NCBI GenBank assembly: GCA_016839705.1
Contig: JAEOTR010000014.1
Coordinates: forward strand, 1 to 64,000
Length of the DNA: 64,000 nt
Direction of reading: 5' to 3'
From: Promethearchaeota archaeon
GTDB lineage: Archaea > Asgardarchaeota > Lokiarchaeia > Sigyniarchaeales > SOKP01
Shown: piece after piece, positions 1 to 64,000 of the stretch
Position numbering within the stretch: the first letter of the stretch is position 1
Layout of the letters: each line of letters starts with the position of its first letter
The notes under the pieces: model-generated
Seen by the model: only the letters and a program-made list of their open reading frames with translations
Database searches by the model: none
What the model was told of the DNA's origin: nothing
Translations under genes and position numbers: made by a program

Positions 1-1067
1 GGACATTAGAGTCTAACCTATTTATTGAAGGAACATTAGAGGACCTAATGAGTCGTCCGTATGATTTTTTTAGTCTTTCAGAAAAGATCTATGCTCATGG
101 TCGGGATCCCAATTTCCCCGGTTGGACCGATACGATTCAAATCAACGCTTTTTCAGCAGAAGCGAGGCAAAAGACGATTAAAACTTTATTAAGCATGTCG
201 GAATTGTGTGATGGGGTTCGTTGTGATATGGTGATGTTAATGACAAATAGAATTTTTAGAAAAACTTGGGGAGAAAAAGCAGGAAAAGTACCTGAAAAAG
301 AATTTTGGGAGGAAATCATTACTGCTGTTAAGAATAAATTTCCAGATTTTTTATTTATCGCTGAAGTTTATTGGGGTATGGAATGGGAGCTACAACAGCA
401 AGGTTTTGATTTTTGCTATGATAAACGATTGTATGAAAGGTTAACTCATGAAAATGTAAGTTTTATTGAGGAACATCTCATGGCAGATTTAGGATATCAA
501 AATAAACTCATTCGGTTTATTGAAAATCATGATGAGTTAAGAGCAATGGAAAAATACGGGGAAGAAAAATCGAGAGCAGCCGCACTTATCGTATTAACCA
601 TTCCAGGAGCACGATTAGTTCATGAAGGTCAGATGAAAGGTTTTAAAATAAAATTACCCGTTCAATTAGGGAGACGTCAAACTGAAGAAATTAATCAGGA
701 TCTCCTTGAATTTTATCAGAATTTATTGAGTGTAATCCCTGGAAAAGAATTTTCAAATGCTAAATGGTCTCTATGTAGTATAAATCCCGTCGATTCTATA
801 GATTCTTCATTCAAAAACATAATTTCCTACTATTGGTGGATAGATGGTAATTATCTATTGATTATTGTAAATTTTAGTCCTAATTTCTCAAAAGCCCATA
901 TAAAAATTGATACCTTAGACTTTGGTACAGAAAATTGGAAATTCAAAGATTTGCTTAACAGAAATGAATTTCAATATGAAGGAAAAAACTTAGATGAATA
1001 TGGACTTTATATAGAATTGGAAGCATGGAAAGGTCATATTTTTAATATACAAAAAATATATAATTAA
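1..1067 (+). CDS. Alpha-amylase family (GH13) glycosidase, 3' part only
   Basis: The frame is open to base 3 with no start needed before the ATG at 48, so the gene begins left of the window. Numbering from that ATG, the GH13 conserved regions are visible: region II DGVRCDM with the nucleophile Asp60, region III FIAEVYW with the acid/base Glu106, and region IV IENHDE with His161-Asp162. A C-terminal beta domain follows (about 240-339). The beta-strand/region I part is missing upstream. The protein should act on alpha-glucans or malto-oligosaccharides; the exact subfamily and whether it hydrolyses or transfers cannot be told from this part. No signal peptide can be judged. The family call is firm. 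Confidence 0.88.
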   Translation, partial: TLESNLFIEGTLEDLMSRPYDFFSLSEKIYAHGRDPNFPGWTDTIQINAFSAEARQKTIKTLLSMSELCDGVRCDMVMLMTNRIFRKTWGEKAGKVPEKEFWEEIITAVKNKFPDFLFIAEVYWGMEWELQQQGFDFCYDKRLYERLTHENVSFIEEHLMADLGYQNKLIRFIENHDELRAMEKYGEEKSRAAALIVLTIPGARLVHEGQMKGFKIKLPVQLGRRQTEEINQDLLEFYQNLLSVIPGKEFSNAKWSLCSINPVDSIDSSFKNIISYYWWIDGNYLLIIVNFSPNFSKAHIKIDTLDFGTENWKFKDLLNRNEFQYEGKNLDEYGLYIELEAWKGHIFNIQKIYN

Positions 1068-1103
1068 ATAGGTTTAATTAACGATTAGATTGTGTACATT
1101 ATT

Positions 1104-1805
1104 ATGGATCTACTTACTCTGATTAAAATAATTGCTGCAAGCGTTTCAGTTATTATCGCTTTAGTTGCGGGATTTATTGAATTGCGTTTAAATCCAGAAA
1201 GTTGGTTAAACAGATGGTTTGCGTTATTTTTTATTACAACTGCGACGGCATTTTCCCTTTATACGCTTTATCATTCATTACCCTTAGGTAACTTTATCCA
1301 AGATCAACTAACAATCATTCCCATAATGATAGTGGCTCAGCTTTTTTTCAATTTAATACCCTTATGTTTATTAATGACCGTATTTGTTTTAGAAAAATAT
1401 CAAAAAATAGCGATGAACATTGCTCATCTTGGAACAATAGCAATTTTGTTCGTAATAATGAGCATAGGTTATGTTATACCTACGCTAACACCACACTTAG
1501 ATGAAGAAGCTCACGCTATAGGACAGATTAACACGAAGACACCATCTCCATTGTTATATTTTGTAAATATTGCAAGGATTGTGTTAGCTCTTTATGTTGT
1601 AATTAAGTATGCTATGGTTTCTAGAAAAGTCGAAGGAGAAACTAAAAAAAGAGTTCAATGGTTTTTTGGAGGAGTACTGATAATTATCATAGGACTTCTT
1701 TTCAATCTACTTGGAGGTACTCTTCATGTAGCTTTAATTGAAATAATAGCGTTAATTTTATTGGATTTCGGATTTTTCGCAATAGTCAAAGGTTTTTTGA
1801 TATGA
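1104..1805 (+). CDS. Multi-pass membrane protein, about 7 TM, unknown function
   Basis: The protein of about 233 residues is almost entirely hydrophobic, with roughly seven membrane segments separated by short loops. The one longer loop (about 130-155) is acidic. The layout resembles the 7TM input modules found in front of archaeal and bacterial sensor proteins, but no kinase or other output domain follows, so this is only a resemblance. The ATG at 1104 is preferred; a GTG at 1092 in the same frame would add four residues. It follows the GH13 gene by about 35 bases and could be cotranscribed. I do not recognise the family. Confidence 0.65.
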   Translation: MDLLTLIKIIAASVSVIIALVAGFIELRLNPESWLNRWFALFFITTATAFSLYTLYHSLPLGNFIQDQLTIIPIMIVAQLFFNLIPLCLLMTVFVLEKYQKIAMNIAHLGTIAILFVIMSIGYVIPTLTPHLDEEAHAIGQINTKTPSPLLYFVNIARIVLALYVVIKYAMVSRKVEGETKKRVQWFFGGVLIIIIGLLFNLLGGTLHVALIEIIALILLDFGFFAIVKGFLI

Positions 1806-1902
1806 TACAAGTCTGTTTCGATTTCTTAATTCAATGTAATTGAGTAACAAATTCTTTCACTTCTTAAGTAGTTTTTAATATAACGATCAACTAATATCTA
1901 AT

Positions 1903-3189
1903 ATGAAAGCGGTTATATTAGCTGCTGGAAAGGGAAAAAGGTTAATACCAATAACTTCTTCTCGTCCTAAACCTATGATCCCTCTCGCTGGTATGCCACT
2001 TTTGGAACATACAATATTAGGATTGAAAGATGCTGGAATAGATGAAATTTTATTAATAGTGGGATATAAGGAAGAAATTTTTAAAGATTATTTCGGTGAT
2101 GGGAGAAATAAATTTAATATGAAAATTGAGTATGTTACTCAAGAAGAGCAATTAGGAACAGGACATGCCGTTCGCTATGCTAAAGATTTCGTTAAAACTG
2201 AGCCTTTTATGTTGATGTATGGTGATTTACTAACAGAACCTAATGTGTTTAAGGAAATCATAACGATTTTTAAAAAATCTAAAGCCCAGGGGGTAATCGC
2301 TCTATTTAAAGTTAAAAATCCTCAAGATTATGGAGTAATTTCTCTTAATCCAGACGGATTTGTAGAAAATATTACAGAAAAACCTGCTCTAGAATTAAAT
2401 TTAGGTAATTTGATAAATGCAGGGATTTTTATTTTCGAACCCTTAATATTTGAAGCAATTGAAAAAACTGAAAAGTCAGTTAGGGGTGAATATGAGTTTA
2501 CAGATTCAATGTTAATTCTAATAAACCAATTTAAAAAAAAAATTGTGGGTTTTAAAATAAATGATTATTTCTGGAATGATATAGGATTACCTTGGCAATT
2601 TTTAGATGCTAATAATTATCTGTTAGATAAAATTGAAAAGAAAATATTAGGTAAAATTGAAGAAAATGTTCAAATCTCAGGGGATGTATTTATTGGGGAA
2701 GGTACAATGGTCAGATCTGGCTCTTTTATTCAAGGTCCTTGTTATATCGGAAATAATAATATTATAGGCCCAAATTCACTTATTGGGGCATATACCTTCA
2801 TAGCTAATGATTGTCAAGTTGGCATGGGTGAAGTTTCAAATTCTATTATTTTATCGAATACTGCAATTCCAGACTTTAATTATATTAGAGATACAATTAT
2901 TTGCGAAAACGTAAATCTGGGTGAAGAAGCTAAATTTGCTAATTTAAGATTAGATAAGAAGGATATTAAGGCGAATGTAAAAGGGCAATTAATTGATTCA
3001 AGAAGAAAAAATTTAGGTGCTATTATCGGCCCAAATGTTAAAACTGGAATAAACGTAAGTATAATGACAGGTAAAATCATTCATGAAAATTCACGAATCG
3101 GAGCACATACTATAGTAAGTGAGGATATCCCCCCAAATACTCTTTATTACCATGATCCAAATAAAGGGATCATTAAGAAAAGTTTATAG
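1903..3189 (+). CDS. glmU: GlmU-like sugar-1-phosphate nucleotidyltransferase / acetyltransferase
   Basis: The N-terminal nucleotidyltransferase domain (1-230) starts with the NTP-binding signature LAAGKGKRL and SRPKPM. A left-handed beta-helix of hexapeptide repeats follows (about 245-428), with the archaeal-type segment SRRKNLGAIIGPNVKTGIN. In archaeal relatives this architecture gives both GlcN-1-P acetyltransferase and UDP-GlcNAc pyrophosphorylase activity; long-type glucose-1-phosphate thymidylyltransferases look similar, so the nucleotide specificity is inferred. The neighbours GlmS, GlmM and NagB support the UDP-GlcNAc role: this enzyme would do the last two steps. The length of 428 is normal. 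The ATG is the obvious start because MKAVILAAG is the family N-terminus. Confidence 0.82.
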   Translation: MKAVILAAGKGKRLIPITSSRPKPMIPLAGMPLLEHTILGLKDAGIDEILLIVGYKEEIFKDYFGDGRNKFNMKIEYVTQEEQLGTGHAVRYAKDFVKTEPFMLMYGDLLTEPNVFKEIITIFKKSKAQGVIALFKVKNPQDYGVISLNPDGFVENITEKPALELNLGNLINAGIFIFEPLIFEAIEKTEKSVRGEYEFTDSMLILINQFKKKIVGFKINDYFWNDIGLPWQFLDANNYLLDKIEKKILGKIEENVQISGDVFIGEGTMVRSGSFIQGPCYIGNNNIIGPNSLIGAYTFIANDCQVGMGEVSNSIILSNTAIPDFNYIRDTIICENVNLGEEAKFANLRLDKKDIKANVKGQLIDSRRKNLGAIIGPNVKTGINVSIMTGKIIHENSRIGAHTIVSEDIPPNTLYYHDPNKGIIKKSL

Positions 3190-3295
3190 AAAAGCTTAAA
3201 TCCGGATGAAACACGAAAAAAAGTTTTATTAGTTGTTAGAAATTATTTTTACTAAAGAAAATAAGAAATATGTAGCAGAAAGGAAATGTAATAAT

Positions 3296-4537
3296 ATGGT
3301 AGATCATGAAAAGTCTTTAATTGATGCTTTAATTGAAAAAGGGGTCAAATTACCGAATCCTTCTTCAGTTGAGATCGGTGAGGAAGTTGATAATAATCTG
3401 ATATCATCTGAAGATGTTACGATACATACAGGTTGTAAGATATTTGGCAAAAAAACACTTATTATGCCAGGAGTTAAATTAGGCAGTAGATCTCCGGTTA
3501 CTATTAAAGACTGTCAATTAGGGAGGAATGTTGATTTAAAGGGAGGGTATTTTGAAGGTTCGACGTTTCTGGATTCTGTCAATATGGGAGATGGTGCTGA
3601 AGTCCGGGAAGGATGTCTCCTGGAGGAGGAGGCTAATGTTGCTCATACAGTTGGTCTTAAACAAACAATTCTTTTCCCTTTTGTTACATTAGGGAGCATT
3701 GTTAATTTTTGCGACATTTTAATGGCCGGCGGGACGAGTAGAACGAATCATAGTGAGGTAGGTAGTTCATATATTCATTTTAATTATACTCCTTATCAGG
3801 ATAAAGCAACAGCATCTTTAATTGGAGATGTAGCATATGGTGTAATGCTTAATCAACCGCCTATCTTTTTAGGCGGTCAAGGCGGATTGGTAGGGCCAAG
3901 CCAGATAGGATATAATACCGTAATTGCCGCAGGAGTGATATATCGTGGAGATTTCCCTCAAGGTCATAAAATATTAATGGGTAAAGCACTTCAATCTGAT
4001 GATATTGATTTCTATCCTGGGCTATATAGGAGTGTTAGAAGAAGAGTTATCAATTGTATTGAATACATAGCGAATATAATAGCCCTTAAGCAATGGTATA
4101 AAGTTGTACGTTTTAATTTTTATCAGGGAAGTAATATGGAAAAATTGCTTTATGAAGGTGCGGTTGAAAAAATAGATATCATTTTCAATGAGAGAATTAA
4201 AAGATTCAAACAACTCGCTCACAAAATGGAAAAATCTGTAGATTTATATAAATCAATTAAGGGCAAAAAAGCATCAGAAGAGTTGATAAATCAAAAAAGT
4301 GAACTATTTGAGAATATACAAAAAATAGAGAAGGAATTTAATGATTGTCTATCTTATTCTGGTGATGAGAAAAAGAGAGATGAATTTTTAAGAAATATAG
4401 ACGTCACAGGCAAGGATTACGTCAGTGTAATAAAAAATTTGAATGAGGATGTTAAAAAAACTGGAACTTCGTGGCTTATTGGTATAGTTGAAAATGCAAG
4501 AAATAGTGTATTGAAATATCTTCCATCATTTGTTTAA
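3296..4537 (+). CDS. Left-handed beta-helix protein, UDP-GlcNAc pyrophosphorylase-related family
   Basis: The protein has hexapeptide-repeat sequence from about residue 30 to 240 and a helical tail. The stretches around GLKQTILFPFVTLGS, MAGGTSRTNHSEVGSSYIH and IFLGGQGGLVGP are those of a family usually annotated as UDP-GlcNAc pyrophosphorylase-related, but it has no nucleotidyltransferase domain. Its real activity is unknown to me; an acyl/acetyltransferase role on a sugar nucleotide is an inference from the fold and the adjacent glmU-like gene. The C-terminal ~120 residues are helical and charged. I chose the ATG at 3296 because relatives begin just ahead of the LPNPSSVEIGEEV segment; an upstream TTG at 3233 would add 21 residues. 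Confidence 0.75.
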   Translation: MVDHEKSLIDALIEKGVKLPNPSSVEIGEEVDNNLISSEDVTIHTGCKIFGKKTLIMPGVKLGSRSPVTIKDCQLGRNVDLKGGYFEGSTFLDSVNMGDGAEVREGCLLEEEANVAHTVGLKQTILFPFVTLGSIVNFCDILMAGGTSRTNHSEVGSSYIHFNYTPYQDKATASLIGDVAYGVMLNQPPIFLGGQGGLVGPSQIGYNTVIAAGVIYRGDFPQGHKILMGKALQSDDIDFYPGLYRSVRRRVINCIEYIANIIALKQWYKVVRFNFYQGSNMEKLLYEGAVEKIDIIFNERIKRFKQLAHKMEKSVDLYKSIKGKKASEELINQKSELFENIQKIEKEFNDCLSYSGDEKKRDEFLRNIDVTGKDYVSVIKNLNEDVKKTGTSWLIGIVENARNSVLKYLPSFV

Positions 4538-4570
4538 AAATTTCTTTTTTATTTAATCATTTTAAGGTAA

Positions 4571-6421
4571 TTAATGAACTGTCACCGTTTTAGATAGATT
4601 AAGTGGCTTATCTGGGTCTAATCCATGAAGTAAAGAAGCATAATATGCTAACAATTGCAAAGCAGGAATAAAGGTTATTGGGCTGAAGATATTGTGATAT
4701 TTATCTCCCGGCTGAGGTATTTTAATAGTTAAGTCACTTAATTCAGCTATAACATTATCACTTTCGACTACAAGAGAAATAATTTTGCCTCCTCTTGCCT
4801 TAAATTCCATAACATTTCCAATCAGTCGTTGATAAGTCTCATCTGGTGGTGCGATAAATATAATAGGGAATCCCGCCCTAACAAGAGAAATGGGTCCATG
4901 TTTAGCATGTGCTGCGGAATACCCTTCAATAAAACGGCAAGCTACTTCTTTTAATTTTAATCCTCCTTCTTTAGCAGTGGCGATGGATATTCCCCGAGCT
5001 AAAAAGAAAAATTGTGCGCTTTTATCTAAAGTGTCTACAATCCCTTTTATCAGATCGATATTATTTTTTAAGAAATTTTCTATTATTTGAGGAGTCGATC
5101 TTAAAGCTCTTTCATACTTTACAATATCTGACTCTAATTCAACTTTCCTTAATTTTGCGATTTCCAGTGCTACCAAAGCTAATGTAAGTACTTGAGTACT
5201 GTAAGTTTTAGTTGCTGCTACACCAATCTCAGGTCCTGCTTGAGTTACTATTACGTTATCAGAATATCTGGTAAGTGTAGAACCTACTACATTTGTAATC
5301 GTTAATATTTTTACATCCTTATAACTTCTAGCCCATCTAATAGCTTCTACTGTATCTATTGTCTCACCAGATTGAGAAACAGCAATTATTACAGAATCCT
5401 TTTTTAATGAATTAGTCAATTGAGTTTGGAATTCAGAACATTCTATTGCTTGAATATATTTGCCTAAAAATTTGGTAAGTATAAATTTTCCCGCTAATGA
5501 AGCATAAAAAGATGTACCTGCTGCGGTTATATAGATATTTTCCGCTGACCATAAAATATTGGCAAAGATTTTTAGTTGCTCTTTAGAGATTTTTAGAGTC
5601 CTCCTTATCGCTGTAGGTTCTTCATAAATTTCCTTTAACATAAAATGTTCATATCCCCCTTTTTCTGCTGCATCAATACTCCATTCTATGGTTCTTAATT
5701 CTTTCTTAACTTTTTCATTAGTAAGAAGGTTAATAAACTCAACTTCTCCGGCTTTTAAAATAGCAAGTTCATCATCATCCATAATATAACATTTTTTTGT
5801 TAACGGTAAAAAAGCGGGGATATCTGATGCGCAATATGTCGTTTTCCCTTCATCGATCCCAATTACTAAAGGAGATTCTTTTCTCGCAACAATAATTGAG
5901 TTTGGATTATCCACTTGACAAACTGCTAACCCATATGCCCCTTTTAACAATTTCAAACTTTCAATTACTGAATCTTTGAAATTTAATCCCTTTTTCATCT
6001 GGCTTTCAATTAAGTGTGGAATAACTTCTGTATCTGTTTCCGATCTAAAAATATGACCATTTTGAGTAAGTTCTTTTCTTAATTCTAGGAAGTTCTCAAT
6101 TATCCCATTATGTACAACCGCAATTTTATTATGACAATCGAGATGCGGATGACTATTGATTTTAGTTGGGGCTCCATGAGTCGCCCACCTTGTATGAGCA
6201 AGAGCAAGCTTAGAGTTATTTGGAATTTCTGCTAAATTAATTTTTCGTTGGATTTCATCGATTTTTCCGGAATCTTTTTTTAAATACAATTTAGAATTAG
6301 ATAATGAAACTATTCCACATGAATCATATCCTCGATATTCTAAACGTTTAATTCCTTCAAAAACAATATTTCCTACCGAGATAGTATCTTGATTAGTTAT
6401 TATTCCAAATATACCACACAT
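4571..6421 (-). CDS. glmS: Glutamine--fructose-6-phosphate aminotransferase (isomerizing)
   Basis: The enzyme makes glucosamine-6-phosphate from fructose-6-phosphate and glutamine, the first step to UDP-GlcNAc. It starts MCGIFGI, giving the Ntn nucleophile Cys2 of the glutaminase domain (about 1-225, with RWATHG and HNGIIEN). Two SIS sugar-isomerase domains follow (about 290-430 and 460-600; SQSGETIDT is the sugar-phosphate loop), and the end LSKTVTVH is the usual GlmS terminus that closes the active site. The length of 616 is normal. It converges with the beta-helix gene (33-base gap) and is divergent from the nagB-type gene, with an inverted repeat in the shared promoter region. Confidence 0.95.
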   Translation of the reverse strand: MCGIFGIITNQDTISVGNIVFEGIKRLEYRGYDSCGIVSLSNSKLYLKKDSGKIDEIQRKINLAEIPNNSKLALAHTRWATHGAPTKINSHPHLDCHNKIAVVHNGIIENFLELRKELTQNGHIFRSETDTEVIPHLIESQMKKGLNFKDSVIESLKLLKGAYGLAVCQVDNPNSIIVARKESPLVIGIDEGKTTYCASDIPAFLPLTKKCYIMDDDELAILKAGEVEFINLLTNEKVKKELRTIEWSIDAAEKGGYEHFMLKEIYEEPTAIRRTLKISKEQLKIFANILWSAENIYITAAGTSFYASLAGKFILTKFLGKYIQAIECSEFQTQLTNSLKKDSVIIAVSQSGETIDTVEAIRWARSYKDVKILTITNVVGSTLTRYSDNVIVTQAGPEIGVAATKTYSTQVLTLALVALEIAKLRKVELESDIVKYERALRSTPQIIENFLKNNIDLIKGIVDTLDKSAQFFFLARGISIATAKEGGLKLKEVACRFIEGYSAAHAKHGPISLVRAGFPIIFIAPPDETYQRLIGNVMEFKARGGKIISLVVESDNVIAELSDLTIKIPQPGDKYHNIFSPITFIPALQLLAYYASLLHGLDPDKPLNLSKTVTVH

Positions 6422-6491
6422 TTATGAAGAGAAAGAAAGAATGATATTTTAATATTTTATTTATTATTTGTTAGTCCAGAATATTGTTGAT

Positions 6492-6562
6492 TTGAAGAAC
6501 AGTTAATTTTTCTTCAACTGTATTGAAGATTATTTATAATTAGATTAATTTTTATATTGAAG
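6492..6562. promoter_or_regulatory. Inverted repeat and TTGAAG copies in the glmS/nagB divergent promoter
   Basis: TTGAAGAA at 6492-6499 is matched by its exact complement TTCTTCAA at 6510-6517 (8-base arms, 10-base spacer). Two further TTGAAG copies lie at 6523-6528 and 6557-6562. The site sits inside the 181-base gap between the two divergent genes. An operator serving both is an inference; the regulator is not known. Confidence 0.4.
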
Positions 6563-6602
6563 TAATAATTTTTAATGTTAAATTTGAAACTGGTAAAAAA
6601 GT

Positions 6603-7559
6603 ATGACGATTAGTGTTATTATCACAAAAGATTTTGATCACATGAGTGAAGTAGCAGCTGAAATAGTGAAAGATGTTATTATACAAACATTAGGAGAAAA
6701 AAAAGAATTCATTTTTGGGCTAGCTACAGGGAATTCACCTACCGGTATGTATAAACAATTAGCTCGGATGGCTAATTCTGGTGAATTTGACAGCACTCGG
6801 ATTCGCAGTTTTAACCTTGATGAATATGTTGGGCTCCCCGGTGAAAATCCTCAACAACGAATGTTACATCCTGAGAGTTATTGTTATTTTATGATACAAA
6901 AATTTTTTGGTCTTCTTGATAAGAAATTCATAGAAACTTCAGTTCCTTATGGTTGTTTGATTGATCAAAAACAATTAGTGAATGAACTTGATGCGCATCC
7001 AGAAGATTGGAGTGAATTAGGTACAGATGCAGGTAAATCAATATCTATTAAAGAAAGTCCCGCTTCAGACTATTTAAAGTGGATTCAAAAAACAATATTA
7101 AAGGGCTTTGCTCAAAAAATTGAAGATGTGGGGGGTATTGATTTACATATAATAGGCGTTGGAGGCCGTGGTCATGTCGCTTTCCATGAGTCAGGAATCC
7201 CCTTTGAAGGGAGTGACGTTTTATTAGTAAAACTTGATGACAACACTGTAGAAAATGCCGTAACAGATGGTCATTTCGCTTCCAAAGATGATTCCCCTAG
7301 GTATGCAATAAGTATGGGAGCGGAATTAGTATATAAAGCAAAGGCAGTTTTATTGTTAGCTAATGGAGAGCGAAAAGTTGAATCAGTCACCAAATCGTTA
7401 TTAGATGATCCAACTCCGGAAATCCCCATTTCTTATGGACAAATTTATTCAAAAAATGGAGGTAACTTAACTTATGTATTGGATAAAATTGCCGGTCGAG
7501 AACTCCTTGCTAATAAGGAAGAACTCCAAAAAAAAGGAATAGAAATTAAGGAAGTATAA
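6603..7559 (+). CDS. nagB: Glucosamine-6-phosphate deaminase (NagB) family protein
   Basis: The family converts glucosamine-6-P to fructose-6-P and ammonia. Visible family motifs are the phosphate loop GLATGNSPTGMY (39-50), NLDEYVGL with the general base Asp73, and GVGGRGHVAFHESG with His191 and Glu196. The position that is Asp141 in E. coli NagB (the residue just before Gly-His) is Arg189 here, which may alter catalysis or substrate. The length of 318 exceeds the usual ~260 because of an insertion around 120-155. It is divergent from glmS, so the pair would run opposite reactions. A 6-phosphogluconolactonase or another sugar-phosphate isomerase of the same fold is the alternative. Confidence 0.78.
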   Translation: MTISVIITKDFDHMSEVAAEIVKDVIIQTLGEKKEFIFGLATGNSPTGMYKQLARMANSGEFDSTRIRSFNLDEYVGLPGENPQQRMLHPESYCYFMIQKFFGLLDKKFIETSVPYGCLIDQKQLVNELDAHPEDWSELGTDAGKSISIKESPASDYLKWIQKTILKGFAQKIEDVGGIDLHIIGVGGRGHVAFHESGIPFEGSDVLLVKLDDNTVENAVTDGHFASKDDSPRYAISMGAELVYKAKAVLLLANGERKVESVTKSLLDDPTPEIPISYGQIYSKNGGNLTYVLDKIAGRELLANKEELQKKGIEIKEV

Positions 7560-7594
7560 AATTCTTTATTTTTTATTTTTAAAATTATAGAAAA

Positions 7595-9022
7595 TTAAAT
7601 TAAATTAAGTTTCTCCATTTTTTCCTTTGCAAGATCATTTACTATTTGTGAAGATTTTAGATCAACACTTGATTCACCAGTAAGTCTCAAATAAGGACTC
7701 GTTCCTGAGCGCCTAATTAGAATCCAGCCGTCATTGAAATCAAGTCTAACCCCATCCATTTTGTTAATATTTGTTATTTTCTTTCCTAAGGAATCTAAAG
7801 TCTCTTTCATTTCTTCAATGATTTCTTTATTTATATCCTCTGTAAATGGAATATCTTTTTTCAATCGAAACTTAGTTTCGAAAAATGGGTATTCTGGAAT
7901 ATCTTTCAACAATTCCCTTAACGGTTTACCCTCCTCAACAATCATTCTTAAGATTTTAGCAATAGTGACTATCGAATCAGGACCAAGATGAGTACTAGGC
8001 CATATATATGTACCTGATGTTTCTCCACCTACAAAACCACCATGCTCCTTTATAGCAATAGCTACTTTAATATCTCCAACTTCAGTTCTCACTACTTCGC
8101 ACCCAAGAGGATTTAGAACATCTTCTATTAAGCTTGATGAGTTAATTGCCGTAACAACTTTCATATTTTTTTCAGAAATTTTAGTTCCTTTATACTTTTC
8201 TAAGTAATTTCTAGCCATAAGAGTTAAAAGGCGGATGGGATCTACGATTTCTCCATTTTCGTCTAAGAATATTACCCTATCTGCATCACCATCAAGAGCA
8301 ATGCCAATACTCTCTTTATCTGAACTTTTAAGAAATTTTGATAATTGAATTAAATTCTCCTTATTCGGTTCAGAGTTTCTACCCGGGAATTTTCCGTCCA
8401 TTTGGGCATTGATAGTTATAATTTTAACGTTATAAGCGCTTAATAATCGTGGAACAATTTCACAACTCGCACCATTTCCAGGATCTACAATAACGTTTAA
8501 ACTACTTCCATCAAATTGGACTCTGTTTATTATATCTGAGATATGGATCTCATTGATATCATTTTCATATGTTATTCTACCAATTTCATCCCATTGAATT
8601 TCTATAAACGCTTTTTCATTGTATATTCTTTCAATTTCCGCCTCCTGATCAGGGGTATATCCCATGCCTGAAGGGTTCCAGATTTTTAGGCCAATATATT
8701 CAGGTGTATTATGGCTGGCAGTTATCATAACTCCCGCTACTGCCTTTAAATATTTAAGAGACATAGCTAATGTTGGAGTAGGTACAATCCCCACAGATTT
8801 TACAGAGCATCCTGTACTTACGATCCCCGAAATTAATGCATATTCTATTGGTAAAGCAGAAGTTCTAATATCTTTCCCGATAACAACGATACCCTCCCCA
8901 TTTAGATAAGTCCCTAAAGCAAGACCAACATCTAAAGCCATCTGAGGAGTAAACATAACATCTGATTCACTATAATTTTGAAATACTCTTCGAATTCCAG
9001 AAGTACCAAACATCGCGGTCAT
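7595..9022 (-). CDS. glmM: Phosphoglucosamine mutase / alpha-D-phosphohexomutase
   Basis: The enzyme interconverts hexosamine (or hexose) 6- and 1-phosphates through a phosphoserine. The four domains are marked by TASHNTPEY with the phosphoserine Ser103, the metal loop DGDADR (244-249), the sugar-specificity loop GGETSG (332-337) and the phosphate loop RRSGTSPYLR (437-446). Two family positions differ from the common form: SHNP is SHNT, and RPSGTEP is RRSGTSP. GETSG with Glu and Ser is the loop seen in GlmM/PMM-type members. Placed between GlmS and the GlmU-like enzyme in the pathway, glucosamine-phosphate is the likeliest substrate. It ends 35 bases from the end of the convergent nagB-type gene. 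Confidence 0.88.
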   Translation of the reverse strand: MTAMFGTSGIRRVFQNYSESDVMFTPQMALDVGLALGTYLNGEGIVVIGKDIRTSALPIEYALISGIVSTGCSVKSVGIVPTPTLAMSLKYLKAVAGVMITASHNTPEYIGLKIWNPSGMGYTPDQEAEIERIYNEKAFIEIQWDEIGRITYENDINEIHISDIINRVQFDGSSLNVIVDPGNGASCEIVPRLLSAYNVKIITINAQMDGKFPGRNSEPNKENLIQLSKFLKSSDKESIGIALDGDADRVIFLDENGEIVDPIRLLTLMARNYLEKYKGTKISEKNMKVVTAINSSSLIEDVLNPLGCEVVRTEVGDIKVAIAIKEHGGFVGGETSGTYIWPSTHLGPDSIVTIAKILRMIVEEGKPLRELLKDIPEYPFFETKFRLKKDIPFTEDINKEIIEEMKETLDSLGKKITNINKMDGVRLDFNDGWILIRRSGTSPYLRLTGESSVDLKSSQIVNDLAKEKMEKLNLI

Positions 9023-9322
9023 TTATTTCTCACTTTTGATAAAAAATTTTTTTTATTAAAAAACAATCATTATTTTATTAAAATTTATTGATGTTATTTT
9101 TAATACTTTATTTAATTGAAAATTGAATTCAGAGAGGTAGATTTTGCAAATCGTTTTCTGAAATTCTTCAATATTTTCATATTTGTGGATGTTAAACATT
9201 GTTATAAGTAGTTTGTGTTTACAAAAAGAAGCATTATCTTTTGAAAAGAAAAAGTATTAATTTTTTTACATGATACTATTAGTTAGAAAATATAGAATTT
9301 CTAAAAGAGATGGTCTCATATA
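9023..9322. other. 300-base divergent intergenic region, no gene seen
   Basis: The region separates the glmM start (minus strand) from the helical protein start at 9323. It is very AT-rich, with several TATA-like runs, and must hold the promoters of both genes. I see no open frame of useful length, no tRNA-like fold and no clear repeat. Confidence 0.5.
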
Positions 9323-10801
9323 ATGATTTTTCAAGGCTTATTTAATATTTTGGATTTATACCTGAATGAGATAGATCTTTTCTATAATGCTATTCATCAG
9401 TATTTCCGTAGTACAATTAGTTCTTCATTTAACATTACATTAATAGAAGAAGATGAACTTGATAGTAAATTCGAGGATATTCTTAATCTAATTAAGCCTG
9501 AATTATTAGAATTAGGTTTAGAAAGTGTAGAAATAGAGAGTAAATTATCTGATCCTTTTGTGGAATTGAAAAAAGAAGGTTTTAAAAAAAGAATCAATGT
9601 TGTTGAACTATATCATGATAAAATTTTACCAATTATATATGAACTATTTTTTGAGAAGGTTGTAGATTATTTAGTTGGTGATAAAGTTGCACCACTCATG
9701 TTAAAATTAAAAGCTGAAGGATTCCTGCCAATTGAATTCATAATGGAATTAAGAAACTTAAAAGAATTGCTTTCTCTCTATCCTGAAAAAAGAGAAAATT
9801 TAAGGAAATATATTCATATCCAAGAAAGCATTATTAATAAATTGCAAGAAAACAAGGTTAACATAGAAAAACTGGAAGATATTAAAGAACCTGAGTTTAA
9901 ACTTCAACTTATTTATCTCATCTATAGAATTATACATTTTTTTAACCTTCAAGGGATGTTTGACTTTTCCCATATTAAAACCTATCTTAAGGAGAACGTT
10001 GATGATTGGCTTATCGACGTTCCGTTAATAACTCTGAAAAATCCAGATATCTACTTTTGTGGCATCTATTTAGCGAAACAATTAGGCGTAAAACTTGATA
10101 AAGAAAGAATTAGAAAATTCTTATTAGATTTAAGTGAGGAAGCTATAGATAGATATGTGTGTCCCATTGTCGAAGCCACCGATGGTGTATATTATTTTAT
10201 TAAATCAACAGAAATGACGAAAACGTTTCTGAGCATGGAACAAATAAGTAGATTAATTAAAACTGAAAAGGAGTTTTTTGAATCAAATTACTTACAAAAT
10301 CTGGAAACATCACAATTAGTTGTCATATTAAAAATGTATAGCCAATTAGGTGTTACCAAGATGGAAAGAGAAGTTAATGCTATTACGGAAGAAATAGAAA
10401 GGCGTGTTACTCCTGAAGGCATAAAACAGTTTCGAGATGGATTTGTTTCGTCAGAAGCGACGTATTATGTTTTGTTTAATCATTATATGAACAACACCCT
10501 TGAGAAATTAAAGGATTATGATATCTTAAGCAGTATCATTTCAAGGATTTACAGAAATTTAGAACTTTTAGATTTCTCAATAGACACAAATTATGATTTA
10601 ATAAGTGAAACTTTTTATTCATTAGAGAGTCTAAAATTGTTTAACTGTATTGAAACTAAAGAAATGATAATTCATTTAGCTAAATATTTATTTCCACAAG
10701 AGGTTGTTGAGAAGATTTCGATTAGTAAAGAAATTATCAGAGGTAACACGGAATTTAGGCATTTAAAGGTAGATAGAGTTACTGGAGAAACAATCTATTA
10801 A
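9323..10801 (+). CDS. Unknown all-helical protein with prenyltransferase-like alpha-alpha repeats
   Basis: This 492-residue soluble protein has no signal or membrane segment. The N-terminal half (1-210) is charged and helical. From about 225 the sequence has spaced helices with segments such as NPDIYFCGIYLAKQLG and GFVSSEATYYVLFNHYM, which look like the alpha-alpha toroid repeats of prenyltransferase beta subunits and related proteins. I do not see the zinc ligands (D, C and H in the expected order) needed for a working prenyltransferase, so an enzyme call is not justified. It stands alone with its own upstream region; the next gene begins about 110 bases later. It may be lineage-specific. 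Confidence 0.6.
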   Translation: MIFQGLFNILDLYLNEIDLFYNAIHQYFRSTISSSFNITLIEEDELDSKFEDILNLIKPELLELGLESVEIESKLSDPFVELKKEGFKKRINVVELYHDKILPIIYELFFEKVVDYLVGDKVAPLMLKLKAEGFLPIEFIMELRNLKELLSLYPEKRENLRKYIHIQESIINKLQENKVNIEKLEDIKEPEFKLQLIYLIYRIIHFFNLQGMFDFSHIKTYLKENVDDWLIDVPLITLKNPDIYFCGIYLAKQLGVKLDKERIRKFLLDLSEEAIDRYVCPIVEATDGVYYFIKSTEMTKTFLSMEQISRLIKTEKEFFESNYLQNLETSQLVVILKMYSQLGVTKMEREVNAITEEIERRVTPEGIKQFRDGFVSSEATYYVLFNHYMNNTLEKLKDYDILSSIISRIYRNLELLDFSIDTNYDLISETFYSLESLKLFNCIETKEMIIHLAKYLFPQEVVEKISISKEIIRGNTEFRHLKVDRVTGETIY

Positions 10802-10914
10802 GATTTTATCTCACTCCTTATCACTATTTGTTACATTTTTATAAATCTTAGTAACTAAAAATTATAAATTGAGTCTAAACATTACTAAGATAATAAAAGT
10901 AACTACTGATTTTG

Positions 10915-12393
10915 ATGGATTTTAAAGACTTTGAAATTATATATAAGGAGAATCGTGTTAAGATACTAGATAAATCAAAGATTGAATCTAATCTAAAAGA
11001 TATTATAGGTGCTCACAGTGTTTCCACTAAGGAAATAGATCTCCTAGCATATACTAGAGGTTCAACACTTATAGGCTTTAATTGGGATATAGAAGGTAAA
11101 ATTGCAAGCCTTCCCGATTTTATTACTTGGCCTGAAAGTGTAGAACAAATTAGTGAAATATTAAAGTTAGCAAATAAGGAGAGAATCCCGGTAATCCCTT
11201 ATGGTGAAGGTTCTGGTGTAGTTGGAGGTGCAATTCCTCTATATGGTGGAATTATCATAGATATGAAAAAATTCAACAAAGTTATTAAGATAAATGATAA
11301 AGATTTGACCGTTACAGCGGAAGCAGGTATTAATGGTATGAATTTAGAACGATATTTAAATGCAAGAGGATATACTTCTGGTCATATTCCTCAATCACTA
11401 TATATTTCCTCTTTAGGTGGTTGGATTGCACATCGAGCTGCAGGACAATTCAGTACTAAATATGGGAAAATTGAAGATATCGTTTTAGGAATGGAGTTAG
11501 TTTTACCACAAGGTGAAGTTATTAATTTCAAAACAATTGCAGGAGCATCAACAGGACCACAATTTGATAAATTATTCTTCGGAGCTGAAGGGACACTTGG
11601 TATCGTTACAAAAGCAACTTTAAAAATATGGCCTCTCCCTGAAAAAAAGAGCTTAATATCATATGCCTTTCCTACTATTGAGGATTCCTTTGAAGCTGTA
11701 AGAAAAATATTAAGAGAGAATATCTATCCTGCAGTAATCAGAATTTACGATAAATTTGAAACCGCACGACACTTCCCAGATATCGAAAAAGCAAAAGATA
11801 AGGTTATGGTTATTTTCATATGTGAGGGAAATTCAGAACTTGTTGAATTAGAAGACTCAATCACGAAAGAAAAGTGTGAAGCAAATATGGGTGTGACATG
11901 TGGAGATTCTCCGGTAAAACATTGGTTAGAAACAAGATTTCGAGTTACTGAAACTTCTTCAATGCCTCCTTACAAAATTGTATTTGATACTATTGAAATA
12001 GCTTCGTTATGGGATAATGCGGCGAATATCTATCATTTAGTATTAGAATCAATGAATAAATTTAAAGGAGTATTAATGATTACTGCCCACGTTTCTCATT
12101 TCTATCCAAATGGAGTAGGAATCTATTTTTCATTCGGTGGGGTACCTTCAAAGGGACAATCTGATTTAGAATTCTATCAAGATTGCTGGGATACCACTAT
12201 TAAAGCTGTGCTGGATGCAGGTGGTTCAATTGCTCATCATCATGGAATTGGTATCAATAGATCGCATTGGATGGATGAAGAATGGGGTAAAGCTATGGAC
12301 ACCCTAAGAAAAATAAAGAAAGTGCTTGATCCAAATAATGTTCTGAATCCAGGTAAAATTTATGTAAATACTTGGCAAAGGGGTGATAATTAA
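10915..12393 (+). CDS. FAD-binding oxidoreductase, AGPS/GlcD (VAO) family
   Basis: The PCMH-type FAD domain (about 45-235) contains PVIPYGEGSGVVGG. The segment GHIPQSLYISSLGGWI and the later STGPQFDKLFFGAEGTLGIV follow the pattern of alkyl-dihydroxyacetone-phosphate synthase (AGPS), rather than the NVAENAGG form of glycolate oxidase subunit GlcD. The C-terminal domain has the HHHGIG triplet seen in AGPS and ends with DPNNVLNPGKI, common to GlcD/D-lactate dehydrogenases. The next gene is a CCG Fe-S protein (gap zero), which argues for a dehydrogenase passing electrons on. The substrate is unknown: a hydroxy acid or a polyol phosphate. The ATG at 10915 is preferred over a TTG one codon upstream. 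Confidence 0.82.
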   Translation: MDFKDFEIIYKENRVKILDKSKIESNLKDIIGAHSVSTKEIDLLAYTRGSTLIGFNWDIEGKIASLPDFITWPESVEQISEILKLANKERIPVIPYGEGSGVVGGAIPLYGGIIIDMKKFNKVIKINDKDLTVTAEAGINGMNLERYLNARGYTSGHIPQSLYISSLGGWIAHRAAGQFSTKYGKIEDIVLGMELVLPQGEVINFKTIAGASTGPQFDKLFFGAEGTLGIVTKATLKIWPLPEKKSLISYAFPTIEDSFEAVRKILRENIYPAVIRIYDKFETARHFPDIEKAKDKVMVIFICEGNSELVELEDSITKEKCEANMGVTCGDSPVKHWLETRFRVTETSSMPPYKIVFDTIEIASLWDNAANIYHLVLESMNKFKGVLMITAHVSHFYPNGVGIYFSFGGVPSKGQSDLEFYQDCWDTTIKAVLDAGGSIAHHHGIGINRSHWMDEEWGKAMDTLRKIKKVLDPNNVLNPGKIYVNTWQRGDN

Positions 12394-13668
12394 GTGGGTA
12401 TCGAAGAAACCTTAAAAAAATATTCATGGATAGTACCTCTTCTTCAAAAAGCTGATAGGGAAACCAGGTCTATATTAATGAAGAATTTAAGGCAAAGAAA
12501 GAAGAATTTCTTTCCTGAAGGTGATTTCACTGCGGATATTGATAATTTGATAAAATGTATGCTATGTCCAAATATGTGTAGATTCGATTGTGGAAGTTTA
12601 ATAGCTGGAAATACTGAAAGTATGAGTCCTGCATACAAAGCAAGAATTGGTTATTATCTTTCTGTAGGAAAAATAGATCCTATTGACCCCGCTAACAAAG
12701 ATTTCATTGATTTAATGTATAAATGCTCAAATGAGGAAAATTGTAAGATATGGTGTCCATTTGACTTTTCGGTAGTGTCACTCCTTGAAACAGTTAGAGA
12801 TGATTTGACAAGTAAAGGATTAACGCCCGAATATTTACAATCACCGATTCTAAACTTAAAAAAGACGCAAACTATTGAAGATCATAACATATTTAAAACA
12901 TACAAGGAAAAAGGAATTAGGAATATTGAAACTGACGGGAATGATGAAATATATTACTATATTGGATGTGAAATGATGAAGTTTCCAGAAGTGGTGAAAG
13001 CTAACATTGAACTCCTACAAAAGGCAGGAATCAAATTTTCAACAAATTTAGAAAGAAAGATGTGTTGTAGTGGTCCGATGTTTAATATACGAGATCTTGA
13101 AACTGCTAAGGAATTCGCTGAAAAGAACAAACAATTAATCGAAAGTACTGGAGCAAATTTAGTGGTTTCGGATTGCCCAGGGTGTGTCCTGGCTCTAACC
13201 AAACGATATGAAAGTATTGATGTAAAAATAAATGTAAGAATTATTCACATTGTAGAATACATCACACAATTATTTGATGAGGGAAAATTATCCATCAACA
13301 AAGATATCCCAGATGAATATAAAAAACTCACAATTCATGATCCGTGTCTTATGGCAAGAAACCTTAATGATATTTCTTCTATAAGATCGATTCTTTATAA
13401 AATTCCAGGAATTGAGCTTATAGAACCTACTTATAATAAAGAATTAACTCATTGTTGTGGTTGGAGTGGTACTCTTCATTGGGCTGATAGATCTTTAGCG
13501 ATTCAGGAAGCACAAAACAGAATTAAAGAGTTAAAAGAAACGGGTGCAAATAATTTCGTTTCTGCATGTCCCTTATGTGAATTAGGCTTAAAATACGGAC
13601 TAACTGAAGACGATAACCCATATATAAAAATACTAGATTTATCCGAATTATTAATTAAAATATTGTAA
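12394..13668 (+). CDS. CCG-domain Fe-S oxidoreductase subunit (GlcF/GlpC/HdrD-like)
   Basis: An N-terminal ferredoxin-like part carries CMLCPNMCRFDCG (about 54-66) and a second cluster CSNEENCKIWCPF (about 111-123), enough ligands for two [4Fe-4S] clusters. Two cysteine-rich CCG domains follow, with CCSGPMF and DCPGC in the first and HDPC, CCGWSG and ACPLC in the second. Such proteins take electrons from a flavoprotein dehydrogenase and pass them to a quinone or to heterodisulfide-reductase-type partners. The GTG start touches the stop of the flavoprotein gene, so the two are almost surely one complex. There is no membrane anchor, so it would work in the cytosol or at the membrane face. Confidence 0.88.
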   Translation: MGIEETLKKYSWIVPLLQKADRETRSILMKNLRQRKKNFFPEGDFTADIDNLIKCMLCPNMCRFDCGSLIAGNTESMSPAYKARIGYYLSVGKIDPIDPANKDFIDLMYKCSNEENCKIWCPFDFSVVSLLETVRDDLTSKGLTPEYLQSPILNLKKTQTIEDHNIFKTYKEKGIRNIETDGNDEIYYYIGCEMMKFPEVVKANIELLQKAGIKFSTNLERKMCCSGPMFNIRDLETAKEFAEKNKQLIESTGANLVVSDCPGCVLALTKRYESIDVKINVRIIHIVEYITQLFDEGKLSINKDIPDEYKKLTIHDPCLMARNLNDISSIRSILYKIPGIELIEPTYNKELTHCCGWSGTLHWADRSLAIQEAQNRIKELKETGANNFVSACPLCELGLKYGLTEDDNPYIKILDLSELLIKIL

Positions 13669-13690
13669 CTAACAATTTAAAAGTGATTTA

Positions 13691-15151
13691 ATGAGTGATC
13701 TAATATGTGTGTTTGATATCGGAACAACTGGAGCGAGGACGATTGTTTTTGACATCAATGGAAAAGAAATTGCTCGAGATTATGAAGAATATCATATCCC
13801 TAAGCAAGCAATTGGCATTTCAGAGCAGGATCCTCGCATATGGTGGAATGCGATTAAAAAAACGTGTAATACAGTTTCCCAAAAAGTTAAGGTGAAGGAT
13901 ATTGTCGGTATTTCTGCTGCTTTTTTAAGACAAACCGTGACGTTTTTAGATGATAAAGGAGATTCCGTATATCCTGCATTAACATGGATGGATGAAAGGG
14001 AAGAATCAAGTGCAAAAGAATGGGTTGAGCAAGAGGGTGCGTTCAGAAGAGCAATGCCAAAAATCTTATGGATTAAACGAAATAAACCAGAAATATTTGA
14101 AAAAACATCAAAAATAGCATTTGTAGATACTTATATCTTGAATAAATTATGTGAAAAAATTGTAACAGATCCTACCAATGGATATTGGGGAATACTTAAT
14201 TTAGAAACGTTAAATTGGGATCAAGAGTTAGCAGAAGCATATGATGTTCCAATAGATTTATGGCCTGACATAAAATTCCCTGGAGAAATAATTGGTGAGC
14301 TAAGCGGTAAGGCCTCAAAAAATCTGAATTTACCAAATAATATACCAGTTATTATGGGTAGTGGAGATCAGCAATGTTCTGCTTTAGGATTGGGAGTTAT
14401 TGAAACAGGTCAAGCAAAAATAACTATGGGAACAGGAACTTTTGTTGATTGTGTTGCGGATAATCCCGTAAAACCTCCCGAAGGTATTCCTATATTTTCT
14501 ATTCCCACACCCATTAAGGGAAAATGGAATATTGAAGCTACGATGCCGGGAACGGGAACAGCAATGAAGTGGTTTAAAGATAATTTTTCTCAATTACAGA
14601 TCCAAGAGAGTATTGAGAAACAGATGAATGTTTATGATATGTTAGCAAATGAAGCATCATCTATTCCAGCGGGAAGTGAGGGGTTACTTGTACTTCCTTT
14701 ATATATGTTTAGAAAAGGAGCGATTCACGGTTTGGGATGGAATCACACGAAGGCACATTTGATTCGAGCAATTATGGAGTCTGCAGCTTTAAGTGCTCAA
14801 ATGTATCTCCAAATGATAGAAGCAATGGTGGGTTCAAAAGTCTCAGAAATTAAAGCAGATGGAGGTGCAATGAATAGCTCTATATGGGCACAAATTCTTG
14901 CTGATATAACTTCAAGAAAAATTTTATTACCAGAAGAAAAAGATGGTGCGGCTATGGGTGCCGCCATTTTAGGATTTTGTGGTACTAAAATTTATGGAAA
15001 TTTTGAAAAAGCGATTTCTAAAATGGTCAGATTTGTTGAAACAATAGAGCCTACAAAACAGAATGCGAGGACTTATAAGAAATTGAATAGAATTTTTATG
15101 CCACTCTTATTAGATCTATATAAAAAAAAAAGACTGACAAAAGATTTCTAA
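13691..15151 (+). CDS. FGGY-family carbohydrate/glycerol kinase
   Basis: This is an ATP-dependent kinase of the actin-like FGGY fold. Phosphate-1 motif FDIGTTGARTIVFD (8-21), sugar-binding WMDERE (near 100), GSGDQQCSALGLG and TMGTGTF in the hinge/second domain, and ADGGAMNSSIWAQILAD for adenosine binding are all present. The GDQQ tetrapeptide is as in glycerol kinases, while the overall length (486) and other motifs also suit xylulose- or gluconate-type kinases. It lies 22 bases after the Fe-S subunit, so kinase plus flavoprotein plus Fe-S protein probably form one pathway: phosphorylate a polyol, then oxidise it (inference). Confidence 0.85.
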   Translation: MSDLICVFDIGTTGARTIVFDINGKEIARDYEEYHIPKQAIGISEQDPRIWWNAIKKTCNTVSQKVKVKDIVGISAAFLRQTVTFLDDKGDSVYPALTWMDEREESSAKEWVEQEGAFRRAMPKILWIKRNKPEIFEKTSKIAFVDTYILNKLCEKIVTDPTNGYWGILNLETLNWDQELAEAYDVPIDLWPDIKFPGEIIGELSGKASKNLNLPNNIPVIMGSGDQQCSALGLGVIETGQAKITMGTGTFVDCVADNPVKPPEGIPIFSIPTPIKGKWNIEATMPGTGTAMKWFKDNFSQLQIQESIEKQMNVYDMLANEASSIPAGSEGLLVLPLYMFRKGAIHGLGWNHTKAHLIRAIMESAALSAQMYLQMIEAMVGSKVSEIKADGGAMNSSIWAQILADITSRKILLPEEKDGAAMGAAILGFCGTKIYGNFEKAISKMVRFVETIEPTKQNARTYKKLNRIFMPLLLDLYKKKRLTKDF

Positions 15152-15268
15152 TTCCTCCTTTATTTTTATAAATTTTCAATTATAATTAGGTTTACTTTTT
15201 TATTTAGAAAAGTATTTTTTGAATCTTTTATTTAAAAAATTATAAAATAGAATAATATCTTTGGTCAC

Positions 15269-16096
15269 ATGCCTTATTTTAAGAATCAAGAGGGTTATAA
15301 TCTATATTACGAAAACATCAACTCCGATTCAAAGAATTGTACCATCATTCTACTTCACGGATTCGCGTCATCTGCTTCATTCTTTAAATCACAAATAAAG
15401 ATATTGAAGAATAATTATCGTATACTTGCTTTTGATGCATTAGGGCATGGTAGGAGTGATCATCCGAAAGAAGTGAACCTTTCGAAAAATTTAAGGTATG
15501 ACATTATTAGAGATTTAGAAGATCTACTTAAACATTTAGATATTAATGAACAATATGGAATTATAGGTCATTCCCTTGTTGGAGGGATGATAGCTCAATT
15601 ATTTACTATGAAACATCCAGAAAAAATTAAATTCCTTATTTTAATGAATTCCGGATATATAATTATTGACAATGTAATTAGGAATATTTTCTATAATTTA
15701 CTCCCCTACGATATACGCATGAACTTTCTTGAAATCGTTGCCAATTCTATTGAGCATATTTTAGACAAAACTATACCATTTATAATTACAGCCCTATCAG
15801 ATTCTTTAGAAGGAATCAAATTAACTAAAGATGAACTATTCATGAAGATTGAAGAACAAATCTTTAATATGATAAATGAGATAAATGAGTTTGATCCTTC
15901 ACACATCAATTGTCCAACTCTAATTATTGGGGGAAGGTTAGACAATTTTGCTCCTGAACAAATGTCAGAAGAGCTACATAAAAAAATTCCTAATTCTATT
16001 TTAAAAATCATCGATATGGCAGGTCATTTTGCCCCAGCTCAAAGATCTGAGAAGGTTAATGAATACATTATGAGTTTTATTAAAAAATTAGTATAA
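15269..16096 (+). CDS. Alpha/beta-hydrolase fold protein
   Basis: This 275-residue cytosolic hydrolase has the oxyanion region LLHGFASS (28-35), a nucleophile elbow GHSLVGG with Ser102, an acid Asp225 in GGRLDNFAP and His253 in AGHFAP. The elbow carries an extra Val between GHSL and GG, so the strict G-x-S-x-G pattern is not met. Substrate is unknown; esterase, lactonase or C-C hydrolase are all possible. A Pro/AT-rich promoter region of 117 bases lies upstream and a TATA-like TTTATTTAAAA is visible about 35 bases before the ATG, which fits a short leader. Confidence 0.85.
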   Translation: MPYFKNQEGYNLYYENINSDSKNCTIILLHGFASSASFFKSQIKILKNNYRILAFDALGHGRSDHPKEVNLSKNLRYDIIRDLEDLLKHLDINEQYGIIGHSLVGGMIAQLFTMKHPEKIKFLILMNSGYIIIDNVIRNIFYNLLPYDIRMNFLEIVANSIEHILDKTIPFIITALSDSLEGIKLTKDELFMKIEEQIFNMINEINEFDPSHINCPTLIIGGRLDNFAPEQMSEELHKKIPNSILKIIDMAGHFAPAQRSEKVNEYIMSFIKKLV

Positions 16097-16243
16097 TCAT
16101 AAAATTGCTCTTAATATCACATCCTGGTTAGATTTACTCGTTATCTTTAAAGATATTATTAACATTTTAATATGTAGCTTATCAGAAATTTAAAGTGAAT
16201 AGTTCATATTAATAATTTAACAAATTTTTGGTTTTGACCTATA

Positions 16244-16609
16244 ATGAATTCAAACCATGATAACAATACTACAATATCATTTTTCAAAGAAGATGTAAAG
16301 ATTTTCGTTAAAGAACGGAATTGGGCTGAATATCATACACCGAAGAATTTAGTTCAAGCAATAAACTGTGAAGCAGGAGAGCTTTCTCAACTTTTACTTT
16401 TTAAAGATTATTCAAAGAAGAATATTGAGGATAATAAAGAACTATTTAATAGTATTTCTGATGAAATTGCTGACGTATTTATATATCTTATAAGTCTTAT
16501 TAATGCCTTAGATTTAGATCTTACACAAGCTTTCAAAAATAAAATGAAAAAAAACAAAAGTAAATATTCAACCAAAGAATTTAACAATGGGATTTATTAT
16601 AAAAAATAA
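16244..16609 (+). CDS. MazG-like nucleotide pyrophosphohydrolase
   Basis: This 121-residue protein carries the metal-binding helices of the all-alpha NTP pyrophosphatase superfamily: EAGEL with Glu43 and Glu46, and DEIADVF with Glu74 and Asp77. The size and the EAGELSQ/EIADVFIYL spacing fit the single-domain dCTPase/XTP3TPA-like group, which hydrolyses (d)NTPs to monophosphates and clears modified nucleotides. The nucleotide specificity cannot be read from the sequence. It starts 147 bases after the hydrolase gene and ends 18 bases before the D-aminoacylase gene, with which it may be cotranscribed. Confidence 0.83.
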   Translation: MNSNHDNNTTISFFKEDVKIFVKERNWAEYHTPKNLVQAINCEAGELSQLLLFKDYSKKNIEDNKELFNSISDEIADVFIYLISLINALDLDLTQAFKNKMKKNKSKYSTKEFNNGIYYKK

Positions 16610-16627
16610 CTCAAGATCGAATTTATA

Positions 16628-18235
16628 ATGAAAGAGAATCAATCTATTGTGAAACCGATTTTAATCAAAAAGGGTAATATAATTGATGGGACAGGTAATC
16701 CATGGTTTAGGGCGGATATAGAAATTACAGAGGGAATGATCACAAAAATATCTACGAATCTTAAAACTGAATTGGATAATACTATCGTTGTTGATGCGGA
16801 AGGCCTTGTAGTAAGCCCAGGATTTATCGACATTCACTCTCATGCTGATATATCTCTCCTCTATAATCAAAAATTAGAATGCCTAGCTCAACAAGGAATT
16901 ACAACTGTCGTTGTTGGTAACTGTGGCCTCTCTCATGCTCCACTAAATCCAGAAAAATATGAATATTTTAGAAAAGCTTATGAAATTAATGGAAAGCTTC
17001 CTTGGCACACATTCAAGGAATATTTAGATGTATTAGAAAACCTAGGTAGCTCTTTAAATATAATACCCTTAGTTGGATTTGGGATAATTCGTCGATCTGT
17101 TTTAGAAGATGCTATTCGATCTCCCTCAAAACAAGAGCTTAAACAAATGAAATCATATGTTGAAGAAGCGATGCAAGCTGGGGCGTATGGTATTTCTACA
17201 GGATTGATTTATCCTCCTCAATCAACTGCAGATACCCAAGAGATTATCGAATGTGCTAAAATCGCAGCGAAATATGGAGGATTATATGTTAGTCACATGA
17301 GAAATGAAGGAGAATACGTACTAGAAGCTATTAAAGAGCTGATTGAGATTGTAGAAAAATCAGGTTGTCGAAGTGGACAAATTTCGCATATTAAAGTTGC
17401 AGGAGCTTTAAATTGGGGTAAAAGTGTAGAAATGCTTCAATTGATTGAGGAAGCAAATGATCGAGGATTAATAATTCGGGCTGATCAATACCCATACAAA
17501 CGAGGAATGAATTCCTTGAAAGATTCTTTACCAGATTGGGCAAAGGTTGGAGGAAATGAAGAAATTATTAAAAAGTTGAAAGAATCTAAATCTAGAGAAA
17601 AAATAAAAGAAGATATGGAAGAAAGATTTAATAAATCCAAAATGTCATGGGATAAAATTTTTGTAGCTTCTCAAAGAACAGATAAATGGAGACATTTTGA
17701 AGGATTATCAATATCAGAGATTACCAAGATAAAACAATCTTCTAACGAATTTGATATATTTTGCGAAATTCTTGTTGACAATAATGCGAATGTGGAACAA
17801 ATTACTGAATATGGACATGAAGATGATCTTATAACATTGATGAAAAGTCGATATACTATGATTGGTACCGATGGTTGGTCAGTACCAATGGGATCTGGCA
17901 AACCCCATCCTAGATTTTATGGAACTTACCCAAGAATTCTCGGAAAATATGTTCGTAAGGAAAAGATTCTAACATTAGAACAAGCAATTAGGAAAATGAC
18001 TTCGTTTCCTGCTCAAACATTAGGATTACTAAATAGGGGTTTAATTCGAGAAGGGATGTGCGCAGATCTCGTAATTTTTGATCCGGATACGATTATTGAT
18101 AAAGCAACCTATACTGATCCTCATCAGTATCCTGATGGGATACATTATGTAATCATAAATGGGGAAATTGTTGTTAAAGATAAACAACATACAACAGTTA
18201 AACCAGGGAAGATATTAAGAAGGAATTCTCCTTAA
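16628..18235 (+). CDS. N-acyl-D-amino-acid deacylase (D-aminoacylase) family amidohydrolase
   Basis: This is a zinc amidohydrolase that releases D-amino acids from N-acyl forms, or a close relative acting on other N-acyl or cyclic amides. All metal-site residues known in D-aminoacylase have counterparts: His70 and His72 (DIHSHAD), Cys99 (GNCGLSH), His223 (YVSHMRNEG), His254 (ISHIKVAG) and Asp415 (GTDGW). The length of 535 is slightly above the usual ~480-500. The C-terminal beta-sandwich part holds GMCADLVIFDPDTI. It follows the MazG-like gene by 18 bases. The family call is strong and the substrate is an inference. Confidence 0.88.
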   Translation: MKENQSIVKPILIKKGNIIDGTGNPWFRADIEITEGMITKISTNLKTELDNTIVVDAEGLVVSPGFIDIHSHADISLLYNQKLECLAQQGITTVVVGNCGLSHAPLNPEKYEYFRKAYEINGKLPWHTFKEYLDVLENLGSSLNIIPLVGFGIIRRSVLEDAIRSPSKQELKQMKSYVEEAMQAGAYGISTGLIYPPQSTADTQEIIECAKIAAKYGGLYVSHMRNEGEYVLEAIKELIEIVEKSGCRSGQISHIKVAGALNWGKSVEMLQLIEEANDRGLIIRADQYPYKRGMNSLKDSLPDWAKVGGNEEIIKKLKESKSREKIKEDMEERFNKSKMSWDKIFVASQRTDKWRHFEGLSISEITKIKQSSNEFDIFCEILVDNNANVEQITEYGHEDDLITLMKSRYTMIGTDGWSVPMGSGKPHPRFYGTYPRILGKYVRKEKILTLEQAIRKMTSFPAQTLGLLNRGLIREGMCADLVIFDPDTIIDKATYTDPHQYPDGIHYVIINGEIVVKDKQHTTVKPGKILRRNSP

Positions 18236-18271
18236 ATTAAATTATAAAAAATTAAAATTGAGGATTTTGAT

Positions 18272-18736
18272 ATGACTGAAATAAATAAAGCTTTATTGGC
18301 ACCCTGTGGTCTTTATTGTGGTGTATGTGCTATTTATATTGCCCATCGAGATAATAATTTAAAATTCAAAGATAGATTGGTTAATGTATATAAACCATTT
18401 TCAGAATCGATTGATGATATTCAGTGTACAGGTTGTCTTTCAGATGGAATTATATTTGGTTATTGTAAATCTTGCCCGATTAAAAGCTGTGTTAAAGAAA
18501 AGGATTTGGATGGTTGTTATCAATGTAGTGATTGGCCTTGTACATTGATTCAAAATTTTCCGATTCCAGTAGGCAAAAAGGTAATTATGAGAGCTATTCC
18601 TGAATGGAGAGAATTAGGTACTGAGAAATGGGTTGAAAGCGAAGAAAAAAGATATAAATGTCCCGATTGTGGCAATATTTTATTCCGTGGGACAAAAAGA
18701 TGCAATAAGTGTAAGATTCCTGTTGATGTAGATTGA
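18272..18736 (+). CDS. DUF3795-type cysteine-rich protein with C-terminal zinc ribbon
   Basis: This 154-residue protein begins LLAPCGLYCGVC, the hallmark of the DUF3795 family, followed by more paired cysteines (CTGC, YCKSCPIKSC, GCYQCSDWPC). A separate zinc ribbon closes the protein (CPDCGN and CNKCKIP). Function of the family is unknown; metal or cluster binding is evident from about 15 cysteines. It lies 36 bases downstream of the D-aminoacylase gene. Nothing in the context shows a partner. Confidence 0.85.
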   Translation: MTEINKALLAPCGLYCGVCAIYIAHRDNNLKFKDRLVNVYKPFSESIDDIQCTGCLSDGIIFGYCKSCPIKSCVKEKDLDGCYQCSDWPCTLIQNFPIPVGKKVIMRAIPEWRELGTEKWVESEEKRYKCPDCGNILFRGTKRCNKCKIPVDVD

Positions 18737-18799
18737 GACATTCAATATTATTTTATTAATAAAAATCTTTTTTAAGATTTTATTACCTATAATTAAATC

Positions 18800-19777
18800 A
18801 TGGTTGCAGAAAATATTGAAGATCTAATTACAAAGCAATTAAATTTTACACTACGTGAAACTAACTTTACAACCTTAGGGAAATTATATAAAGGAAAAGT
18901 TCGCGATAATTATATTAAAAATGATAAAAGGATAATTATTGCGACAGACAGGTTATCCGCATTTGATCGAGTTATTACCACTATTCCTTTTAAAGGTCAG
19001 ATGTTAAATCAGATCTCCTCTTTTTGGTTTGATAAAACAAAGGATATGGTAAAAAATCATATCATAAGTATACCCGATCCGAGTGTTTCAGTAGTTCATC
19101 AATGTGAAACCCTCCCGGTAGAAGTAATAATAAGAGCTTATATTACAGGTACTGCATGGCGTAATTATTTAAAAGGTCAACCTACTTCGGGAATAACGTT
19201 ACCAAAAGGATTAGAAAAAAATCAGAAATTAGATGACGTTCTCGTTACCCCTTCTACTAAAGCAGAATCCGGGCATGATATATATATTTCAAAAGAACAG
19301 ATTATTAAGGATAAATTAGTGGAAAGGAATATCTATGAAGAGATGGAGCAAGCAGCATTAAAATTATTTAGGTTTGGACAAGAATATTGTAAGAAAAATG
19401 GTCTTATTATGGTGGATACGAAATATGAATTTGGTATAAAAGACGGTGAGCTTATGTTAATTGATGAAATACATACTCAAGACTCTTCTAGATTTTGGAT
19501 TTTAGATTCCTATGAAAGCAAATTTGAAAACGGAGAAGAACCAGAGATTTTAGACAAGGAGATTTTTAGAGGATGGCTAATGGATACTTATCCCGATATA
19601 TTTCCTGATATCAAACCTGAAGATGACATACCCCCAATATCTGATGATATTAAGATTGAATTAGCAAAAAGATATATGAGAAGTTTTGAAAAAATTACTG
19701 GAATAGAATTTCAAGCTGAAGTTGCAGACGTTAATCAACGAATTCATGATAATTTAAAACAAGCTGATTATTTATAG
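18800..19777 (+). CDS. purC: Phosphoribosylaminoimidazole-succinocarboxamide synthase (SAICAR synthase)
   Basis: The enzyme joins CAIR and aspartate with ATP in purine synthesis. Motifs are YKGKVRDNY (N-terminal ATP loop), TDRLSAFDRV, GKGQ-like FKGQMLNQIS, RAYITGTAWRNY, and LIDEIHTQDSSRFW with the metal and substrate acids. At 325 residues it is the longer form, like yeast Ade1, rather than the ~240-residue bacterial form. It is followed at a distance by purSQL on the same strand, with one small membrane gene between. A TATA-like ATAATTAAAT lies just ahead of the ATG. Confidence 0.95.
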   Translation: MVAENIEDLITKQLNFTLRETNFTTLGKLYKGKVRDNYIKNDKRIIIATDRLSAFDRVITTIPFKGQMLNQISSFWFDKTKDMVKNHIISIPDPSVSVVHQCETLPVEVIIRAYITGTAWRNYLKGQPTSGITLPKGLEKNQKLDDVLVTPSTKAESGHDIYISKEQIIKDKLVERNIYEEMEQAALKLFRFGQEYCKKNGLIMVDTKYEFGIKDGELMLIDEIHTQDSSRFWILDSYESKFENGEEPEILDKEIFRGWLMDTYPDIFPDIKPEDDIPPISDDIKIELAKRYMRSFEKITGIEFQAEVADVNQRIHDNLKQADYL

Positions 19778-19790
19778 AAGGGAAGAAAAA

Positions 19791-19799
19791 TTTAAATAA
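19791..19799 (+). promoter_or_regulatory. TATA box, probable leaderless start
   Basis: TTTAAATAA is centred about 29 bases before the ATG at 19824, the normal distance from an archaeal TATA box to the transcription start, so the mRNA of the next small gene is probably leaderless. An AAAAA tract lies just upstream as a weak BRE. Confidence 0.5.
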
Positions 19800-19823
19800 T
19801 AAACAATTGTTTTTTATTATAGT

Positions 19824-20018
19824 ATGCTAGATTTAATTCTTCTGTTTCTTAATTTTCCGCTATTTCTGCTTAGTTTTGTCTTTTTAATACTCGATATTCG
19901 AAATTATAAAGAAAATAAGTATAAAGATCTCAGTACGAATAAATTACCCAAACGGAGTTCTTATAGTTTAGCATGTGGACTTTTAGCATTAATATTAGCT
20001 GTAATTATTAGTTTATAA
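19824..20018 (+). CDS. Small membrane protein with two TM segments
   Basis: This 64-residue protein has a hydrophobic helix at 2-24, a short charged basic loop (DIRNYKENKYKD and NKLPKRSS) and a second helix at about 46-63. The loop charge suggests both ends face outward. A well-placed TATA box ahead of the ATG and the two clean hydrophobic helices make it likely to be a real gene. No function is recognised. About 230 bases without a gene follow before purS. Confidence 0.6.
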   Translation: MLDLILLFLNFPLFLLSFVFLILDIRNYKENKYKDLSTNKLPKRSSYSLACGLLALILAVIISL

Positions 20019-20250
20019 GAGCGTTATCTGGCTTTCCTTCCATTTCTTTAGCCTATATCTAGATTTTAATTCTTCTGGTTTATGGACTATTAAATCCTAC
20101 AATCATTCATTAAATTATTACAAATAAACTTAATGCAATCGCTCGAAAAATCTAAATTAATAACAAGCTCATGTCGTTTTTGTCGATGGGAATTATTTTT
20201 AAGTTAATAAGAACTAATAAAAATATATACAACGCTATTTCTTCTTGAAG

Positions 20251-20520
20251 ATGACAACCTCTAATTATATAGTCGAAATTATAATGACTAACAAAGAAAT
20301 GGCACGCGACCCCGTAGGTGCAACAATAAAACGAGATCTTCTCGCAAAAAAAGGATATGATATGATTTCAAATGTTCGCAGTGGACAATATCTTCGCATT
20401 CATATTTCTGCTGAAAAGGAAGAACAAGCAAAAGAGATTGTCGAAGATATGTGTAACAAATTAAGGATATTTAACCCTGTTACCCAAAATTTAACAATTT
20501 TGCAAGTATCGAAATCATGA
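20251..20520 (+). CDS. purS: Phosphoribosylformylglycinamidine synthase subunit PurS
   Basis: This is the small dimeric subunit of the three-part FGAM synthase. At about 89 residues it has the PurS pattern: a beta strand, DPVGATIKRDLLAKKGYD, VRSGQYLRI, EEQAKEIVEDMCNKL and ending NPVTQNLTI. It bridges PurQ and PurL and helps pass ammonia. I chose the ATG at 20251; a TTG two codons upstream is also open. Its last four bases overlap the purQ start, so the two are translationally coupled. TATA-like AAAATATATAC lies about 30 bases upstream. Confidence 0.93.
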   Translation: MTTSNYIVEIIMTNKEMARDPVGATIKRDLLAKKGYDMISNVRSGQYLRIHISAEKEEQAKEIVEDMCNKLRIFNPVTQNLTILQVSKS

Positions 20521-21227
20521 ATATAAAAATTGCCGTAATTCAATTTCCGGCTGCCAACTGCGATTTTGATGCCATTCACGTACTAAATAATGTAATGAAT
20601 ATTAAAGCAGATTTAGTGTGGCATAACCATTTTAAAGAGTCACAATATGATGGAGTTGTTTTGCCAGGGGGTTTTTCATTTGGAGATTATCTAAGAGCAG
20701 GAATAATCGCTGCCCACAGCCCTGCAGTCGATGAAGCGAGAATAATGCTTAAAGATGGAAGACCTGTAATAGGAATATGTAATGGTTTTCAGATTCTAAC
20801 AGAAGCCCAATTTCTTCCTGGCGCGTTATTGCGTAATGAGTCCCTCAAGTTTAGTTGTAAATGGGTGAATCTCAAAGTAGAAAATAATAAGACTGCCTTT
20901 ACTAATAAATTGAAAGTAGGCGATGTGATTGATATTCCCATAGCTCATGGAGAAGGACGTTATTATACTGACGATTTAAAGGGATTGAGAGAAAATAATC
21001 AAATTGTTTTTAGATATTCTAATGAGAAAGGGGAATTCGAAAAAGAAGCTAATCCTAATGGTTCATTAGATAATATTGCTGGGGTATGTAATTTAGAACA
21101 TAATTGTATAGGATTGATGCCTCATCCCGAACGTGCGTCAGAAGCAATTCTAAGCCCAAAAGGAACGGAACATGGGAAGTTGATTTTTGAATCCATGATT
21201 GAGTTTATAAAACGGAGGGTATCATAA
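20517..21227 (+). CDS. purQ: Phosphoribosylformylglycinamidine synthase glutaminase subunit PurQ
   Basis: This class I glutamine amidotransferase supplies ammonia to PurL. The triad is visible: the nucleophile Cys in IGICNGFQIL (about residue 85), and His and Glu in LMPHPERASE (about 200-204). GGFSFGDYLRAG near 60 is the typical PurQ oxyanion region. The length of 236 is normal for stand-alone PurQ. It overlaps purS by four bases, and its stop shares one base with the purL start, so purSQL is one operon. Confidence 0.95.
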   Translation: MNIKIAVIQFPAANCDFDAIHVLNNVMNIKADLVWHNHFKESQYDGVVLPGGFSFGDYLRAGIIAAHSPAVDEARIMLKDGRPVIGICNGFQILTEAQFLPGALLRNESLKFSCKWVNLKVENNKTAFTNKLKVGDVIDIPIAHGEGRYYTDDLKGLRENNQIVFRYSNEKGEFEKEANPNGSLDNIAGVCNLEHNCIGLMPHPERASEAILSPKGTEHGKLIFESMIEFIKRRVS

Positions 21228-23473
21228 TGACGAAGGTAAAGCTTGACGGTGAAGATATTGACGTTGAAATGACAGAAGATGAATTTAAAAAAGTTAATGA
21301 TTTATTGAGTAGAGAACCAAACATCACTGAATTAGGGATGTTTGATGTTATGTGGAGTGAACATTGTTCTTATAAATCATCACGTCCCAAATTAAAATTA
21401 TTTGAGGATGCGGAGGCAAATTATGATTATGTTTTAGCGGGCCCGGGACAAGACGCAGGTGTTATCGATATTGGTGATGGGTATGCTCTAGCGTTCAGAA
21501 TTGAATCCCACAATCACCCTTCAGCTATTGAACCTTATCATGGTGCTGCCACGGGAATCGGTGGAATAATAAGAGATATTTTATGCATGGGTGTTCGACC
21601 AATCGCTCTTTTAGATCCCTTGAGATTTGGGCGTTTAAAAGGCAATCCCCACTCACAGTGGCTGTTTAAATATGTTGTAAAAGGTATTGCGGATTATGGG
21701 AATTGTACAGGAATTCCTACTATTGGAGGGGAAGTTGAGTTTGATGACAGTTTTGAAAGCAACTGCATTGTAAATGTAGCTTGCATAGGTTTGGGAACAA
21801 TTGAAGATTTTAAACATGCGCCAAGTAGAGCTTATAACCCGGGTGATTATTTAATTTTAATGGGAGGATCGACTGGTAGAGATGGAATCCATGGAGTAAC
21901 CTTTGCTTCACGTACGCTAACAGAGATGTCTGAGACTGATAGACCCGCTGTTCAAATTGGTGATCCTTTTATAAAGAAGATGATTATTGAAGCTACTTTA
22001 GAAGCTGTTAAAACGGGATATGTAAGAGGCTTAAAGGATCTTGGAGGAGGGGGCTTAACATGTGCAACTAGTGAATTGACAGGTGACGGGAACACTGGGG
22101 CAAAAGTTGATTTAAAAAAAGTTTTTACTAGAGAACCTGGCATGAATTCTTATGAAATTATGCTTTCTGAATCACAGGAACGAATGGCTTTCATAGTAAA
22201 ACCTGACGGATTAGAAGATATTCTTGATATCTTTACAAAATATGAAATGAATTTTGCTGTAATTGGTAGAACAGATGATTCTAAAGTTCTAAAGGTCTTT
22301 GATGATGAAAAACTGGTAGTAAATATCCCTGCAAAAGCTCTTTCTGAATCACCAACTATTAAACGCGAAGAGAAACGACCTTCCTACTTAGATGAATTAT
22401 TAACCCAAAAAACTCCTGAACCAAATTTGGATTTAGATGAAATAATTTATAAATTAATTGCATCAGAAAATATATGTAGTAAAGAATGGGTTTATCGACA
22501 ATATGATCATGAAGTGGGGGTAAGATCAGTTGTTAAGTGTGGGGAAGGAGATTCTGGAGTTTTAAGAGTCATTGGTACTGATAAATTTATTGCTGCGAGT
22601 GTTGGTGTTAATTCAAAACATTGTTTCTTAGATCCTTATGAAGGGGCAAAAGGGGGATTAGTTGAAGAATGTGGAAATGTAATATCAAACGGTGCTAAAC
22701 CATTGGCGATGGTAAATTGTTGCAATTTTGGAAATCCTGAAATCCCGGAATCATTTTGGTATTTTTCTAAAGCTGTTCAAGGTATGAATGATTTTTGTAG
22801 AGCTCTAAAAATACCTATAGTAGGTGGAAATGTATCATTCTATAACGAAGACGATGTAAAAAAGACCGCGATTAAAGCTACTCCTGAGATTATGATAGTG
22901 GGTATAATTGAAGGTGAAAAGAAAATTATTACTCTCCCTTTTAAGGAGGTGGGGAATGATGTTTTTCTGATTGGGGAAACTAAAGCTGAATTAGGAGGAT
23001 CTGAATACCATTCTGTTATTCACAACCTAGAAGGTGGTAAACCTCCGATTGTAAATGAAGAGATAATACAAAATAGATGGGATTTTCTTTTTGAATTATA
23101 TAATAGAAATCTGGTGAAAGCAAATCATGATGTTAACAAGGGGGGTATTCTAATTACTATTTCAGAGATGTGCTTTAAAAATAAATTGGGAGTTGATCTT
23201 GATTTTGCTGATTGTTATAATGAACATCTAAGAGATGACGAATTTCTATTTAGTGAGTCAGTGGGTAGATTTATTATTGAAACCAGCCCAGAAGATCATG
23301 ATCTTATACTAGACTTAGCTAAAGAGTTTAATATAAATGTAAAAAAAATTGGTTTATTGATTTCTAAACCTATAATTAGCGTAAGTGGACTAAAATCTGA
23401 CCAATTCAATCTCAACTTAGATAAAATGAAGGAATTATATGACTCTACAATACCAAACTTGATGGAAATTTAA
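21227..23473 (+). CDS. purL: Phosphoribosylformylglycinamidine synthase subunit PurL
   Basis: This is the synthetase subunit of FGAM synthase, which converts FGAR to FGAM with ATP and ammonia. At 748 residues it is the short archaeal/Gram-positive form. Motifs include MFDVMWSEHCSYKSS (about 38-52), FRIESHNHPSAIEPY, GAATGIGGIIRDI, LGGGGLTCATSEL and, in the second half, VGGNVSFYNE. It lacks the glutaminase and PurS parts, which the two preceding genes supply. A 180-base AT-rich gap follows before the next gene. Confidence 0.96.
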   Translation: MTKVKLDGEDIDVEMTEDEFKKVNDLLSREPNITELGMFDVMWSEHCSYKSSRPKLKLFEDAEANYDYVLAGPGQDAGVIDIGDGYALAFRIESHNHPSAIEPYHGAATGIGGIIRDILCMGVRPIALLDPLRFGRLKGNPHSQWLFKYVVKGIADYGNCTGIPTIGGEVEFDDSFESNCIVNVACIGLGTIEDFKHAPSRAYNPGDYLILMGGSTGRDGIHGVTFASRTLTEMSETDRPAVQIGDPFIKKMIIEATLEAVKTGYVRGLKDLGGGGLTCATSELTGDGNTGAKVDLKKVFTREPGMNSYEIMLSESQERMAFIVKPDGLEDILDIFTKYEMNFAVIGRTDDSKVLKVFDDEKLVVNIPAKALSESPTIKREEKRPSYLDELLTQKTPEPNLDLDEIIYKLIASENICSKEWVYRQYDHEVGVRSVVKCGEGDSGVLRVIGTDKFIAASVGVNSKHCFLDPYEGAKGGLVEECGNVISNGAKPLAMVNCCNFGNPEIPESFWYFSKAVQGMNDFCRALKIPIVGGNVSFYNEDDVKKTAIKATPEIMIVGIIEGEKKIITLPFKEVGNDVFLIGETKAELGGSEYHSVIHNLEGGKPPIVNEEIIQNRWDFLFELYNRNLVKANHDVNKGGILITISEMCFKNKLGVDLDFADCYNEHLRDDEFLFSESVGRFIIETSPEDHDLILDLAKEFNINVKKIGLLISKPIISVSGLKSDQFNLNLDKMKELYDSTIPNLMEI

Positions 23474-23671
23474 TTGAGATGTTTTTGGTAAATATTTTCA
23501 ATTCACTACAGTTTATGGCTTAAATTGATTAATTTAAGAAATAAAATATCATTTGATATTCAACATTGTTCGTCTTTCACGAACATTTTTAAATCAAAAC
23601 CAAAACTTTGATATATTTTCCTAATTTAAAATAATATTGAAGTACTACTGAATTAATTGGGAAGTGAGATC

Positions 23672-23878
23672 ATGAGTCTTCGTTGTCGTGCTTGTATTAA
23701 ATGCAAAACATATATTGTAATTCATGCTGATAATCCCGTAAATCAGGTAGAAATAAAAAATTTTGAAAGAAAACATACAAGCCATACCATTATGACCGTG
23801 GATCTTAATGAAGTGAAAGGAATTTATAGTCCATTTGCAAGTAATGGTGGCGTTAATCCGTCTGAAGAAAATGGTTAA
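23672..23878 (+). CDS. Small CxxC protein of unknown function
   Basis: This 68-residue protein begins MSLRCRACIKCKTYIVIH, with three spaced cysteines in a basic N-terminus, followed by NQVEIKNFERKHTSHTIMTV, which reads as one strand-helix-strand unit. The tail is loose. The cysteine pattern could bind a metal. I chose the ATG at 23672 because it has GAAGTGAG about 7 bases ahead, a weak ribosome-binding site; an upstream TTG at 23657 adds five residues. The family is not recognised, though it looks like a conserved archaeal small protein. Confidence 0.6.
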   Translation: MSLRCRACIKCKTYIVIHADNPVNQVEIKNFERKHTSHTIMTVDLNEVKGIYSPFASNGGVNPSEENG

Positions 23879-24005
23879 TATTCTTTAGAGTTTGGTATTT
23901 TCTTACTTATTTTTAAATGATTGTTTACATTTCTGAAATTAATTAAATTTTAATAGGAATATTATCTTTGGAATCTAGGAAATGTCCAAATCTAATATGA
24001 GCAAC

Positions 24006-24014
24006 TTATATAAA
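24006..24014 (+). promoter_or_regulatory. TATA box of the zinc-ribbon protein gene
   Basis: TTATATAAA is a good archaeal TATA element. It would place transcription start near 24035-24040, giving a leader of about 85 bases that includes a 20-codon upstream reading frame at 24071-24133. Confidence 0.4.
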
Positions 24015-24123
24015 ACTCTCTTTTAATATAAGAATAGGTACCCAAACCAGTAAATTACATAAAAAGATTCATGCAGAAAGGAGATTTAAGCAAAAATCAA
24101 ATAATGAAAGAACTGGAGGATAC

Positions 24124-24639
24124 TTGTTTATAAATTCAAAAAGAAAAAACTCTGACGAAAATAATATGCAGGAGATTAAAAAGAAGTGTGATTTTTTAAA
24201 GCACTTATTTGACATAATAAATGATGGCGCTACGGGATTTGAACTAGCTTATGAAGTTGAGAAAAATCTAGAAGTTAAAAGTTTAATTTATGATGGCATT
24301 TTGTTTTACAACACATTTATAGAAATTGGGAGTAAGAAATTTCTGGATGTTCCTGATAAAGTTAAAAAAGATTATCAATCTTTTAAAACAATTGAAGATA
24401 CTGAAAAATTTATATTTATGGTATGGTTAAAAGATACAATCACCACACTGGAGAAAAAAATCCAACCTAAAGAGGATTATGCGAAATTTGTTGAAGCTAA
24501 AAAGGCCCAAGAGATAAGGGAAGCTATGGAGAAATTACACAAAAGACTGACTCATTGTAAAAATTGTGGGGCACAGATTCGAAGTAAAAAACAATTATTA
24601 TGTGAGGGATGTGGAGAAATCCTTATGGAAGGTATTTAA
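24124..24639 (+). CDS. Helical protein with C-terminal zinc ribbon
   Basis: This 171-residue, charged, helical protein ends in a zinc ribbon with CKNCGAQ and CEGCGEI (four Cys within 145-167). The body (20-140) shows no recognised domain. I chose the TTG start because GGAGG lies five bases before it (24115-24119), one of the clearest Shine-Dalgarno sites in the window; an ATG at 24166 would remove 14 residues. A short overlapping upstream frame (24071-24133) ends nine bases inside the gene and may couple its translation. Function is unknown. Confidence 0.6.
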   Translation: MFINSKRKNSDENNMQEIKKKCDFLKHLFDIINDGATGFELAYEVEKNLEVKSLIYDGILFYNTFIEIGSKKFLDVPDKVKKDYQSFKTIEDTEKFIFMVWLKDTITTLEKKIQPKEDYAKFVEAKKAQEIREAMEKLHKRLTHCKNCGAQIRSKKQLLCEGCGEILMEGI

Positions 24640-24734
24640 CAAAAACAAAGATCGAGCTCCTTAGTTAAAAACTTCACTCTTCCTAAGTAAATACTAATAA
24701 AAAAAGAAAAAAATATTATTTAAATTTAAACATT

Positions 24735-26204
24735 TTAACTTTCAATCTTGGTACCACACCATTTACAGAACTTTTCTGTTTCTGTGAGTTTACTCCCACA
24801 CAATGAACAGGTTTTTGCGCTTGCGGGGGTTATTACATCAGAGCTTACAGTCTGTCTCCCTTCCACTTTCCCCCCACATTTAGGGCAAAATTTTGAATCA
24901 CTATGCAGTGTAGCACCGCAACGAATACAATTAAGTTCTGTGATTGGAGCTTTCTTGTATGGGGATCCTTTAGTCCCTTTAGCAGGCGTTTTCTCAGGTT
25001 CTTTAAGCTTGAGCTTTTTTTGACCTCTTCTTGAGACAACTGCTGCGATTATTACAATTGCAACGACTCCTAGGATAATCCAAAAGATCCATTGTATATC
25101 AATCCATCTCTCAGTAGAAGATTTCCCCGTATCATAACTCACATCGAAAGTAATGGTTGTAGATTCCTCGGGTGAATTCATTGGATCAAAATAAATGAAG
25201 AAATACCAATTTCCTGCTTTAGGAACATAAAAAGTTTCACCTAATATATCTTTTGTTTCATTTCTATGAAAATCCATTAGAGTGAAATCTACAACTCCAC
25301 TTTCTGTGAAATTTACGGTAAAGTCAACATCAACGCTTGTCCCCCCATCGTTATACCAAACCACATAATAGTCATTTGCACTCGGTATTGCTAGAGATCC
25401 TGTGTCGCCATTAGTATTTGGCTCATCTACATAAAAAGATGGTGAACCTCCTTGATCCCATAAATAAAGATCATTACCATCTCCAATGAAGAAATCTACT
25501 AGTCCAGATGTGTTAAAGACATAATCTATTGATGATCCGGGTCTTAAGAAAAACCAAAGGTATTCATATTCATTATTAAGGAGATTAATTGAACCGATTT
25601 CGGTGGTAAGGAAAGATCTCGTGGGTACAGATTCAAATGGACGATCATCAATACCAAAGTTTATATCAGCTATAGAAGATTGGATTCTATTAATCGTGAT
25701 GCCATTATCTTTTTCAATATATTCAAATTCATACCAGAATTCATTATAATACAATGTCTCTGTGGAACGATATGACACATTACCATTCACATCTGCATCG
25801 CTAAACGGGAACAAGAATGCAACACCTGCTATTGGAAGCAAAATTAGAGCTAAGGTGATTACAAGTACAACACCTCCACCAACATATACCGGAGAATAAT
25901 ACCAAGGACGATAATAATGTCCTGCCCACCATGGATTATACCACCAACGGTAATACCAAGGTCGATGGTACCACCACCAGGGTCTATAATATCTACGATG
26001 TGGTCTATATCCTCTGTGAGAATAAGGTCCGGATCTTGATGTTACTCGAGAAGCACCCGTCCTCCCAAATGGTCTCCCACTTGGTCTACCATAACCACTC
26101 CGACCTCCGAATCCACCACCGCGAAAACCACCACCTCTGAATCCACCTCCACCACCGCGAAAACCACCACCGCCTCGGAATCCACCTCCACCTCCTCTAG
26201 GCAT
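24735..26204 (-). CDS. Two-TM protein with Gly/Arg-rich N-terminus, outer beta domain and two zinc ribbons
   Basis: This 489-residue protein of unusual build opens with five FRGG-type repeats (1-50), then a Trp/Tyr/Arg/Pro-rich stretch (65-105), TM1 (about 108-134), a loop of about 235 residues with beta-rich Asp/Ser/Tyr sequence, TM2 (about 371-390), a basic linker, and two C4 zinc ribbons (Cys426/429/440/443 and 466/469/480/483). The strong positive charge puts both ends in the cytoplasm and the loop outside. RGG tracts in other proteins bind RNA or drive condensation; that use here is an inference. It starts two bases after the end of the CBS-domain membrane gene, so the two form one operon. 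No known family is recognised as a whole. Confidence 0.75.
   Translation of the reverse strand: MPRGGGGGFRGGGGFRGGGGGFRGGGFRGGGFGGRSGYGRPSGRPFGRTGASRVTSRSGPYSHRGYRPHRRYYRPWWWYHRPWYYRWWYNPWWAGHYYRPWYYSPVYVGGGVVLVITLALILLPIAGVAFLFPFSDADVNGNVSYRSTETLYYNEFWYEFEYIEKDNGITINRIQSSIADINFGIDDRPFESVPTRSFLTTEIGSINLLNNEYEYLWFFLRPGSSIDYVFNTSGLVDFFIGDGNDLYLWDQGGSPSFYVDEPNTNGDTGSLAIPSANDYYVVWYNDGGTSVDVDFTVNFTESGVVDFTLMDFHRNETKDILGETFYVPKAGNWYFFIYFDPMNSPEESTTITFDVSYDTGKSSTERWIDIQWIFWIILGVVAIVIIAAVVSRRGQKKLKLKEPEKTPAKGTKGSPYKKAPITELNCIRCGATLHSDSKFCPKCGGKVEGRQTVSSDVITPASAKTCSLCGSKLTETEKFCKWCGTKIES
26107..26204 (-). repeat. Tandem FRGGG-coding repeat
   Basis: Imperfect short repeats with the unit CCACCACCTCTGAATCCACC and variants encode the glycine/arginine-rich N-terminus of the membrane protein. 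The GC content is visibly higher than in the surroundings. Such tracts expand and contract readily, so length may differ between strains. Confidence 0.7.
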
Positions 26205-26206
26205 TT

Positions 26207-27217
26207 TTAACTTGCCACCTCTTTCTTCATAGATTCAACAGTTTCCTTTTCCCTAAAGATGTAATCTCTATTTATGGCTAGTAATACTAGAATCATTGAT
26301 AAAATTGACAATGTTAATCCAATGCTATCAATTGTTATAATAGGTTTAGGGATTGCAGTTGCAAAAGCAATACCAAACAAAATCCACTCAAAAACCATAA
26401 AGAACACAAAAAGTCCAGGAATTATTGTCCTCACAATTCTACCCGTTTGCAAGTTTCTGGTGTCAGAAAAGCTCACGTATATTATGGAGAACAAACAGAT
26501 TATTCCAAAAATCAATAAGAATATGCTAAATATCGCTATTACAATCCATATTGGATGGAGTCTGCCTATTTCAAGAAAAGGTGCTATTATACTTAAACTC
26601 CTAGCTTCAAACAAATAGTAGGTTACTTTTCCACCTCCAGTCAAAATAGACCCCAACAAGCTCCAAAGATCATCTGAACTCCCGGAAAAAAAGCCATATA
26701 CCCCAGTAAGTGGTAGAATAATACCCAAAGTAAATGCTAGTATAACACATACGCTAGCAAACCAAAATTCGGCAACCCTTGTATTTCTTACGGGAATTAA
26801 TCCAATTTCATCTACGTTCTGATCAGGTATGTAACTCCAACAATCTTGGATGGTACTTACTCCAATCAATTTTCCATTCTCAACTACAGGAACTACATTT
26901 ACATTTAAATCACGCATACGTGTAAATGCTTCCACAACTGGCGTGTTTAGGGATACAGGTGTAATATTATACATTGTACTAAGAATTTTCTCAGATTTTG
27001 AGTCTTTTCCTTCTGCTACAATATTCTGTACGATATCAATATCTGCGATAACACCAAGAACTTTTTGTGCCTCTCCTTCAACTACAACCAAATCTGGAAC
27101 CCCTAGTTCTTTCATTTTTTTAGCTGCTTCTTGAATTGTTGCTTTTGAGTCAATTATGCCATATTCATCATCGATGACAAGATCTTTTACAAAATATTCT
27201 TTTTTAGTTAATGTCAT
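26207..27217 (-). CDS. CBS-domain membrane protein, four TM segments
   Basis: This 336-residue protein has a tandem CBS pair in the first 135 residues (DIDIVQNIV in the first and VSTIQDCW closing the second), the module that usually senses adenine nucleotides or S-adenosyl compounds. Four hydrophobic segments follow (about 148-172, 222-250, 263-288 and 295-317). The membrane part has no recognised channel or transporter signature. The CBS pair would face the cytoplasm. It is the first gene of an operon with the Gly/Arg-rich zinc-ribbon membrane protein two bases downstream, so a shared complex that responds to nucleotide state is a reasonable inference. Confidence 0.8.
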   Translation of the reverse strand: MTLTKKEYFVKDLVIDDEYGIIDSKATIQEAAKKMKELGVPDLVVVEGEAQKVLGVIADIDIVQNIVAEGKDSKSEKILSTMYNITPVSLNTPVVEAFTRMRDLNVNVVPVVENGKLIGVSTIQDCWSYIPDQNVDEIGLIPVRNTRVAEFWFASVCVILAFTLGIILPLTGVYGFFSGSSDDLWSLLGSILTGGGKVTYYLFEARSLSIIAPFLEIGRLHPIWIVIAIFSIFLLIFGIICLFSIIYVSFSDTRNLQTGRIVRTIIPGLFVFFMVFEWILFGIAFATAIPKPIITIDSIGLTLSILSMILVLLAINRDYIFREKETVESMKKEVAS

Positions 27218-27277
27218 AAATTATGCATCTCATTTTTCTGTTAAATTAATTTTCTATGAAAAATACGCAATATAAAA

Positions 27278-27286
27278 TATTTAAAT
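27278..27286 (-). promoter_or_regulatory. TATA box for the CBS/zinc-ribbon membrane operon
   Basis: On the minus strand ATTTAAATA lies 61 bases before the ATG at 27217. This would start transcription near 27255 and leave a leader of about 35-40 bases. Confidence 0.45.
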
Positions 27287-27438
27287 GTTTTTGTTAAACG
27301 GAATTACTCATAGCAAAAATTAGTCTCTTAAAAATTGGTCTATATATCCTTTAAATTACCTAATCTATAATTTTGTTATTCTTACTCAAAATTTTACAAA
27401 TCGACAATAGAATATTAGATTATCATAATAGTAAATAA

Positions 27439-28248
27439 TTAAAAGAAATCTATTAGGGAACTAAAGGATTCAATTATTATTGATAGTTTTATTTGAGATT
27501 TACTAGGTTTATAAAACCTTCCTTTCCCTGTTTTTACTAATATCCCTTGAATCCCCGCGTTTATAGCACCATGAATGTCAGATTCAGGATCATCCCCAAT
27601 TACAAGTACCTCATCTGTATTAAGATCAATTCTTTTTAATGCTTGCAAGAAGTACTCTTTTGAAGGTTTGCCAAAAATCTTTGGATCTACATTTGCCGCA
27701 TAAGCAATCATCTGTACAAATGATCCCGTATCTATTACAGGTTCTCCATCCCGATCAAGAAAATACTTATTACCCTGTGTTCCAAGAAGTTGAGCACCTT
27801 TAATCACATATCTAAACGCTTTATTTAAACGATTCACATCCCAATTATCATGAAAGTCACCTATAATTACAAATTCAGGAATTTCAGAACCACTTACCAT
27901 CGGAAAATCTTGAAATTCCTTTTCAACTTCGCTAGTAGTAACAAAAAATGATTTTTTTGATGGGTTTTCAGATAAGAATTCTTTCAAAGCAATTATTGGT
28001 GTAAATATTTCATCCTCATTGATATAAAATCCATATTCCTTCAAAATTTTTAGAATAGTACGAGGAGATTTACTATCGGTATTCGTGAAAAACAGAAATT
28101 TTAATCCTTTTTTTCTGAGTTTTGAAAGCGTCGCAATAGCTCCTGGAATCGGCGCCCCTTTATAGAAAAGAGTACCATCTATATCGGTAAGAATTCCCTT
28201 AATATTACTAAAATTTTTGTTTTCGCCCATATTTCTACCCAATAACAT
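27439..28248 (-). CDS. HAD-superfamily (NagD-like) phosphatase
   Basis: Motif I is LTDIDGTLFYKG with the nucleophile Asp22 and Asp24, motif II is FFTNTDSKS, the cap region is of the C2 type, and motif III/IV is KPSKEYF followed by VIGDDPESDI. This places it with the NagD/phosphoglycolate-phosphatase-like group that cleaves small phosphates such as UMP, pyridoxal-P or phosphoglycolate. It overlaps the end of pyrE by 14 bases; an in-frame ATG at 28230 would remove the overlap. Coupling to pyrE suggests a nucleotide or PRPP-related substrate, but this is inference. Confidence 0.87.
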   Translation of the reverse strand: MLLGRNMGENKNFSNIKGILTDIDGTLFYKGAPIPGAIATLSKLRKKGLKFLFFTNTDSKSPRTILKILKEYGFYINEDEIFTPIIALKEFLSENPSKKSFFVTTSEVEKEFQDFPMVSGSEIPEFVIIGDFHDNWDVNRLNKAFRYVIKGAQLLGTQGNKYFLDRDGEPVIDTGSFVQMIAYAANVDPKIFGKPSKEYFLQALKRIDLNTDEVLVIGDDPESDIHGAINAGIQGILVKTGKGRFYKPSKSQIKLSIIIESFSSLIDFF

Positions 28249-28807
28249 GAAAATCCTTTACACTTATAAGAGAATGAACTCTAATCAAATGATCTTTCTC
28301 AAAATCCGCAAGATTATCCATTGATCTATCAACAAAAATAAATAAATCTTTAACCTTAGCTCCTTCTTCTCTCAATGCATTTATCGCAAAGAGTTTACTA
28401 AAACCACTGGAGATTAAATCATCAACTAAAAGAATTTTTTGCCCTTTTTTGATTTTTCCTTCAACCATTTTCTTGAGTCCGTGCTTTTTTGGCTCTTTTC
28501 TTAAAATATAAAATGGTTTGTGGAGTTGATTAGCAATCATTGTACCGAAAGGTATACCTGCGAGAGGTATAGCAACTACGCCCTCAAAATCAATGTTTTT
28601 TTTTATATAATCGACTGCAAAGTTAACTATTTTTTCAAATGCTTCCGGAAAATTAGGAATGACTCGCAAATCTATATAATATTGAGATTTTTCACCAGAT
28701 GCTAGGGTAAAATCACCGAATTTCAGTGCACCGGTTTCTTTTAAAATTTTAATTATAATTTCTTTGATATATGCATTACCTTTTCGTTTATTTTTTTCAA
28801 GTATCAT
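28235..28807 (-). CDS. pyrE: Orotate phosphoribosyltransferase
   Basis: The enzyme makes OMP from orotate and PRPP in pyrimidine synthesis. The PRPP loop ILLVDDLISSGFSK is at 125-138, the substrate part FTLASGEKSQYYIDLR at 33-48, and VAIPLAGIPFG at 78-88. The length of 190 is normal for archaea. It is the first gene of a two-gene unit with the HAD phosphatase. Confidence 0.92.
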   Translation of the reverse strand: MILEKNKRKGNAYIKEIIIKILKETGALKFGDFTLASGEKSQYYIDLRVIPNFPEAFEKIVNFAVDYIKKNIDFEGVVAIPLAGIPFGTMIANQLHKPFYILRKEPKKHGLKKMVEGKIKKGQKILLVDDLISSGFSKLFAINALREEGAKVKDLFIFVDRSMDNLADFEKDHLIRVHSLISVKDFHVIG

Positions 28808-28961
28808 TTATCTATTATAGGTATTTAACTTCATTTCCTTTTAAAAATTTATAGAATAATATCTTAAGAAAATGTTCGTGAAAGCTTCATTTCAGGTATT
28901 TTTGTATAGCTCAGGGTAATATCCAGAGAATATCGAAAATCTATTACCATAGATTATGCAT

Positions 28962-29750
28962 TTAATTTATTTCTCTCACTTGGATGGGTGGGCGAGGAGG
29001 TGCTCGAAAATATTTTACTGAAGGATATCCGAGTGTCATAACTCCCAAAACATATGTTTCGATACCAGTAAGATCTTTACATATATGTGGAAAATCAGTC
29101 AGAATTCCGTGAGCATATCCTATCCAACAACTTCCTAAACCCAGAGTTTCTGCACTTAACATACCATATGTCATGGCAATCGTTGAATTTCTTGTATCCC
29201 ATGGGTTTTTAGAATAGATAATAAGAACATGTGGAGCATTATAAAATATAGGATCATATCCTTTTTCCCTACTACTTTTAAAAAGTTCTCTCGTATCTGA
29301 TGATTCTAGAACGTTTATAATCGAATCTGTTAAATGATTTATTCTTTCTTTACTAGAAATTACCAAACACTTTAAATTTCTCATATTCCCTCCTGTTGGA
29401 GCATATCTCATTGAATTAATTATTCTCTTAATTGATTCTTCTGAAACTTTTTCACTGCTGTATTGTCGGACTGATCGTTTAACACGAAATAATTTGTGTA
29501 TTGATTCAAACGAGATATATGTGCTGGAATCTTGGCTTAACTCAAATTCTAAAATTTCATCTTCCATATCTTCGTGTATTATCGCATTTTCAGGACAAAC
29601 TGAAATACAATGTCCGCACAAAATACAATTTGACTCATTAAAAACGACTTTTTTTTGAGAGTCATCTATGCTGAAATTTCTAGTTGGACAGTCCTTTATA
29701 CAAGCCTGACAGTTAGAACATTTTTTAATATCAATTCCTATAATTGGCAT
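28962..29750 (-). CDS. Nitroreductase with N-terminal double [4Fe-4S] ferredoxin domain
   Basis: The first 60 residues hold two full cluster motifs (Cys11/14/17/21 and Cys42/45/48/52). A nitroreductase domain follows from about 85, with RSVRQY (FMN-phosphate contact), APTGGNMRN, and GLGSCWIGY near the end. The domain reduces flavin-linked substrates with electrons from ferredoxin clusters; in anaerobes these proteins act on quinones, nitro compounds or unknown substrates. It is divergent from the PadR-hsp20 unit, with an operator-like repeat between, so PadR may control it too. Confidence 0.9.
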   Translation of the reverse strand: MPIIGIDIKKCSNCQACIKDCPTRNFSIDDSQKKVVFNESNCILCGHCISVCPENAIIHEDMEDEILEFELSQDSSTYISFESIHKLFRVKRSVRQYSSEKVSEESIKRIINSMRYAPTGGNMRNLKCLVISSKERINHLTDSIINVLESSDTRELFKSSREKGYDPIFYNAPHVLIIYSKNPWDTRNSTIAMTYGMLSAETLGLGSCWIGYAHGILTDFPHICKDLTGIETYVLGVMTLGYPSVKYFRAPPRPPIQVREIN

Positions 29751-29821
29751 TATAATTAATACTGAATTTTGATCCTTATTATAATTATGAACTTGGAAAT
29801 GACTTTATTTTGACCCGTAAG

Positions 29822-29829
29822 TTTAAATA
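29822..29829 (+). promoter_or_regulatory. TATA box of the PadR-hsp20 unit
   Basis: TTTAAATA is 59 bases before the PadR start. Transcription would begin near 29850, just at the left edge of the TCGATA-rich operator, so a bound repressor would block initiation. Confidence 0.45.
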
Positions 29830-29851
29830 GGTTCAATTTATCTATATTACG

Positions 29852-29877
29852 AGATCGATATATCGATATCGATATAT
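29852..29877. promoter_or_regulatory. TCGATA-repeat operator, probable PadR site
   Basis: Overlapping palindromes built on TATCGATA run through this stretch; TCGATATATCGATA is the core. Almost the same core, TCGATGTATCGATA on the minus strand, stands ahead of the other PadR gene (38651-38666). Both sit where transcription should start. Confidence 0.5.
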
Positions 29878-29880
29878 TTT

Positions 29881-30513
29881 TTGGTGATTATAATTTTTAG
29901 TACACATAGAAAAGGAGCACGAACGGGTTTAGAGATTTTAGTCTTAAAAATAATTCAAAAAAACACCTCCGGAATCACGGGATATGAAATTATTCAGAAG
30001 ATCACTAGTAAACCCAGAGGTTTATGGAGAGGAACAGCAGGATCAATATACCCATTACTTAAAAATTTAGCAGATAAAGGCTTAGTAAGGATTGAAGAAA
30101 ACCCAGATAATAATCGTGGTAAGAAGGAATATTATATAACCGAAAAAGGTTCTAATGCACTTAAAGATGCATTAAGTAATAATATCTATCCTAGCATGCG
30201 TTCTTTTATGGATTCTATATTTACACTCATTGGAGATCTCCCAAGGGTTAAAAGAAATGTTGAAACAATGTTTTGCAGCTTCCCTCATCATCATCATATA
30301 GAACTTGATGAAACTGATCTTTCACTTGAAAATCAGCAACATATAAGAAATGTGATAAAAAGCCTGGAATCTTCGAAGAAAGATCTCAATCATAGAATTA
30401 AAATAATAAATGACCAAATCATTAGGTACAACGATATTTTAGTAAAAATTGAGAAAGAACGGAAGGAAAAATCTAAATCCATTGAAATATATGATGACGA
30501 CTTATATTCTTAA
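29881..30513 (+). CDS. PadR-family transcriptional regulator
   Basis: This 210-residue protein has a PadR winged helix in the first 105 residues (GLEILVLKIIQKNTSGITGYEI, AGSIYPLLKNLADKGLV, REYYITEKG-like). A C-terminal helical region of about 70 residues (140-205) is probably a dimerising coiled coil. There is no ATG; TTG at 29881 or GTG at 29884 starts it. It is followed by hsp20 after 63 bases, so it likely controls that gene and itself, and perhaps the divergent nitroreductase, through the TCGATA repeats upstream. The ligand is unknown. Confidence 0.88.
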   Translation: MVIIIFSTHRKGARTGLEILVLKIIQKNTSGITGYEIIQKITSKPRGLWRGTAGSIYPLLKNLADKGLVRIEENPDNNRGKKEYYITEKGSNALKDALSNNIYPSMRSFMDSIFTLIGDLPRVKRNVETMFCSFPHHHHIELDETDLSLENQQHIRNVIKSLESSKKDLNHRIKIINDQIIRYNDILVKIEKERKEKSKSIEIYDDDLYS

Positions 30514-30576
30514 AATATTATTACCAAAAAATAATGAAATATGAATCAAATAAAAATAAAGAGGTAATTAAAAAAT

Positions 30577-31113
30577 ATGAATCAAGAAAATCCCCATGAA
30601 AACAGTGATCCGCATGGTCCTCAAACCCCGGATGGCCCACGTGGTCCCCACAGTTATCATGGTCGAAAAGGCATGTATGGGTGCTTTCCCTTTGATCCTC
30701 GAATGATGTATAAAATGAAAAAGATGGCAAAACATTTTATGAGGGGATTTATGGGAAATCATATACCACACAATCTTGAAGATCTAGGAGACAGTTATTT
30801 AATTACAGTACCATTAGCCGGACGTACTAAGGAGGATGTAAAGGTCTCTTTACTTAATAACTATCTGAATATTAAAGCAGAGAAACCTAAAATCCCAGAA
30901 TCAGAAAAAGTAAAGGAGACCCCAGGGGAAGTAAATACACCACATGAATTTTGTGGTCCATCATTCTGGAAAGGATATACTTTTATTGACGTAAACATGG
31001 ATATTCTTTTACCAGTTGATGCGGATACTGAAACATTGCTATCAAAAATGGCTAATGGTCTTCTGAAAATAACTTTTGGTAAAAAACCTGCTAAGAAAAT
31101 AGATATTAGCTAA
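30577..31113 (+). CDS. Small heat-shock protein Hsp20 (alpha-crystallin domain)
   Basis: The N-terminal arm (1-65) is rich in His, Pro, Gly and Met. The alpha-crystallin domain runs from about 67 to 175, opening with NLEDLGDSYLITVPLAGRT and closing with ANGLLKITFGK, with an unusual inserted segment at about 108-140. The family keeps unfolding proteins soluble as oligomers. The gene follows the PadR regulator directly. The C-terminal I-x-I-type anchor is not clear (the end is KKIDIS). Confidence 0.85.
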   Translation: MNQENPHENSDPHGPQTPDGPRGPHSYHGRKGMYGCFPFDPRMMYKMKKMAKHFMRGFMGNHIPHNLEDLGDSYLITVPLAGRTKEDVKVSLLNNYLNIKAEKPKIPESEKVKETPGEVNTPHEFCGPSFWKGYTFIDVNMDILLPVDADTETLLSKMANGLLKITFGKKPAKKIDIS

Positions 31114-31146
31114 AGCAAATCAAATATTTAATAAAATTTGGCGGAA

Positions 31147-31211
31147 TGCTTTAGAATTACTACAATAGTAGTTCTCTCAAAGCAATATTGTAGCATTTTA
31201 ATGCTAAAGCA
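31147..31211 (+). other. Long imperfect hairpin downstream of hsp20
   Basis: TGCTTTAG (31147-31154) pairs with CTAAAGCA (31204-31211), ATTA (31156-31159) with TAAT (31199-31202), and CTACAATA (31160-31167) with TATTGTAG (31186-31193), leaving an 18-base loop and a five-base bulge. This makes about 20 base pairs in 65 bases. It could be a small RNA, an mRNA 3' structure or a miniature element; it lacks a plain terminator T-run except for the T-rich stretch that follows at 31223-31250. Confidence 0.45.
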
Positions 31212-31306
31212 CCCCAATAATATATTTTTTTTATATTTTTTATTCTTTTAGTTTCCAGTTTATCGATATTTTTTGACTTGTTTGTTGAGAGAATCAAACA
31301 CACTTA

Positions 31307-31343
31307 AATTTATAAGAGGTTATGATATAAAACCTCATAAATT
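31307..31343 (+). other. Second hairpin in the hsp20 downstream region
   Basis: AATTTAT then GAGGTT (with two unpaired A between) pairs with AACCTC and ATAAATT, giving 13 base pairs and a nine-base loop. It lies 95 bases beyond the first hairpin within the same 422-base gap. A TATCGATA half-site like that of the PadR operators sits at about 31260-31267. I see no protein gene in the gap. Confidence 0.4.
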
Positions 31344-31535
31344 GACTAGTATCTACCCCTCAAGTTATAGTTCTTCAAAAAGAAAAACTCAAGCAGAAAT
31401 AGTAAACACACAAGAAAACGAATCTGACTAATTTTTTTAATAAATCTTTTTTTTTCTAATATATTTTAGAATTTACATTTCAACCTTGTTGTTAGTTACT
31501 TGGAAATTTAATAAACATTTGAATTAGGGAAATTT

Positions 31536-32657
31536 ATGGATAAACTTAAAGTTGGTATTATCGGTTGTGGAGTTATTTTTGATCTTAATGTGTTAGGATA
31601 TTTAAATAATGATGATGCAGAAATAATAAGTCTTTGCGATAGAAGACTGAAGAATGTGAAGGAAAAGATTCAGAAATTCGATCTTAATTCCAATATTAGA
31701 ATATATAAAGACTATAAAGAAATGCTTGACTCCGAGAGAATAGATCTATTAGAAATTTTATTGCCTCATCATTTACATCATGAGGTAACTCTATATGCTG
31801 CGCAGAAGAACTTGAAGGGGATAAGCGTTCAAAAACCGATGGCTAATACTGTTAAAGAGTGTGATGAAATGATTAATGTTTGTAAAAACAATAATATCAA
31901 GCTAAAAATTTTTGAAAATTTCACATTCTATCCTCCAATAATAAAAGCAAAACAACTAATAGAAGAAGGAATAATCGGTGAGGTGAACTCAATTCACATC
32001 AAGTCCACCCGGGCGGGTAAGGGTGGTTGGAGAGTCCCCGGTAGTGCTTCGAGATGGAGGTATGACCCAAAAACTTGTGGAGGTGGTATGGATCGAGGAT
32101 CTCCATGCGTATTTGATGACGGGTTTCATAAATTCTGGCTTGCCTTACACTTTATAGAAAATAAAATCGAAAAAGTCTATGCTTGGATAGATGGTGATTT
32201 GATAGATATACCTGCTTATATTATGTGGAAATATAAGCAGCCTGAAAACACTGAATTTATTGTACCTAAATATGGAAATATGGAATTCAACCTTTCACCG
32301 CAAATGTATCTACCAAGCCCATATTACGATATAGATGAATTTATTTTATTAACTGGATCAACAGGTGTAATGTGGATTAATCAAGTAACTGCAGGGGGGA
32401 ACGTAATGTCGGATTCTGAGATCTTCCCTCCAGTTGTAGTTTTTCGAGATGGAAAAGTAGAATCGTTTACAGATATGGAACGAGACTGGAAATACGGATT
32501 TATTAACTCAACAAAACATTTTATTGATGTAATAAAAAATGATGGTGCACCACTACTAACAGGAGAAGAAGGAAGGTATACGATTCAATTTTCTTTAGCT
32601 GCCATAAAATCTTCATTGGAAGGAAGAGAGATCAACCCCGATGATATGATAGATTAG
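31536..32657 (+). CDS. Gfo/Idh/MocA-family oxidoreductase
   Basis: The Rossmann part starts KVGIIGCGVIFD (5-16) and continues to about 125; the family EKP catalytic motif appears as QKPMA (99-103) with Lys100 kept and Glu replaced by Gln. The C-terminal beta-sheet domain contains FHKFWLALHFI. Members use NAD(P) to oxidise or reduce sugars, inositol or related rings. No sugar gene is adjacent to name the substrate. The length of 373 is normal. A long upstream gap (422 bases) separates it from hsp20. Confidence 0.85.
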   Translation: MDKLKVGIIGCGVIFDLNVLGYLNNDDAEIISLCDRRLKNVKEKIQKFDLNSNIRIYKDYKEMLDSERIDLLEILLPHHLHHEVTLYAAQKNLKGISVQKPMANTVKECDEMINVCKNNNIKLKIFENFTFYPPIIKAKQLIEEGIIGEVNSIHIKSTRAGKGGWRVPGSASRWRYDPKTCGGGMDRGSPCVFDDGFHKFWLALHFIENKIEKVYAWIDGDLIDIPAYIMWKYKQPENTEFIVPKYGNMEFNLSPQMYLPSPYYDIDEFILLTGSTGVMWINQVTAGGNVMSDSEIFPPVVVFRDGKVESFTDMERDWKYGFINSTKHFIDVIKNDGAPLLTGEEGRYTIQFSLAAIKSSLEGREINPDDMID

Positions 32658-32661
32658 AATC

Positions 32662-33483
32662 TTAGCTTTTTGAAAAACCTCCATGGTGAAATTCAATTTT
32701 ATAGTTAAGCTTCATATTCTCACAATAACTCTTGATATCTTCTTCAAGAAAATCCCAATAGCTTCTATCTCTTTGAATCTCTTTATATTTTGAGAGAAAT
32801 TCTGGATAATTCTCTCTTATAACATTCATTATTCGAGGAATATTATGCGGTCTGAAATTTAAATTTTCAAAACTAAAGTTATCTGTATAATCAAGTGTTT
32901 CACCAATTATCCCTTTATAGTCTGTAATTTCAGGGAAAAAAGGGGATATAAATATATAAGTTTGAATACCATTTTCGTAGATTTCTTTTATAGCAGCAAA
33001 TCGATCTGAAGGTTTTGATGCACCTCGCTCAAGGATCCTGGCAAATTGCTCGTTTAAAGTGCTAATTGAAATCCCCACCTCAATATTTTTAAATTTCTTA
33101 AATAAATCGATATCTCTCACAACTAGCTTAGATTTAGTGAGGATAGTAATTTCGGCATTAGTTCCAACAAGTCTTTCTAATATTTTTCTAGTGTTTTGAT
33201 ATTTTTTTTCTAGGGGTAGATAGGGGTCTGTTACAGAACTTAGTAAAATTCTCTTGCCGTTATATTTTTGAGGTTTGATCTTTTCTAACTCAAATTGTTT
33301 AATATCGAGAAATTCTCCCCATTTGTCACCTTTATGATTCGTAAATCTAATCATGAATTCAGCGTAACAATAAATACAACCATGTTGACATCCCGTATAT
33401 GGATTAATAACAAAATCAATTTGAGGGATATTACTTTTTGTTATAATGCTCTTAGTTTCTCGAAAGTTTATTTTCATCTTCAA
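32662..33483 (-). CDS. Radical SAM protein, spore photoproduct lyase (SplB)-like
   Basis: The radical-SAM cluster motif is GCQHGCIYCYAEF with Cys32, Cys36 and Cys39, spaced C-x3-C-x2-C. The rest matches the short archaeal/bacterial SPL-like group (NPYTGC, SSVTDPYLPLEKKYQ, TILTKS). At 273 residues it lacks the N-terminal part of true spore photoproduct lyases, so repair of spore photoproduct is unlikely; the family function is unknown. It overlaps the nucleoside phosphorylase gene by four bases and is translated after it. Confidence 0.87.
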   Translation of the reverse strand: MKMKINFRETKSIITKSNIPQIDFVINPYTGCQHGCIYCYAEFMIRFTNHKGDKWGEFLDIKQFELEKIKPQKYNGKRILLSSVTDPYLPLEKKYQNTRKILERLVGTNAEITILTKSKLVVRDIDLFKKFKNIEVGISISTLNEQFARILERGASKPSDRFAAIKEIYENGIQTYIFISPFFPEITDYKGIIGETLDYTDNFSFENLNFRPHNIPRIMNVIRENYPEFLSKYKEIQRDRSYWDFLEEDIKSYCENMKLNYKIEFHHGGFSKS

Positions 33484-34250
33484 ATAGATGTTAGGGTATT
33501 TATTGCGATTTTAAATAATGTTTGGAGATGTTCATCAGTTAAATGAAAGTAGGGCTTCCAATCTCTTTCTCCTAAATAATCACTTATCGTAAAAATTGCT
33601 CCAGCATCAACTTTTAAAGCATATGCTACAGAGAATACCGCTGACGCCTCCATATCTACTGTTAGTACTCCTTCTTCTTTGTAATGTTCTATTTCTTTAA
33701 TAGTCTCCCGAAAAGGCGCATCAGTTGTCCACGATGTTCCAGAAGTATATTCTAATCCCATTTGTTCAATAGTTTCTATAATTTTATTGTTTAATCCTTG
33801 AGAAGGAAGTGAGTATTTTTCACCAGGGATATAGTGATATGAAGTTCCCTCATCTCGAATAGCTCGATCACATACGACAATATTTCCTAATGTTAAATCT
33901 TTCTGTAGAGCTCCAGCCGTTCCAACCGAAATAAACCATTTTACTCCAAAAGACGAAAGTTCCTCTAATAAGATTGCCGCACTTGGTGCACCTATTCCAA
34001 AATTTCCACAGATTCCAATGTTTCCTTGAGATTTTTCAAATAGATAGAATTCTCGAATAACATTTTCAATTTTTTTAACCCTATAGTTTTTTATTATATA
34101 ATCCATTAATTTCGGTTGAAAAGTAAAGATCACCCCTTTTGGAGGGTCAATCTCTGGGTATCTCCCCATTTTCTTTCTATATTCCCAGAAATTCTTTCCA
34201 TTAAGTAATGGGGTTTCACGATATTTATCAGAAAAATTTGGGAAAGGCAT
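33480..34250 (-). CDS. Nucleoside phosphorylase (uridine phosphorylase-like)
   Basis: This PNP/UDP-family enzyme, which cleaves nucleosides with phosphate, has NFGIGAPSAAILLEEL (phosphate and ribose region), VKWFISVGTAGALQ, and VDMEASAVFSVA with the Glu-x-Ala ribose contact typical of the family. The length of 256 is normal. The base preference (uracil or purine) is not read from this. It is the first gene of a coupled pair with the SPL-like radical SAM protein, so nucleoside or nucleic-acid damage salvage is one thought, without proof. Confidence 0.88.
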   Translation of the reverse strand: MPFPNFSDKYRETPLLNGKNFWEYRKKMGRYPEIDPPKGVIFTFQPKLMDYIIKNYRVKKIENVIREFYLFEKSQGNIGICGNFGIGAPSAAILLEELSSFGVKWFISVGTAGALQKDLTLGNIVVCDRAIRDEGTSYHYIPGEKYSLPSQGLNNKIIETIEQMGLEYTSGTSWTTDAPFRETIKEIEHYKEEGVLTVDMEASAVFSVAYALKVDAGAIFTISDYLGERDWKPYFHLTDEHLQTLFKIAINTLTSI

Positions 34251-34374
34251 GTTAAATAATTCAACTTAATATTTTTAAAACTTTTAGAAATTGAATTAGG
34301 GAATAGAAAGAACCTTAACGGTTATAAATAATATCTTCGAGTTATGCCGTTTGATGCTATATTTACACTATATA

Positions 34375-35004
34375 TTAAATAGAATTGACATTTTTACCTA
34401 TTAATAACCACATTGTATGATATTCTGTATCTTTAGAATAGTTTTTGTGAAAATATTCAAATAGATCAACAATCTTCAAAAATTTGAAATCCTCCCGAAG
34501 CTCCTCTTCCGAACAGAAATGAAGGAAGAACTCACTTTGAAATGAATTTGGATCATTTTTTACTGATACGCCTTTCCCATAATATTGCCTATCATTTGAG
34601 GAAAGTGTACTCAAGAAAAAAAAACCGTGTGATTTTAAAATTTTCTTGATTTTGAAAATAAATGCATTTCTATCAGCCATATTAAAGAAATGGTATACCC
34701 CTGAAACGTAAATTATATCATATTGAGTATCATCTAAATCCTTCCGATTCATGCATTCAAATGTGACATTATCTTTGTTTGAATTTAGTTCAATTGCATT
34801 TTCTATAGCTTTTAATGAAATATCAATTCCTCGTATTGTGAGATTATCTAATTTCGAAGATATAAAGTCGATATCGCGCCCATTACCACATCCAATATCT
34901 AGAAATGTGAATTGATTGGATTTAGTCAATTTTTTTTGAAGAAAACTTAAAGCCATACTGGCATTTATACTAACCTTATCATCGCCACTTGGAATATGGT
35001 TCAT
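34375..35004 (-). CDS. Class I SAM-dependent methyltransferase
   Basis: Motif I is FLDIGCGNGRDID (35-47), followed by the acidic ribose-binding GIDIS, the DIIYVSGVYHFF motif IV region and a late helix/strand part. At 209 residues it has no extra domain, so the substrate (small molecule, lipid or protein) cannot be named. It is close to the tellurite-resistance/UbiE-like group by overall look. It lies 95 bases beyond the ABC transporter cluster on the same strand and could be its last member or independent. Confidence 0.85.
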   Translation of the reverse strand: MNHIPSGDDKVSINASMALSFLQKKLTKSNQFTFLDIGCGNGRDIDFISSKLDNLTIRGIDISLKAIENAIELNSNKDNVTFECMNRKDLDDTQYDIIYVSGVYHFFNMADRNAFIFKIKKILKSHGFFFLSTLSSNDRQYYGKGVSVKNDPNSFQSEFFLHFCSEEELREDFKFLKIVDLFEYFHKNYSKDTEYHTMWLLIGKNVNSI

Positions 35005-35099
35005 ATATATTTTTAATCAAAAGAGAGTTAAAAAAATATCTTTAGCTTTAGAAAAAAAGAACCTTAAAGACAAATAAAAATAAAAAAAATATGGATTAC

Positions 35100-36068
35100 T
35101 TATTTTTTGGGTTTTCTTTTAGTAATAATTACGTAAATGACTAATCCGGCAATGCAAGCTATTATTATTATTAAAATTAGATAAAATATCCAATCTGAGT
35201 TAACATTGATAAGTTGGAAAATAATAGTATCACTGACATTTCTAACCGCAAAAGACACCATAGTTCCTTTTTCTCCATATGATATTTCAACAGTATAATT
35301 CGTTTCACCTGAACGTTTAAAAATAAGTGTATTCCCCGTTGAGGATGCATTTTCACATCCAAGTTCATTAATTAAGTCCGTTAAATACTGAGTTCGTGGT
35401 GTTGCAATAGCTAATCCATTAAGGATTAACTGCCATAAAAACTCATCTGCCATTAGGTTAGGAAACGTATAACCTGAAAGTTGAATAGCCAAATTTCCAT
35501 TAAGCTCAGCCGCGATAGCATTATAATCATCTAAAATTGTTTTAACATCAGCAGGATCCTTAAATATTAACAGTCCCTCATTATAGCTAGGTTGTTCTTC
35601 ATGAGTCCCATCTGTGAAGTTCCAAACAGCGCGTACACCATACCATAGATTATAGGTATTCGTATAATTTTCATTAATCAATGTTTCGTTGAATCCAGCA
35701 GAATTCATGATGGTAAGTAGTATCACTAAGTCTTCTATATTGAAATGTTCCGCCATGATTAAAGTTGTTAAAATATCATAGGCTTCCCATGTAATATCAT
35801 TCCAACCTAGTATAGTTGTTCTACTCTTCGCTCCAGTAATATTTGCATCTCCCTCGAACCAGAAGCTTGGATTTGTGGATGAATTAACTGTAGACTTCCA
35901 CGCCGCATCATTGTATTGATTTACTAATAAATCATCAGTCCCTTTCGCTAGAGTCAATTGATAGTTTATACTAGCTGACACTGATATAGCAAACATCCCA
36001 CAAATTATTATTCCAAACAATGTTAAACTCAAAAAACTTGTTTTGGTTTTATTCTTAATTAGCCTCAT
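35100..36068 (-). CDS. Membrane-anchored extracytoplasmic protein of the ABC cluster
   Basis: An N-terminal signal-like helix (about 11-33, after basic MRLIKNKTKTS) and a C-terminal membrane helix with basic end (about 295-316, ending TKRKPKK) flank an outside domain of about 260 residues rich in Asn, Thr and Trp. No binding-protein fold is recognised. It starts two bases after the permease stop, so it belongs to the same operon and is probably an accessory or substrate-binding part of that transporter. I do not recognise the family. Confidence 0.75.
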   Translation of the reverse strand: MRLIKNKTKTSFLSLTLFGIIICGMFAISVSASINYQLTLAKGTDDLLVNQYNDAAWKSTVNSSTNPSFWFEGDANITGAKSRTTILGWNDITWEAYDILTTLIMAEHFNIEDLVILLTIMNSAGFNETLINENYTNTYNLWYGVRAVWNFTDGTHEEQPSYNEGLLIFKDPADVKTILDDYNAIAAELNGNLAIQLSGYTFPNLMADEFLWQLILNGLAIATPRTQYLTDLINELGCENASSTGNTLIFKRSGETNYTVEISYGEKGTMVSFAVRNVSDTIIFQLINVNSDWIFYLILIIIIACIAGLVIYVIITKRKPKK

Positions 36069-36069
36069 T

Positions 36070-36951
36070 TTATAATTGCCTCCGTTTGAATAATATTGCT
36101 GCTAATATCAAGAAAACAACTGTATTTACGAGTAACAAAGTAATTCCCATACCAACTGTAGGAGTCACCCATTGACCAATTGTAAAATCTCCTCCTGGAC
36201 CAAACGGGCCGCCACCACTACCACTAAATGAAAATTCGACAAACCTTGGATCTGGAAATGGATTATTAAGTATCCCTGTGATAAGAGACCCTAAGTATGC
36301 TAAAGAATATAAAGGTTCAAAACTATCAGCTAAAATAAATGAAACTATCTGATCGGCTATATTCAATCCTATTAATAGGATTACTAATGTAGATATGATT
36401 GTAAGATTTACACTTCTCATGAATGAACTAAAGAAAGTTACAAAGCTGCTTAAAGCTATAACATATAATATCGCAATACCATATGAATAAAATAGCCTAA
36501 TATTGATAGGTCCGCTATAGTAAAAAAATCCTAAAAGCCCAAGTATAAAGTAATAAATTGAAATAATCGCAATAACTAAAATTAGATTCCCAAAATATTT
36601 CCCTAATATCAACTTATATTTGTTGATTTTTGGAAACACAATAAACCCCGTTTTTTTATCATACTCAGAGCAAATAATTCCCGAGAAAAACAAACAAGCT
36701 GCAAATAAAGTTAAGAAGGAAATAAATTGTAATCCTGTATTAAAGAATTCTGTTTGTGTGTTAGATAATAAATAAGAAGGTATCGCAGGTAGTACATATC
36801 CCAGTAAAAAACTGATTAATATGGTAATTCCTAAAAAGAAATAAAACTTCTTTTTTTGCTTTTTCAATTCGAATATAATTGTATAAAGCACAGGCTTTAT
36901 CCCTATATGGGTGATCGTTCTCTCTGCCATTTTTTTATTCACCTTCCTCAT
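36070..36951 (-). CDS. ABC-2 type transporter permease
   Basis: This 293-residue protein has six hydrophobic segments (about 38-58, 88-110, 133-158, 163-184, 192-215 and 270-290). A cytoplasmic N-terminal leader and the loop GIICSEYDKKTGFIVFP are typical of ABC-2 permeases. A Gly-rich outer loop (about 245-262) precedes the last helix. The start overlaps the ATPase gene by 17 bases. The cargo is unknown; drug, peptide or lipid export are usual. Confidence 0.85.
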   Translation of the reverse strand: MRKVNKKMAERTITHIGIKPVLYTIIFELKKQKKKFYFFLGITILISFLLGYVLPAIPSYLLSNTQTEFFNTGLQFISFLTLFAACLFFSGIICSEYDKKTGFIVFPKINKYKLILGKYFGNLILVIAIISIYYFILGLLGFFYYSGPINIRLFYSYGIAILYVIALSSFVTFFSSFMRSVNLTIISTLVILLIGLNIADQIVSFILADSFEPLYSLAYLGSLITGILNNPFPDPRFVEFSFSGSGGGPFGPGGDFTIGQWVTPTVGMGITLLLVNTVVFLILAAILFKRRQL

Positions 36952-37963
36952 TTATTTCATTATCTTTTACCATTTCTGCATACACTCTCTCCAACTGGGA
37001 TGTTTTAGGTTGAGTAAATGAGATCACCGTAAAATCTGATTCGAATTCTCTTATTAGAATTTTTAAGATTTCTCCCTTAGATTCGCTTTTTCCATCAAAA
37101 TATACTTTTAAACCTTGATGCTCAGGGAAATACTTTATGGGTATTTTTGAGATATTGGGATCTAAGTTCTTATCTAAATAGGGATTAAGATTTTCAGTCA
37201 ATCTTTTTAATAAGGGATCTAATTCACTTGCGTTAAGAGGATTTAACAGGACTGCATTTACTTCACTTGTTTTTAACGTGAGAGCTAAATTTTCTACTGA
37301 ATCGAAGCCTATTATCGAACCTAAGTTGATTAAAGCAATTTTATCACACACTTCAGATATTTCATATAGCATGTGAGATGCTACGAATATAGTTTTTCCT
37401 AGCGCTTGAAGCTCCCTAATGTATTTTCTTATTTCAACGCGAGCTAAAGGATCTAACCCTGTCTGAGGTTCATCTAATATTATAATCTCTGGATCATGAA
37501 TAATAGCTTGAATAATTCCTAACTTCTGTGTCATTCCTTTAGAAAAATTTTTAACTTTCTCATGTTTCCAATCAGAAAGTTTAAACAATTTTAGTAATTC
37601 ATTTATTCTCTGATTTATTTTATCTTTTGGATATTTTTGAAGATTCGCGAAATATCTAAGAAGTTGATTAGCAGTCATATTGTAAAAATTAGGGATATCT
37701 ATTAAAAATCCAATTTGGGTTACCGTACTAGAAACATGTTGTAAATCTTCTAATTCGCTATGATTTGTTCGCATTAAGATTCTTCCTGAATTTGGTCTTA
37801 ATATTTTGGCAATCATTTTGATTGTAGTTGTTTTTCCTGCACCATTAGGTCCTACCAATCCAATTGTTTCACCTCTACATACTTCTAAGTTAATTTGATT
37901 CACCGCTGTAAAGTTACCGAACTTTTTTGTTAAATTCTCTAATTTAAGCACAATTTCTGACAT
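36935..37963 (-). CDS. ABC transporter ATP-binding protein
   Basis: Walker A is GPNGAGKTT (38-46), the signature is FSKGMTQKLG (an LSGGQ variant with Lys), Walker B is EIIILDEPQTGLDP, and the switch His lies in VASHML. A C-terminal extension of about 115 residues (230-342) is of the kind found in drug- and antibiotic-export ATPases. It is the first transporter gene after the PadR regulator, 36 bases downstream. Confidence 0.92.
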   Translation of the reverse strand: MSEIVLKLENLTKKFGNFTAVNQINLEVCRGETIGLVGPNGAGKTTTIKMIAKILRPNSGRILMRTNHSELEDLQHVSSTVTQIGFLIDIPNFYNMTANQLLRYFANLQKYPKDKINQRINELLKLFKLSDWKHEKVKNFSKGMTQKLGIIQAIIHDPEIIILDEPQTGLDPLARVEIRKYIRELQALGKTIFVASHMLYEISEVCDKIALINLGSIIGFDSVENLALTLKTSEVNAVLLNPLNASELDPLLKRLTENLNPYLDKNLDPNISKIPIKYFPEHQGLKVYFDGKSESKGEILKILIREFESDFTVISFTQPKTSQLERVYAEMVKDNEINEEGE

Positions 37964-37999
37964 TGTTTTCAGTTTTTTATTAACATTTTTTATTTAAAT

Positions 38000-38620
38000 T
38001 TATGTATCAGACCTTAATTCTGAAATTTTTTTATCGATGTCTGTTAAACGTTGAGATAAATGTTCAATCTGTTTACTAATGAACAACTTCTGGATATCTA
38101 AAATTCCTAGTTGTTCTTTTTTAGATTTGTCTTCCAGTCTACCCATGAATTCACCTTTAAATGGCCCCAAAAAAGGTCCTTTCATTGAAAATCCTTGTAT
38201 TAAAGCTTTTTGAAAGGAAGGACCTTTAAGAATAAGATCTTGGAGGTCTTCCTTAAGAAAATCATCCCCAAGTTCAGATGTAGAGAAGATAATAGATCTC
38301 ATCGATTCTCTTATCTCCCTTTCTTTTTGTAGCATTAAATCTAATATTTCTTTACCTTTCCTTGTAAGTTCATATACTTTTTTCGAATCATCTGGATCAT
38401 GAGTTTTTTGTTGTTTTATTAACTCTTTATCTCGTAGATCCTTAAGGACAGTATACATAGTCGAGTCGGTAGGTGACCATACTCCTAGAGTACGTTGCTC
38501 TATCAGCTTTTTGATATGATACCCATGCGATGGTTCTTTATTCAAAACTAAAAGCACAAAGATGTTAACAAAACCTTTTTTCATGGTTCTCTCGAATTTG
38601 TCTGCGATATTTTCAACCAT
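38000..38620 (-). CDS. PadR-family regulator of the ABC exporter operon
   Basis: The winged helix runs over the first 110 residues (MKKGFVNIFVLLVLNKEPSHG, STMYTVLKDLRDKELI, YELTRKGKEIL), with a C-terminal helical dimer region. I start it at the ATG at 38620, which gives MVENIADKFERT and about 206 residues. A longer frame reaching 38728 runs through the operator and TATA box and is not believable as coding. It stands ahead of ATPase, permease and anchored protein and is their likely repressor. Confidence 0.87.
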   Translation of the reverse strand: MVENIADKFERTMKKGFVNIFVLLVLNKEPSHGYHIKKLIEQRTLGVWSPTDSTMYTVLKDLRDKELIKQQKTHDPDDSKKVYELTRKGKEILDLMLQKEREIRESMRSIIFSTSELGDDFLKEDLQDLILKGPSFQKALIQGFSMKGPFLGPFKGEFMGRLEDKSKKEQLGILDIQKLFISKQIEHLSQRLTDIDKKISELRSDT

Positions 38621-38650
38621 AATTTTCAACTTTTGAAATATTACTACGTT

Positions 38651-38666
38651 TATCGATACATCGACA
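38651..38666 (-). promoter_or_regulatory. TCGATA operator of the PadR/ABC operon
   Basis: TGTCGATGTATCGATA on the minus strand shares TCGATRTATCGATA with the site ahead of the other PadR gene (29852-29877), 13 of 14 bases identical. It lies about 30 bases downstream of the TATA box, at the expected transcription start. Confidence 0.5.
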
Positions 38667-38693
38667 ACAATAGTAATATAACGGTAATCGAAG

Positions 38694-38701
38694 TATATAA
38701 A
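38694..38701 (-). promoter_or_regulatory. TATA box of the PadR/ABC operon
   Basis: On the minus strand TTTATATA lies about 75 bases before the PadR ATG and about 30 before the TCGATA operator. The arrangement matches the PadR-hsp20 promoter. Confidence 0.45.
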
Positions 38702-38773
38702 TTTTGAGATTATAAAAAAAAAGATCAAAGACTACACTAAATAAGTTTAGACTAAGAATTGATAATTATTACA

Positions 38774-39901
38774 TTAGATCTTTTTACCAACTTTTATGAA
38801 TTCTTTAAAGTTCTCCATATCTTTTTTCTCTATCTTCAACGCTATATAAGCACTTAAAATACTAATTCCTGCTTTCACAGAAGCACGTATTCCTAATTTA
38901 TCATGCATAGTTTTAAGTAGCCACCCTAGGATGATGTTGAATACCACTACCACTATCCAGATCGTATGGTAAGCACTTAACTGTCCCATGAAAAGTACAA
39001 GCAGAACATTATGTCCAAGAAAAATGGTGAATGAGTAGTAAGAATAGTAATAGAGAAGGTTATAGCTCTTTTTTGTTTTGATTACTTCTAATATTTCTAT
39101 CACGATGAGTATCGCTAGCGCAGCTATTATAAAACCTAATGCATAAAGATTAGATGAGATGGTGTTAAAGGTTATAAAATTAGGAAAAAAGAACAGAATA
39201 CCGAAGATACATACGGATATACCAATAACGATAGAATAAATTATTGATCTATGTGTAAACAAAAATTCTTTTTTCTTCTGTTCATCAGCATTTTTTAAGT
39301 CAAAAATGTAATCTCCCATAACAGAACCAAAAAGTACGATTCCGTAATAGTTTAAGATCCAATATGTATCAATGGGATTAAATAATATGTGATGAACGAT
39401 CCCTAAAAAACTAGGTTGTCCACTATACGGTGAAAGCATTGTTAATAAGATTTGGTTTAAGACAATTGCTATTATCGCAACGCCTACCCTTAATATTTTA
39501 GATCTTTTTAGTAAGGGCCATGCTAGTAATAGTGATACACCAATTGTTTGCAACGCGTTCCAACTCCATGTATCTGTTATATCACCACCACCAAATACCA
39601 TAGCAACGCCTAAGTTGAAAAAGAGTGCTATTATTAATATGAAAAGCGCTCTTAAGAGATAAATATTTCTCATAGTCTTCATCGACAATTTCTGTGTTTG
39701 TTGATTATTTTTATAAGCTAATGTTGAACTTACCCCTGAGATAAAGAGAAAACCTGTAGCCCCAATGGGAGCAAGAAATGCATACAACCAAAATTTAAGC
39801 CAAAAATCTTCTGGTCTTATCCAGAACTGAAGCATATGGCCATATACCATTATCCAAATAGAAAAACCCCGTAGTATATCAACACTCTTTATCCGCTGCA
39901 A
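38774..39901 (-). CDS. DUF1624/HGSNAT-like membrane acyltransferase
   Basis: This 375-residue integral membrane protein has about nine to ten helices. The start RIKSVDILRGFSIWIMVYGH is the hallmark of the DUF1624/heparan-alpha-glucosaminide acetyltransferase and acyltransferase-3 superfamily, with the likely catalytic His at about 22. GATGFLFISGVS follows, as in relatives. Members move acyl groups across the membrane onto sugars or lipids. No sugar-related gene is adjacent. A 16-base perfect palindrome lies about 75 bases upstream at 39974-39989. Confidence 0.78.
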   Translation of the reverse strand: MQRIKSVDILRGFSIWIMVYGHMLQFWIRPEDFWLKFWLYAFLAPIGATGFLFISGVSSTLAYKNNQQTQKLSMKTMRNIYLLRALFILIIALFFNLGVAMVFGGGDITDTWSWNALQTIGVSLLLAWPLLKRSKILRVGVAIIAIVLNQILLTMLSPYSGQPSFLGIVHHILFNPIDTYWILNYYGIVLFGSVMGDYIFDLKNADEQKKKEFLFTHRSIIYSIVIGISVCIFGILFFFPNFITFNTISSNLYALGFIIAALAILIVIEILEVIKTKKSYNLLYYYSYYSFTIFLGHNVLLVLFMGQLSAYHTIWIVVVVFNIILGWLLKTMHDKLGIRASVKAGISILSAYIALKIEKKDMENFKEFIKVGKKI

Positions 39902-39973
39902 TTTCCTAAAAAATGGTATTTGTTTTTTATATCTAAAATTGTGAAAGAAATATATAATATTTTATAAAAACAA

Positions 39974-39989
39974 AATTTTCTAGAAAATT
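39974..39989. promoter_or_regulatory. 16-base perfect palindrome upstream of the acyltransferase
   Basis: AATTTTCTAGAAAATT is self-complementary. It lies in a 250-base AT-rich gap without genes, ahead of the minus-strand acyltransferase gene. Chance is not excluded in such AT-rich DNA. Confidence 0.25.
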
Positions 39990-40151
39990 AGAAATCGATA
40001 GTTAATGGATTATCAAATTTTAATTATGAAATATTAGTTTTTTATTAAACAAAAGTAATCAAAAGACTAAACATATTTATTTCAATATTTTAGGGATAAA
40101 TACTGGAATTTCTTCCACTTAAATATATACATAAGATCCTAAGATCATCTC

Positions 40152-40619
40152 TTATTTAGAATCTTCTAATTCCTTTTTGCGATCCTTAATAATTTTCTTC
40201 ATGGGTCTAAATATTAAATAATGTCCTTGTTGATATGGCCTATAACCATGAAATACTTTACCAAGTTTTGAGCCAAAATAATACCAGAATAAATATGATA
40301 TAAGTAAAAAGCAAGCGATTATTTCCATTCCAGGTTGTTGAGTAATTCTATAATCGAGTCCAAATACAATAAATGAGTTCCACAAAAAGTAACTTCCCTT
40401 ATCGATCAACGGAATATTTACCCATGGAAGAAAATTTAACCATCTCATATCAAGAATTTCAAAATATATTAAGATTTCAATAGTCCATAAGGCTGAGAGA
40501 AAAATAATTGCTAGAAAAACAATCCAGTCTTTATTTCTTCTACGTAAATATTTTCGATATAAATAAGAATTTAACCAACCAGCAACAAAACTTAGAATTA
40601 ATCCTTCTATAAATCCCAT
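40152..40619 (-). CDS. Small polytopic membrane protein
   Basis: This 155-residue protein has three to four hydrophobic segments (about 4-18, 34-55, 77-90 and 98-116) and a basic cytoplasmic tail from 120 (YRPYQQGHYLIFRPMKKI). It begins exactly one base after the stop of the epimerase gene, so the two form an operon. No family is recognised. Confidence 0.65.
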   Translation of the reverse strand: MGFIEGLILSFVAGWLNSYLYRKYLRRRNKDWIVFLAIIFLSALWTIEILIYFEILDMRWLNFLPWVNIPLIDKGSYFLWNSFIVFGLDYRITQQPGMEIIACFLLISYLFWYYFGSKLGKVFHGYRPYQQGHYLIFRPMKKIIKDRKKELEDSK

Positions 40620-41750
40620 TTAGTATTCACTTTCCAACCATTTATTTTTTTGATACCATTCTGCGGTGTCCTTAGTAGCGCTTTTATAATCTGGGAATTT
40701 GAATTTAAACCCTAACTCTTTAATTTTATTATTAGAAAAAAGATATTGATGAGTTAAATAACCTGCCATTGATAAATCGACCGGAGGTCTTGAATTTAAT
40801 TTTCTAGCTTTTTTATCATTTCTTTTACTAAGCCAAAAAAGGAATTTTGAAAAAGCTTTATAAAACGGCCACCATACTGGAAAATTAAAATAATCGACAT
40901 TTAATAAATCTGCGAGATATTCAAGGAAATCTTCTTGAAAACATACATCTATAACTAGATTATAAACTTCGCCTATTGACCTAATATCTTCTACTAGATA
41001 TACAGCCGATCTAACTAAATCTTCAATATGAATTAACGGCATTACTAAACGCTTTTTTTTAGGATATATATGTACTCCTGGTCCAAATCCAGATTTATTT
41101 ACTATTTGTATTAAATGAAAAACACCATAGATTTGATATGGTCCCAGAATCGGCGCGGATCGTATAATGGTAGCCTTCAATTGATAATTAATAATATAAT
41201 CCTTCAAAATCATTTCCTGTTCCATTTTACTAATACTATAATTATTTGGAGGGTTATAAGGTGCAGTCTCATCAGTGGGGATAGGATAACCTCTTTTATC
41301 CTTTCTATATTTGGGTTCTCCATAAACACCGCATGTACTCCAATGTATAAATCTTAATCTCTCCAGATCTTGAGTTTTAATTATAATTTCAAGTAGATTT
41401 CTTGTGCCTTCTACATTTATCTTTCTTAGAAGATTAAAAGGAGCAAAATAATCATATAAACTGGCAGGGTGGAAAATAATATCATATTTTCTCTCTTGAA
41501 ACAGATTATTAAGGGTTTTTTTATCTGTTAGATCAGCAGGGATAAAAATTATTCTCTCATCCTCCAAAATTTCAGTCATATATTTAAACCGTGGACTGAA
41601 AATTGTTTCTTTTGTCATTAATTCATTTCTCTTTTCTTTGGGTAAATCTGTTGCTATGATTTTCCAATCTGGTTTTGTTTCTAATAACTCTTTTATAAGA
41701 AACGTGCCAGTATGACCTTTAGCTCCATCCACTAAAACTAATTTACTCAA
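40620..41750 (-). CDS. NAD(P)-dependent epimerase/dehydratase (extended SDR, 3-beta-HSD-like)
   Basis: The nucleotide loop is DGAKGHTGTFLIKELL (8-23). The catalytic pair is in NNYSISKMEQE (Tyr-x3-Lys near 165-169), and RSAPILGP is the substrate-domain signature. The length of 376, the inserted basic segments and VNKSGFGPGVHIYPKKKR resemble the 3-beta-hydroxysteroid dehydrogenase/sterol-decarboxylase-like and sugar-epimerase groups. The substrate is not determined: a sugar nucleotide or a lipid. The following membrane gene may keep it at the membrane. Confidence 0.83.
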   Translation of the reverse strand: MSKLVLVDGAKGHTGTFLIKELLETKPDWKIIATDLPKEKRNELMTKETIFSPRFKYMTEILEDERIIFIPADLTDKKTLNNLFQERKYDIIFHPASLYDYFAPFNLLRKINVEGTRNLLEIIIKTQDLERLRFIHWSTCGVYGEPKYRKDKRGYPIPTDETAPYNPPNNYSISKMEQEMILKDYIINYQLKATIIRSAPILGPYQIYGVFHLIQIVNKSGFGPGVHIYPKKKRLVMPLIHIEDLVRSAVYLVEDIRSIGEVYNLVIDVCFQEDFLEYLADLLNVDYFNFPVWWPFYKAFSKFLFWLSKRNDKKARKLNSRPPVDLSMAGYLTHQYLFSNNKIKELGFKFKFPDYKSATKDTAEWYQKNKWLESEY

Positions 41751-41996
41751 TTTTAACCTAATTTATGTTATTTATTTACTGTGAATTTAATTTTTTTAAG
41801 TTAAAAGAGTATTAAAGGTTTCTTCAGCACTTAAGAATAAAGTTTACAAAGAAGACTCATTATTGAAATGAAGAAGTGGTTTCTAAGTAGCTTTTGATTA
41901 TTTAATACAATATTAATATACTCATATATTAAATTATCAAATTTTGCAAATTTTGTGAAGGGATCTCCGCATGAGGTTAAAATTTTGTTGGGTTCC

Positions 41997-42356
41997 AATG
42001 AAATTCAAGAAATTTTGAGTATTATAACTAGTATATCAGATTAAACAAATTTATTAGCATTAAATGCAAGCATCGAAGCAGGAAGAGCAGGTGAAAGTGG
42101 AAGAAGCTTTGCTGTGGTAGCAGATGAATTGAGAAAACTAGCTGAAGAATCTAAAAAAGCTGTTCGGAATTCAGGAGGAAAAATAAGCACCATTTTGGAT
42201 AAAATTAAATATTCTTTTACTTCAATGGAAGAAATCAGCGCATCTACAGAACAACAAACAGCATCCATGGAAGAAATTTCAGCAACATCTCAAAAATTAG
42301 GAATTCTTGCTAAAAGGCTAAAATCTTCATTAACTTCATATGGATCTACTGAATAA
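41997..42356 (+). pseudogene. Decayed methyl-accepting chemotaxis protein signalling domain
   Basis: Reading in one frame from about 41997 gives NEIQEILSIITSISD, then an in-frame TAA at 42042-42044, then [17 protein letters not shown] and on to [17 protein letters not shown]. In the intact paralogue 950 bases downstream the stop position is a Gln codon (SIADQTNLL), so CAA has become TAA. Nothing chemoreceptor-like can be read upstream of 41994, so the membrane and linker parts are lost as well. The rest of the hairpin tip keeps the paralogue's sequence well. Confidence 0.8.
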
Positions 42357-42507
42357 GTCACTTTTATTTTTATTTTAAATTTATTTTTAATTATTTTTTT
42401 TATATTCACCTCAATATTATCCTTGTATTATATAGAATAATATATCTAAGAAAGCTTCAAAACATTAACGAAACAAGTTTAAACAAAAAGGGGTTTAAGA
42501 TTAAAAA

Positions 42508-42666
42508 ATGAAACTAATAACGTGTCACATCCCAGAAGCCTATCTTTCAGGAATAGAAGAGTTAGTTAACATGAATTTATATCCTAATCGTTCAGAAGTA
42601 ATTCGTGTAGCAATACGGGATTTGCTGAAAACTGAACTTAGTGTAATCTTGAGGAAAAAGGACTAA
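42508..42666 (+). CDS. Ribbon-helix-helix (CopG/MetJ-type) DNA-binding protein
   Basis: This 52-residue gene encodes the strand MKLITCHIPEAYLSGIEEL, a turn with PNRSEVIRVAIRDLL, and a basic tail. This is the plain archaeal RHH pattern: a beta strand that enters the DNA groove, then two helices with the S-E-x-I-R-x-A-I-R core. It is too short for usual ORF cut-offs. An A-rich leader precedes the ATG. It sits between the decayed and intact chemoreceptor genes; the target is unknown, and it could regulate either. Confidence 0.8.
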   Translation: MKLITCHIPEAYLSGIEELVNMNLYPNRSEVIRVAIRDLLKTELSVILRKKD

Positions 42667-42950
42667 TTTAAAACACCTTTTCTTCTTTTCTTTTACAAAT
42701 CATTCATGTTAATAGGGAAGATCGATTCTCCTGATGAATATTGGGATCAAATTTTGCTCTCTTACTTAATTCATCAGCTTTGTTATGCTATTTATACCTA
42801 TACATTTCGTTAGTATTTTAAATACTGATTTGTATCTATTTTTCAAAATATATCATTTTGTGCAAAAGGTGCTTTTTTTGCTAAAAAACCTTAGTAAAAG
42901 TACAAAATCGCAATTAATCCAAAAAAGAAGAATAATATGAGGAAAATTAT

Positions 42951-43769
42951 ATGTTATTTCAAACATTTGATCGTCAAACGATAATTAGCCTTTCGGCAGT
43001 GGTATCATTAATCTCTCTTATGATATTTGGTTGTTACCTCATTTTACGAAGACGAGGAAAAGGAGTAAAATCAACAGAATTTAAAGTTTTATTCCTTTTC
43101 TTCACATCGATAATTGTAATGGTAAGTATGGTAATTATCATACAAAAAGTCTTTGATAGCCATATTTTGGCACAAGCTTTTGGTTATGTCTTTGGAATCA
43201 GTTATGTCCTATTTAGTGCATATTCCATTGCAAAATTCTTTATTAAGAAAAATAATCAATTAGACAATTTGTTGAATAATGTAATCAAGTCCAGCTCAGA
43301 TGTGGCAGTGAATGTAGCAAATATCGCGACAGAATTGGCTGCGAACGCAAGCGAGGTAAATGCTGCTGCAGAAGAGATAGCTTCATCTACTCAAGAAACT
43401 ACAAATATAACAGAAGGAATTATGAAGGCCTCTACTGAAATAGATAGTGTAAATTCACTTATTACAAGCATAGCAGATCAAACTAATTTATTGGCGCTAA
43501 ACGCTAGCATTGAAGCGGGTAGAGCGGGTGAGTGGGGAAGAGGTTTTGCTGTTGTTGCAGATGAAGTTAGAAAACTGGCAGAAGAATCAAGAAAAGCAGT
43601 TAAGGATACAGGCAGTAAAATAAGCGATACAAATAGTAAAATAAACGATTCATTTAATAACATGGAAGGTATAAATTCCGCCGCAGAACAACAAACTGCG
43701 TCTATGGAAGAGATTACCGCGACAGCAACCAAGTTAGGAATGATAGCTGAAGAACTTAAAAGTGGTTAA
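42951..43769 (+). CDS. Membrane methyl-accepting chemotaxis-like protein, no sensor domain
   Basis: This 272-residue protein has three N-terminal TM segments (about 11-33, 43-63 and 73-95) joined directly to a coiled-coil MCP signalling domain (about 105-270). The tip sequence [22 protein letters not shown] is intact. There is no periplasmic loop or ligand domain, so it would sense the membrane state or a cytoplasmic signal, or act with partners. No CheA, CheW or flagellar gene lies nearby. The family call is firm and the role unknown. Confidence 0.88.
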
Positions 43770-43842
43770 TGATAAATGTGGACCCTGTTAAAAAAGAGAA
43801 AGAATTTAAACCAAAGTTAAAAAAATTAGGATTAAGGATCAA

Positions 43843-43901
43843 AAAGTAGGAGATTCAAGAAATTTAATATAACTAATCTGAAATCTTGAAATTCCCACTT
43901 T
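43843..43901. terminator. Bidirectional hairpin between convergent genes
   Basis: Bases 43843-43860 pair with 43884-43901 over 18 positions with two mismatches and one G-U pair, around a 23-base loop, followed on the plus strand by a T-rich run (43902-43914). It lies in the 149-base gap between the convergent chemoreceptor and E1-beta genes. Confidence 0.45.
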
Positions 43902-43918
43902 AACTTTTTATTTTAAAA

Positions 43919-44950
43919 TTACTTTTTTAGAATTTCAATAGTTTTATCTACGATCTTTTTAGTGTTTGGGAGTGTTTGTTCTTCTAATTCTCTTGAATAG
44001 GGGATGGTATTTTCTGTACAGACACGACCATATTTAAATGATAAGCCTTCTTCTAAAAGAATGGCACATACCTCACCTGAGAGTCCGAAATTTTTGTAAT
44101 CTTCATCGACAACTAGTACGGCTTCTGTTTTTCCCACTGAATTTTTTATACCTTCTATATCTAGTGGAGCTATACATCTTAAATCTAAAACTTCAGCGGA
44201 AATACCTTTCTCTTCCAAAACTCGAGCAGCTTCGAGTGATTGATGAACACCCACTCCAACACTAACTAATGTTATGTCGCTTCCTTCTTTCATCTTATTT
44301 AATTTCCCTAAAGGAATTGGTTCCCATTTATCAGGTACTTCTCCCTCTATTCCCTGTTCAGGTACATCAAAAGAAACAGTCGATCTCCCACCAATCCCCA
44401 TATTATCAAGCCAATAATCGGCTAGTAATTTATGCTCGAAATAAATTACGGGGTTATCTTCATAAATAGAGGAAAGCATTAATCTTCCAGCATCAGCAGG
44501 ATTAGATGGAACTACAATCGATAATCCTGGGATATGAGCCAACCACCCCCATAGACTTTGTTCATGCTGCCCAGCATCACCATAGCCCCCACCACAAGCA
44601 GTTCTGATAACCAGAGGAACATTCCACTTATTTCCTGAAAAGAATGATATTTTAGCGGCATGATTAAGGATAGCATCCATTGCAACACTAATAAAATCTA
44701 CTAACATAATCTCGACAACTGGTCGTAAACCTGCCATAGCAGCAGTAACCGCTGCGCCAACAAAAGCACCTTCACTTATAGGCGTGTGCATAACTCTTTT
44801 TTTACCAAATCGAGCGAAAAGATTTAACCTCAAAGTGTGCACGTCTTCTCCCATAATAATAATATTCTCATCCTCTGCCATAGCATAGGCGAGTGCACTT
44901 TCGATGGCTTGAGCAAATCCCATTTTAGCCATTCTTAATCCCTCCTTCAT
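43919..44950 (-). CDS. 2-oxoacid dehydrogenase E1 component, beta subunit
   Basis: This is the beta half of the thiamine-diphosphate E1 enzyme (pyruvate, branched-chain or acetoin type). It has IIIMGEDV near the start, PISEGAFVGAAVTAAMAGLRPVVE (as in E1-beta), HEQSLWGWLAHIPGLSIVVPSNPADA, and a transketolase C-terminal domain with LVVDEDYKNFGLSGE. The length of 343 is normal. The first ATG overlaps the alpha gene by 26 bases; an ATG at 44932 would leave an eight-base overlap and begins MGFAQAIESAL, which looks like the family start. Confidence 0.9.
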   Translation of the reverse strand: MKEGLRMAKMGFAQAIESALAYAMAEDENIIIMGEDVHTLRLNLFARFGKKRVMHTPISEGAFVGAAVTAAMAGLRPVVEIMLVDFISVAMDAILNHAAKISFFSGNKWNVPLVIRTACGGGYGDAGQHEQSLWGWLAHIPGLSIVVPSNPADAGRLMLSSIYEDNPVIYFEHKLLADYWLDNMGIGGRSTVSFDVPEQGIEGEVPDKWEPIPLGKLNKMKEGSDITLVSVGVGVHQSLEAARVLEEKGISAEVLDLRCIAPLDIEGIKNSVGKTEAVLVVDEDYKNFGLSGEVCAILLEEGLSFKYGRVCTENTIPYSRELEEQTLPNTKKIVDKTIEILKK

Positions 44951-45935
44951 AAATTTCTAATGCGTTCTTGATTATTTGTTCAATTTCTTTAGTTACTTCT
45001 TTTTCTATCTCTTTAAGACGATCTGCATCGATTTTCAGCTTTTTCTTAATAACAACAATAGGATCCATTCTTTTTTTAAATTGTCCTCCAATATTACGTA
45101 AGATCAAAAGAATTTCGTCTATATTTTCACTATACTTTTGAAGAGATTCTGAAACTTCAGCTAACATGGTAGGATTTCGATATGTTCTGACAAGTAGATC
45201 TCCAAGCATGTGCCCTTCTAAGTGCACACAACGTGCCTGAATAAACTGAGGGCCACCATCTTCACGCATTTTTGGGATTACTTCACTTACTACATTCCAA
45301 ACTGCTTCTACGTCAGTTCCATCGACTTCATATCCTTCAATACCGAAACCTTTAGCTCTTTGTATTAAATTCCCTCCCGTAGTATTATTTGTAATGGTTG
45401 AAATCGCCCAATCGTTATCTTTACAAATAAAAAGGACAGGTAAATTCCAAGCAGAGGCTAAATTCATTGATTCTAGCATCATTCCCTGATTTATTGCTCC
45501 TTCTCCAAAAAAAGCGACTGCTATGTTTTTTTTCTTTTGGTATTTCAATGCTAATGCAAAACCCGTGGCTGCGGGGCCTGATGAGCCAACAATACCTGAT
45601 GATGCAATTAAATCCTCTTTTGAAAAGAGATGCATATGACCACCTTGTCCGGAGCATAAACCCTGGGAATGACCTAAAAATTCTAGTAATAGTAAAATAG
45701 GATCGATTCCTCGCATAATTAACGGAGGGGTTCCACGATGATCAACGGCTATAGCATCACCTTCTTCTAATTGAGAAATTACGCCTGCAATTATTGCTTC
45801 TTCTCCCGTTCCAAGATGCATTTCACCGGAAATCTTTCCTTGTTCCCAAAGGTCTGTTATAGCATTCTCAAAAAGACGACTACGCAACATCATTCGATAG
45901 AGTTTCCATATATCTACTTCAGTCATTATTTTCAC
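44925..45935 (-). CDS. 2-oxoacid dehydrogenase E1 component, alpha subunit
   Basis: This is the ThDP-binding half of E1. The cofactor motif runs from GEGAINQG (144-151) to CKDN (171-174). The family form is GDG, so the metal-binding Asp is Glu145 here. HMHLFSKEDLIASSGIVGS is the conserved E1-alpha segment. It decarboxylates a 2-oxoacid and passes the acyl group to an E2 lipoyl domain. No E2 or E3 gene is in the window, which is unusual for such operons. A long charged C-terminal tail (275-336) extends beyond the domain. Confidence 0.9.
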   Translation of the reverse strand: MKIMTEVDIWKLYRMMLRSRLFENAITDLWEQGKISGEMHLGTGEEAIIAGVISQLEEGDAIAVDHRGTPPLIMRGIDPILLLLEFLGHSQGLCSGQGGHMHLFSKEDLIASSGIVGSSGPAATGFALALKYQKKKNIAVAFFGEGAINQGMMLESMNLASAWNLPVLFICKDNDWAISTITNNTTGGNLIQRAKGFGIEGYEVDGTDVEAVWNVVSEVIPKMREDGGPQFIQARCVHLEGHMLGDLLVRTYRNPTMLAEVSESLQKYSENIDEILLILRNIGGQFKKRMDPIVVIKKKLKIDADRLKEIEKEVTKEIEQIIKNALEIYEGGIKNG

Positions 45936-46047
45936 TTAATTTTATTAAAACAGATTTTATTCAAATATAATAGATTTTAGATGATTCATTATAAATACTT
46001 AATCATTAATTTAAAATTTTAAAAATCCTTTTTCCTTTTCTTATTTA

Positions 46048-46923
46048 ATGCCATTTACTCATGATGATTTTGATTACATTGACGCTCACAGTCATTTTTT
46101 CCCTCCTCAAATATTTAAGGCTATTTGGAGCTACTTTGAACAAACGGATGAAAAGGGCAATATAAAAGGATGGCCGATTAACTATAAACTTCCAACAGAA
46201 GAATTAGTAAGATTTTTAGAATCACAAAATGTGAAGGCTTATACAACATATAATTATGCTCATAAGGAGGGTGTAGCAGAATATATTAATGAATGGGTTA
46301 AAGATTTTTGTATGACACATAAAAATGCTATACCATTTGGATGTGTATGGCCAGATGATGAAAATCGGATTGAGTATGTAAAAAAGATATTAGAAGATCA
46401 TAATTTTTTCGGAATTAAAATCCAACCATTAGTTCAAGAATTTTATCCTGATGATAAAAGGATGTATGAAGTCTACAATTTAATATTAGATCAAGGAAAG
46501 TGGATATGTTTTCATGCGGGTACAGCCCCTTACCGCAATAAATACGTCGGATATAAAAATTTTGTAAAATTCCTGAATAAATACTCGGATATGAATTTAT
46601 TAATAGCTCATATGGGTGCATTCGAATATAAGAAATTTTTACACCTACTTGATAAACATGAAAATCTTTATTTAGACACTACGATGATATACATTCCAGA
46701 TAATATATTTCCTGAAAGAAAGTCGAAACGCCCAAAACCAGAAGAGTTGATTTCTTATCAAGATCGAATTTTATTTGGGAGTGATTTCCCTAATATTCCT
46801 TATGCGTATCAATTTTCCACAAAAGGTCTGTTAGAGCTTGAACTCCCAAAAAATGTATATCAAAATATTTTTTTTAATAACGCAAAGCGTTTATTTAATA
46901 TCACTGTAGAAGAGCTAGACTAA
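46048..46923 (+). CDS. Amidohydrolase_2-family (TIM barrel) hydrolase
   Basis: This 291-residue TIM-barrel protein starts DYIDAHSHFFPP (metal-binding His-x-His), with His in CFHAGTAPYRN, IAHMGAFEYKKFL, and Asp in LFGSDFPNIPYAY. This is the pattern of the amidohydrolase-related group that includes ACMSD and many C-N or C-C hydrolases. The substrate is not readable. It is convergent with the ZIP transporter gene and the two overlap by 23 bases at the ends. Confidence 0.85.
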   Translation: MPFTHDDFDYIDAHSHFFPPQIFKAIWSYFEQTDEKGNIKGWPINYKLPTEELVRFLESQNVKAYTTYNYAHKEGVAEYINEWVKDFCMTHKNAIPFGCVWPDDENRIEYVKKILEDHNFFGIKIQPLVQEFYPDDKRMYEVYNLILDQGKWICFHAGTAPYRNKYVGYKNFVKFLNKYSDMNLLIAHMGAFEYKKFLHLLDKHENLYLDTTMIYIPDNIFPERKSKRPKPEELISYQDRILFGSDFPNIPYAYQFSTKGLLELELPKNVYQNIFFNNAKRLFNITVEELD

Positions 46924-47764
46924 AAGCCATTACTAGCATCCCTGCAGCAATTCCTAATATAGATAGATGTTCTTTACCCAAAGAACGCGACATTGGGAGT
47001 AATTCGTCTAAGGAAATATAAACCATAAACCCACCCACTACAGAGAGCATTGCGCCTAATAAAACTTCGTTGATAAAGGGAAAAAGCACTAATCCAACTA
47101 AAAGGGCTCCTATTGGTTCACTTATTCCTGAGATAAAAGACCACAGGAAAGCTTTAAATTTGTTCTTATTATGTAAGGAAATTGTTGTTGCTATAGCAAG
47201 TCCTTCAGGAATATTATGTAATGCTATTGCAACAGTAATTAATAGTCCGAGTTTAAATTCTTTTAGAGTTCCTATAAAGGTTGCCATCCCTTCAGGAAAA
47301 TTATGAATAAAAACACCCAAAGTTACTAACAATGAAGTCTTTCTCAATTGACCTTGTTGAGATAGTTGCTTGTGATGGCGAAAGCGACGATGTTGATGAT
47401 TTTGACCACCATTTCTAGGTCCATTCTTATGTTGTCGGTTATTTCTACCAGAAAAATAAGGTATTTCTTCTAAACTTGAACTATCTTCAAATTCATAATA
47501 ATGTGTGACTGTAATATCAATTAGGAGCATTAGGCTCATTCCTAATAAGAAAAATAATATCCCAAATAGTATCCCGTTGGTTTGAATACCTTCTTGTAAT
47601 AATTCCACGAACGAAACTAGAATCATTACTCCTGCTGAAAAACCCATTATAAAAGAAATAACTTTATTGCTAGGTTTTTTCATAATAAGAGCAATAATAC
47701 TGCCTACAGAAGTTGATAAACCTGCAATTGTACTTAATAGTAAAGCAGTGAATAGAGGTTCCAT
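46901..47764 (-). CDS. ZIP-family divalent metal transporter
   Basis: This 287-residue transporter has eight helices. The metal-path motifs are HNFPEG (154-159) and HNIPEG (183-188), as in ZupT/GufA-type ZIP proteins that import Zn2+, Fe2+ or Mn2+. The cytoplasmic loop between helices III and IV (about 105-137) is rich in His, Asn, Arg and Gln, a usual metal-sensing loop. A near-palindrome TTAGACGAGTCTAA lies 67 bases upstream and is a good candidate for metal control. Confidence 0.92.
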   Translation of the reverse strand: MEPLFTALLLSTIAGLSTSVGSIIALIMKKPSNKVISFIMGFSAGVMILVSFVELLQEGIQTNGILFGILFFLLGMSLMLLIDITVTHYYEFEDSSSLEEIPYFSGRNNRQHKNGPRNGGQNHQHRRFRHHKQLSQQGQLRKTSLLVTLGVFIHNFPEGMATFIGTLKEFKLGLLITVAIALHNIPEGLAIATTISLHNKNKFKAFLWSFISGISEPIGALLVGLVLFPFINEVLLGAMLSVVGGFMVYISLDELLPMSRSLGKEHLSILGIAAGMLVMAFSLALLQ

Positions 47765-47830
47765 TTTTCAAGTGTAATTCTTATTGTAGGTTAAAATCTA
47801 AATCAAATTTTGGTTTAAAAGTGTAAAAAT

Positions 47831-47844
47831 TTAGACGAGTCTAA
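47831..47844. promoter_or_regulatory. Palindromic operator, likely metal regulator, ahead of the ZIP gene
   Basis: TTAGAC-GA-GTCTAA has six-base perfect arms and A/T flanks that nearly continue the symmetry. DtxR/MntR/SirR-type sites have this form (TTAG...CTAA). It is 67 bases before the ZIP start. The regulator gene is not in the window. Confidence 0.4.
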
Positions 47845-48077
47845 TTTATGTAATTAAAGGTACATATAAAAAGATTATGAAATCAAATACAATAAAGATT
47901 ACGATTATCATAACAAGATTTAATAAGAAATTCTATATTTAAGTAAAAATTAGTAATTAGATTGACGTAATATTTTTTGTTGTCAGAGTATTTAGAGTTT
48001 CTTAAAAATAATGATACTATTTATAATGTAAATTCCTTTTTTTATTTAATGTTTAAAGTACTAATTTGGATAATATT

Positions 48078-48569
48078 ATGAGAAAAGTCACCGATGCGGA
48101 TAAATTGCTTTATTACGAGAGAAATTTTGTCACATTAGATGGTTTATGGATGTTGGAAACTGAAAAAGTTCTGGGATGGGATAAAGCGTTAGAAATAGAT
48201 AATACAGTATGGATTAGGCTACTTAAAATAATAGTAAGAAGAATTAAAAATTATTTAAAAATCGAGACGAATACATTACTCGATCTTGTTGAGATCATTA
48301 CTTTTAGATGGTCAATTGAGGGTTGGAATTATAATGTAAACAAAATCTCAGAATCAGAAGTAATTATTGAAGTTATTGGGTGTCCCTATAAAGCATCAAT
48401 GGATAGAAATGAAGATCGTCATAATAAAATCCCTTTAATATGCAAAAATATGTGTAGTATCATTTATAATGCAATGACTGAAGAGTTCAGCCCAAAAATT
48501 AAACTGGAAAGAAAGACATTCATGGGATTGGGGGATAAAAGTTGTGAATTTCACTTTAAAGAATCGTAA
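48078..48569 (+). CDS. Small cytosolic protein, L-2-amino-thiazoline-4-carboxylate hydrolase-like fold
   Basis: This 163-residue protein opens with a helical segment YERNFVTLDGLWMLETEKVLGWDKALEID, then a mixed alpha/beta part ending GLGDKSCEFHFKE. This overall pattern is that of a broad family including ATC-hydrolase-like and DUF6125 proteins. Function is not established. It starts at the ATG at 48078; a TTG at 48066 adds four residues. It is followed within ten bases by the VanZ-like gene, so an operon of small genes begins here. Confidence 0.55.
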   Translation: MRKVTDADKLLYYERNFVTLDGLWMLETEKVLGWDKALEIDNTVWIRLLKIIVRRIKNYLKIETNTLLDLVEIITFRWSIEGWNYNVNKISESEVIIEVIGCPYKASMDRNEDRHNKIPLICKNMCSIIYNAMTEEFSPKIKLERKTFMGLGDKSCEFHFKES

Positions 48570-48579
48570 TGATGAATGA

Positions 48580-48996
48580 ATGAGCCAACTAAAGCCCAAA
48601 TGGAGAAATATTGATTATTTAAAAGCAGTACCAGCTTTTATATTTGGAATTATTATTTTTTATTTTTCTTCTCTAAGTAACCCTTATCTAACACCACCTT
48701 CTGAACAGGTGTCTACATTTTTAAATCCTCTTTTGCATATATGTGAATATGCTTTCTTATCATTTCTAATCTTTTTTGGGTTCTTTTCTAAAGTAAAAGC
48801 AATCTATTTGCTAGCATTTTCATTTTTTTACGCATTCTTGGATGAAGTTCACCAGTTTTTCGTCCCTAATCGCTATTTTGATGTTTTTGATCTCATTATT
48901 GATTTTGGAGGAGTGGTCTTAGGATTTATATCTTATTTAATTGTAAAGAAATTGTATACCATCTTCAAGGAGAAACAAGAAAACAGTAAACTATAA
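48580..48996 (+). CDS. VanZ-like membrane protein
   Basis: This 138-residue protein has four TM segments (about 17-32, 52-67, 75-91 and 103-122). The VanZ-family landmarks are present: FYFSSLSNP, LLHICEYAFLSF with the central His, and FLDEVHQFFVPNRYFDVFDLIIDFGG with the conserved Asp-Glu-x-x-Gln and Arg-x-x-Asp-x-x-D. Function of the family is poorly known outside teicoplanin resistance. It lies ten bases downstream of the preceding gene. Confidence 0.88.
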   Translation: MSQLKPKWRNIDYLKAVPAFIFGIIIFYFSSLSNPYLTPPSEQVSTFLNPLLHICEYAFLSFLIFFGFFSKVKAIYLLAFSFFYAFLDEVHQFFVPNRYFDVFDLIIDFGGVVLGFISYLIVKKLYTIFKEKQENSKL

Positions 48997-49031
48997 TTTA
49001 TATCCGATATTAAAGATTTTGAACCAAAAAT

Positions 49032-49475
49032 ATGACTATTAATAAAAAACAAGTTGTTGTTATCATTTTAGGGATTTTCTCAATCTTAATAGTTTTTTTT
49101 GCTCCATATGGGTATCATATAGATTTAGGTCCGGGACCTAACGTTCTAATGGCAGTATTCTGGGACTTTTCAGATTATATTGGGTTCCAAATATTAGCAT
49201 CACTAGAGTATTTTCCGTATTATCTCTTTCGAATTGTTGTTCTTTACGAACTATTAAGATTTTTCCAAGAAAAAGCATCGAAAAAAAAAGTCATCATCGC
49301 AGCAATTGTTAGCGAATTGATACCATTGATCATATCAATTCCTGGAGCACTTTTTCTCAATTCAGAGGGGGAAAATTATATTCCTATAATGATCTCGATT
49401 CCGATATTACTTTTGTTCGTTCTACCTTCTGTGATGTTATTCTCATTTAAAACTAAGAATAAGCAAATAGAGTAA
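49032..49475 (+). CDS. Small membrane protein, four TM segments
   Basis: This 147-residue protein has hydrophobic helices at about 9-24, 44-75, 88-107 and 117-137, with a short basic cytoplasmic end. There is no recognised signature. It begins 36 bases after the VanZ-like gene and may be part of that unit. Confidence 0.6.
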   Translation: MTINKKQVVVIILGIFSILIVFFAPYGYHIDLGPGPNVLMAVFWDFSDYIGFQILASLEYFPYYLFRIVVLYELLRFFQEKASKKKVIIAAIVSELIPLIISIPGALFLNSEGENYIPIMISIPILLLFVLPSVMLFSFKTKNKQIE

Positions 49476-49480
49476 TTAGG

Positions 49481-49565
49481 TTGAAAGTAACTAGGAAAGC
49501 ATATTGTAAAGTGGCTCCAATTAATTTTATAGCTAAGCAAATGCTAAAAAATTATAATCAAGATC
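49481..49565 (+). pseudogene. N-terminal remnant of the gene at 51598
   Basis: From the TTG at 49481 the frame reads KAYCKVAPINFIAKQMLKNY, which lines up with KDYHGVAPIRSVVKKMKKEY of the intact protein at 51598. The match stops near 49555-49565, just before the DNA methylase gene (its stop is at 49589). The frame stays open to 49669 but is no longer similar. It looks like a diverged, cut-off copy. Confidence 0.45.
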
Positions 49566-49588
49566 CAATAAATTCCATTATTTATTTT

Positions 49589-51448
49589 TCATGCGTAAAC
49601 ATTCTCAAAATGCTTAATATGGCTTTTCATATCGGAGATTATTACTTGTTTCTCATCATCAGAAATTGAATATGATGTAAAAATTATATTATCAATTTCT
49701 TTTAATAAATGCTTAACTCCTTCATACGATTTACTATGGTTCTTTTGAAATAATTGAGTTATCTCATCTACATTATTAGCAAGTTTCACTTTGATTTGAT
49801 TATCCATGTTCACAATAGGAATATGGCGTATCATGTATTGATTTAAATTGATAGTAGTATTCTTTTGGTTATTAATAGCATATGTGCAATAAAATTGAAT
49901 TAAGATCGAATTAAAAATGGAACACAGGAACTTAAGTTCATTTGAATCATGATGAAGCAAAGAATAAATTGAGGACGTAAAGCACACATTTTCCTCAGTA
50001 TAGATAGCTTCTGGAATTATGTTATTATGCTTAATTAATAATTTTGGTGAGAGATAATATTCAAAATTATTGCCTTTTAAACTTGTAGCTTCAATCTCTT
50101 CAATATTGAAAGATTTATTTTTATCAATAAAAAAGTAACTGAAGTCATTTCGAGCACTAATAAAGAAACAAGTACCGTTATCTTGCTTTTTCAATTTCTT
50201 TCGAACGAGTCTTAAACCTTTATCTTCTTCTCCTCTTATCAGATTTGGAAAAGCAACAGGATTTAAATAATTTAAATCTCCTGTCTTTTCTATCTTATTG
50301 ATCAGTTTAAAAAACAGAGGTTTTGGTTTAACCCTAATACGCTTTAATTCTAAGGTCTCTAAACTACAATAAGGGCAAATTTTTTTGTAGGTATAGACAT
50401 ATAATTTCTTAGATTTCAAATTTAGGTGACAATTAGCATTTAAGCAAATCCTTAGTGAATCTACCTTTTGATTCTTGTAAGTAATAATTTTCCTTTCTGG
50501 AAAATCATAGATATTTAAATCTCTGTTATTGTTTTTATGCTTATTTTCATAGAGCAGTATCTGAACCTCGTTTGTAGCATTTTTAAATATCTTAGAACCC
50601 ATATCGATAATCTTTAGCAAATTAGCTTTTGCTAGGAATGCATTTCGAAATTCGATATACCCTTGTCTAAGAAGAAAACTTTTAGGAACTAAGAAGGCTA
50701 TTACTTCATTGCTCCAATTTAAAGCCTTATAGAGAAAAGCACAGTATATATCTTTATAGAAAGTATTTTCTTCCTTTAGATATTCTTTATCCGCTTTATT
50801 TAAAATGTTTCCGTAAGGCGGGTTTCCGATAATTATATTAAATTTACCCAAGTTTGAATCTATTAAGGTATTTCTTGGTTTAAGATTTTCTCTTAGTTGA
50901 GATAGAATTTCACTAAATCCCTTTCTCTCTTCATCACAATACCATTTAAATAATTTTAGAATTGATAAATCAATAGCCTGCTCATTGATATCGTATCCAT
51001 AAAGATTTTTCAACAGTTTCTTTTTGACTTCAAGAATACCTGAAGAGGGATCTATTTTTTTTATAATGTTATAAATAACCTCAATGGAACTTACTAAAAA
51101 AATGCCGGATCCGCAGGTAGGGTCACAAATCGTTGTATTTAGTAGAACCTTAATTATTTTTTGCTTAATTCCGGAATCTAGACTAAAAATATCATTGATT
51201 TTCTGAATTTGTATTGTATCACTGCCACCATTTCTAAACATTTTATTAATTAAAAAGATTAATGATTCACTTACGATTAGCTTCGAAGTTTCCTCGTCAG
51301 TATAAAACACTCCTTCCTTTTTTCGTCTATTATGATTTGTTAAAAAATTTTCTTCTAATTTGTTAATTAAAGTGAAAAGGTGCTCTAATTGCTGGAAATT
51401 TCCTGAATTTATCTTCTGAATAAGATTTTTGAGTTTAAGATTTTCCAT
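49589..51448 (-). CDS. Eco57I/TaqI-type N6-adenine DNA methylase
   Basis: This 619-residue protein has the N-terminal GVFYTDEETSKLIV segment of Eco57I-like enzymes, motif I DPTCGSGIFL (109-118), and the catalytic NPPYG (209-213) for N6-adenine methylation. An insertion around 330-370 has four cysteines (335, 340, 358 and 361), a likely zinc ribbon. The C-terminal third (380-600) is like TaqI-type target recognition domains. No nuclease domain or restriction gene is seen, so it looks like an orphan methylase or a remnant of a type II/BREX-like system. It lies between a remnant and an intact copy of the VAPI gene. Confidence 0.88.
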   Translation of the reverse strand: MENLKLKNLIQKINSGNFQQLEHLFTLINKLEENFLTNHNRRKKEGVFYTDEETSKLIVSESLIFLINKMFRNGGSDTIQIQKINDIFSLDSGIKQKIIKVLLNTTICDPTCGSGIFLVSSIEVIYNIIKKIDPSSGILEVKKKLLKNLYGYDINEQAIDLSILKLFKWYCDEERKGFSEILSQLRENLKPRNTLIDSNLGKFNIIIGNPPYGNILNKADKEYLKEENTFYKDIYCAFLYKALNWSNEVIAFLVPKSFLLRQGYIEFRNAFLAKANLLKIIDMGSKIFKNATNEVQILLYENKHKNNNRDLNIYDFPERKIITYKNQKVDSLRICLNANCHLNLKSKKLYVYTYKKICPYCSLETLELKRIRVKPKPLFFKLINKIEKTGDLNYLNPVAFPNLIRGEEDKGLRLVRKKLKKQDNGTCFFISARNDFSYFFIDKNKSFNIEEIEATSLKGNNFEYYLSPKLLIKHNNIIPEAIYTEENVCFTSSIYSLLHHDSNELKFLCSIFNSILIQFYCTYAINNQKNTTINLNQYMIRHIPIVNMDNQIKVKLANNVDEITQLFQKNHSKSYEGVKHLLKEIDNIIFTSYSISDDEKQVIISDMKSHIKHFENVYA

Positions 51449-51597
51449 ATTGTAATTTGAAGCTTACAGATATTTATTTGATAAACTTTGACGTACTGTT
51501 AATATTCACCTATATTTTTCAATCTAAAATATTTTGTTGTTTATCTTATATTTTCTTTAGATTTTTATAGTTATTTTTATTTTATATTATAGAGAGT

Positions 51598-52089
51598 ATG
51601 ACGGATAAAGAAGAAAAAAAAGATTATCATGGAGTTGCACCAATCAGATCTGTCGTAAAGAAGATGAAAAAAGAATATGACAGGGATAACAAGGATTGGA
51701 GAGTGATAGGGTCAAAAGATCGAGATGGGAACCTAGATACTATCATATCAAAAAAGCCTAATCACTTTTGGTTAAAATCGAAACAATTAAGCCCATTTTC
51801 AGCTTTATCCATGGGTTCGGTAGTTCGAAATCTTGATAGAGATATCGATGAAAAGATGGGGAAAAAGATGTCTCCAGATGAAATGCTACGGTTCTTTGGG
51901 ATGGTTGTTCCTATTAAAGAAAACAAAAATATTATTGCTACTGGAATAGAAAAATATTCTCAAGAACAAGGAGATTATCTAAAAAAAGTTATCAACGAAA
52001 GGGATTCGAATTTAGATTATCAACTTCGTCATAGAATTGATAAGGAATTTATAAAAAAACATCCGCAAAGAAAAAATTTATACATATAA
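51598..52089 (+). CDS. Unknown protein with KDYHGVAPIR N-terminus
   Basis: This 163-residue, basic, soluble protein has a Lys/Arg/Asp-rich N-terminus, a Ser/Phe-containing middle (SPFSALSMGSVVRNLDRDI) and a helical charged end. No family is recognised. It is notable for a partial copy on the other side of the methylase gene. The ATG follows an AT-rich stretch with a TATA-like TTTATATTATAG about 12-20 bases before it. Confidence 0.6.
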   Translation: MTDKEEKKDYHGVAPIRSVVKKMKKEYDRDNKDWRVIGSKDRDGNLDTIISKKPNHFWLKSKQLSPFSALSMGSVVRNLDRDIDEKMGKKMSPDEMLRFFGMVVPIKENKNIIATGIEKYSQEQGDYLKKVINERDSNLDYQLRHRIDKEFIKKHPQRKNLYI

Positions 52090-52105
52090 AGAAAATATAA
52101 TAATC

Positions 52106-52516
52106 CTAGACTTTTTCTTTTAATATGCCTAGTTGATCTTTACTTTTAATTATTGGAAGATTTCCTGAATACTTATCTGAATTATTTATTAATTCTGCTA
52201 TGATAGCATTCATTTTTTCAGACCCAGAACTTCCTTCAAGAGAGTTCGCAAACTCCTTTAATAATGGAACTTTTAAATCTTCCACGTAGAACGATACTCC
52301 CTTTTCAACTTCCTCAAGAAGAAATTGAAATGATAGGTCAGCGTTTCTTTCAGTTGTGAAAAATGGTTCGTCAGGATCCTCAAAAGTGTAGGATACCTCA
52401 ATCCAACGATCATTATCTGTGGGGACCATCCCAAAAATATAATCTTTTGTATGAAGCCAAAAAGGGGTCCCTTTATCAAATGATATATCTACAAGTGATT
52501 TAAATTCCTCGCTCAT
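52106..52516 (-). CDS. Conserved-looking small acidic protein
   Basis: This 136-residue protein has an alpha/beta mix: FWLHTKDYIFGMVP and RWIEVSYTFEDPDEPFF suggest strands in the first half, then helices to the end. There is no membrane segment and no motif. It converges on the VAPI gene (16-base gap) and is divergent from nadE. Function is unknown. Confidence 0.55.
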   Translation of the reverse strand: MSEEFKSLVDISFDKGTPFWLHTKDYIFGMVPTDNDRWIEVSYTFEDPDEPFFTTERNADLSFQFLLEEVEKGVSFYVEDLKVPLLKEFANSLEGSSGSEKMNAIIAELINNSDKYSGNLPIIKSKDQLGILKEKV

Positions 52517-52674
52517 ACCATCTTATTCCTCTAATTTTTATTTAAACTTTTCCGATAATTGTGTAATTAAGAAGATTCTTTTAATTTTATAATTTAATAA
52601 TTTCTATTTTAATCTTAGCTTTTAAAATTATTATGTGAAAAGAATTTTAAATAAAAGAATAATTGAAAAATAAT

Positions 52675-53439
52675 ATGCGGAAATTAGATTATGATCAAAT
52701 AATTTCTGAAATTCAGGAATGGATAAAGAATTATTGTAAGTCTTTTAATGTTGATGGAATTGTTGTTGGGATAAGTGGAGGCATTGATAGTGCTGTGACC
52801 TCAACTTTATGCGTAAATGCAATAGGAAAAGATTTCGTAATAGGTTTAGGTTTACCTTGTTTATCAAATCCAAAAGATTTGAGTGATGCTAAATTGTTAG
52901 GGACCCAGCTAGGGATAGAATTTATAGTTTTTGATCTGTCATCTGTTTATGAAGAATTTATAAAAATTACTACCAATGTTATTGAATCCAATAACCTCGC
53001 AGCAGCAAATTTGAAAGCTCGATTAAGGATGGTAGCATGGTATTTTGCGGCACAATCCAAAGGAAATTATTTAATTGGAGGTACAGGGAACAGAACTGAA
53101 TTAGCGATTGGGTATTTTACAAAATATGGAGATGGTGGTGTTGACATTGAACCTCTTGGAGGATTATATAAATGCGAAGTAAGAGAAATAGCAAGAAGGT
53201 TAAAAGTACCCGAGAATATCATTAAAAAACCACCTTCAGCAGGGTTATGGGAAGGTCAAACAGATGAAGGTGAAATCGGTATAAAATATGATGATATCGA
53301 TGAAATACTTTATAGAATTGATTATAATTTAGACTTAAGCGATTTAAATAAGAGTGAAGTACAAAAAGTTAAAAAAATGATGTCATTATCGCAACACAAA
53401 TTAAAAATGCCTCCGACATATGAAATTTATAAAAACTAA
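52675..53439 (+). CDS. nadE: NH3-dependent NAD+ synthetase
   Basis: The enzyme amidates deamido-NAD to NAD with ATP. The PP-loop SGGIDSA is at 34-40, followed by GLGLPCLSNPKDL, the deamido-NAD contact region GTGNRTELAIGYFTKYGDG, and PSAGLWEGQTDEGEIG. At 254 residues it has no glutaminase domain, so ammonia is the donor. I chose the ATG at 52675 over a TTG four codons upstream. Confidence 0.95.
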   Translation: MRKLDYDQIISEIQEWIKNYCKSFNVDGIVVGISGGIDSAVTSTLCVNAIGKDFVIGLGLPCLSNPKDLSDAKLLGTQLGIEFIVFDLSSVYEEFIKITTNVIESNNLAAANLKARLRMVAWYFAAQSKGNYLIGGTGNRTELAIGYFTKYGDGGVDIEPLGGLYKCEVREIARRLKVPENIIKKPPSAGLWEGQTDEGEIGIKYDDIDEILYRIDYNLDLSDLNKSEVQKVKKMMSLSQHKLKMPPTYEIYKN

Positions 53440-53545
53440 TGTGAAAAAATAAAATCTTCCCAAAATGATAATTATGATTAAAACTTATTAGTCAATAAAT
53501 TTCTAAATTTATTAAGGGCTATGAGTAATAAGGATTAAGTAAGTT

Positions 53546-55090
53546 TTACAAACTTGCAATTAATCGTCTAATTCTGTTAATTCGAGAAGTTATTCCCTCT
53601 TGACTCTTCTTAAGATCTTCACTACGGTTTTTATATTCAAGATCGGAAATCGATCCTCCATTAAAACTTCTTTCTAGCTCTTTAAATGTTTTTTCTAATG
53701 AGTAGCGCCTCCCTTCAAGGGCAATCAATTCCTGATATAATGAATCTTTATCTTCAGGTAATTCATCAATATATTCTGATGTATATTCTTCAGCAGCATT
53801 AGTTTCTAGCTTGATAGAATCAAATCCAACAAATGCTGTAGTATCATCTTCCTTCTTTTTCTTTTTAACCTCTTTTTTCTTCGTTTCTTTTGAGGGTTCT
53901 AAACTAGGAAATTCCGGTTTAGGAATCAATTTCTCAGCTCGTCTGTCTCCAACTGCAGAGAATACATCAAATAATTCTGTTCCAATTGATTTTATAGGGT
54001 CATTCTCAATTTCTTCCACACTAACAGATGAAATTTTTGGTGTTTGAGCAAGAAATGGTTCTGGTTTTTCCTTTTCGATAGAATCTTGAATAAGAAAGGG
54101 CGCTGATTTTTTTTGCTCTACCGGTTCTTCTTCGATGAGTGAAACTTCAGTTGAAATAATCGGTTTCTTTGGTAAAAGAGTCCTTTCCTCTATAGCTTTT
54201 GGTTCCCCCTCTATATATTCCGCTTCTTGTTCATCTAAAATATCTAAAATTGATGTGGATTCTATTGGGGCATCCTCTTTAATTTTTGGCTTAGGTCTAA
54301 TTGGAATTGGTTTTAATTCTTCAAGATTATTTAAATCACTTTGAGAAGAAGGGGGTGGTGGAGGTGGGGTAAGGGGTGAAGTTTGAATGGGTTTTAATTT
54401 TTCAATTTCTTCTTTAATTTTGAATTGAACTGCTTCAATCGATTTAACTCCTATTTTTCCCTTAGGTTTTTCTGCGTCTGTTTCAATCTTCCCTAAAATA
54501 TGAGGTGGTTTTTCAGACTCCTTAATGACAGGGATTCTAATCTTAGGTGGTGGAAGAATTGCATTCTTCTTAGGAGTAATTTTGATTACTTTTTTCTGAG
54601 TAACCTTTTTAATTTTTTCATCTTTCTCATCAATTTCATGCTTTAAAAAATCAATCTTTTGCTTAAGGTTGTCTATTTCACCTTTAAATTTATCTGAGAC
54701 TTGTTCTACAATCTCTTCAATATCGATTTGGGCTGAACTTGATTCAAGTTCAGCTTCTCTTATTGATAATTCCTCGGCGTTCTCTTTGACCTCAACCTCA
54801 GCTAAATCATCGGTTAAGGTTATTATTTTTTTTATTAAATCTGGTATCTCTGATTCTGTAAACCATAAATCAAGGGTATCCCAATTTTCTAGACTAGTTA
54901 GAGCATCCTCAAATAAGCCTATATTAGAACTGACTTGATAAGAATCTACATTTTTTAAATTTTGAATTATTTCAATAAGACTTGCACGTGCTTCTATTTC
55001 ATCATCAGGAGTAGGTTCCCCCTGAATTAAGAACACATAAATATCTTTAATCTCTTGTATTATAGATTTAAACTTTTCTTCTTCGCTCAT
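53546..55090 (-). CDS. Coiled-coil protein with long disordered, proline-rich middle
   Basis: This 514-residue protein has three parts. A helical N-terminal part (1-110) with EEEKFKSIIQEIKDIY is followed by a coiled coil (about 125-175). A low-complexity region (180-400), rich in Pro, Glu, Lys and Ser, contains a six-proline run (TPPPPPPSS, about 250-258). A C-terminal coiled coil (about 445-514) contains LEGRRYSLEKTFKELERSF. There is no enzymatic motif. It looks like a scaffold or filament-linked protein. The gene stands alone on the minus strand, with nadE converging. Confidence 0.6.
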   Translation of the reverse strand: MSEEEKFKSIIQEIKDIYVFLIQGEPTPDDEIEARASLIEIIQNLKNVDSYQVSSNIGLFEDALTSLENWDTLDLWFTESEIPDLIKKIITLTDDLAEVEVKENAEELSIREAELESSSAQIDIEEIVEQVSDKFKGEIDNLKQKIDFLKHEIDEKDEKIKKVTQKKVIKITPKKNAILPPPKIRIPVIKESEKPPHILGKIETDAEKPKGKIGVKSIEAVQFKIKEEIEKLKPIQTSPLTPPPPPPSSQSDLNNLEELKPIPIRPKPKIKEDAPIESTSILDILDEQEAEYIEGEPKAIEERTLLPKKPIISTEVSLIEEEPVEQKKSAPFLIQDSIEKEKPEPFLAQTPKISSVSVEEIENDPIKSIGTELFDVFSAVGDRRAEKLIPKPEFPSLEPSKETKKKEVKKKKKEDDTTAFVGFDSIKLETNAAEEYTSEYIDELPEDKDSLYQELIALEGRRYSLEKTFKELERSFNGGSISDLEYKNRSEDLKKSQEGITSRINRIRRLIASL

Positions 55091-55283
55091 AAAGGATTAC
55101 TTGAATTTTTTTTATTAATTTTCAGCTAAATATTTCTTTTTAAATATTTAAAAACTTTTCGCCAATATATTTTTTTGTGAAGTTTAAATTGATTATTATT
55201 TATGAAAATGTTTGAATTTATCTCTAAAAATAAAATTAATTCCAAAAAGATCAAAAATCTGATCCTTTATCGGAGTCATGAGT

Positions 55284-55475
55284 TTAGGTTATAAATCGAT
55301 TCCGAAATTCATTGATCAATATAGAAAACTTTTCTGTATCGTATTGAAAAAAATTTAATACTAACTCTTTCGTCATGTGATTATGATATAATTTCAAACC
55401 AGTAGATTTTGCAAGTTTTTGACCCACTGTCATTTTTCCTACAGCAGGAGGACCAAAGATAATCTTACATTTCAA
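55284..55475 (-). pseudogene. Truncated P-loop nucleotide kinase
   Basis: The frame gives MKCKIIFGPPAVGKMTVG and HNHMTKEL, the start of a shikimate-kinase-like AAA_33-type kinase of normally about 170-190 residues. It ends at residue 63 after FRNRFIT, with no further kinase sequence in any frame that I can read in the 190 bases downstream. The Walker A loop is intact but Walker B and the lid are missing. The ATG overlaps the aminotransferase stop by four bases. Confidence 0.65.
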
Positions 55476-56818
55476 ATTTTCTGTTCCACCTCAGTAAAAG
55501 CGGAATCGAGTATTTGTATTGCTCTTTCAGTTTGGTCTTGGGTAAGCTCGAGTGGTGGTTGAATTCTTATTACATTTCCGTCAATTCCTCCTTTACCTAT
55601 CAACAATCCATTTTGTTTGCAGATTTCCATAACTTGAAGCATTTCCCGAGTAGCAGGTTCCTTTGTAATTTGATCACGAACGAGTTCTATTCCTAACATC
55701 ATGCCCTGTCCGCGAATATCACCGACAAGTTTATGATCTGCTTTAAGAGTTATAAGTTGTTTCTTTATTATTGCACCAAGTTTTGCAGCTTTACTTAGAT
55801 ACTGTTCTTCTTGGATTATTTCGATAACCGCTACTGCTGCCGCACATGATAAGGGATTACCACCAAAGGTTGTAAAAGTATCTGTTGTAGTATATTCTGC
55901 CGCATATTCTGGGCGTGTCAAAAACCCTCCAATTGGAATACCGCTTCCAAAACCTTTAGCGATTGTAATGACATCTGGAATTACATCTGATTGTTGAATA
56001 CCCCACCAACGATCCCCAGTACGACCAAAACCTGTTTGAACCTCATCTGCAATGAAGAGACCGCCAAATTCTTTTACAATTTCATAGGTGATCCTGAAAA
56101 ATTCTGGAGGGGGTTGAACAATGCCACCAACTCCTTGAATCGGCTCAACTATAAATGCAGCAATGGCCTTATTAGTCTGAGTTCGGATAACTTCACGAAG
56201 ATACCGAGCACACTCATAATCACAATCGGGATATTCCTTTCCAAAAGAACACCGATAACAGTATCCATAGGGTGTAAAACGAACTCCAGGAGGGTGAGAT
56301 TCAGGTACCGTACGCCAACCTGCACTCGAGATCTCTCGGGCTAATTGAGTACGTCCATGATAGGCATGAGTACAAGCTACAATATAAGGATTATTTCGAT
56401 ATTTCCGTGCCATAAATAATGCTGATTCATTAGCTTCCGACCCACTATTTAGAATAAAAGCCTGTGATAAGTCAGAAGGCGCAATTTGAGCCAATTTCTG
56501 TGAAAGTACAGCATACGGAATAGTAGAATAGAGCGTACTTGAATAAATAAGATGCTCTGCTTGCCATTTAAGGGTAGCGAGAAATTTAGGATGGTTATAC
56601 CCTGTAATTTTGGTGCAGATACCTGAAAACAAATCAATATACTGCTTCCCTAAATCATCTTCAACCATTGCACCTTTGCCCCCAACAATAAGGATTGGAT
56701 CTTCAAAATAGTGAGTCACCGCGGGGATAATATGTTTTTGCTCGATAGCAAGGATCTCTTTACTAGTATATGATTTTCGAAGATCCTTGGGTACAATTGT
56801 ATCATCCATTAAATTCAC
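55472..56818 (-). CDS. Class III aminotransferase (GABA/alanine-glyoxylate type)
   Basis: This 448-residue PLP enzyme has ILNSGSEANESALFMARKY (122-140), IADEVQTGFGR (256-266, with PLP-binding Asp258) and the Schiff-base Lys288 in ITIAKGFGSG. A cysteine-rich inset (CYRCSFGKEYPDCDYEC, 187-203) is found in some archaeal members. The family moves amino groups from omega-amino acids (GABA, beta-alanine, ornithine) or from alanine to 2-oxoacids. The gene is divergent from the MmsA-like and HOT genes, which would use the semialdehyde and hydroxy products. Confidence 0.9.
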   Translation of the reverse strand: MNLMDDTIVPKDLRKSYTSKEILAIEQKHIIPAVTHYFEDPILIVGGKGAMVEDDLGKQYIDLFSGICTKITGYNHPKFLATLKWQAEHLIYSSTLYSTIPYAVLSQKLAQIAPSDLSQAFILNSGSEANESALFMARKYRNNPYIVACTHAYHGRTQLAREISSAGWRTVPESHPPGVRFTPYGYCYRCSFGKEYPDCDYECARYLREVIRTQTNKAIAAFIVEPIQGVGGIVQPPPEFFRITYEIVKEFGGLFIADEVQTGFGRTGDRWWGIQQSDVIPDVITIAKGFGSGIPIGGFLTRPEYAAEYTTTDTFTTFGGNPLSCAAAVAVIEIIQEEQYLSKAAKLGAIIKKQLITLKADHKLVGDIRGQGMMLGIELVRDQITKEPATREMLQVMEICKQNGLLIGKGGIDGNVIRIQPPLELTQDQTERAIQILDSAFTEVEQKI

Positions 56819-56885
56819 TTTAGTATTGTTAATTGTTATTTAATTATCAAAACATGATTATTATTGAAAAAGAAGTGGAAAAAAC

Positions 56886-56894
56886 TTATAAATA
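56886..56894 (+). promoter_or_regulatory. TATA box ahead of the MmsA-like gene
   Basis: TTATAAATA lies about 78 bases before the ATG at 56964. It would give a start near 56920. A TTG at 56934 in frame is only a few bases beyond that and keeps a near-leaderless alternative open. Confidence 0.4.
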
Positions 56895-56963
56895 TTTAAT
56901 TATTTTCCAATTTTATTTTTTACAATTACTGTTTTGACTAGAGAGAAATATTTTGATTTAAAC

Positions 56964-58442
56964 ATGAATGTTTTAAAAAATTATATTAATGGAAAATTTG
57001 TAGACTCAGAAAGTAATAGATTCATTGAATTTATGAATCCTGCTTTAGATGAGCCACTCGGTAAAGTCCCAATGTCTACAAAAGAAGAAGTGAATTCAGT
57101 AGTTAAAGCTGCTAAAGAAGCTTTTCATGATTGGAGAAGAGTACCTGGGATTCAAAGAATTCAACCATTTTTTAAATTATTAAGCTTAATTAAAGATAAT
57201 CTTGATGAGATCGCTGAATCTGTAGTATTAAACCATGGGAAAGAATGGAATGCCGCAGTAGGAGAAGTTATACGTGCTTATCAGATGATTGAAGCTTCAT
57301 TCGCTGTACCTGAATATCAAAAAGGGCAATACATGCCCAACATTGCAACGGGGATTGATGAATATTCGATACTTGAACCTTTAGGTGTTTTTATAATGAT
57401 TCCTCCCTTCAATTTTCCTGCGATGATTCCCTTCTGGTTTTGGCCATTCGCAGTTGCTGCTGGAAACACTTACATCATAAAATCAAATGAACAAACCCCT
57501 TTAGCGTTTCAAAATATATTCAAATACATTGATAAAGCTGGTTTTCCACCAGGAATTATTAATTTCATTCATGGTGATGTAGAAATTGCTATTCAACTAA
57601 TTGAGCATCCTGATGTCGTAGGGGTATCAAGCGTTGGTTCAACTCCTGTAGCTCAGGCAATTTATAAAAAAACGAGTAGCTTATGTAAACGAGCACAATG
57701 CCATGGAGGTGCCAATAACTTCTTAGTTATTACAGAAAAAGCGAATATTGAAAAAATTATGCCAAACATAATGAATTCAGTTTTTGGTAACTCTGGGCAA
57801 AGATGTTTATCAGGAGCAGTGTTAATGGCTGTGGGAAAGGAGTCGTTCTATGATAATTTTAAAGAGCAACTTCTTAAAGCAACCAATGAACTAAAAATTG
57901 GTTATGGCATGGATAAAGAAACATTCATGGGTCCCGTTGTCTCAAAAAAATCACTTGACAAACTCCATGAACAAATACAAAACGGAATTGATGAGGGCGC
58001 AGAATTAATTTTTGACGGTCGAGGAGTAAAAGTACCAGAATATGAAAAAGGGTATTTCTTAGGTCCCTGCTTCTTTGAAAAGGCTAAGCCTGGCATGAAA
58101 ATTTATGATGAAGAAGTATTTGGACCCGTCGCTTGTCTTGATCGTGTAGACACCTTAAAAGATGCAGTAAACATTATCAATCAAAATCCTAAAGGTAATG
58201 CTGTGACAATTTATACTGAAAGCGGAGAAGAAGCTCGTTTTTTCCGGGATGAGATTAATAATATTCAACTTGGTATAAATATTGGGGTGGTAGCGCCCCT
58301 TGCGTGGTTTCCATTTGCAGGAGCAAAAGATTCATTTTTTGGTACCCTTCACGCTCAAGGGTATGAATCTTTGAAATTTTTTACTCAAGAACGTGTAATA
58401 ATCGAAAGATTTCATGGAAGCACAAAGATTGAATGGGATTAA
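56964..58442 (+). CDS. mmsA: Methylmalonate/malonate-semialdehyde dehydrogenase (CoA-acylating)
   Basis: This ALDH-superfamily enzyme of about 492 residues has the catalytic Cys281 in FGNSGQRCLSG. The segment where other ALDHs have the base Glu reads CHGGANNF, so that Glu is absent, as in CoA-acylating MmsA. The closing GVVAPLAWFPFAGAKDSFFG is the MmsA landmark. It turns (methyl)malonate semialdehyde into acetyl- or propionyl-CoA. I chose the ATG at 56964 since relatives begin at NYINGKFV; a TTG at 56934 would add ten residues. Confidence 0.87.
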   Translation: MNVLKNYINGKFVDSESNRFIEFMNPALDEPLGKVPMSTKEEVNSVVKAAKEAFHDWRRVPGIQRIQPFFKLLSLIKDNLDEIAESVVLNHGKEWNAAVGEVIRAYQMIEASFAVPEYQKGQYMPNIATGIDEYSILEPLGVFIMIPPFNFPAMIPFWFWPFAVAAGNTYIIKSNEQTPLAFQNIFKYIDKAGFPPGIINFIHGDVEIAIQLIEHPDVVGVSSVGSTPVAQAIYKKTSSLCKRAQCHGGANNFLVITEKANIEKIMPNIMNSVFGNSGQRCLSGAVLMAVGKESFYDNFKEQLLKATNELKIGYGMDKETFMGPVVSKKSLDKLHEQIQNGIDEGAELIFDGRGVKVPEYEKGYFLGPCFFEKAKPGMKIYDEEVFGPVACLDRVDTLKDAVNIINQNPKGNAVTIYTESGEEARFFRDEINNIQLGINIGVVAPLAWFPFAGAKDSFFGTLHAQGYESLKFFTQERVIIERFHGSTKIEWD

Positions 58443-58480
58443 TTTTTATATTTAAAAATAACTATAATTAGTTGAGGAAT

Positions 58481-59776
58481 ATGGAAAAAAGGGAAGACAT
58501 TAAATATGAAACAGCCTTCACGATGGCCACTTCCAGTATCAAATTTGGCCCGGGTGTGACATGTGAAGTCGGGTATGATATGAAAAAACTTGGGGCAACT
58601 CGAGTAATGGTTGTCACAGATCCAAACTTGACTAATAGTGAACCTGTGTCGGTAACTCTTGAAGCCCTACAAAAGGAAAATATAGAAACGATTTTGTATG
58701 ATCGAGCGCGAGTTGAACCTACCGATAATTCCTTCAAAGATGCTATTAAATTTGCGACTAAGGGTAAATTCGATGGGTTCATCGGTGTGGGGGGAGGATC
58801 AAGTATGGATACTGCTAAGGTAGCAAACTTGTATTCGACTTATCCTAAAGATTTTTTAGCTTATGTTAATGCCCCGATTGGTCAAGGAATTCCTGTTCCA
58901 GGACCATTGAAACCGATGATAGCCATTCCAACAACAGCAGGCACGGGCAGTGAAACTACTGGGGTAGCAATTTTCGATTTAGTAAAAATGCATGCAAAAA
59001 CAGGTATTGCCCATCGTTCATTAAGACCTATTATGGGGATTATAGATCCAAACAATACTAGAACGGTACCTAAAATCGCTACTGCTTCTTGTGGTTTTGA
59101 CGTTCTTTGTCACGCATTGGAATCAATAACGGCCATCCCATATAATAAGCGCCCTACTCCTGAAAGTTTAGATTTACGGCCAGCTTACCAAGGAGCAAAC
59201 CCAATTAGCCATCTTTGGGCATCTAAGGCAATTGAAATGGTTTCAAAAAACATTGTGCGTGTAGTTCAAGATCCTTCTGATGATACGGCACGTGCAGAAA
59301 TGATCCTTGCTTCCACATTTGCAGGCATAGGTTTTGGTAATGCTGGGGTTCATTTAGTTCATGGAATGTCTTATCCCGTGTCAGGTATGGTCCGAGAATA
59401 CTTACCTGAAGGCATTAAATCAGAACATCCAATAATTCCACACGGTATGGCTGTAGTTCTTCCATCACCTGCAGTGTTTAGGTTTACTGCCCAAACAGAT
59501 CCGGAATTACATCTATACGCGGCACAATTAATGGGAGTTGATTTATCGAATGTTGATAAAAAGGATGCGGGAGAAATTCTTGCAACTGAAATAATAAAAC
59601 TAATGAAAGCCACCGGAATGCCCAACGGTCTTAAAGCGGTCGGTTTTACCGAGAGTGATATAGAAGAACTGGTTCAAGGAACCCTACCTCAGCACCGTGT
59701 AACAAAGTTATCTCCCCGACCCGCAAGTGCAGAGGATCTTAGGAAACTATTTTCTGAATCAATGACATTATGGTAA
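58481..59776 (+). CDS. Hydroxyacid-oxoacid transhydrogenase (ADHFE1-like, iron-containing ADH)
   Basis: This group-III iron-dependent dehydrogenase of 431 residues closely follows human ADHFE1 throughout: SSIKFGPGVTCEVGYDMKKL, the NAD loop GVGGGSSMDTAKVANLY, AIPTTAGTGSETTGVAIFD, GFDVLCHALES and GNAGVHLVHGMSYPVSG (metal His), and TLPQHRVTKLSP. ADHFE1 oxidises 4-hydroxybutyrate to succinate semialdehyde while reducing 2-oxoglutarate. The gene follows the MmsA-like gene by 38 bases, so they are one unit. Start: ATG at 58481, with a TTG three codons upstream. Confidence 0.9.
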   Translation: MEKREDIKYETAFTMATSSIKFGPGVTCEVGYDMKKLGATRVMVVTDPNLTNSEPVSVTLEALQKENIETILYDRARVEPTDNSFKDAIKFATKGKFDGFIGVGGGSSMDTAKVANLYSTYPKDFLAYVNAPIGQGIPVPGPLKPMIAIPTTAGTGSETTGVAIFDLVKMHAKTGIAHRSLRPIMGIIDPNNTRTVPKIATASCGFDVLCHALESITAIPYNKRPTPESLDLRPAYQGANPISHLWASKAIEMVSKNIVRVVQDPSDDTARAEMILASTFAGIGFGNAGVHLVHGMSYPVSGMVREYLPEGIKSEHPIIPHGMAVVLPSPAVFRFTAQTDPELHLYAAQLMGVDLSNVDKKDAGEILATEIIKLMKATGMPNGLKAVGFTESDIEELVQGTLPQHRVTKLSPRPASAEDLRKLFSESMTLW

Positions 59777-59819
59777 GATCACATATTTTGAAAAGATTTT
59801 TTTTTGTTTGTTTTTCTTT

Positions 59820-60473
59820 TTATTGTCTATTTGAAAATACAAGGCAATAACTATGATCATAACCAAAGGATTCTCTATCTCTAGGACCTTCCCACCCAAT
59901 AATTACTTCACCTTCGAAACGCATTATGTCCGAGATTGTTTTCCCTATATCCCAAGCTAACGTAGTTAATCCCTCTGTTTTGAGATTTGAAACCATAACT
60001 GTGATGTATGAATGTGGTTTTAAAAATGTTTTAAGATCTGTGAAAATTTTTTGCACGTCATTTAGGTATTTTGTGTAATTACCTTCCGTTTTATATCCAT
60101 TCAGCGGATTTCTAGTTTCATTTTTTGACATGAATATTGGAGAAGTAAAAACAAAATCTATAGGAGGGAGATTGTAATCGAGTAACTTTCGAGTATCCCC
60201 GTGAATCATGTTTTCTTTATTTTTAATTATAGAAGTGACATAGTTACAGCGATCCTCAAGATATTCAATACCATAAGGCACACGGTTTAATTTTTCTGCT
60301 AGGATTAAGGTAGTTCCCAATCCCGCAAATATATCCAGTACAGTATCGCCAGGTTTCGTAAATTCTTTGATAAAATATTCAACAACTTCTTCGGGTGAAC
60401 GGTTATCATACTCCTTGAATTTTTCAGGGATTTCTAATCGATGCTCTCTTTTACAAATAATAAATGTTCGCAA
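59820..60473 (-). CDS. DNA methylase-like (N4/N6 amino) methyltransferase
   Basis: This 217-residue protein has the SAM loop DIFAGLGTTLILAE (47-60) followed later by FTSPIF (109-114), where the usual amino-methylase motif IV is (D/N/S/T)PP(Y/F/W). Pro is replaced by Ile, so activity on a nucleobase is not certain. The first part (GKPGDTVLD-like at 40-47) resembles N4-cytosine/N6-adenine methylases. It stands alone and has no target domain. An RNA or protein target is possible. Confidence 0.75.
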   Translation of the reverse strand: MRTFIICKREHRLEIPEKFKEYDNRSPEEVVEYFIKEFTKPGDTVLDIFAGLGTTLILAEKLNRVPYGIEYLEDRCNYVTSIIKNKENMIHGDTRKLLDYNLPPIDFVFTSPIFMSKNETRNPLNGYKTEGNYTKYLNDVQKIFTDLKTFLKPHSYITVMVSNLKTEGLTTLAWDIGKTISDIMRFEGEVIIGWEGPRDRESFGYDHSYCLVFSNRQ

Positions 60474-60604
60474 TCAAATCATCACTCTTAATTTAATTAA
60501 ATATTCTTTTTGAGAAAATTTATTACTATTCTTTATCTTTTATTTTTAAAAAAGGCATTTGGTTATTAATGTTAAATTATTCTAAATAGGAATTAATGGT
60601 TTAG

Positions 60605-62005
60605 ATGAGTAAAGATCTTGCAATCCCTAGAAATCAAGTAGAAAGATTACTCAACATCTACAAATTAGATGAGGGGCAAAAGAACTTAATTTTTCAAGAA
60701 TTCACTAAATTTAAGCCCCAAACATCAATTAGACAATTCATTAAAGATCTCTCTAAAAGAATTGAGCTTCCAGAAGATTTACTTCAAAATTTTTTTTGGT
60801 TTTCATTTGATACTTATGAAGTTTTCTTAGAGAGTGGTGAACCTTTCAATAAATTCTTTAATAATCTAATAAAATCTCCGATTGAGAATGATCTTCCAGA
60901 TTTAGCAAAGGAAATTAATAATTTTACTGATTTAAGAAACTTCTTCTCAAGAATGATTAAAATAGTAGATTTTGAGTATTATAAGGTTTTCTCTTTAGAA
61001 GGCATCAATCAGATTAATATCGGTTTTTCTAACATTGTTAGCTTATATCTTTTCACCGTAAGAGATAATATTGTTCTTATTGATGCAGGTTATTCGACGA
61101 AATACTGGCAAAATGCTTTTCATAAAGCCTTAAACGATCTGCAGATCAACCTTAAAGAGATTGATTACTGTATTATTACGCATGAACATCCCGACCATAC
61201 AGGTCTAGTAACAGAACTAAAAAGAGCAAATCCAGATGTAAAAATCTGTATCCACAAAATTGCCCATGAGCTAGCTAAATTAAGAAAGGAATTGAGTGAA
61301 AATTCTAACTTGGAAGAAAAAATCAGGGAAAGAAGACAATTACTCATTAGTTACGGTCTCAAGAGGGAAGAAGTTGATTTAATGATGCAAAGATTTGGAA
61401 CAGGGGGGATGAGATTTGAATACAATGAACCAGATTTATTACTTAATAATAATGATAGAATCGTAGATGGTGAACTTCAAATTATACATTCTCCAGGTCA
61501 TTCCGTTGGGCATATATGTATATATTATCCTAAAAAAGGCATTTTATTCTCTGGAGACCATATATTAAGCAAGATTACTCCACACTTGGGCACTCTGGTA
61601 ATTCCGGGTGCTGAAGAGTTTAACAAAAAAAACAACTATGAAAACATCTTAGAACATTATCTAAGATCTCTGGATATAATCGATGAGCTGAATTCAAGAA
61701 TAATTTTACCCGGTCACGAGCAGATCATCTACGATCCCCATGAAAGAATAACCGCAATTAAAAATCATCACCAAAATCGACTTTATGAGATATCTAAAAT
61801 AATTGAAAATAATCCATTGACACCCCTACAGATTGCTCTTCATCACTTCGGTGAGGATTTAGACCAGATGAATAAGATGCTTGCAATTAGTGAAACTTTA
61901 GTTCATTTGGATTACTTAGAATTCCAAAATAAGGTACACAAAACAAAAAAAAACGGATTACTTCTCTATTGGTCTGAAAATCTTTGGGAAAAAATTGAAT
62001 TTTAG
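60605..62005 (+). CDS. MBL-fold metallo-hydrolase with helical N-terminal extension
   Basis: This 466-residue protein has an N-terminal helical part of about 130 residues with no recognised domain, followed by a metallo-beta-lactamase fold. Metal ligands are HEHPDH (193-198), SPGHSVGH, FSGDHIL and PGHEQ (about 374-378), the pattern of glyoxalase II/ETHE1-like members. A helical tail (about 390-466) follows. The substrate (thioester, lactone, phosphodiester) cannot be read. It precedes the SDR gene by 131 bases on the same strand. Confidence 0.87.
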   Translation: MSKDLAIPRNQVERLLNIYKLDEGQKNLIFQEFTKFKPQTSIRQFIKDLSKRIELPEDLLQNFFWFSFDTYEVFLESGEPFNKFFNNLIKSPIENDLPDLAKEINNFTDLRNFFSRMIKIVDFEYYKVFSLEGINQINIGFSNIVSLYLFTVRDNIVLIDAGYSTKYWQNAFHKALNDLQINLKEIDYCIITHEHPDHTGLVTELKRANPDVKICIHKIAHELAKLRKELSENSNLEEKIRERRQLLISYGLKREEVDLMMQRFGTGGMRFEYNEPDLLLNNNDRIVDGELQIIHSPGHSVGHICIYYPKKGILFSGDHILSKITPHLGTLVIPGAEEFNKKNNYENILEHYLRSLDIIDELNSRIILPGHEQIIYDPHERITAIKNHHQNRLYEISKIIENNPLTPLQIALHHFGEDLDQMNKMLAISETLVHLDYLEFQNKVHKTKKNGLLLYWSENLWEKIEF

Positions 62006-62136
62006 TTTAGATTTGTTCTTTTACAATTAAGAACCATTATAAGAAATTTAAAAGGTTAAAATCATTTAGTCTAGCTAACGGTTAACTTAGCATTTGAAGA
62101 GTAACTTTAAAAAAAAAAACAAATTAATGAGATATT

Positions 62137-62973
62137 ATGACAGTAAAAACAAATTTTATAGATGTAGAAGAACCAGGTGTAGCAGTAATTACTGGTGCGA
62201 GTTCAGGAATAGGACAATCATTCGCACGAATCTTAAGTTCTCAAGGTTTTGATTTAGTTATTACTGCTCGAAGAAAAAACAGGTTGGAAGCTCTAGCTTC
62301 AGAATTGAAGCAAAAAGATGGTATCACTGTTGAGATTATGACAGGTGATCTTTCCCAACCTGAGTTTATGGATCAAGTTGCTTCATATATCGAAACAATC
62401 GAAAATCTTGATGTATTGGTTAACAATGCGGGATTCGGAACCCTTGAAAATTATATTAGCAAAGAGTCCAACATCAGCGCTTTTATGACGATGCTCAATC
62501 TTCACTGTGGTGCCATAGTTCGCTTAATGCATGCTGGATTGAAAGTGATGCGAAAAAATGAAAGAGGAGTAATTTTCAACATCTCTTCCATAGCATCACT
62601 AACATTACACGGTTCGCGAGAACCAATGTATCATGCAACAAAAGCATTTGTTTCAGCTTTCACAGAGATGGTTCAACTCAAATTAAACTTCATTAAATCA
62701 AAAGTGAAGCTTAAAAGTATTTGTCCGGGGAATACTCATACGGAAATCTTTGGCCCCGCAGCTATCGCTACACCTGGAAGGTTTGGTGGCCCGATGTCCC
62801 CTGAAGAAGTAGTAAACATTGCGTTAAATTCGTATAAAAATAAAGATATCATTGTAATTACAGGAGACCATAATATAGATGAAGTAATGGAATGGCGTGA
62901 GGCAGCGTATAATAAACCAGGCAGATACTTTTCAAAAGAGTTCACAAAATCAGGACTGTATAAAAAACTATAA
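62137..62973 (+). CDS. Short-chain dehydrogenase/reductase
   Basis: This classical SDR has the NAD(P) loop TGASSGIGQSFA (19-30), NNAGFG (96-101), the catalytic Ser near 151 (NISSIAS) and Tyr165/Lys169 in MYHATKAFVSAF. Basic residues after the first strand (ARRKNR, 44-49) favour NADPH. At 278 residues it is a 3-oxoacyl-ACP reductase/ketoreductase-like member. The substrate is unknown. Confidence 0.92.
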   Translation: MTVKTNFIDVEEPGVAVITGASSGIGQSFARILSSQGFDLVITARRKNRLEALASELKQKDGITVEIMTGDLSQPEFMDQVASYIETIENLDVLVNNAGFGTLENYISKESNISAFMTMLNLHCGAIVRLMHAGLKVMRKNERGVIFNISSIASLTLHGSREPMYHATKAFVSAFTEMVQLKLNFIKSKVKLKSICPGNTHTEIFGPAAIATPGRFGGPMSPEEVVNIALNSYKNKDIIVITGDHNIDEVMEWREAAYNKPGRYFSKEFTKSGLYKKL

Positions 62974-63024
62974 TTCAACTATTTTACATTTTATAATTTT
63001 AAAATATTTTCCGAATGATTGTTA

Positions 63025-63777
63025 ATGCCTGTTGAACCTAAAATCGCTTCCACGGTAATTCTATTACGTGAACGAGAGCCAGACTTAGAATCTGAGGATG
63101 ATTGTGAATTTGAAGTATTCATGGCTAAAAGACATGAAAACGCGAGATTTATGAGTGAACATCACGTCTTCCCCGGTGGTGGAATCGACGAACAAGACTT
63201 AACCGAAGAATCAAGAGCAAGGTTAGTAGGAATTGATGAAAAAGTTATTAATAAGTTAAAAGAAATATGTGAAGATCCAGCTAATCTTTGGATAATTGCA
63301 ATCCGTGAGTTATTTGAAGAAACGGGGGTTTTAATCGCTATTAATAAAACAGGAAATCCACAAGGAATAATTGAAGAAACACCCAAGAAAGTAAAGAAAT
63401 ATCAGAAGAATCTTCAAAAAAAACGCAGAACTATGACAAGTGTTTTAAAAAGGGAAAATCTTTATTATGCGGGGAATAATTTAAGGTATTTTGGAAGACT
63501 GGTGACTCCAGAAATATCCCCTATTAGATTTGATACACAATTCTTTTTATGCAAATTTCCCAAAAATCAGAACATTAATTTATTTAATGATGAATTAACA
63601 GAGTGTTTATGGGGATCTCCAAAACATTTACTTGAGCTTTTTAAAAAAAAACAAATAAAATTAATATTCCCTCAATATTCCACACTCCAGCGATTGAAAG
63701 AGTTTAGAACTATTCAAGAGGTATTTGAAAATTCAAAAGAAGTGTCTAGTCATAATCGACTGAATGATTTCCAATAG
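63025..63777 (+). CDS. NUDIX hydrolase with expanded Nudix box
   Basis: This 250-residue protein has the strand/loop FPGGGIDEQDL followed by about 35 extra residues before the catalytic helix AIRELFEETGVLI (Nudix REUXEEXGU intact). The same insertion is seen in NUDT19/RP2-type proteins, which cleave CoA derivatives and related diphosphates. C-terminally there is a helical domain. It starts at the ATG at 63025, 51 bases after the SDR gene; a TTG two codons upstream is possible. Confidence 0.85.
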   Translation: MPVEPKIASTVILLREREPDLESEDDCEFEVFMAKRHENARFMSEHHVFPGGGIDEQDLTEESRARLVGIDEKVINKLKEICEDPANLWIIAIRELFEETGVLIAINKTGNPQGIIEETPKKVKKYQKNLQKKRRTMTSVLKRENLYYAGNNLRYFGRLVTPEISPIRFDTQFFLCKFPKNQNINLFNDELTECLWGSPKHLLELFKKKQIKLIFPQYSTLQRLKEFRTIQEVFENSKEVSSHNRLNDFQ

Positions 63778-63842
63778 AGATTTTGGTAGGTTATAAGAAG
63801 GGTCTTCTTTTAGATTTTTTTAAGCAAAACAAAATTTAGGCT

Positions 63843-64000
63843 TTAGTACATTAAAATGCCAGTTTGTTGAGTTTCATTAAATATTTCGTTAGCTTTTATA
63901 AACAGATAAGTTTTTTCCCATAATTCGGAATTGACTCTTATAAGTTTTCCACTAACTTTTATAGCATCCCCAACACTTACATAACATAATTTTGAGCATT
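63843..64000 (-). CDS. C-terminal end of an unknown protein, OB-fold-like
   Basis: Reading the minus strand from 64000, an open frame of 51 codons runs to a TAA at 63843-63845. The sequence VSVGDAIKVSGKLIRVNSEL and LFIKANEIF looks like a strand-rich OB-fold of the nucleic-acid-binding type, but this is a weak resemblance. The gene continues past the right edge. No start is visible. Confidence 0.5.
   Translation of the reverse strand, partial: CSKLCYVSVGDAIKVSGKLIRVNSELWEKTYLFIKANEIFNETQQTGILMY

What the first reader, a model, noticed from the sequence alone, without database searches (positions are those of the whole stretch)
24735..27217. Operon of a CBS-domain membrane protein and a Gly/Arg-rich, zinc-ribbon membrane protein
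The two genes are two bases apart on the minus strand. One couples a nucleotide-sensing CBS pair to four TM helices. The other anchors an RGG-type low-complexity segment and two zinc ribbons at the inner face, with an outer beta-rich loop of about 235 residues between two TM helices. RGG plus zinc ribbons is typical of RNA- or protein-binding modules, so this could be a membrane-held RNA/condensate system under adenine-nucleotide control. I know no described system with this pairing.
Basis: partly seen in the sequence, partly recalled or inferred. Interest (0 to 1): 0.6.

Follow-up and report, generated by a model that had tools for sequence, protein, structure and literature searches.

The report
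Conserved Asgard two-protein membrane module
Two adjacent genes in an uncultured Asgard (Lokiarchaeia-type) archaeon encode membrane proteins that are inherited only as a pair across Lokiarchaeia and Hodarchaeales, apparently a nucleotide-sensing protein coupled to a surface protein whose outer part folds like eukaryotic Golgi "GOLD" domains; its job is unknown, which makes it a good target in the archaea closest to eukaryotes.

Summary
A (336 aa, CBS pair plus 4 TM helices) and B (489 aa; Arg/Gly tail, TM, 235-residue beta ectodomain, TM, double zinc ribbon) are 2 nt apart. In 228 genomes of the phylum, 60 carry both, always adjacent; the only lone copies (2 A, 1 B) sit at contig ends. The gap is 0-9 nt in 57 of 58 named loci, while flanking genes change. 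B's Shine-Dalgarno lies inside A's last codons. The Gly/Arg tail is no strain-specific insertion: all 41 aligned orthologues have it, and residues 1-111 hold 19 Arg, no Lys, no Asp/Glu in a Lys-rich genome. New: the ectodomain is predicted as tandem GOLD-like beta sandwiches (best PDB matches p24/TMED GOLD domains); it is homologous to Asgard paralogues of the same layout that score above Pfam's cut-off for the N-terminal domain of plant APD1-4 membrane E3 ligases; Hodarchaeal B adds a RING-like zinc domain. "RNA/condensate system" is neither shown nor excluded. Best reading: a nucleotide-gated transmembrane receptor/anchor complex. Undescribed as a pair; each part is of a known kind.

The parts
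26207..27217 (-). gene A: CBS-pair, 4-TM membrane protein (336 aa)
   Evidence: ORF; CBS E=2.8e-13; orthologues in 62 of 228 phylum genomes
26813..27184 (-). A residues 12-135: CBS pair; G-x-x-[TS]-x-x-D motif in CBS2, D61 and D125 invariant
26270..26782 (-). A residues 146-316: four TM helices with a small beta-containing outer loop between TM1 and TM2
   Evidence: hydropathy, AF2
26216..26221 (-). Shine-Dalgarno GAGGTG of gene B, inside the last codons of gene A, 11 nt before the B start
   Evidence: sequence; a 5-nt or longer SD at this place in 56 of 58 loci
24735..26204 (-). gene B: Arg/Gly tail, TM, GOLD-like ectodomain, TM, double zinc ribbon (489 aa)
26073..26204 (-). B residues 1-44: Gly/Arg/Phe low-complexity tail (5 RGG, no Lys/Asp/Glu)
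26052..26078 (-). B residues 43-51: conserved motif GRPFGRTGA (P45 F46 G47 R48 T49 G50 invariant in 41 sequences)
25872..26051 (-). B residues 52-111: Arg/Tyr/Trp/Pro-rich juxtamembrane segment ending RPWYYSPVYVGGG
25815..25871 (-). B TM1 (residues 112-130)
25101..25802 (-). B ectodomain, residues 135-368; two GOLD-like beta sandwiches (nesting inferred)
   Evidence: AF2 pLDDT mostly >90; Foldseek GOLD hits
25287..25628 (-). B residues 193-306: inner GOLD-like domain D2 (boundaries inferred), fastest-evolving folded part; holds the weak APD1-4_N match
25032..25088 (-). B TM2 (residues 373-391)
24747..24938 (-). B residues 423-486: double zinc ribbon, eight Cys invariant
   Evidence: DZR E=6.2e-10

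Best explanation
A and B are the two subunits of one membrane complex. B is a two-span receptor/anchor: its GOLD-like ectodomain binds a partner outside the cell, while its cytosolic Arg/aromatic tail and double zinc ribbon hold an anionic partner (RNA/RNP or an acidic protein) at the inner face. A binds B through its four TM helices, and its cytosolic CBS pair binds an adenylate and tunes the complex according to energy state. SHOWN by sequence: obligate gene pairing, overlapping translation signals, domain layout, conservation of tail, zinc Cys and CBS site residues. PREDICTED: GOLD-like fold and topology. INFERRED: physical A-B contact, nucleotide control, and what the ectodomain and tail bind.
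For: 60 genomes have both, always adjacent; lone copies only at contig ends. Gap 0-9 nt in 57/58 and no third gene conserved beside them in all loci. Absent together from some nearly complete genomes (e.g. G021, G022, G029). B's SD lies inside A's last codons. CBS2 motif and both site Asp invariant in 39/39. B N-terminal 111 residues: 1 Lys and 3 Asp/Glu in total over 41 orthologues against 9-26 Arg each, in a genome where Lys outnumbers Arg 2.3:1. Ectodomain matches p24/TMED GOLD domains (TM-score 0.69-0.85 on target, rmsd 1.7-2.4). The inner ectodomain D2 and A's outer loop ECL1 are among the most variable parts (pairwise identity 0.40 and 0.39) while the tail (0.76) and CBS1 (0.73) are the most conserved, as expected of a constant cytosolic output and a variable outer interface.
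Against: No A-B interface could be predicted (no multimer tool). Conserved operons can also reflect stoichiometric co-expression without direct contact. Nucleotide binding is inferred from a motif; CBS1 lacks the Thr/Ser (A58 in 34/39). The GOLD match is by fold, at about 12% identity, with no Pfam GOLD hit.
Confidence: 0.45

Rival explanations
1. Membrane-held RNA, RNP or ribosome tether under adenylate control: RGG tail and zinc ribbons bind RNA, and A gates it.
For: RGG repeats without Lys, Tyr/Trp-rich stickers; two archaeal ribosome-hibernation factors have CBS modules (HibA, Dri; PMC13324472), and the best PDB matches to A's CBS pair include ribosome-bound CBS proteins. PMC13324472 reports that HibA's CBS module binds AMP best.
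Against: The CBS matches are generic CBS similarity; A has one CBS pair, not four CBS repeats, and no HPF domain. RGG count falls to 1-3 in several orthologues (L107, L088, L090, L095) while Gly/Arg/aromatic composition stays. No RNA-binding domain; double zinc ribbons are generic.
Confidence: 0.2
2. A CBS-regulated transporter or channel: A's 4-TM domain is the pore (as CBS gates MgtE and CLC), with B as its accessory subunit.
For: CBS-to-TM fusions are commonly transporters (established knowledge of MgtE, CLC, CNNM); MgtE appears among the Foldseek hits.
Against: The MgtE hit is carried by the CBS part (rmsd 18 over the full alignment). The TM domain has no transporter family match and few conserved polar residues in the helices; standalone 4-TM relatives exist (weak).
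Confidence: 0.12
3. A membrane E3-ligase-like or ubiquitin-pathway scaffold: B is an archaeal cousin of eukaryotic APD1-4 (TM, ectodomain, TM, zinc domain).
For: Sub-threshold APD1-4_N matches in 26 of 41 orthologues, best E=1.6e-5; Asgard paralogues of the same layout pass the curated cut-off in three genomes; profile link B to paralogues E=8.9e-13; Hodarchaeal B carries a RING-like C-terminal zinc domain (zf-RING_4 E=0.0017; weak TRIM21 RING match E=0.04); the own genome has three UBC-type E2 domains over cut-off.
Against: The window protein has zinc ribbons, not a RING. All RING matches of the Hodarchaeal domain are below cut-off and its first ligand pair (C-x6-H) is atypical. Homology of the ectodomain does not transfer the ligase activity of another domain.
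Confidence: 0.1
4. A p24-like cargo or envelope-protein sorting receptor: the GOLD ectodomain recruits secreted or surface proteins, and the cytosolic parts recruit a coat-like machinery.
For: GOLD fold; GOLD domain fused through a TM linker to an adaptin-appendage region, in an archaeal system that also encodes Zn-ribbon proteins, is described in PMC10936438.
Against: No adaptin, ESCRT or coat gene is conserved next to the pair; no coiled coil or short cytosolic sorting tail as in p24; GOLD-like ectodomains are common in Asgard proteins of many layouts.
Confidence: 0.1

Closest known systems
GOLD domains of p24/TMED proteins and SEC14-like proteins
   Same: Predicted beta-sandwich fold of the ectodomain; TM-anchored (p24)
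   Different: Two GOLD-like units, two TM helices, zinc ribbons and an Arg-rich tail; about 12% identity, no Pfam GOLD match; a CBS partner gene
APD1-4 RING E3 ligases of plants (PF16040)
   Same: APD1-4_N-like ectodomain reached through Asgard paralogues; layout TM-ectodomain-TM-zinc domain (APD layout from general knowledge)
   Different: Double zinc ribbon instead of RING in Lokiarchaeia; Arg/Gly tail; CBS-4TM partner
Archaeal GOLD-TM-adaptin appendage proteins of the Meth_adaptin systems (PMC10936438)
   Same: Archaeal GOLD domain joined to a TM; Zn-ribbon proteins in the same system
   Different: There fused to adaptin appendage regions near an SPFH protein; here paired with CBS-4TM and no adaptin
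HibA and Dri archaeal ribosome hibernation factors (PMC13324472)
   Same: CBS repeats; archaeal
   Different: Soluble, four-CBS modules (two modules in Dri), HPF domain in HibA; A is a membrane protein with one CBS pair
CBS-regulated membrane proteins (MgtE, CLC)
   Same: Cytosolic CBS pair fused to TM helices
   Different: A's 4-TM domain is unrelated by sequence; obligate GOLD/zinc-ribbon partner

Membership tests
GOLD domain / p24 (TMED) family | GOLD beta-sandwich fold | tested here: met
   Foldseek: 7rrm, 5gu5, 5azw, TM-score 0.69-0.85 on target, prob 1.00; a model, not a solved structure
GOLD domain / p24 (TMED) family | Sequence match to the p24 family model | tested here: not met
   No p24 model among the Pfam matches listed for B or for the 41 ectodomains at E<=1
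GOLD domain / p24 (TMED) family | Single TM, coiled coil, short cytosolic sorting tail | tested here: not met
   Two TM segments, 98-residue zinc-ribbon tail
APD1-4 family | APD1-4_N domain above curated cut-off | tested here: inconclusive
   B members printed singly score 13-20 bits (cut-off 27), best member E=1.6e-5; paralogues of the same layout are above it
APD1-4 family | C-terminal RING finger | tested here: not met
   Window B has a double zinc ribbon; RING-like domain only in Hodarchaeal B, sub-threshold
CBS-domain regulators | CBS pair with adenosyl-site residues | tested here: met
   PF00571 50.4 bits; D61, D125 and [TS]122 conserved 39/39
CBS-domain regulators | Nucleotide binding | not testable with these tools
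   needs ITC
RGG-type RNA-binding proteins | Clustered RGG repeats, disordered | tested here: met
   5 RGG in 44 residues, pLDDT about 30 over residues 1-20; count varies from 1 to 7 among orthologues
RGG-type RNA-binding proteins | RNA binding | not testable with these tools
   needs EMSA or CLIP
HibA/Dri hibernation factors | Four-CBS module(s), HPF domain in HibA | tested here: not met
   one CBS pair and TM helices only

The most novel reading that the evidence does not exclude
An Asgard transmembrane organiser older than the split of Lokiarchaeia and Hodarchaeales: an adenylate-gated pair in which a GOLD-like outer receptor of the stock that also gave eukaryotic APD1-4 (and perhaps p24) ectodomains controls an Arg/Tyr-sticker tail at the inner membrane face, nucleating an RNP or ubiquitin-related assembly in answer to energy state.
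Probability: 0.12. Interest if true: 0.85.

Novelty: new variant of a known kind. Interest (0 to 1): 0.56.

Why it matters
A two-gene membrane module that is inherited as a unit across Lokiarchaeia and Hodarchaeales, with a GOLD-like ectodomain otherwise associated with the eukaryotic endomembrane system, is a concrete handle on how Asgard cells organise their membrane. No description of the pair was found in the open-access library searched. Both proteins are of moderate size and testable by co-purification, ITC and RNA-binding assays.

Tried and rejected
Strain-specific insertion for the Gly-rich part: rejected, present in all 41 aligned orthologues. Chance neighbours: rejected. Link to the purine and pyrimidine genes beside the pair in this window: rejected, those neighbours are not conserved. 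Ribosome hibernation membership: rejected on architecture; the PDB hits are generic CBS similarity. A-TM against the standalone Hodarchaeal 4-TM protein: weak, probability 26%. PDB search with the ectodomain profile: nothing. The genome-contig scan used the motif PFGRTGAxR as a seed, so conservation of that motif in those loci is partly by selection; the full-length search and the domain-only searches do not share that bias.

Full report
What is there. Gene A (26207-27217, minus) codes for 336 residues: a CBS pair (Pfam CBS, E=2.8e-13) followed by four TM helices. Gene B (24735-26204, minus) codes for 489 residues and starts two bases after A's stop. B has a Gly/Arg tail, an Arg/Tyr/Trp/Pro-rich stretch, TM1, a beta-rich ectodomain, TM2 and a double zinc ribbon (DZR E=6.2e-10). 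Charges fit both tails inside: +19/0 and +21/-9 against +11/-39 in the ectodomain.

The pair is a unit of selection. A search of 228 genomes of the phylum with A's TM domain alone, and a separate one with B's ectodomain alone, found strong matches in 62 and 61 genomes; 60 have both, on the same contig and adjacent (counted by hand from the tables). The lone copies (A in G161 and G037, B in G007) lie at contig ends, and so do two extra A copies. In the named-genome scan all 59 loci are from Asgard archaea (records titled Lokiarchaeota/Lokiarchaeia, Prometheoarchaeum, Harpocratesius, Hodarchaeota, Heimdallarchaeota). A lies directly upstream in 58 of them, the 59th being cut by the contig end, with a gap of 0-9 nt in 57; the exception, L106, has a broken A frame. 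No other gene family is found beside the pair in more than 30 of the 60 loci compared, the HAD hydrolase of this window being the commonest. Several nearly complete Loki genomes lack both genes.

Expression. B has a Shine-Dalgarno of five or more bases (mostly GAGGTG) 6-13 nt before its start in 56 of 58 loci, and because the gap is so short it lies inside A's last codons; it also explains the recurrent Glu-Val near A's C-terminus. A itself often has none (23 loci without even four bases). A leaderless first gene followed by an SD-led second gene is a common archaeal arrangement (established knowledge).

The tail. In 41 orthologues the segment before PFGRTG is 38-55 residues long, 29-61% Gly, with 4-10 Arg, 1-7 RGG and no Lys. 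Over the whole N-terminal part before TM1 the 41 proteins have 1 Lys and 3 Asp/Glu in total, against 9-26 Arg and 10-29 Tyr+Trp each; in the window's other proteins Lys outnumbers Arg 1404 to 607. On that background rate alone, 19 basic residues all being Arg has a probability of about 1e-10. Arg is therefore kept for its chemistry, as in Arg/Tyr sticker-type or RGG proteins. RGG spacing itself is not strictly kept (one RGG in L107, two in L088, L090, L095).

The ectodomain. AF2 on a 41-sequence alignment gives pLDDT mostly above 90 for residues 150-345. The best PDB matches are GOLD domains: TMED1 (7rrm), p24gamma2 (5gu5), p24beta1 (5azw, TM-score 0.80-0.85, rmsd 1.7-2.1) and SEC14-like proteins. 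From the order of strands and the repeated sequence pattern I infer two GOLD-like units, the inner one (about 193-306) inserted in the outer one; boundaries are inferred, because Foldseek did not print them. Pfam's APD1-4_N (N-terminal domain of plant APD1-4 E3 ligases) matches 26 of 41 members, best E=1.6e-5, with the singly printed ones all below the curated cut-off. Other Asgard proteins with the layout tail-TM-ectodomain-TM-zinc ribbon pass the cut-off (G050, 37.3 bits; G049; G037; in the protein-level scan two of the three pass), and their profile aligns to B's ectodomain with probability 97.8% and E=8.9e-13. So B's ectodomain is, through these, a distant relative of APD1-4_N. Similar ectodomains with one TM and often a zinc ribbon occur in other Asgard groups.

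The zinc part. Eight Cys are invariant in 41 sequences. Hodarchaeal B proteins (L097-L105) carry a further C-terminal domain, C-x6-H-x8-C-x2-C-x4-C-x2-C-x11-C-x2-C, resembling the second half of RING fingers (zf-RING_4 E=0.0017; TRIM21 RING E=0.04), all below cut-off. The own genome has three UBC-type E2 domains over the curated cut-off, so a ubiquitin pathway is likely to exist, but nothing ties B to it.

Gene A. CBS1 and CBS2 are the best conserved parts (pairwise identity 0.73 and 0.64). D61, D125 and W127 are invariant, and CBS2 keeps G-x-x-[TS]-x-x-D, the usual adenosyl-site signature (established knowledge of CBS domains). The TM domain has no known relative in Pfam or the PDB. Its outer loop is variable (0.39).

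How it probably works. The conserved inner parts (tail, CBS pair, zinc Cys) and variable outer parts (D2, A's outer loop) suggest a constant cytosolic output with a variable outside interface. I therefore favour one membrane complex: B receives or anchors something outside through its GOLD-like domains and holds an anionic partner inside, and A's CBS pair adjusts this to adenylate level. Pairing, layout and conservation are shown; fold and topology are predicted; contact, ligand and output are inferred.

Against what is known. B is not a p24 protein (no family match, two TMs, zinc ribbons) and not an APD1-4 protein (no RING), though its ectodomain resembles both. A is not a HibA/Dri factor (PMC13324472). 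PMC10936438 describes an archaeal GOLD-TM-adaptin appendage protein in a system that also encodes Zn-ribbon proteins, the nearest published layout found. The main text of the large Asgard survey PMC10307638 mentions neither GOLD, TMED nor CBS domain, and full-text searches found no paper on this pair; only open-access papers were searched.

Verdict. A real, previously undescribed (as far as could be searched) and strictly conserved two-gene membrane module of Asgard archaea, built from known kinds of parts.

Noticed in passing
L114:1350-2498(-), L115:1619-2767(+), L116:1407-2534(-), L117:1658-3469(+): Asgard proteins outside the pair with the layout tail-TM-APD1-4_N-like ectodomain-TM (zinc ribbon at the end in three); the APD1-4_N domain is above Pfam's cut-off in three genomes and below it in L117. 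Possible archaeal relatives of a eukaryotic membrane E3 family.
   Followed up: partly
L097, L098, L099, L100, L101, L103, L104, L105, last ~60 residues of B: Hodarchaeal B proteins end in an extra RING-like zinc domain (PDERxxFFCQLDxxxHPSxxSAYxCxQCSRxxCxxCY...CPYCKG) absent from Loki B; weak matches to TRIM21 RING and to ribosomal protein aS34.
   Followed up: partly
L153, L154, L155, L156, L157, L159: GOLD/PPC-like ectodomains with a TM, some with a C-terminal zinc ribbon, are widespread in other Asgard groups in many layouts; one (L159) is a long protein with several such repeats.
   Followed up: partly
L150:1320-1961(-), L151:1601-2191(+), L152:1513-2103(+): Standalone 4-TM proteins of about 200 aa, weakly related to A's TM domain (profile E 9e-9 to 2e-5), with a long first outer loop, without CBS.
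   Followed up: partly
L059 (JAUUVJ010000411.1) in a bin titled Hodarchaeota CSMAG_10: This contig carries a Loki-type pair (67-69% identical to the window) beside a second, Hodarchaeal pair (L101) in the same bin; probably bin contamination.
   Followed up: no
window 24124-24639 (+): A 171-aa protein with a C-terminal CxxC...CxxC zinc ribbon, converging on gene B; no confident family match.
   Followed up: no
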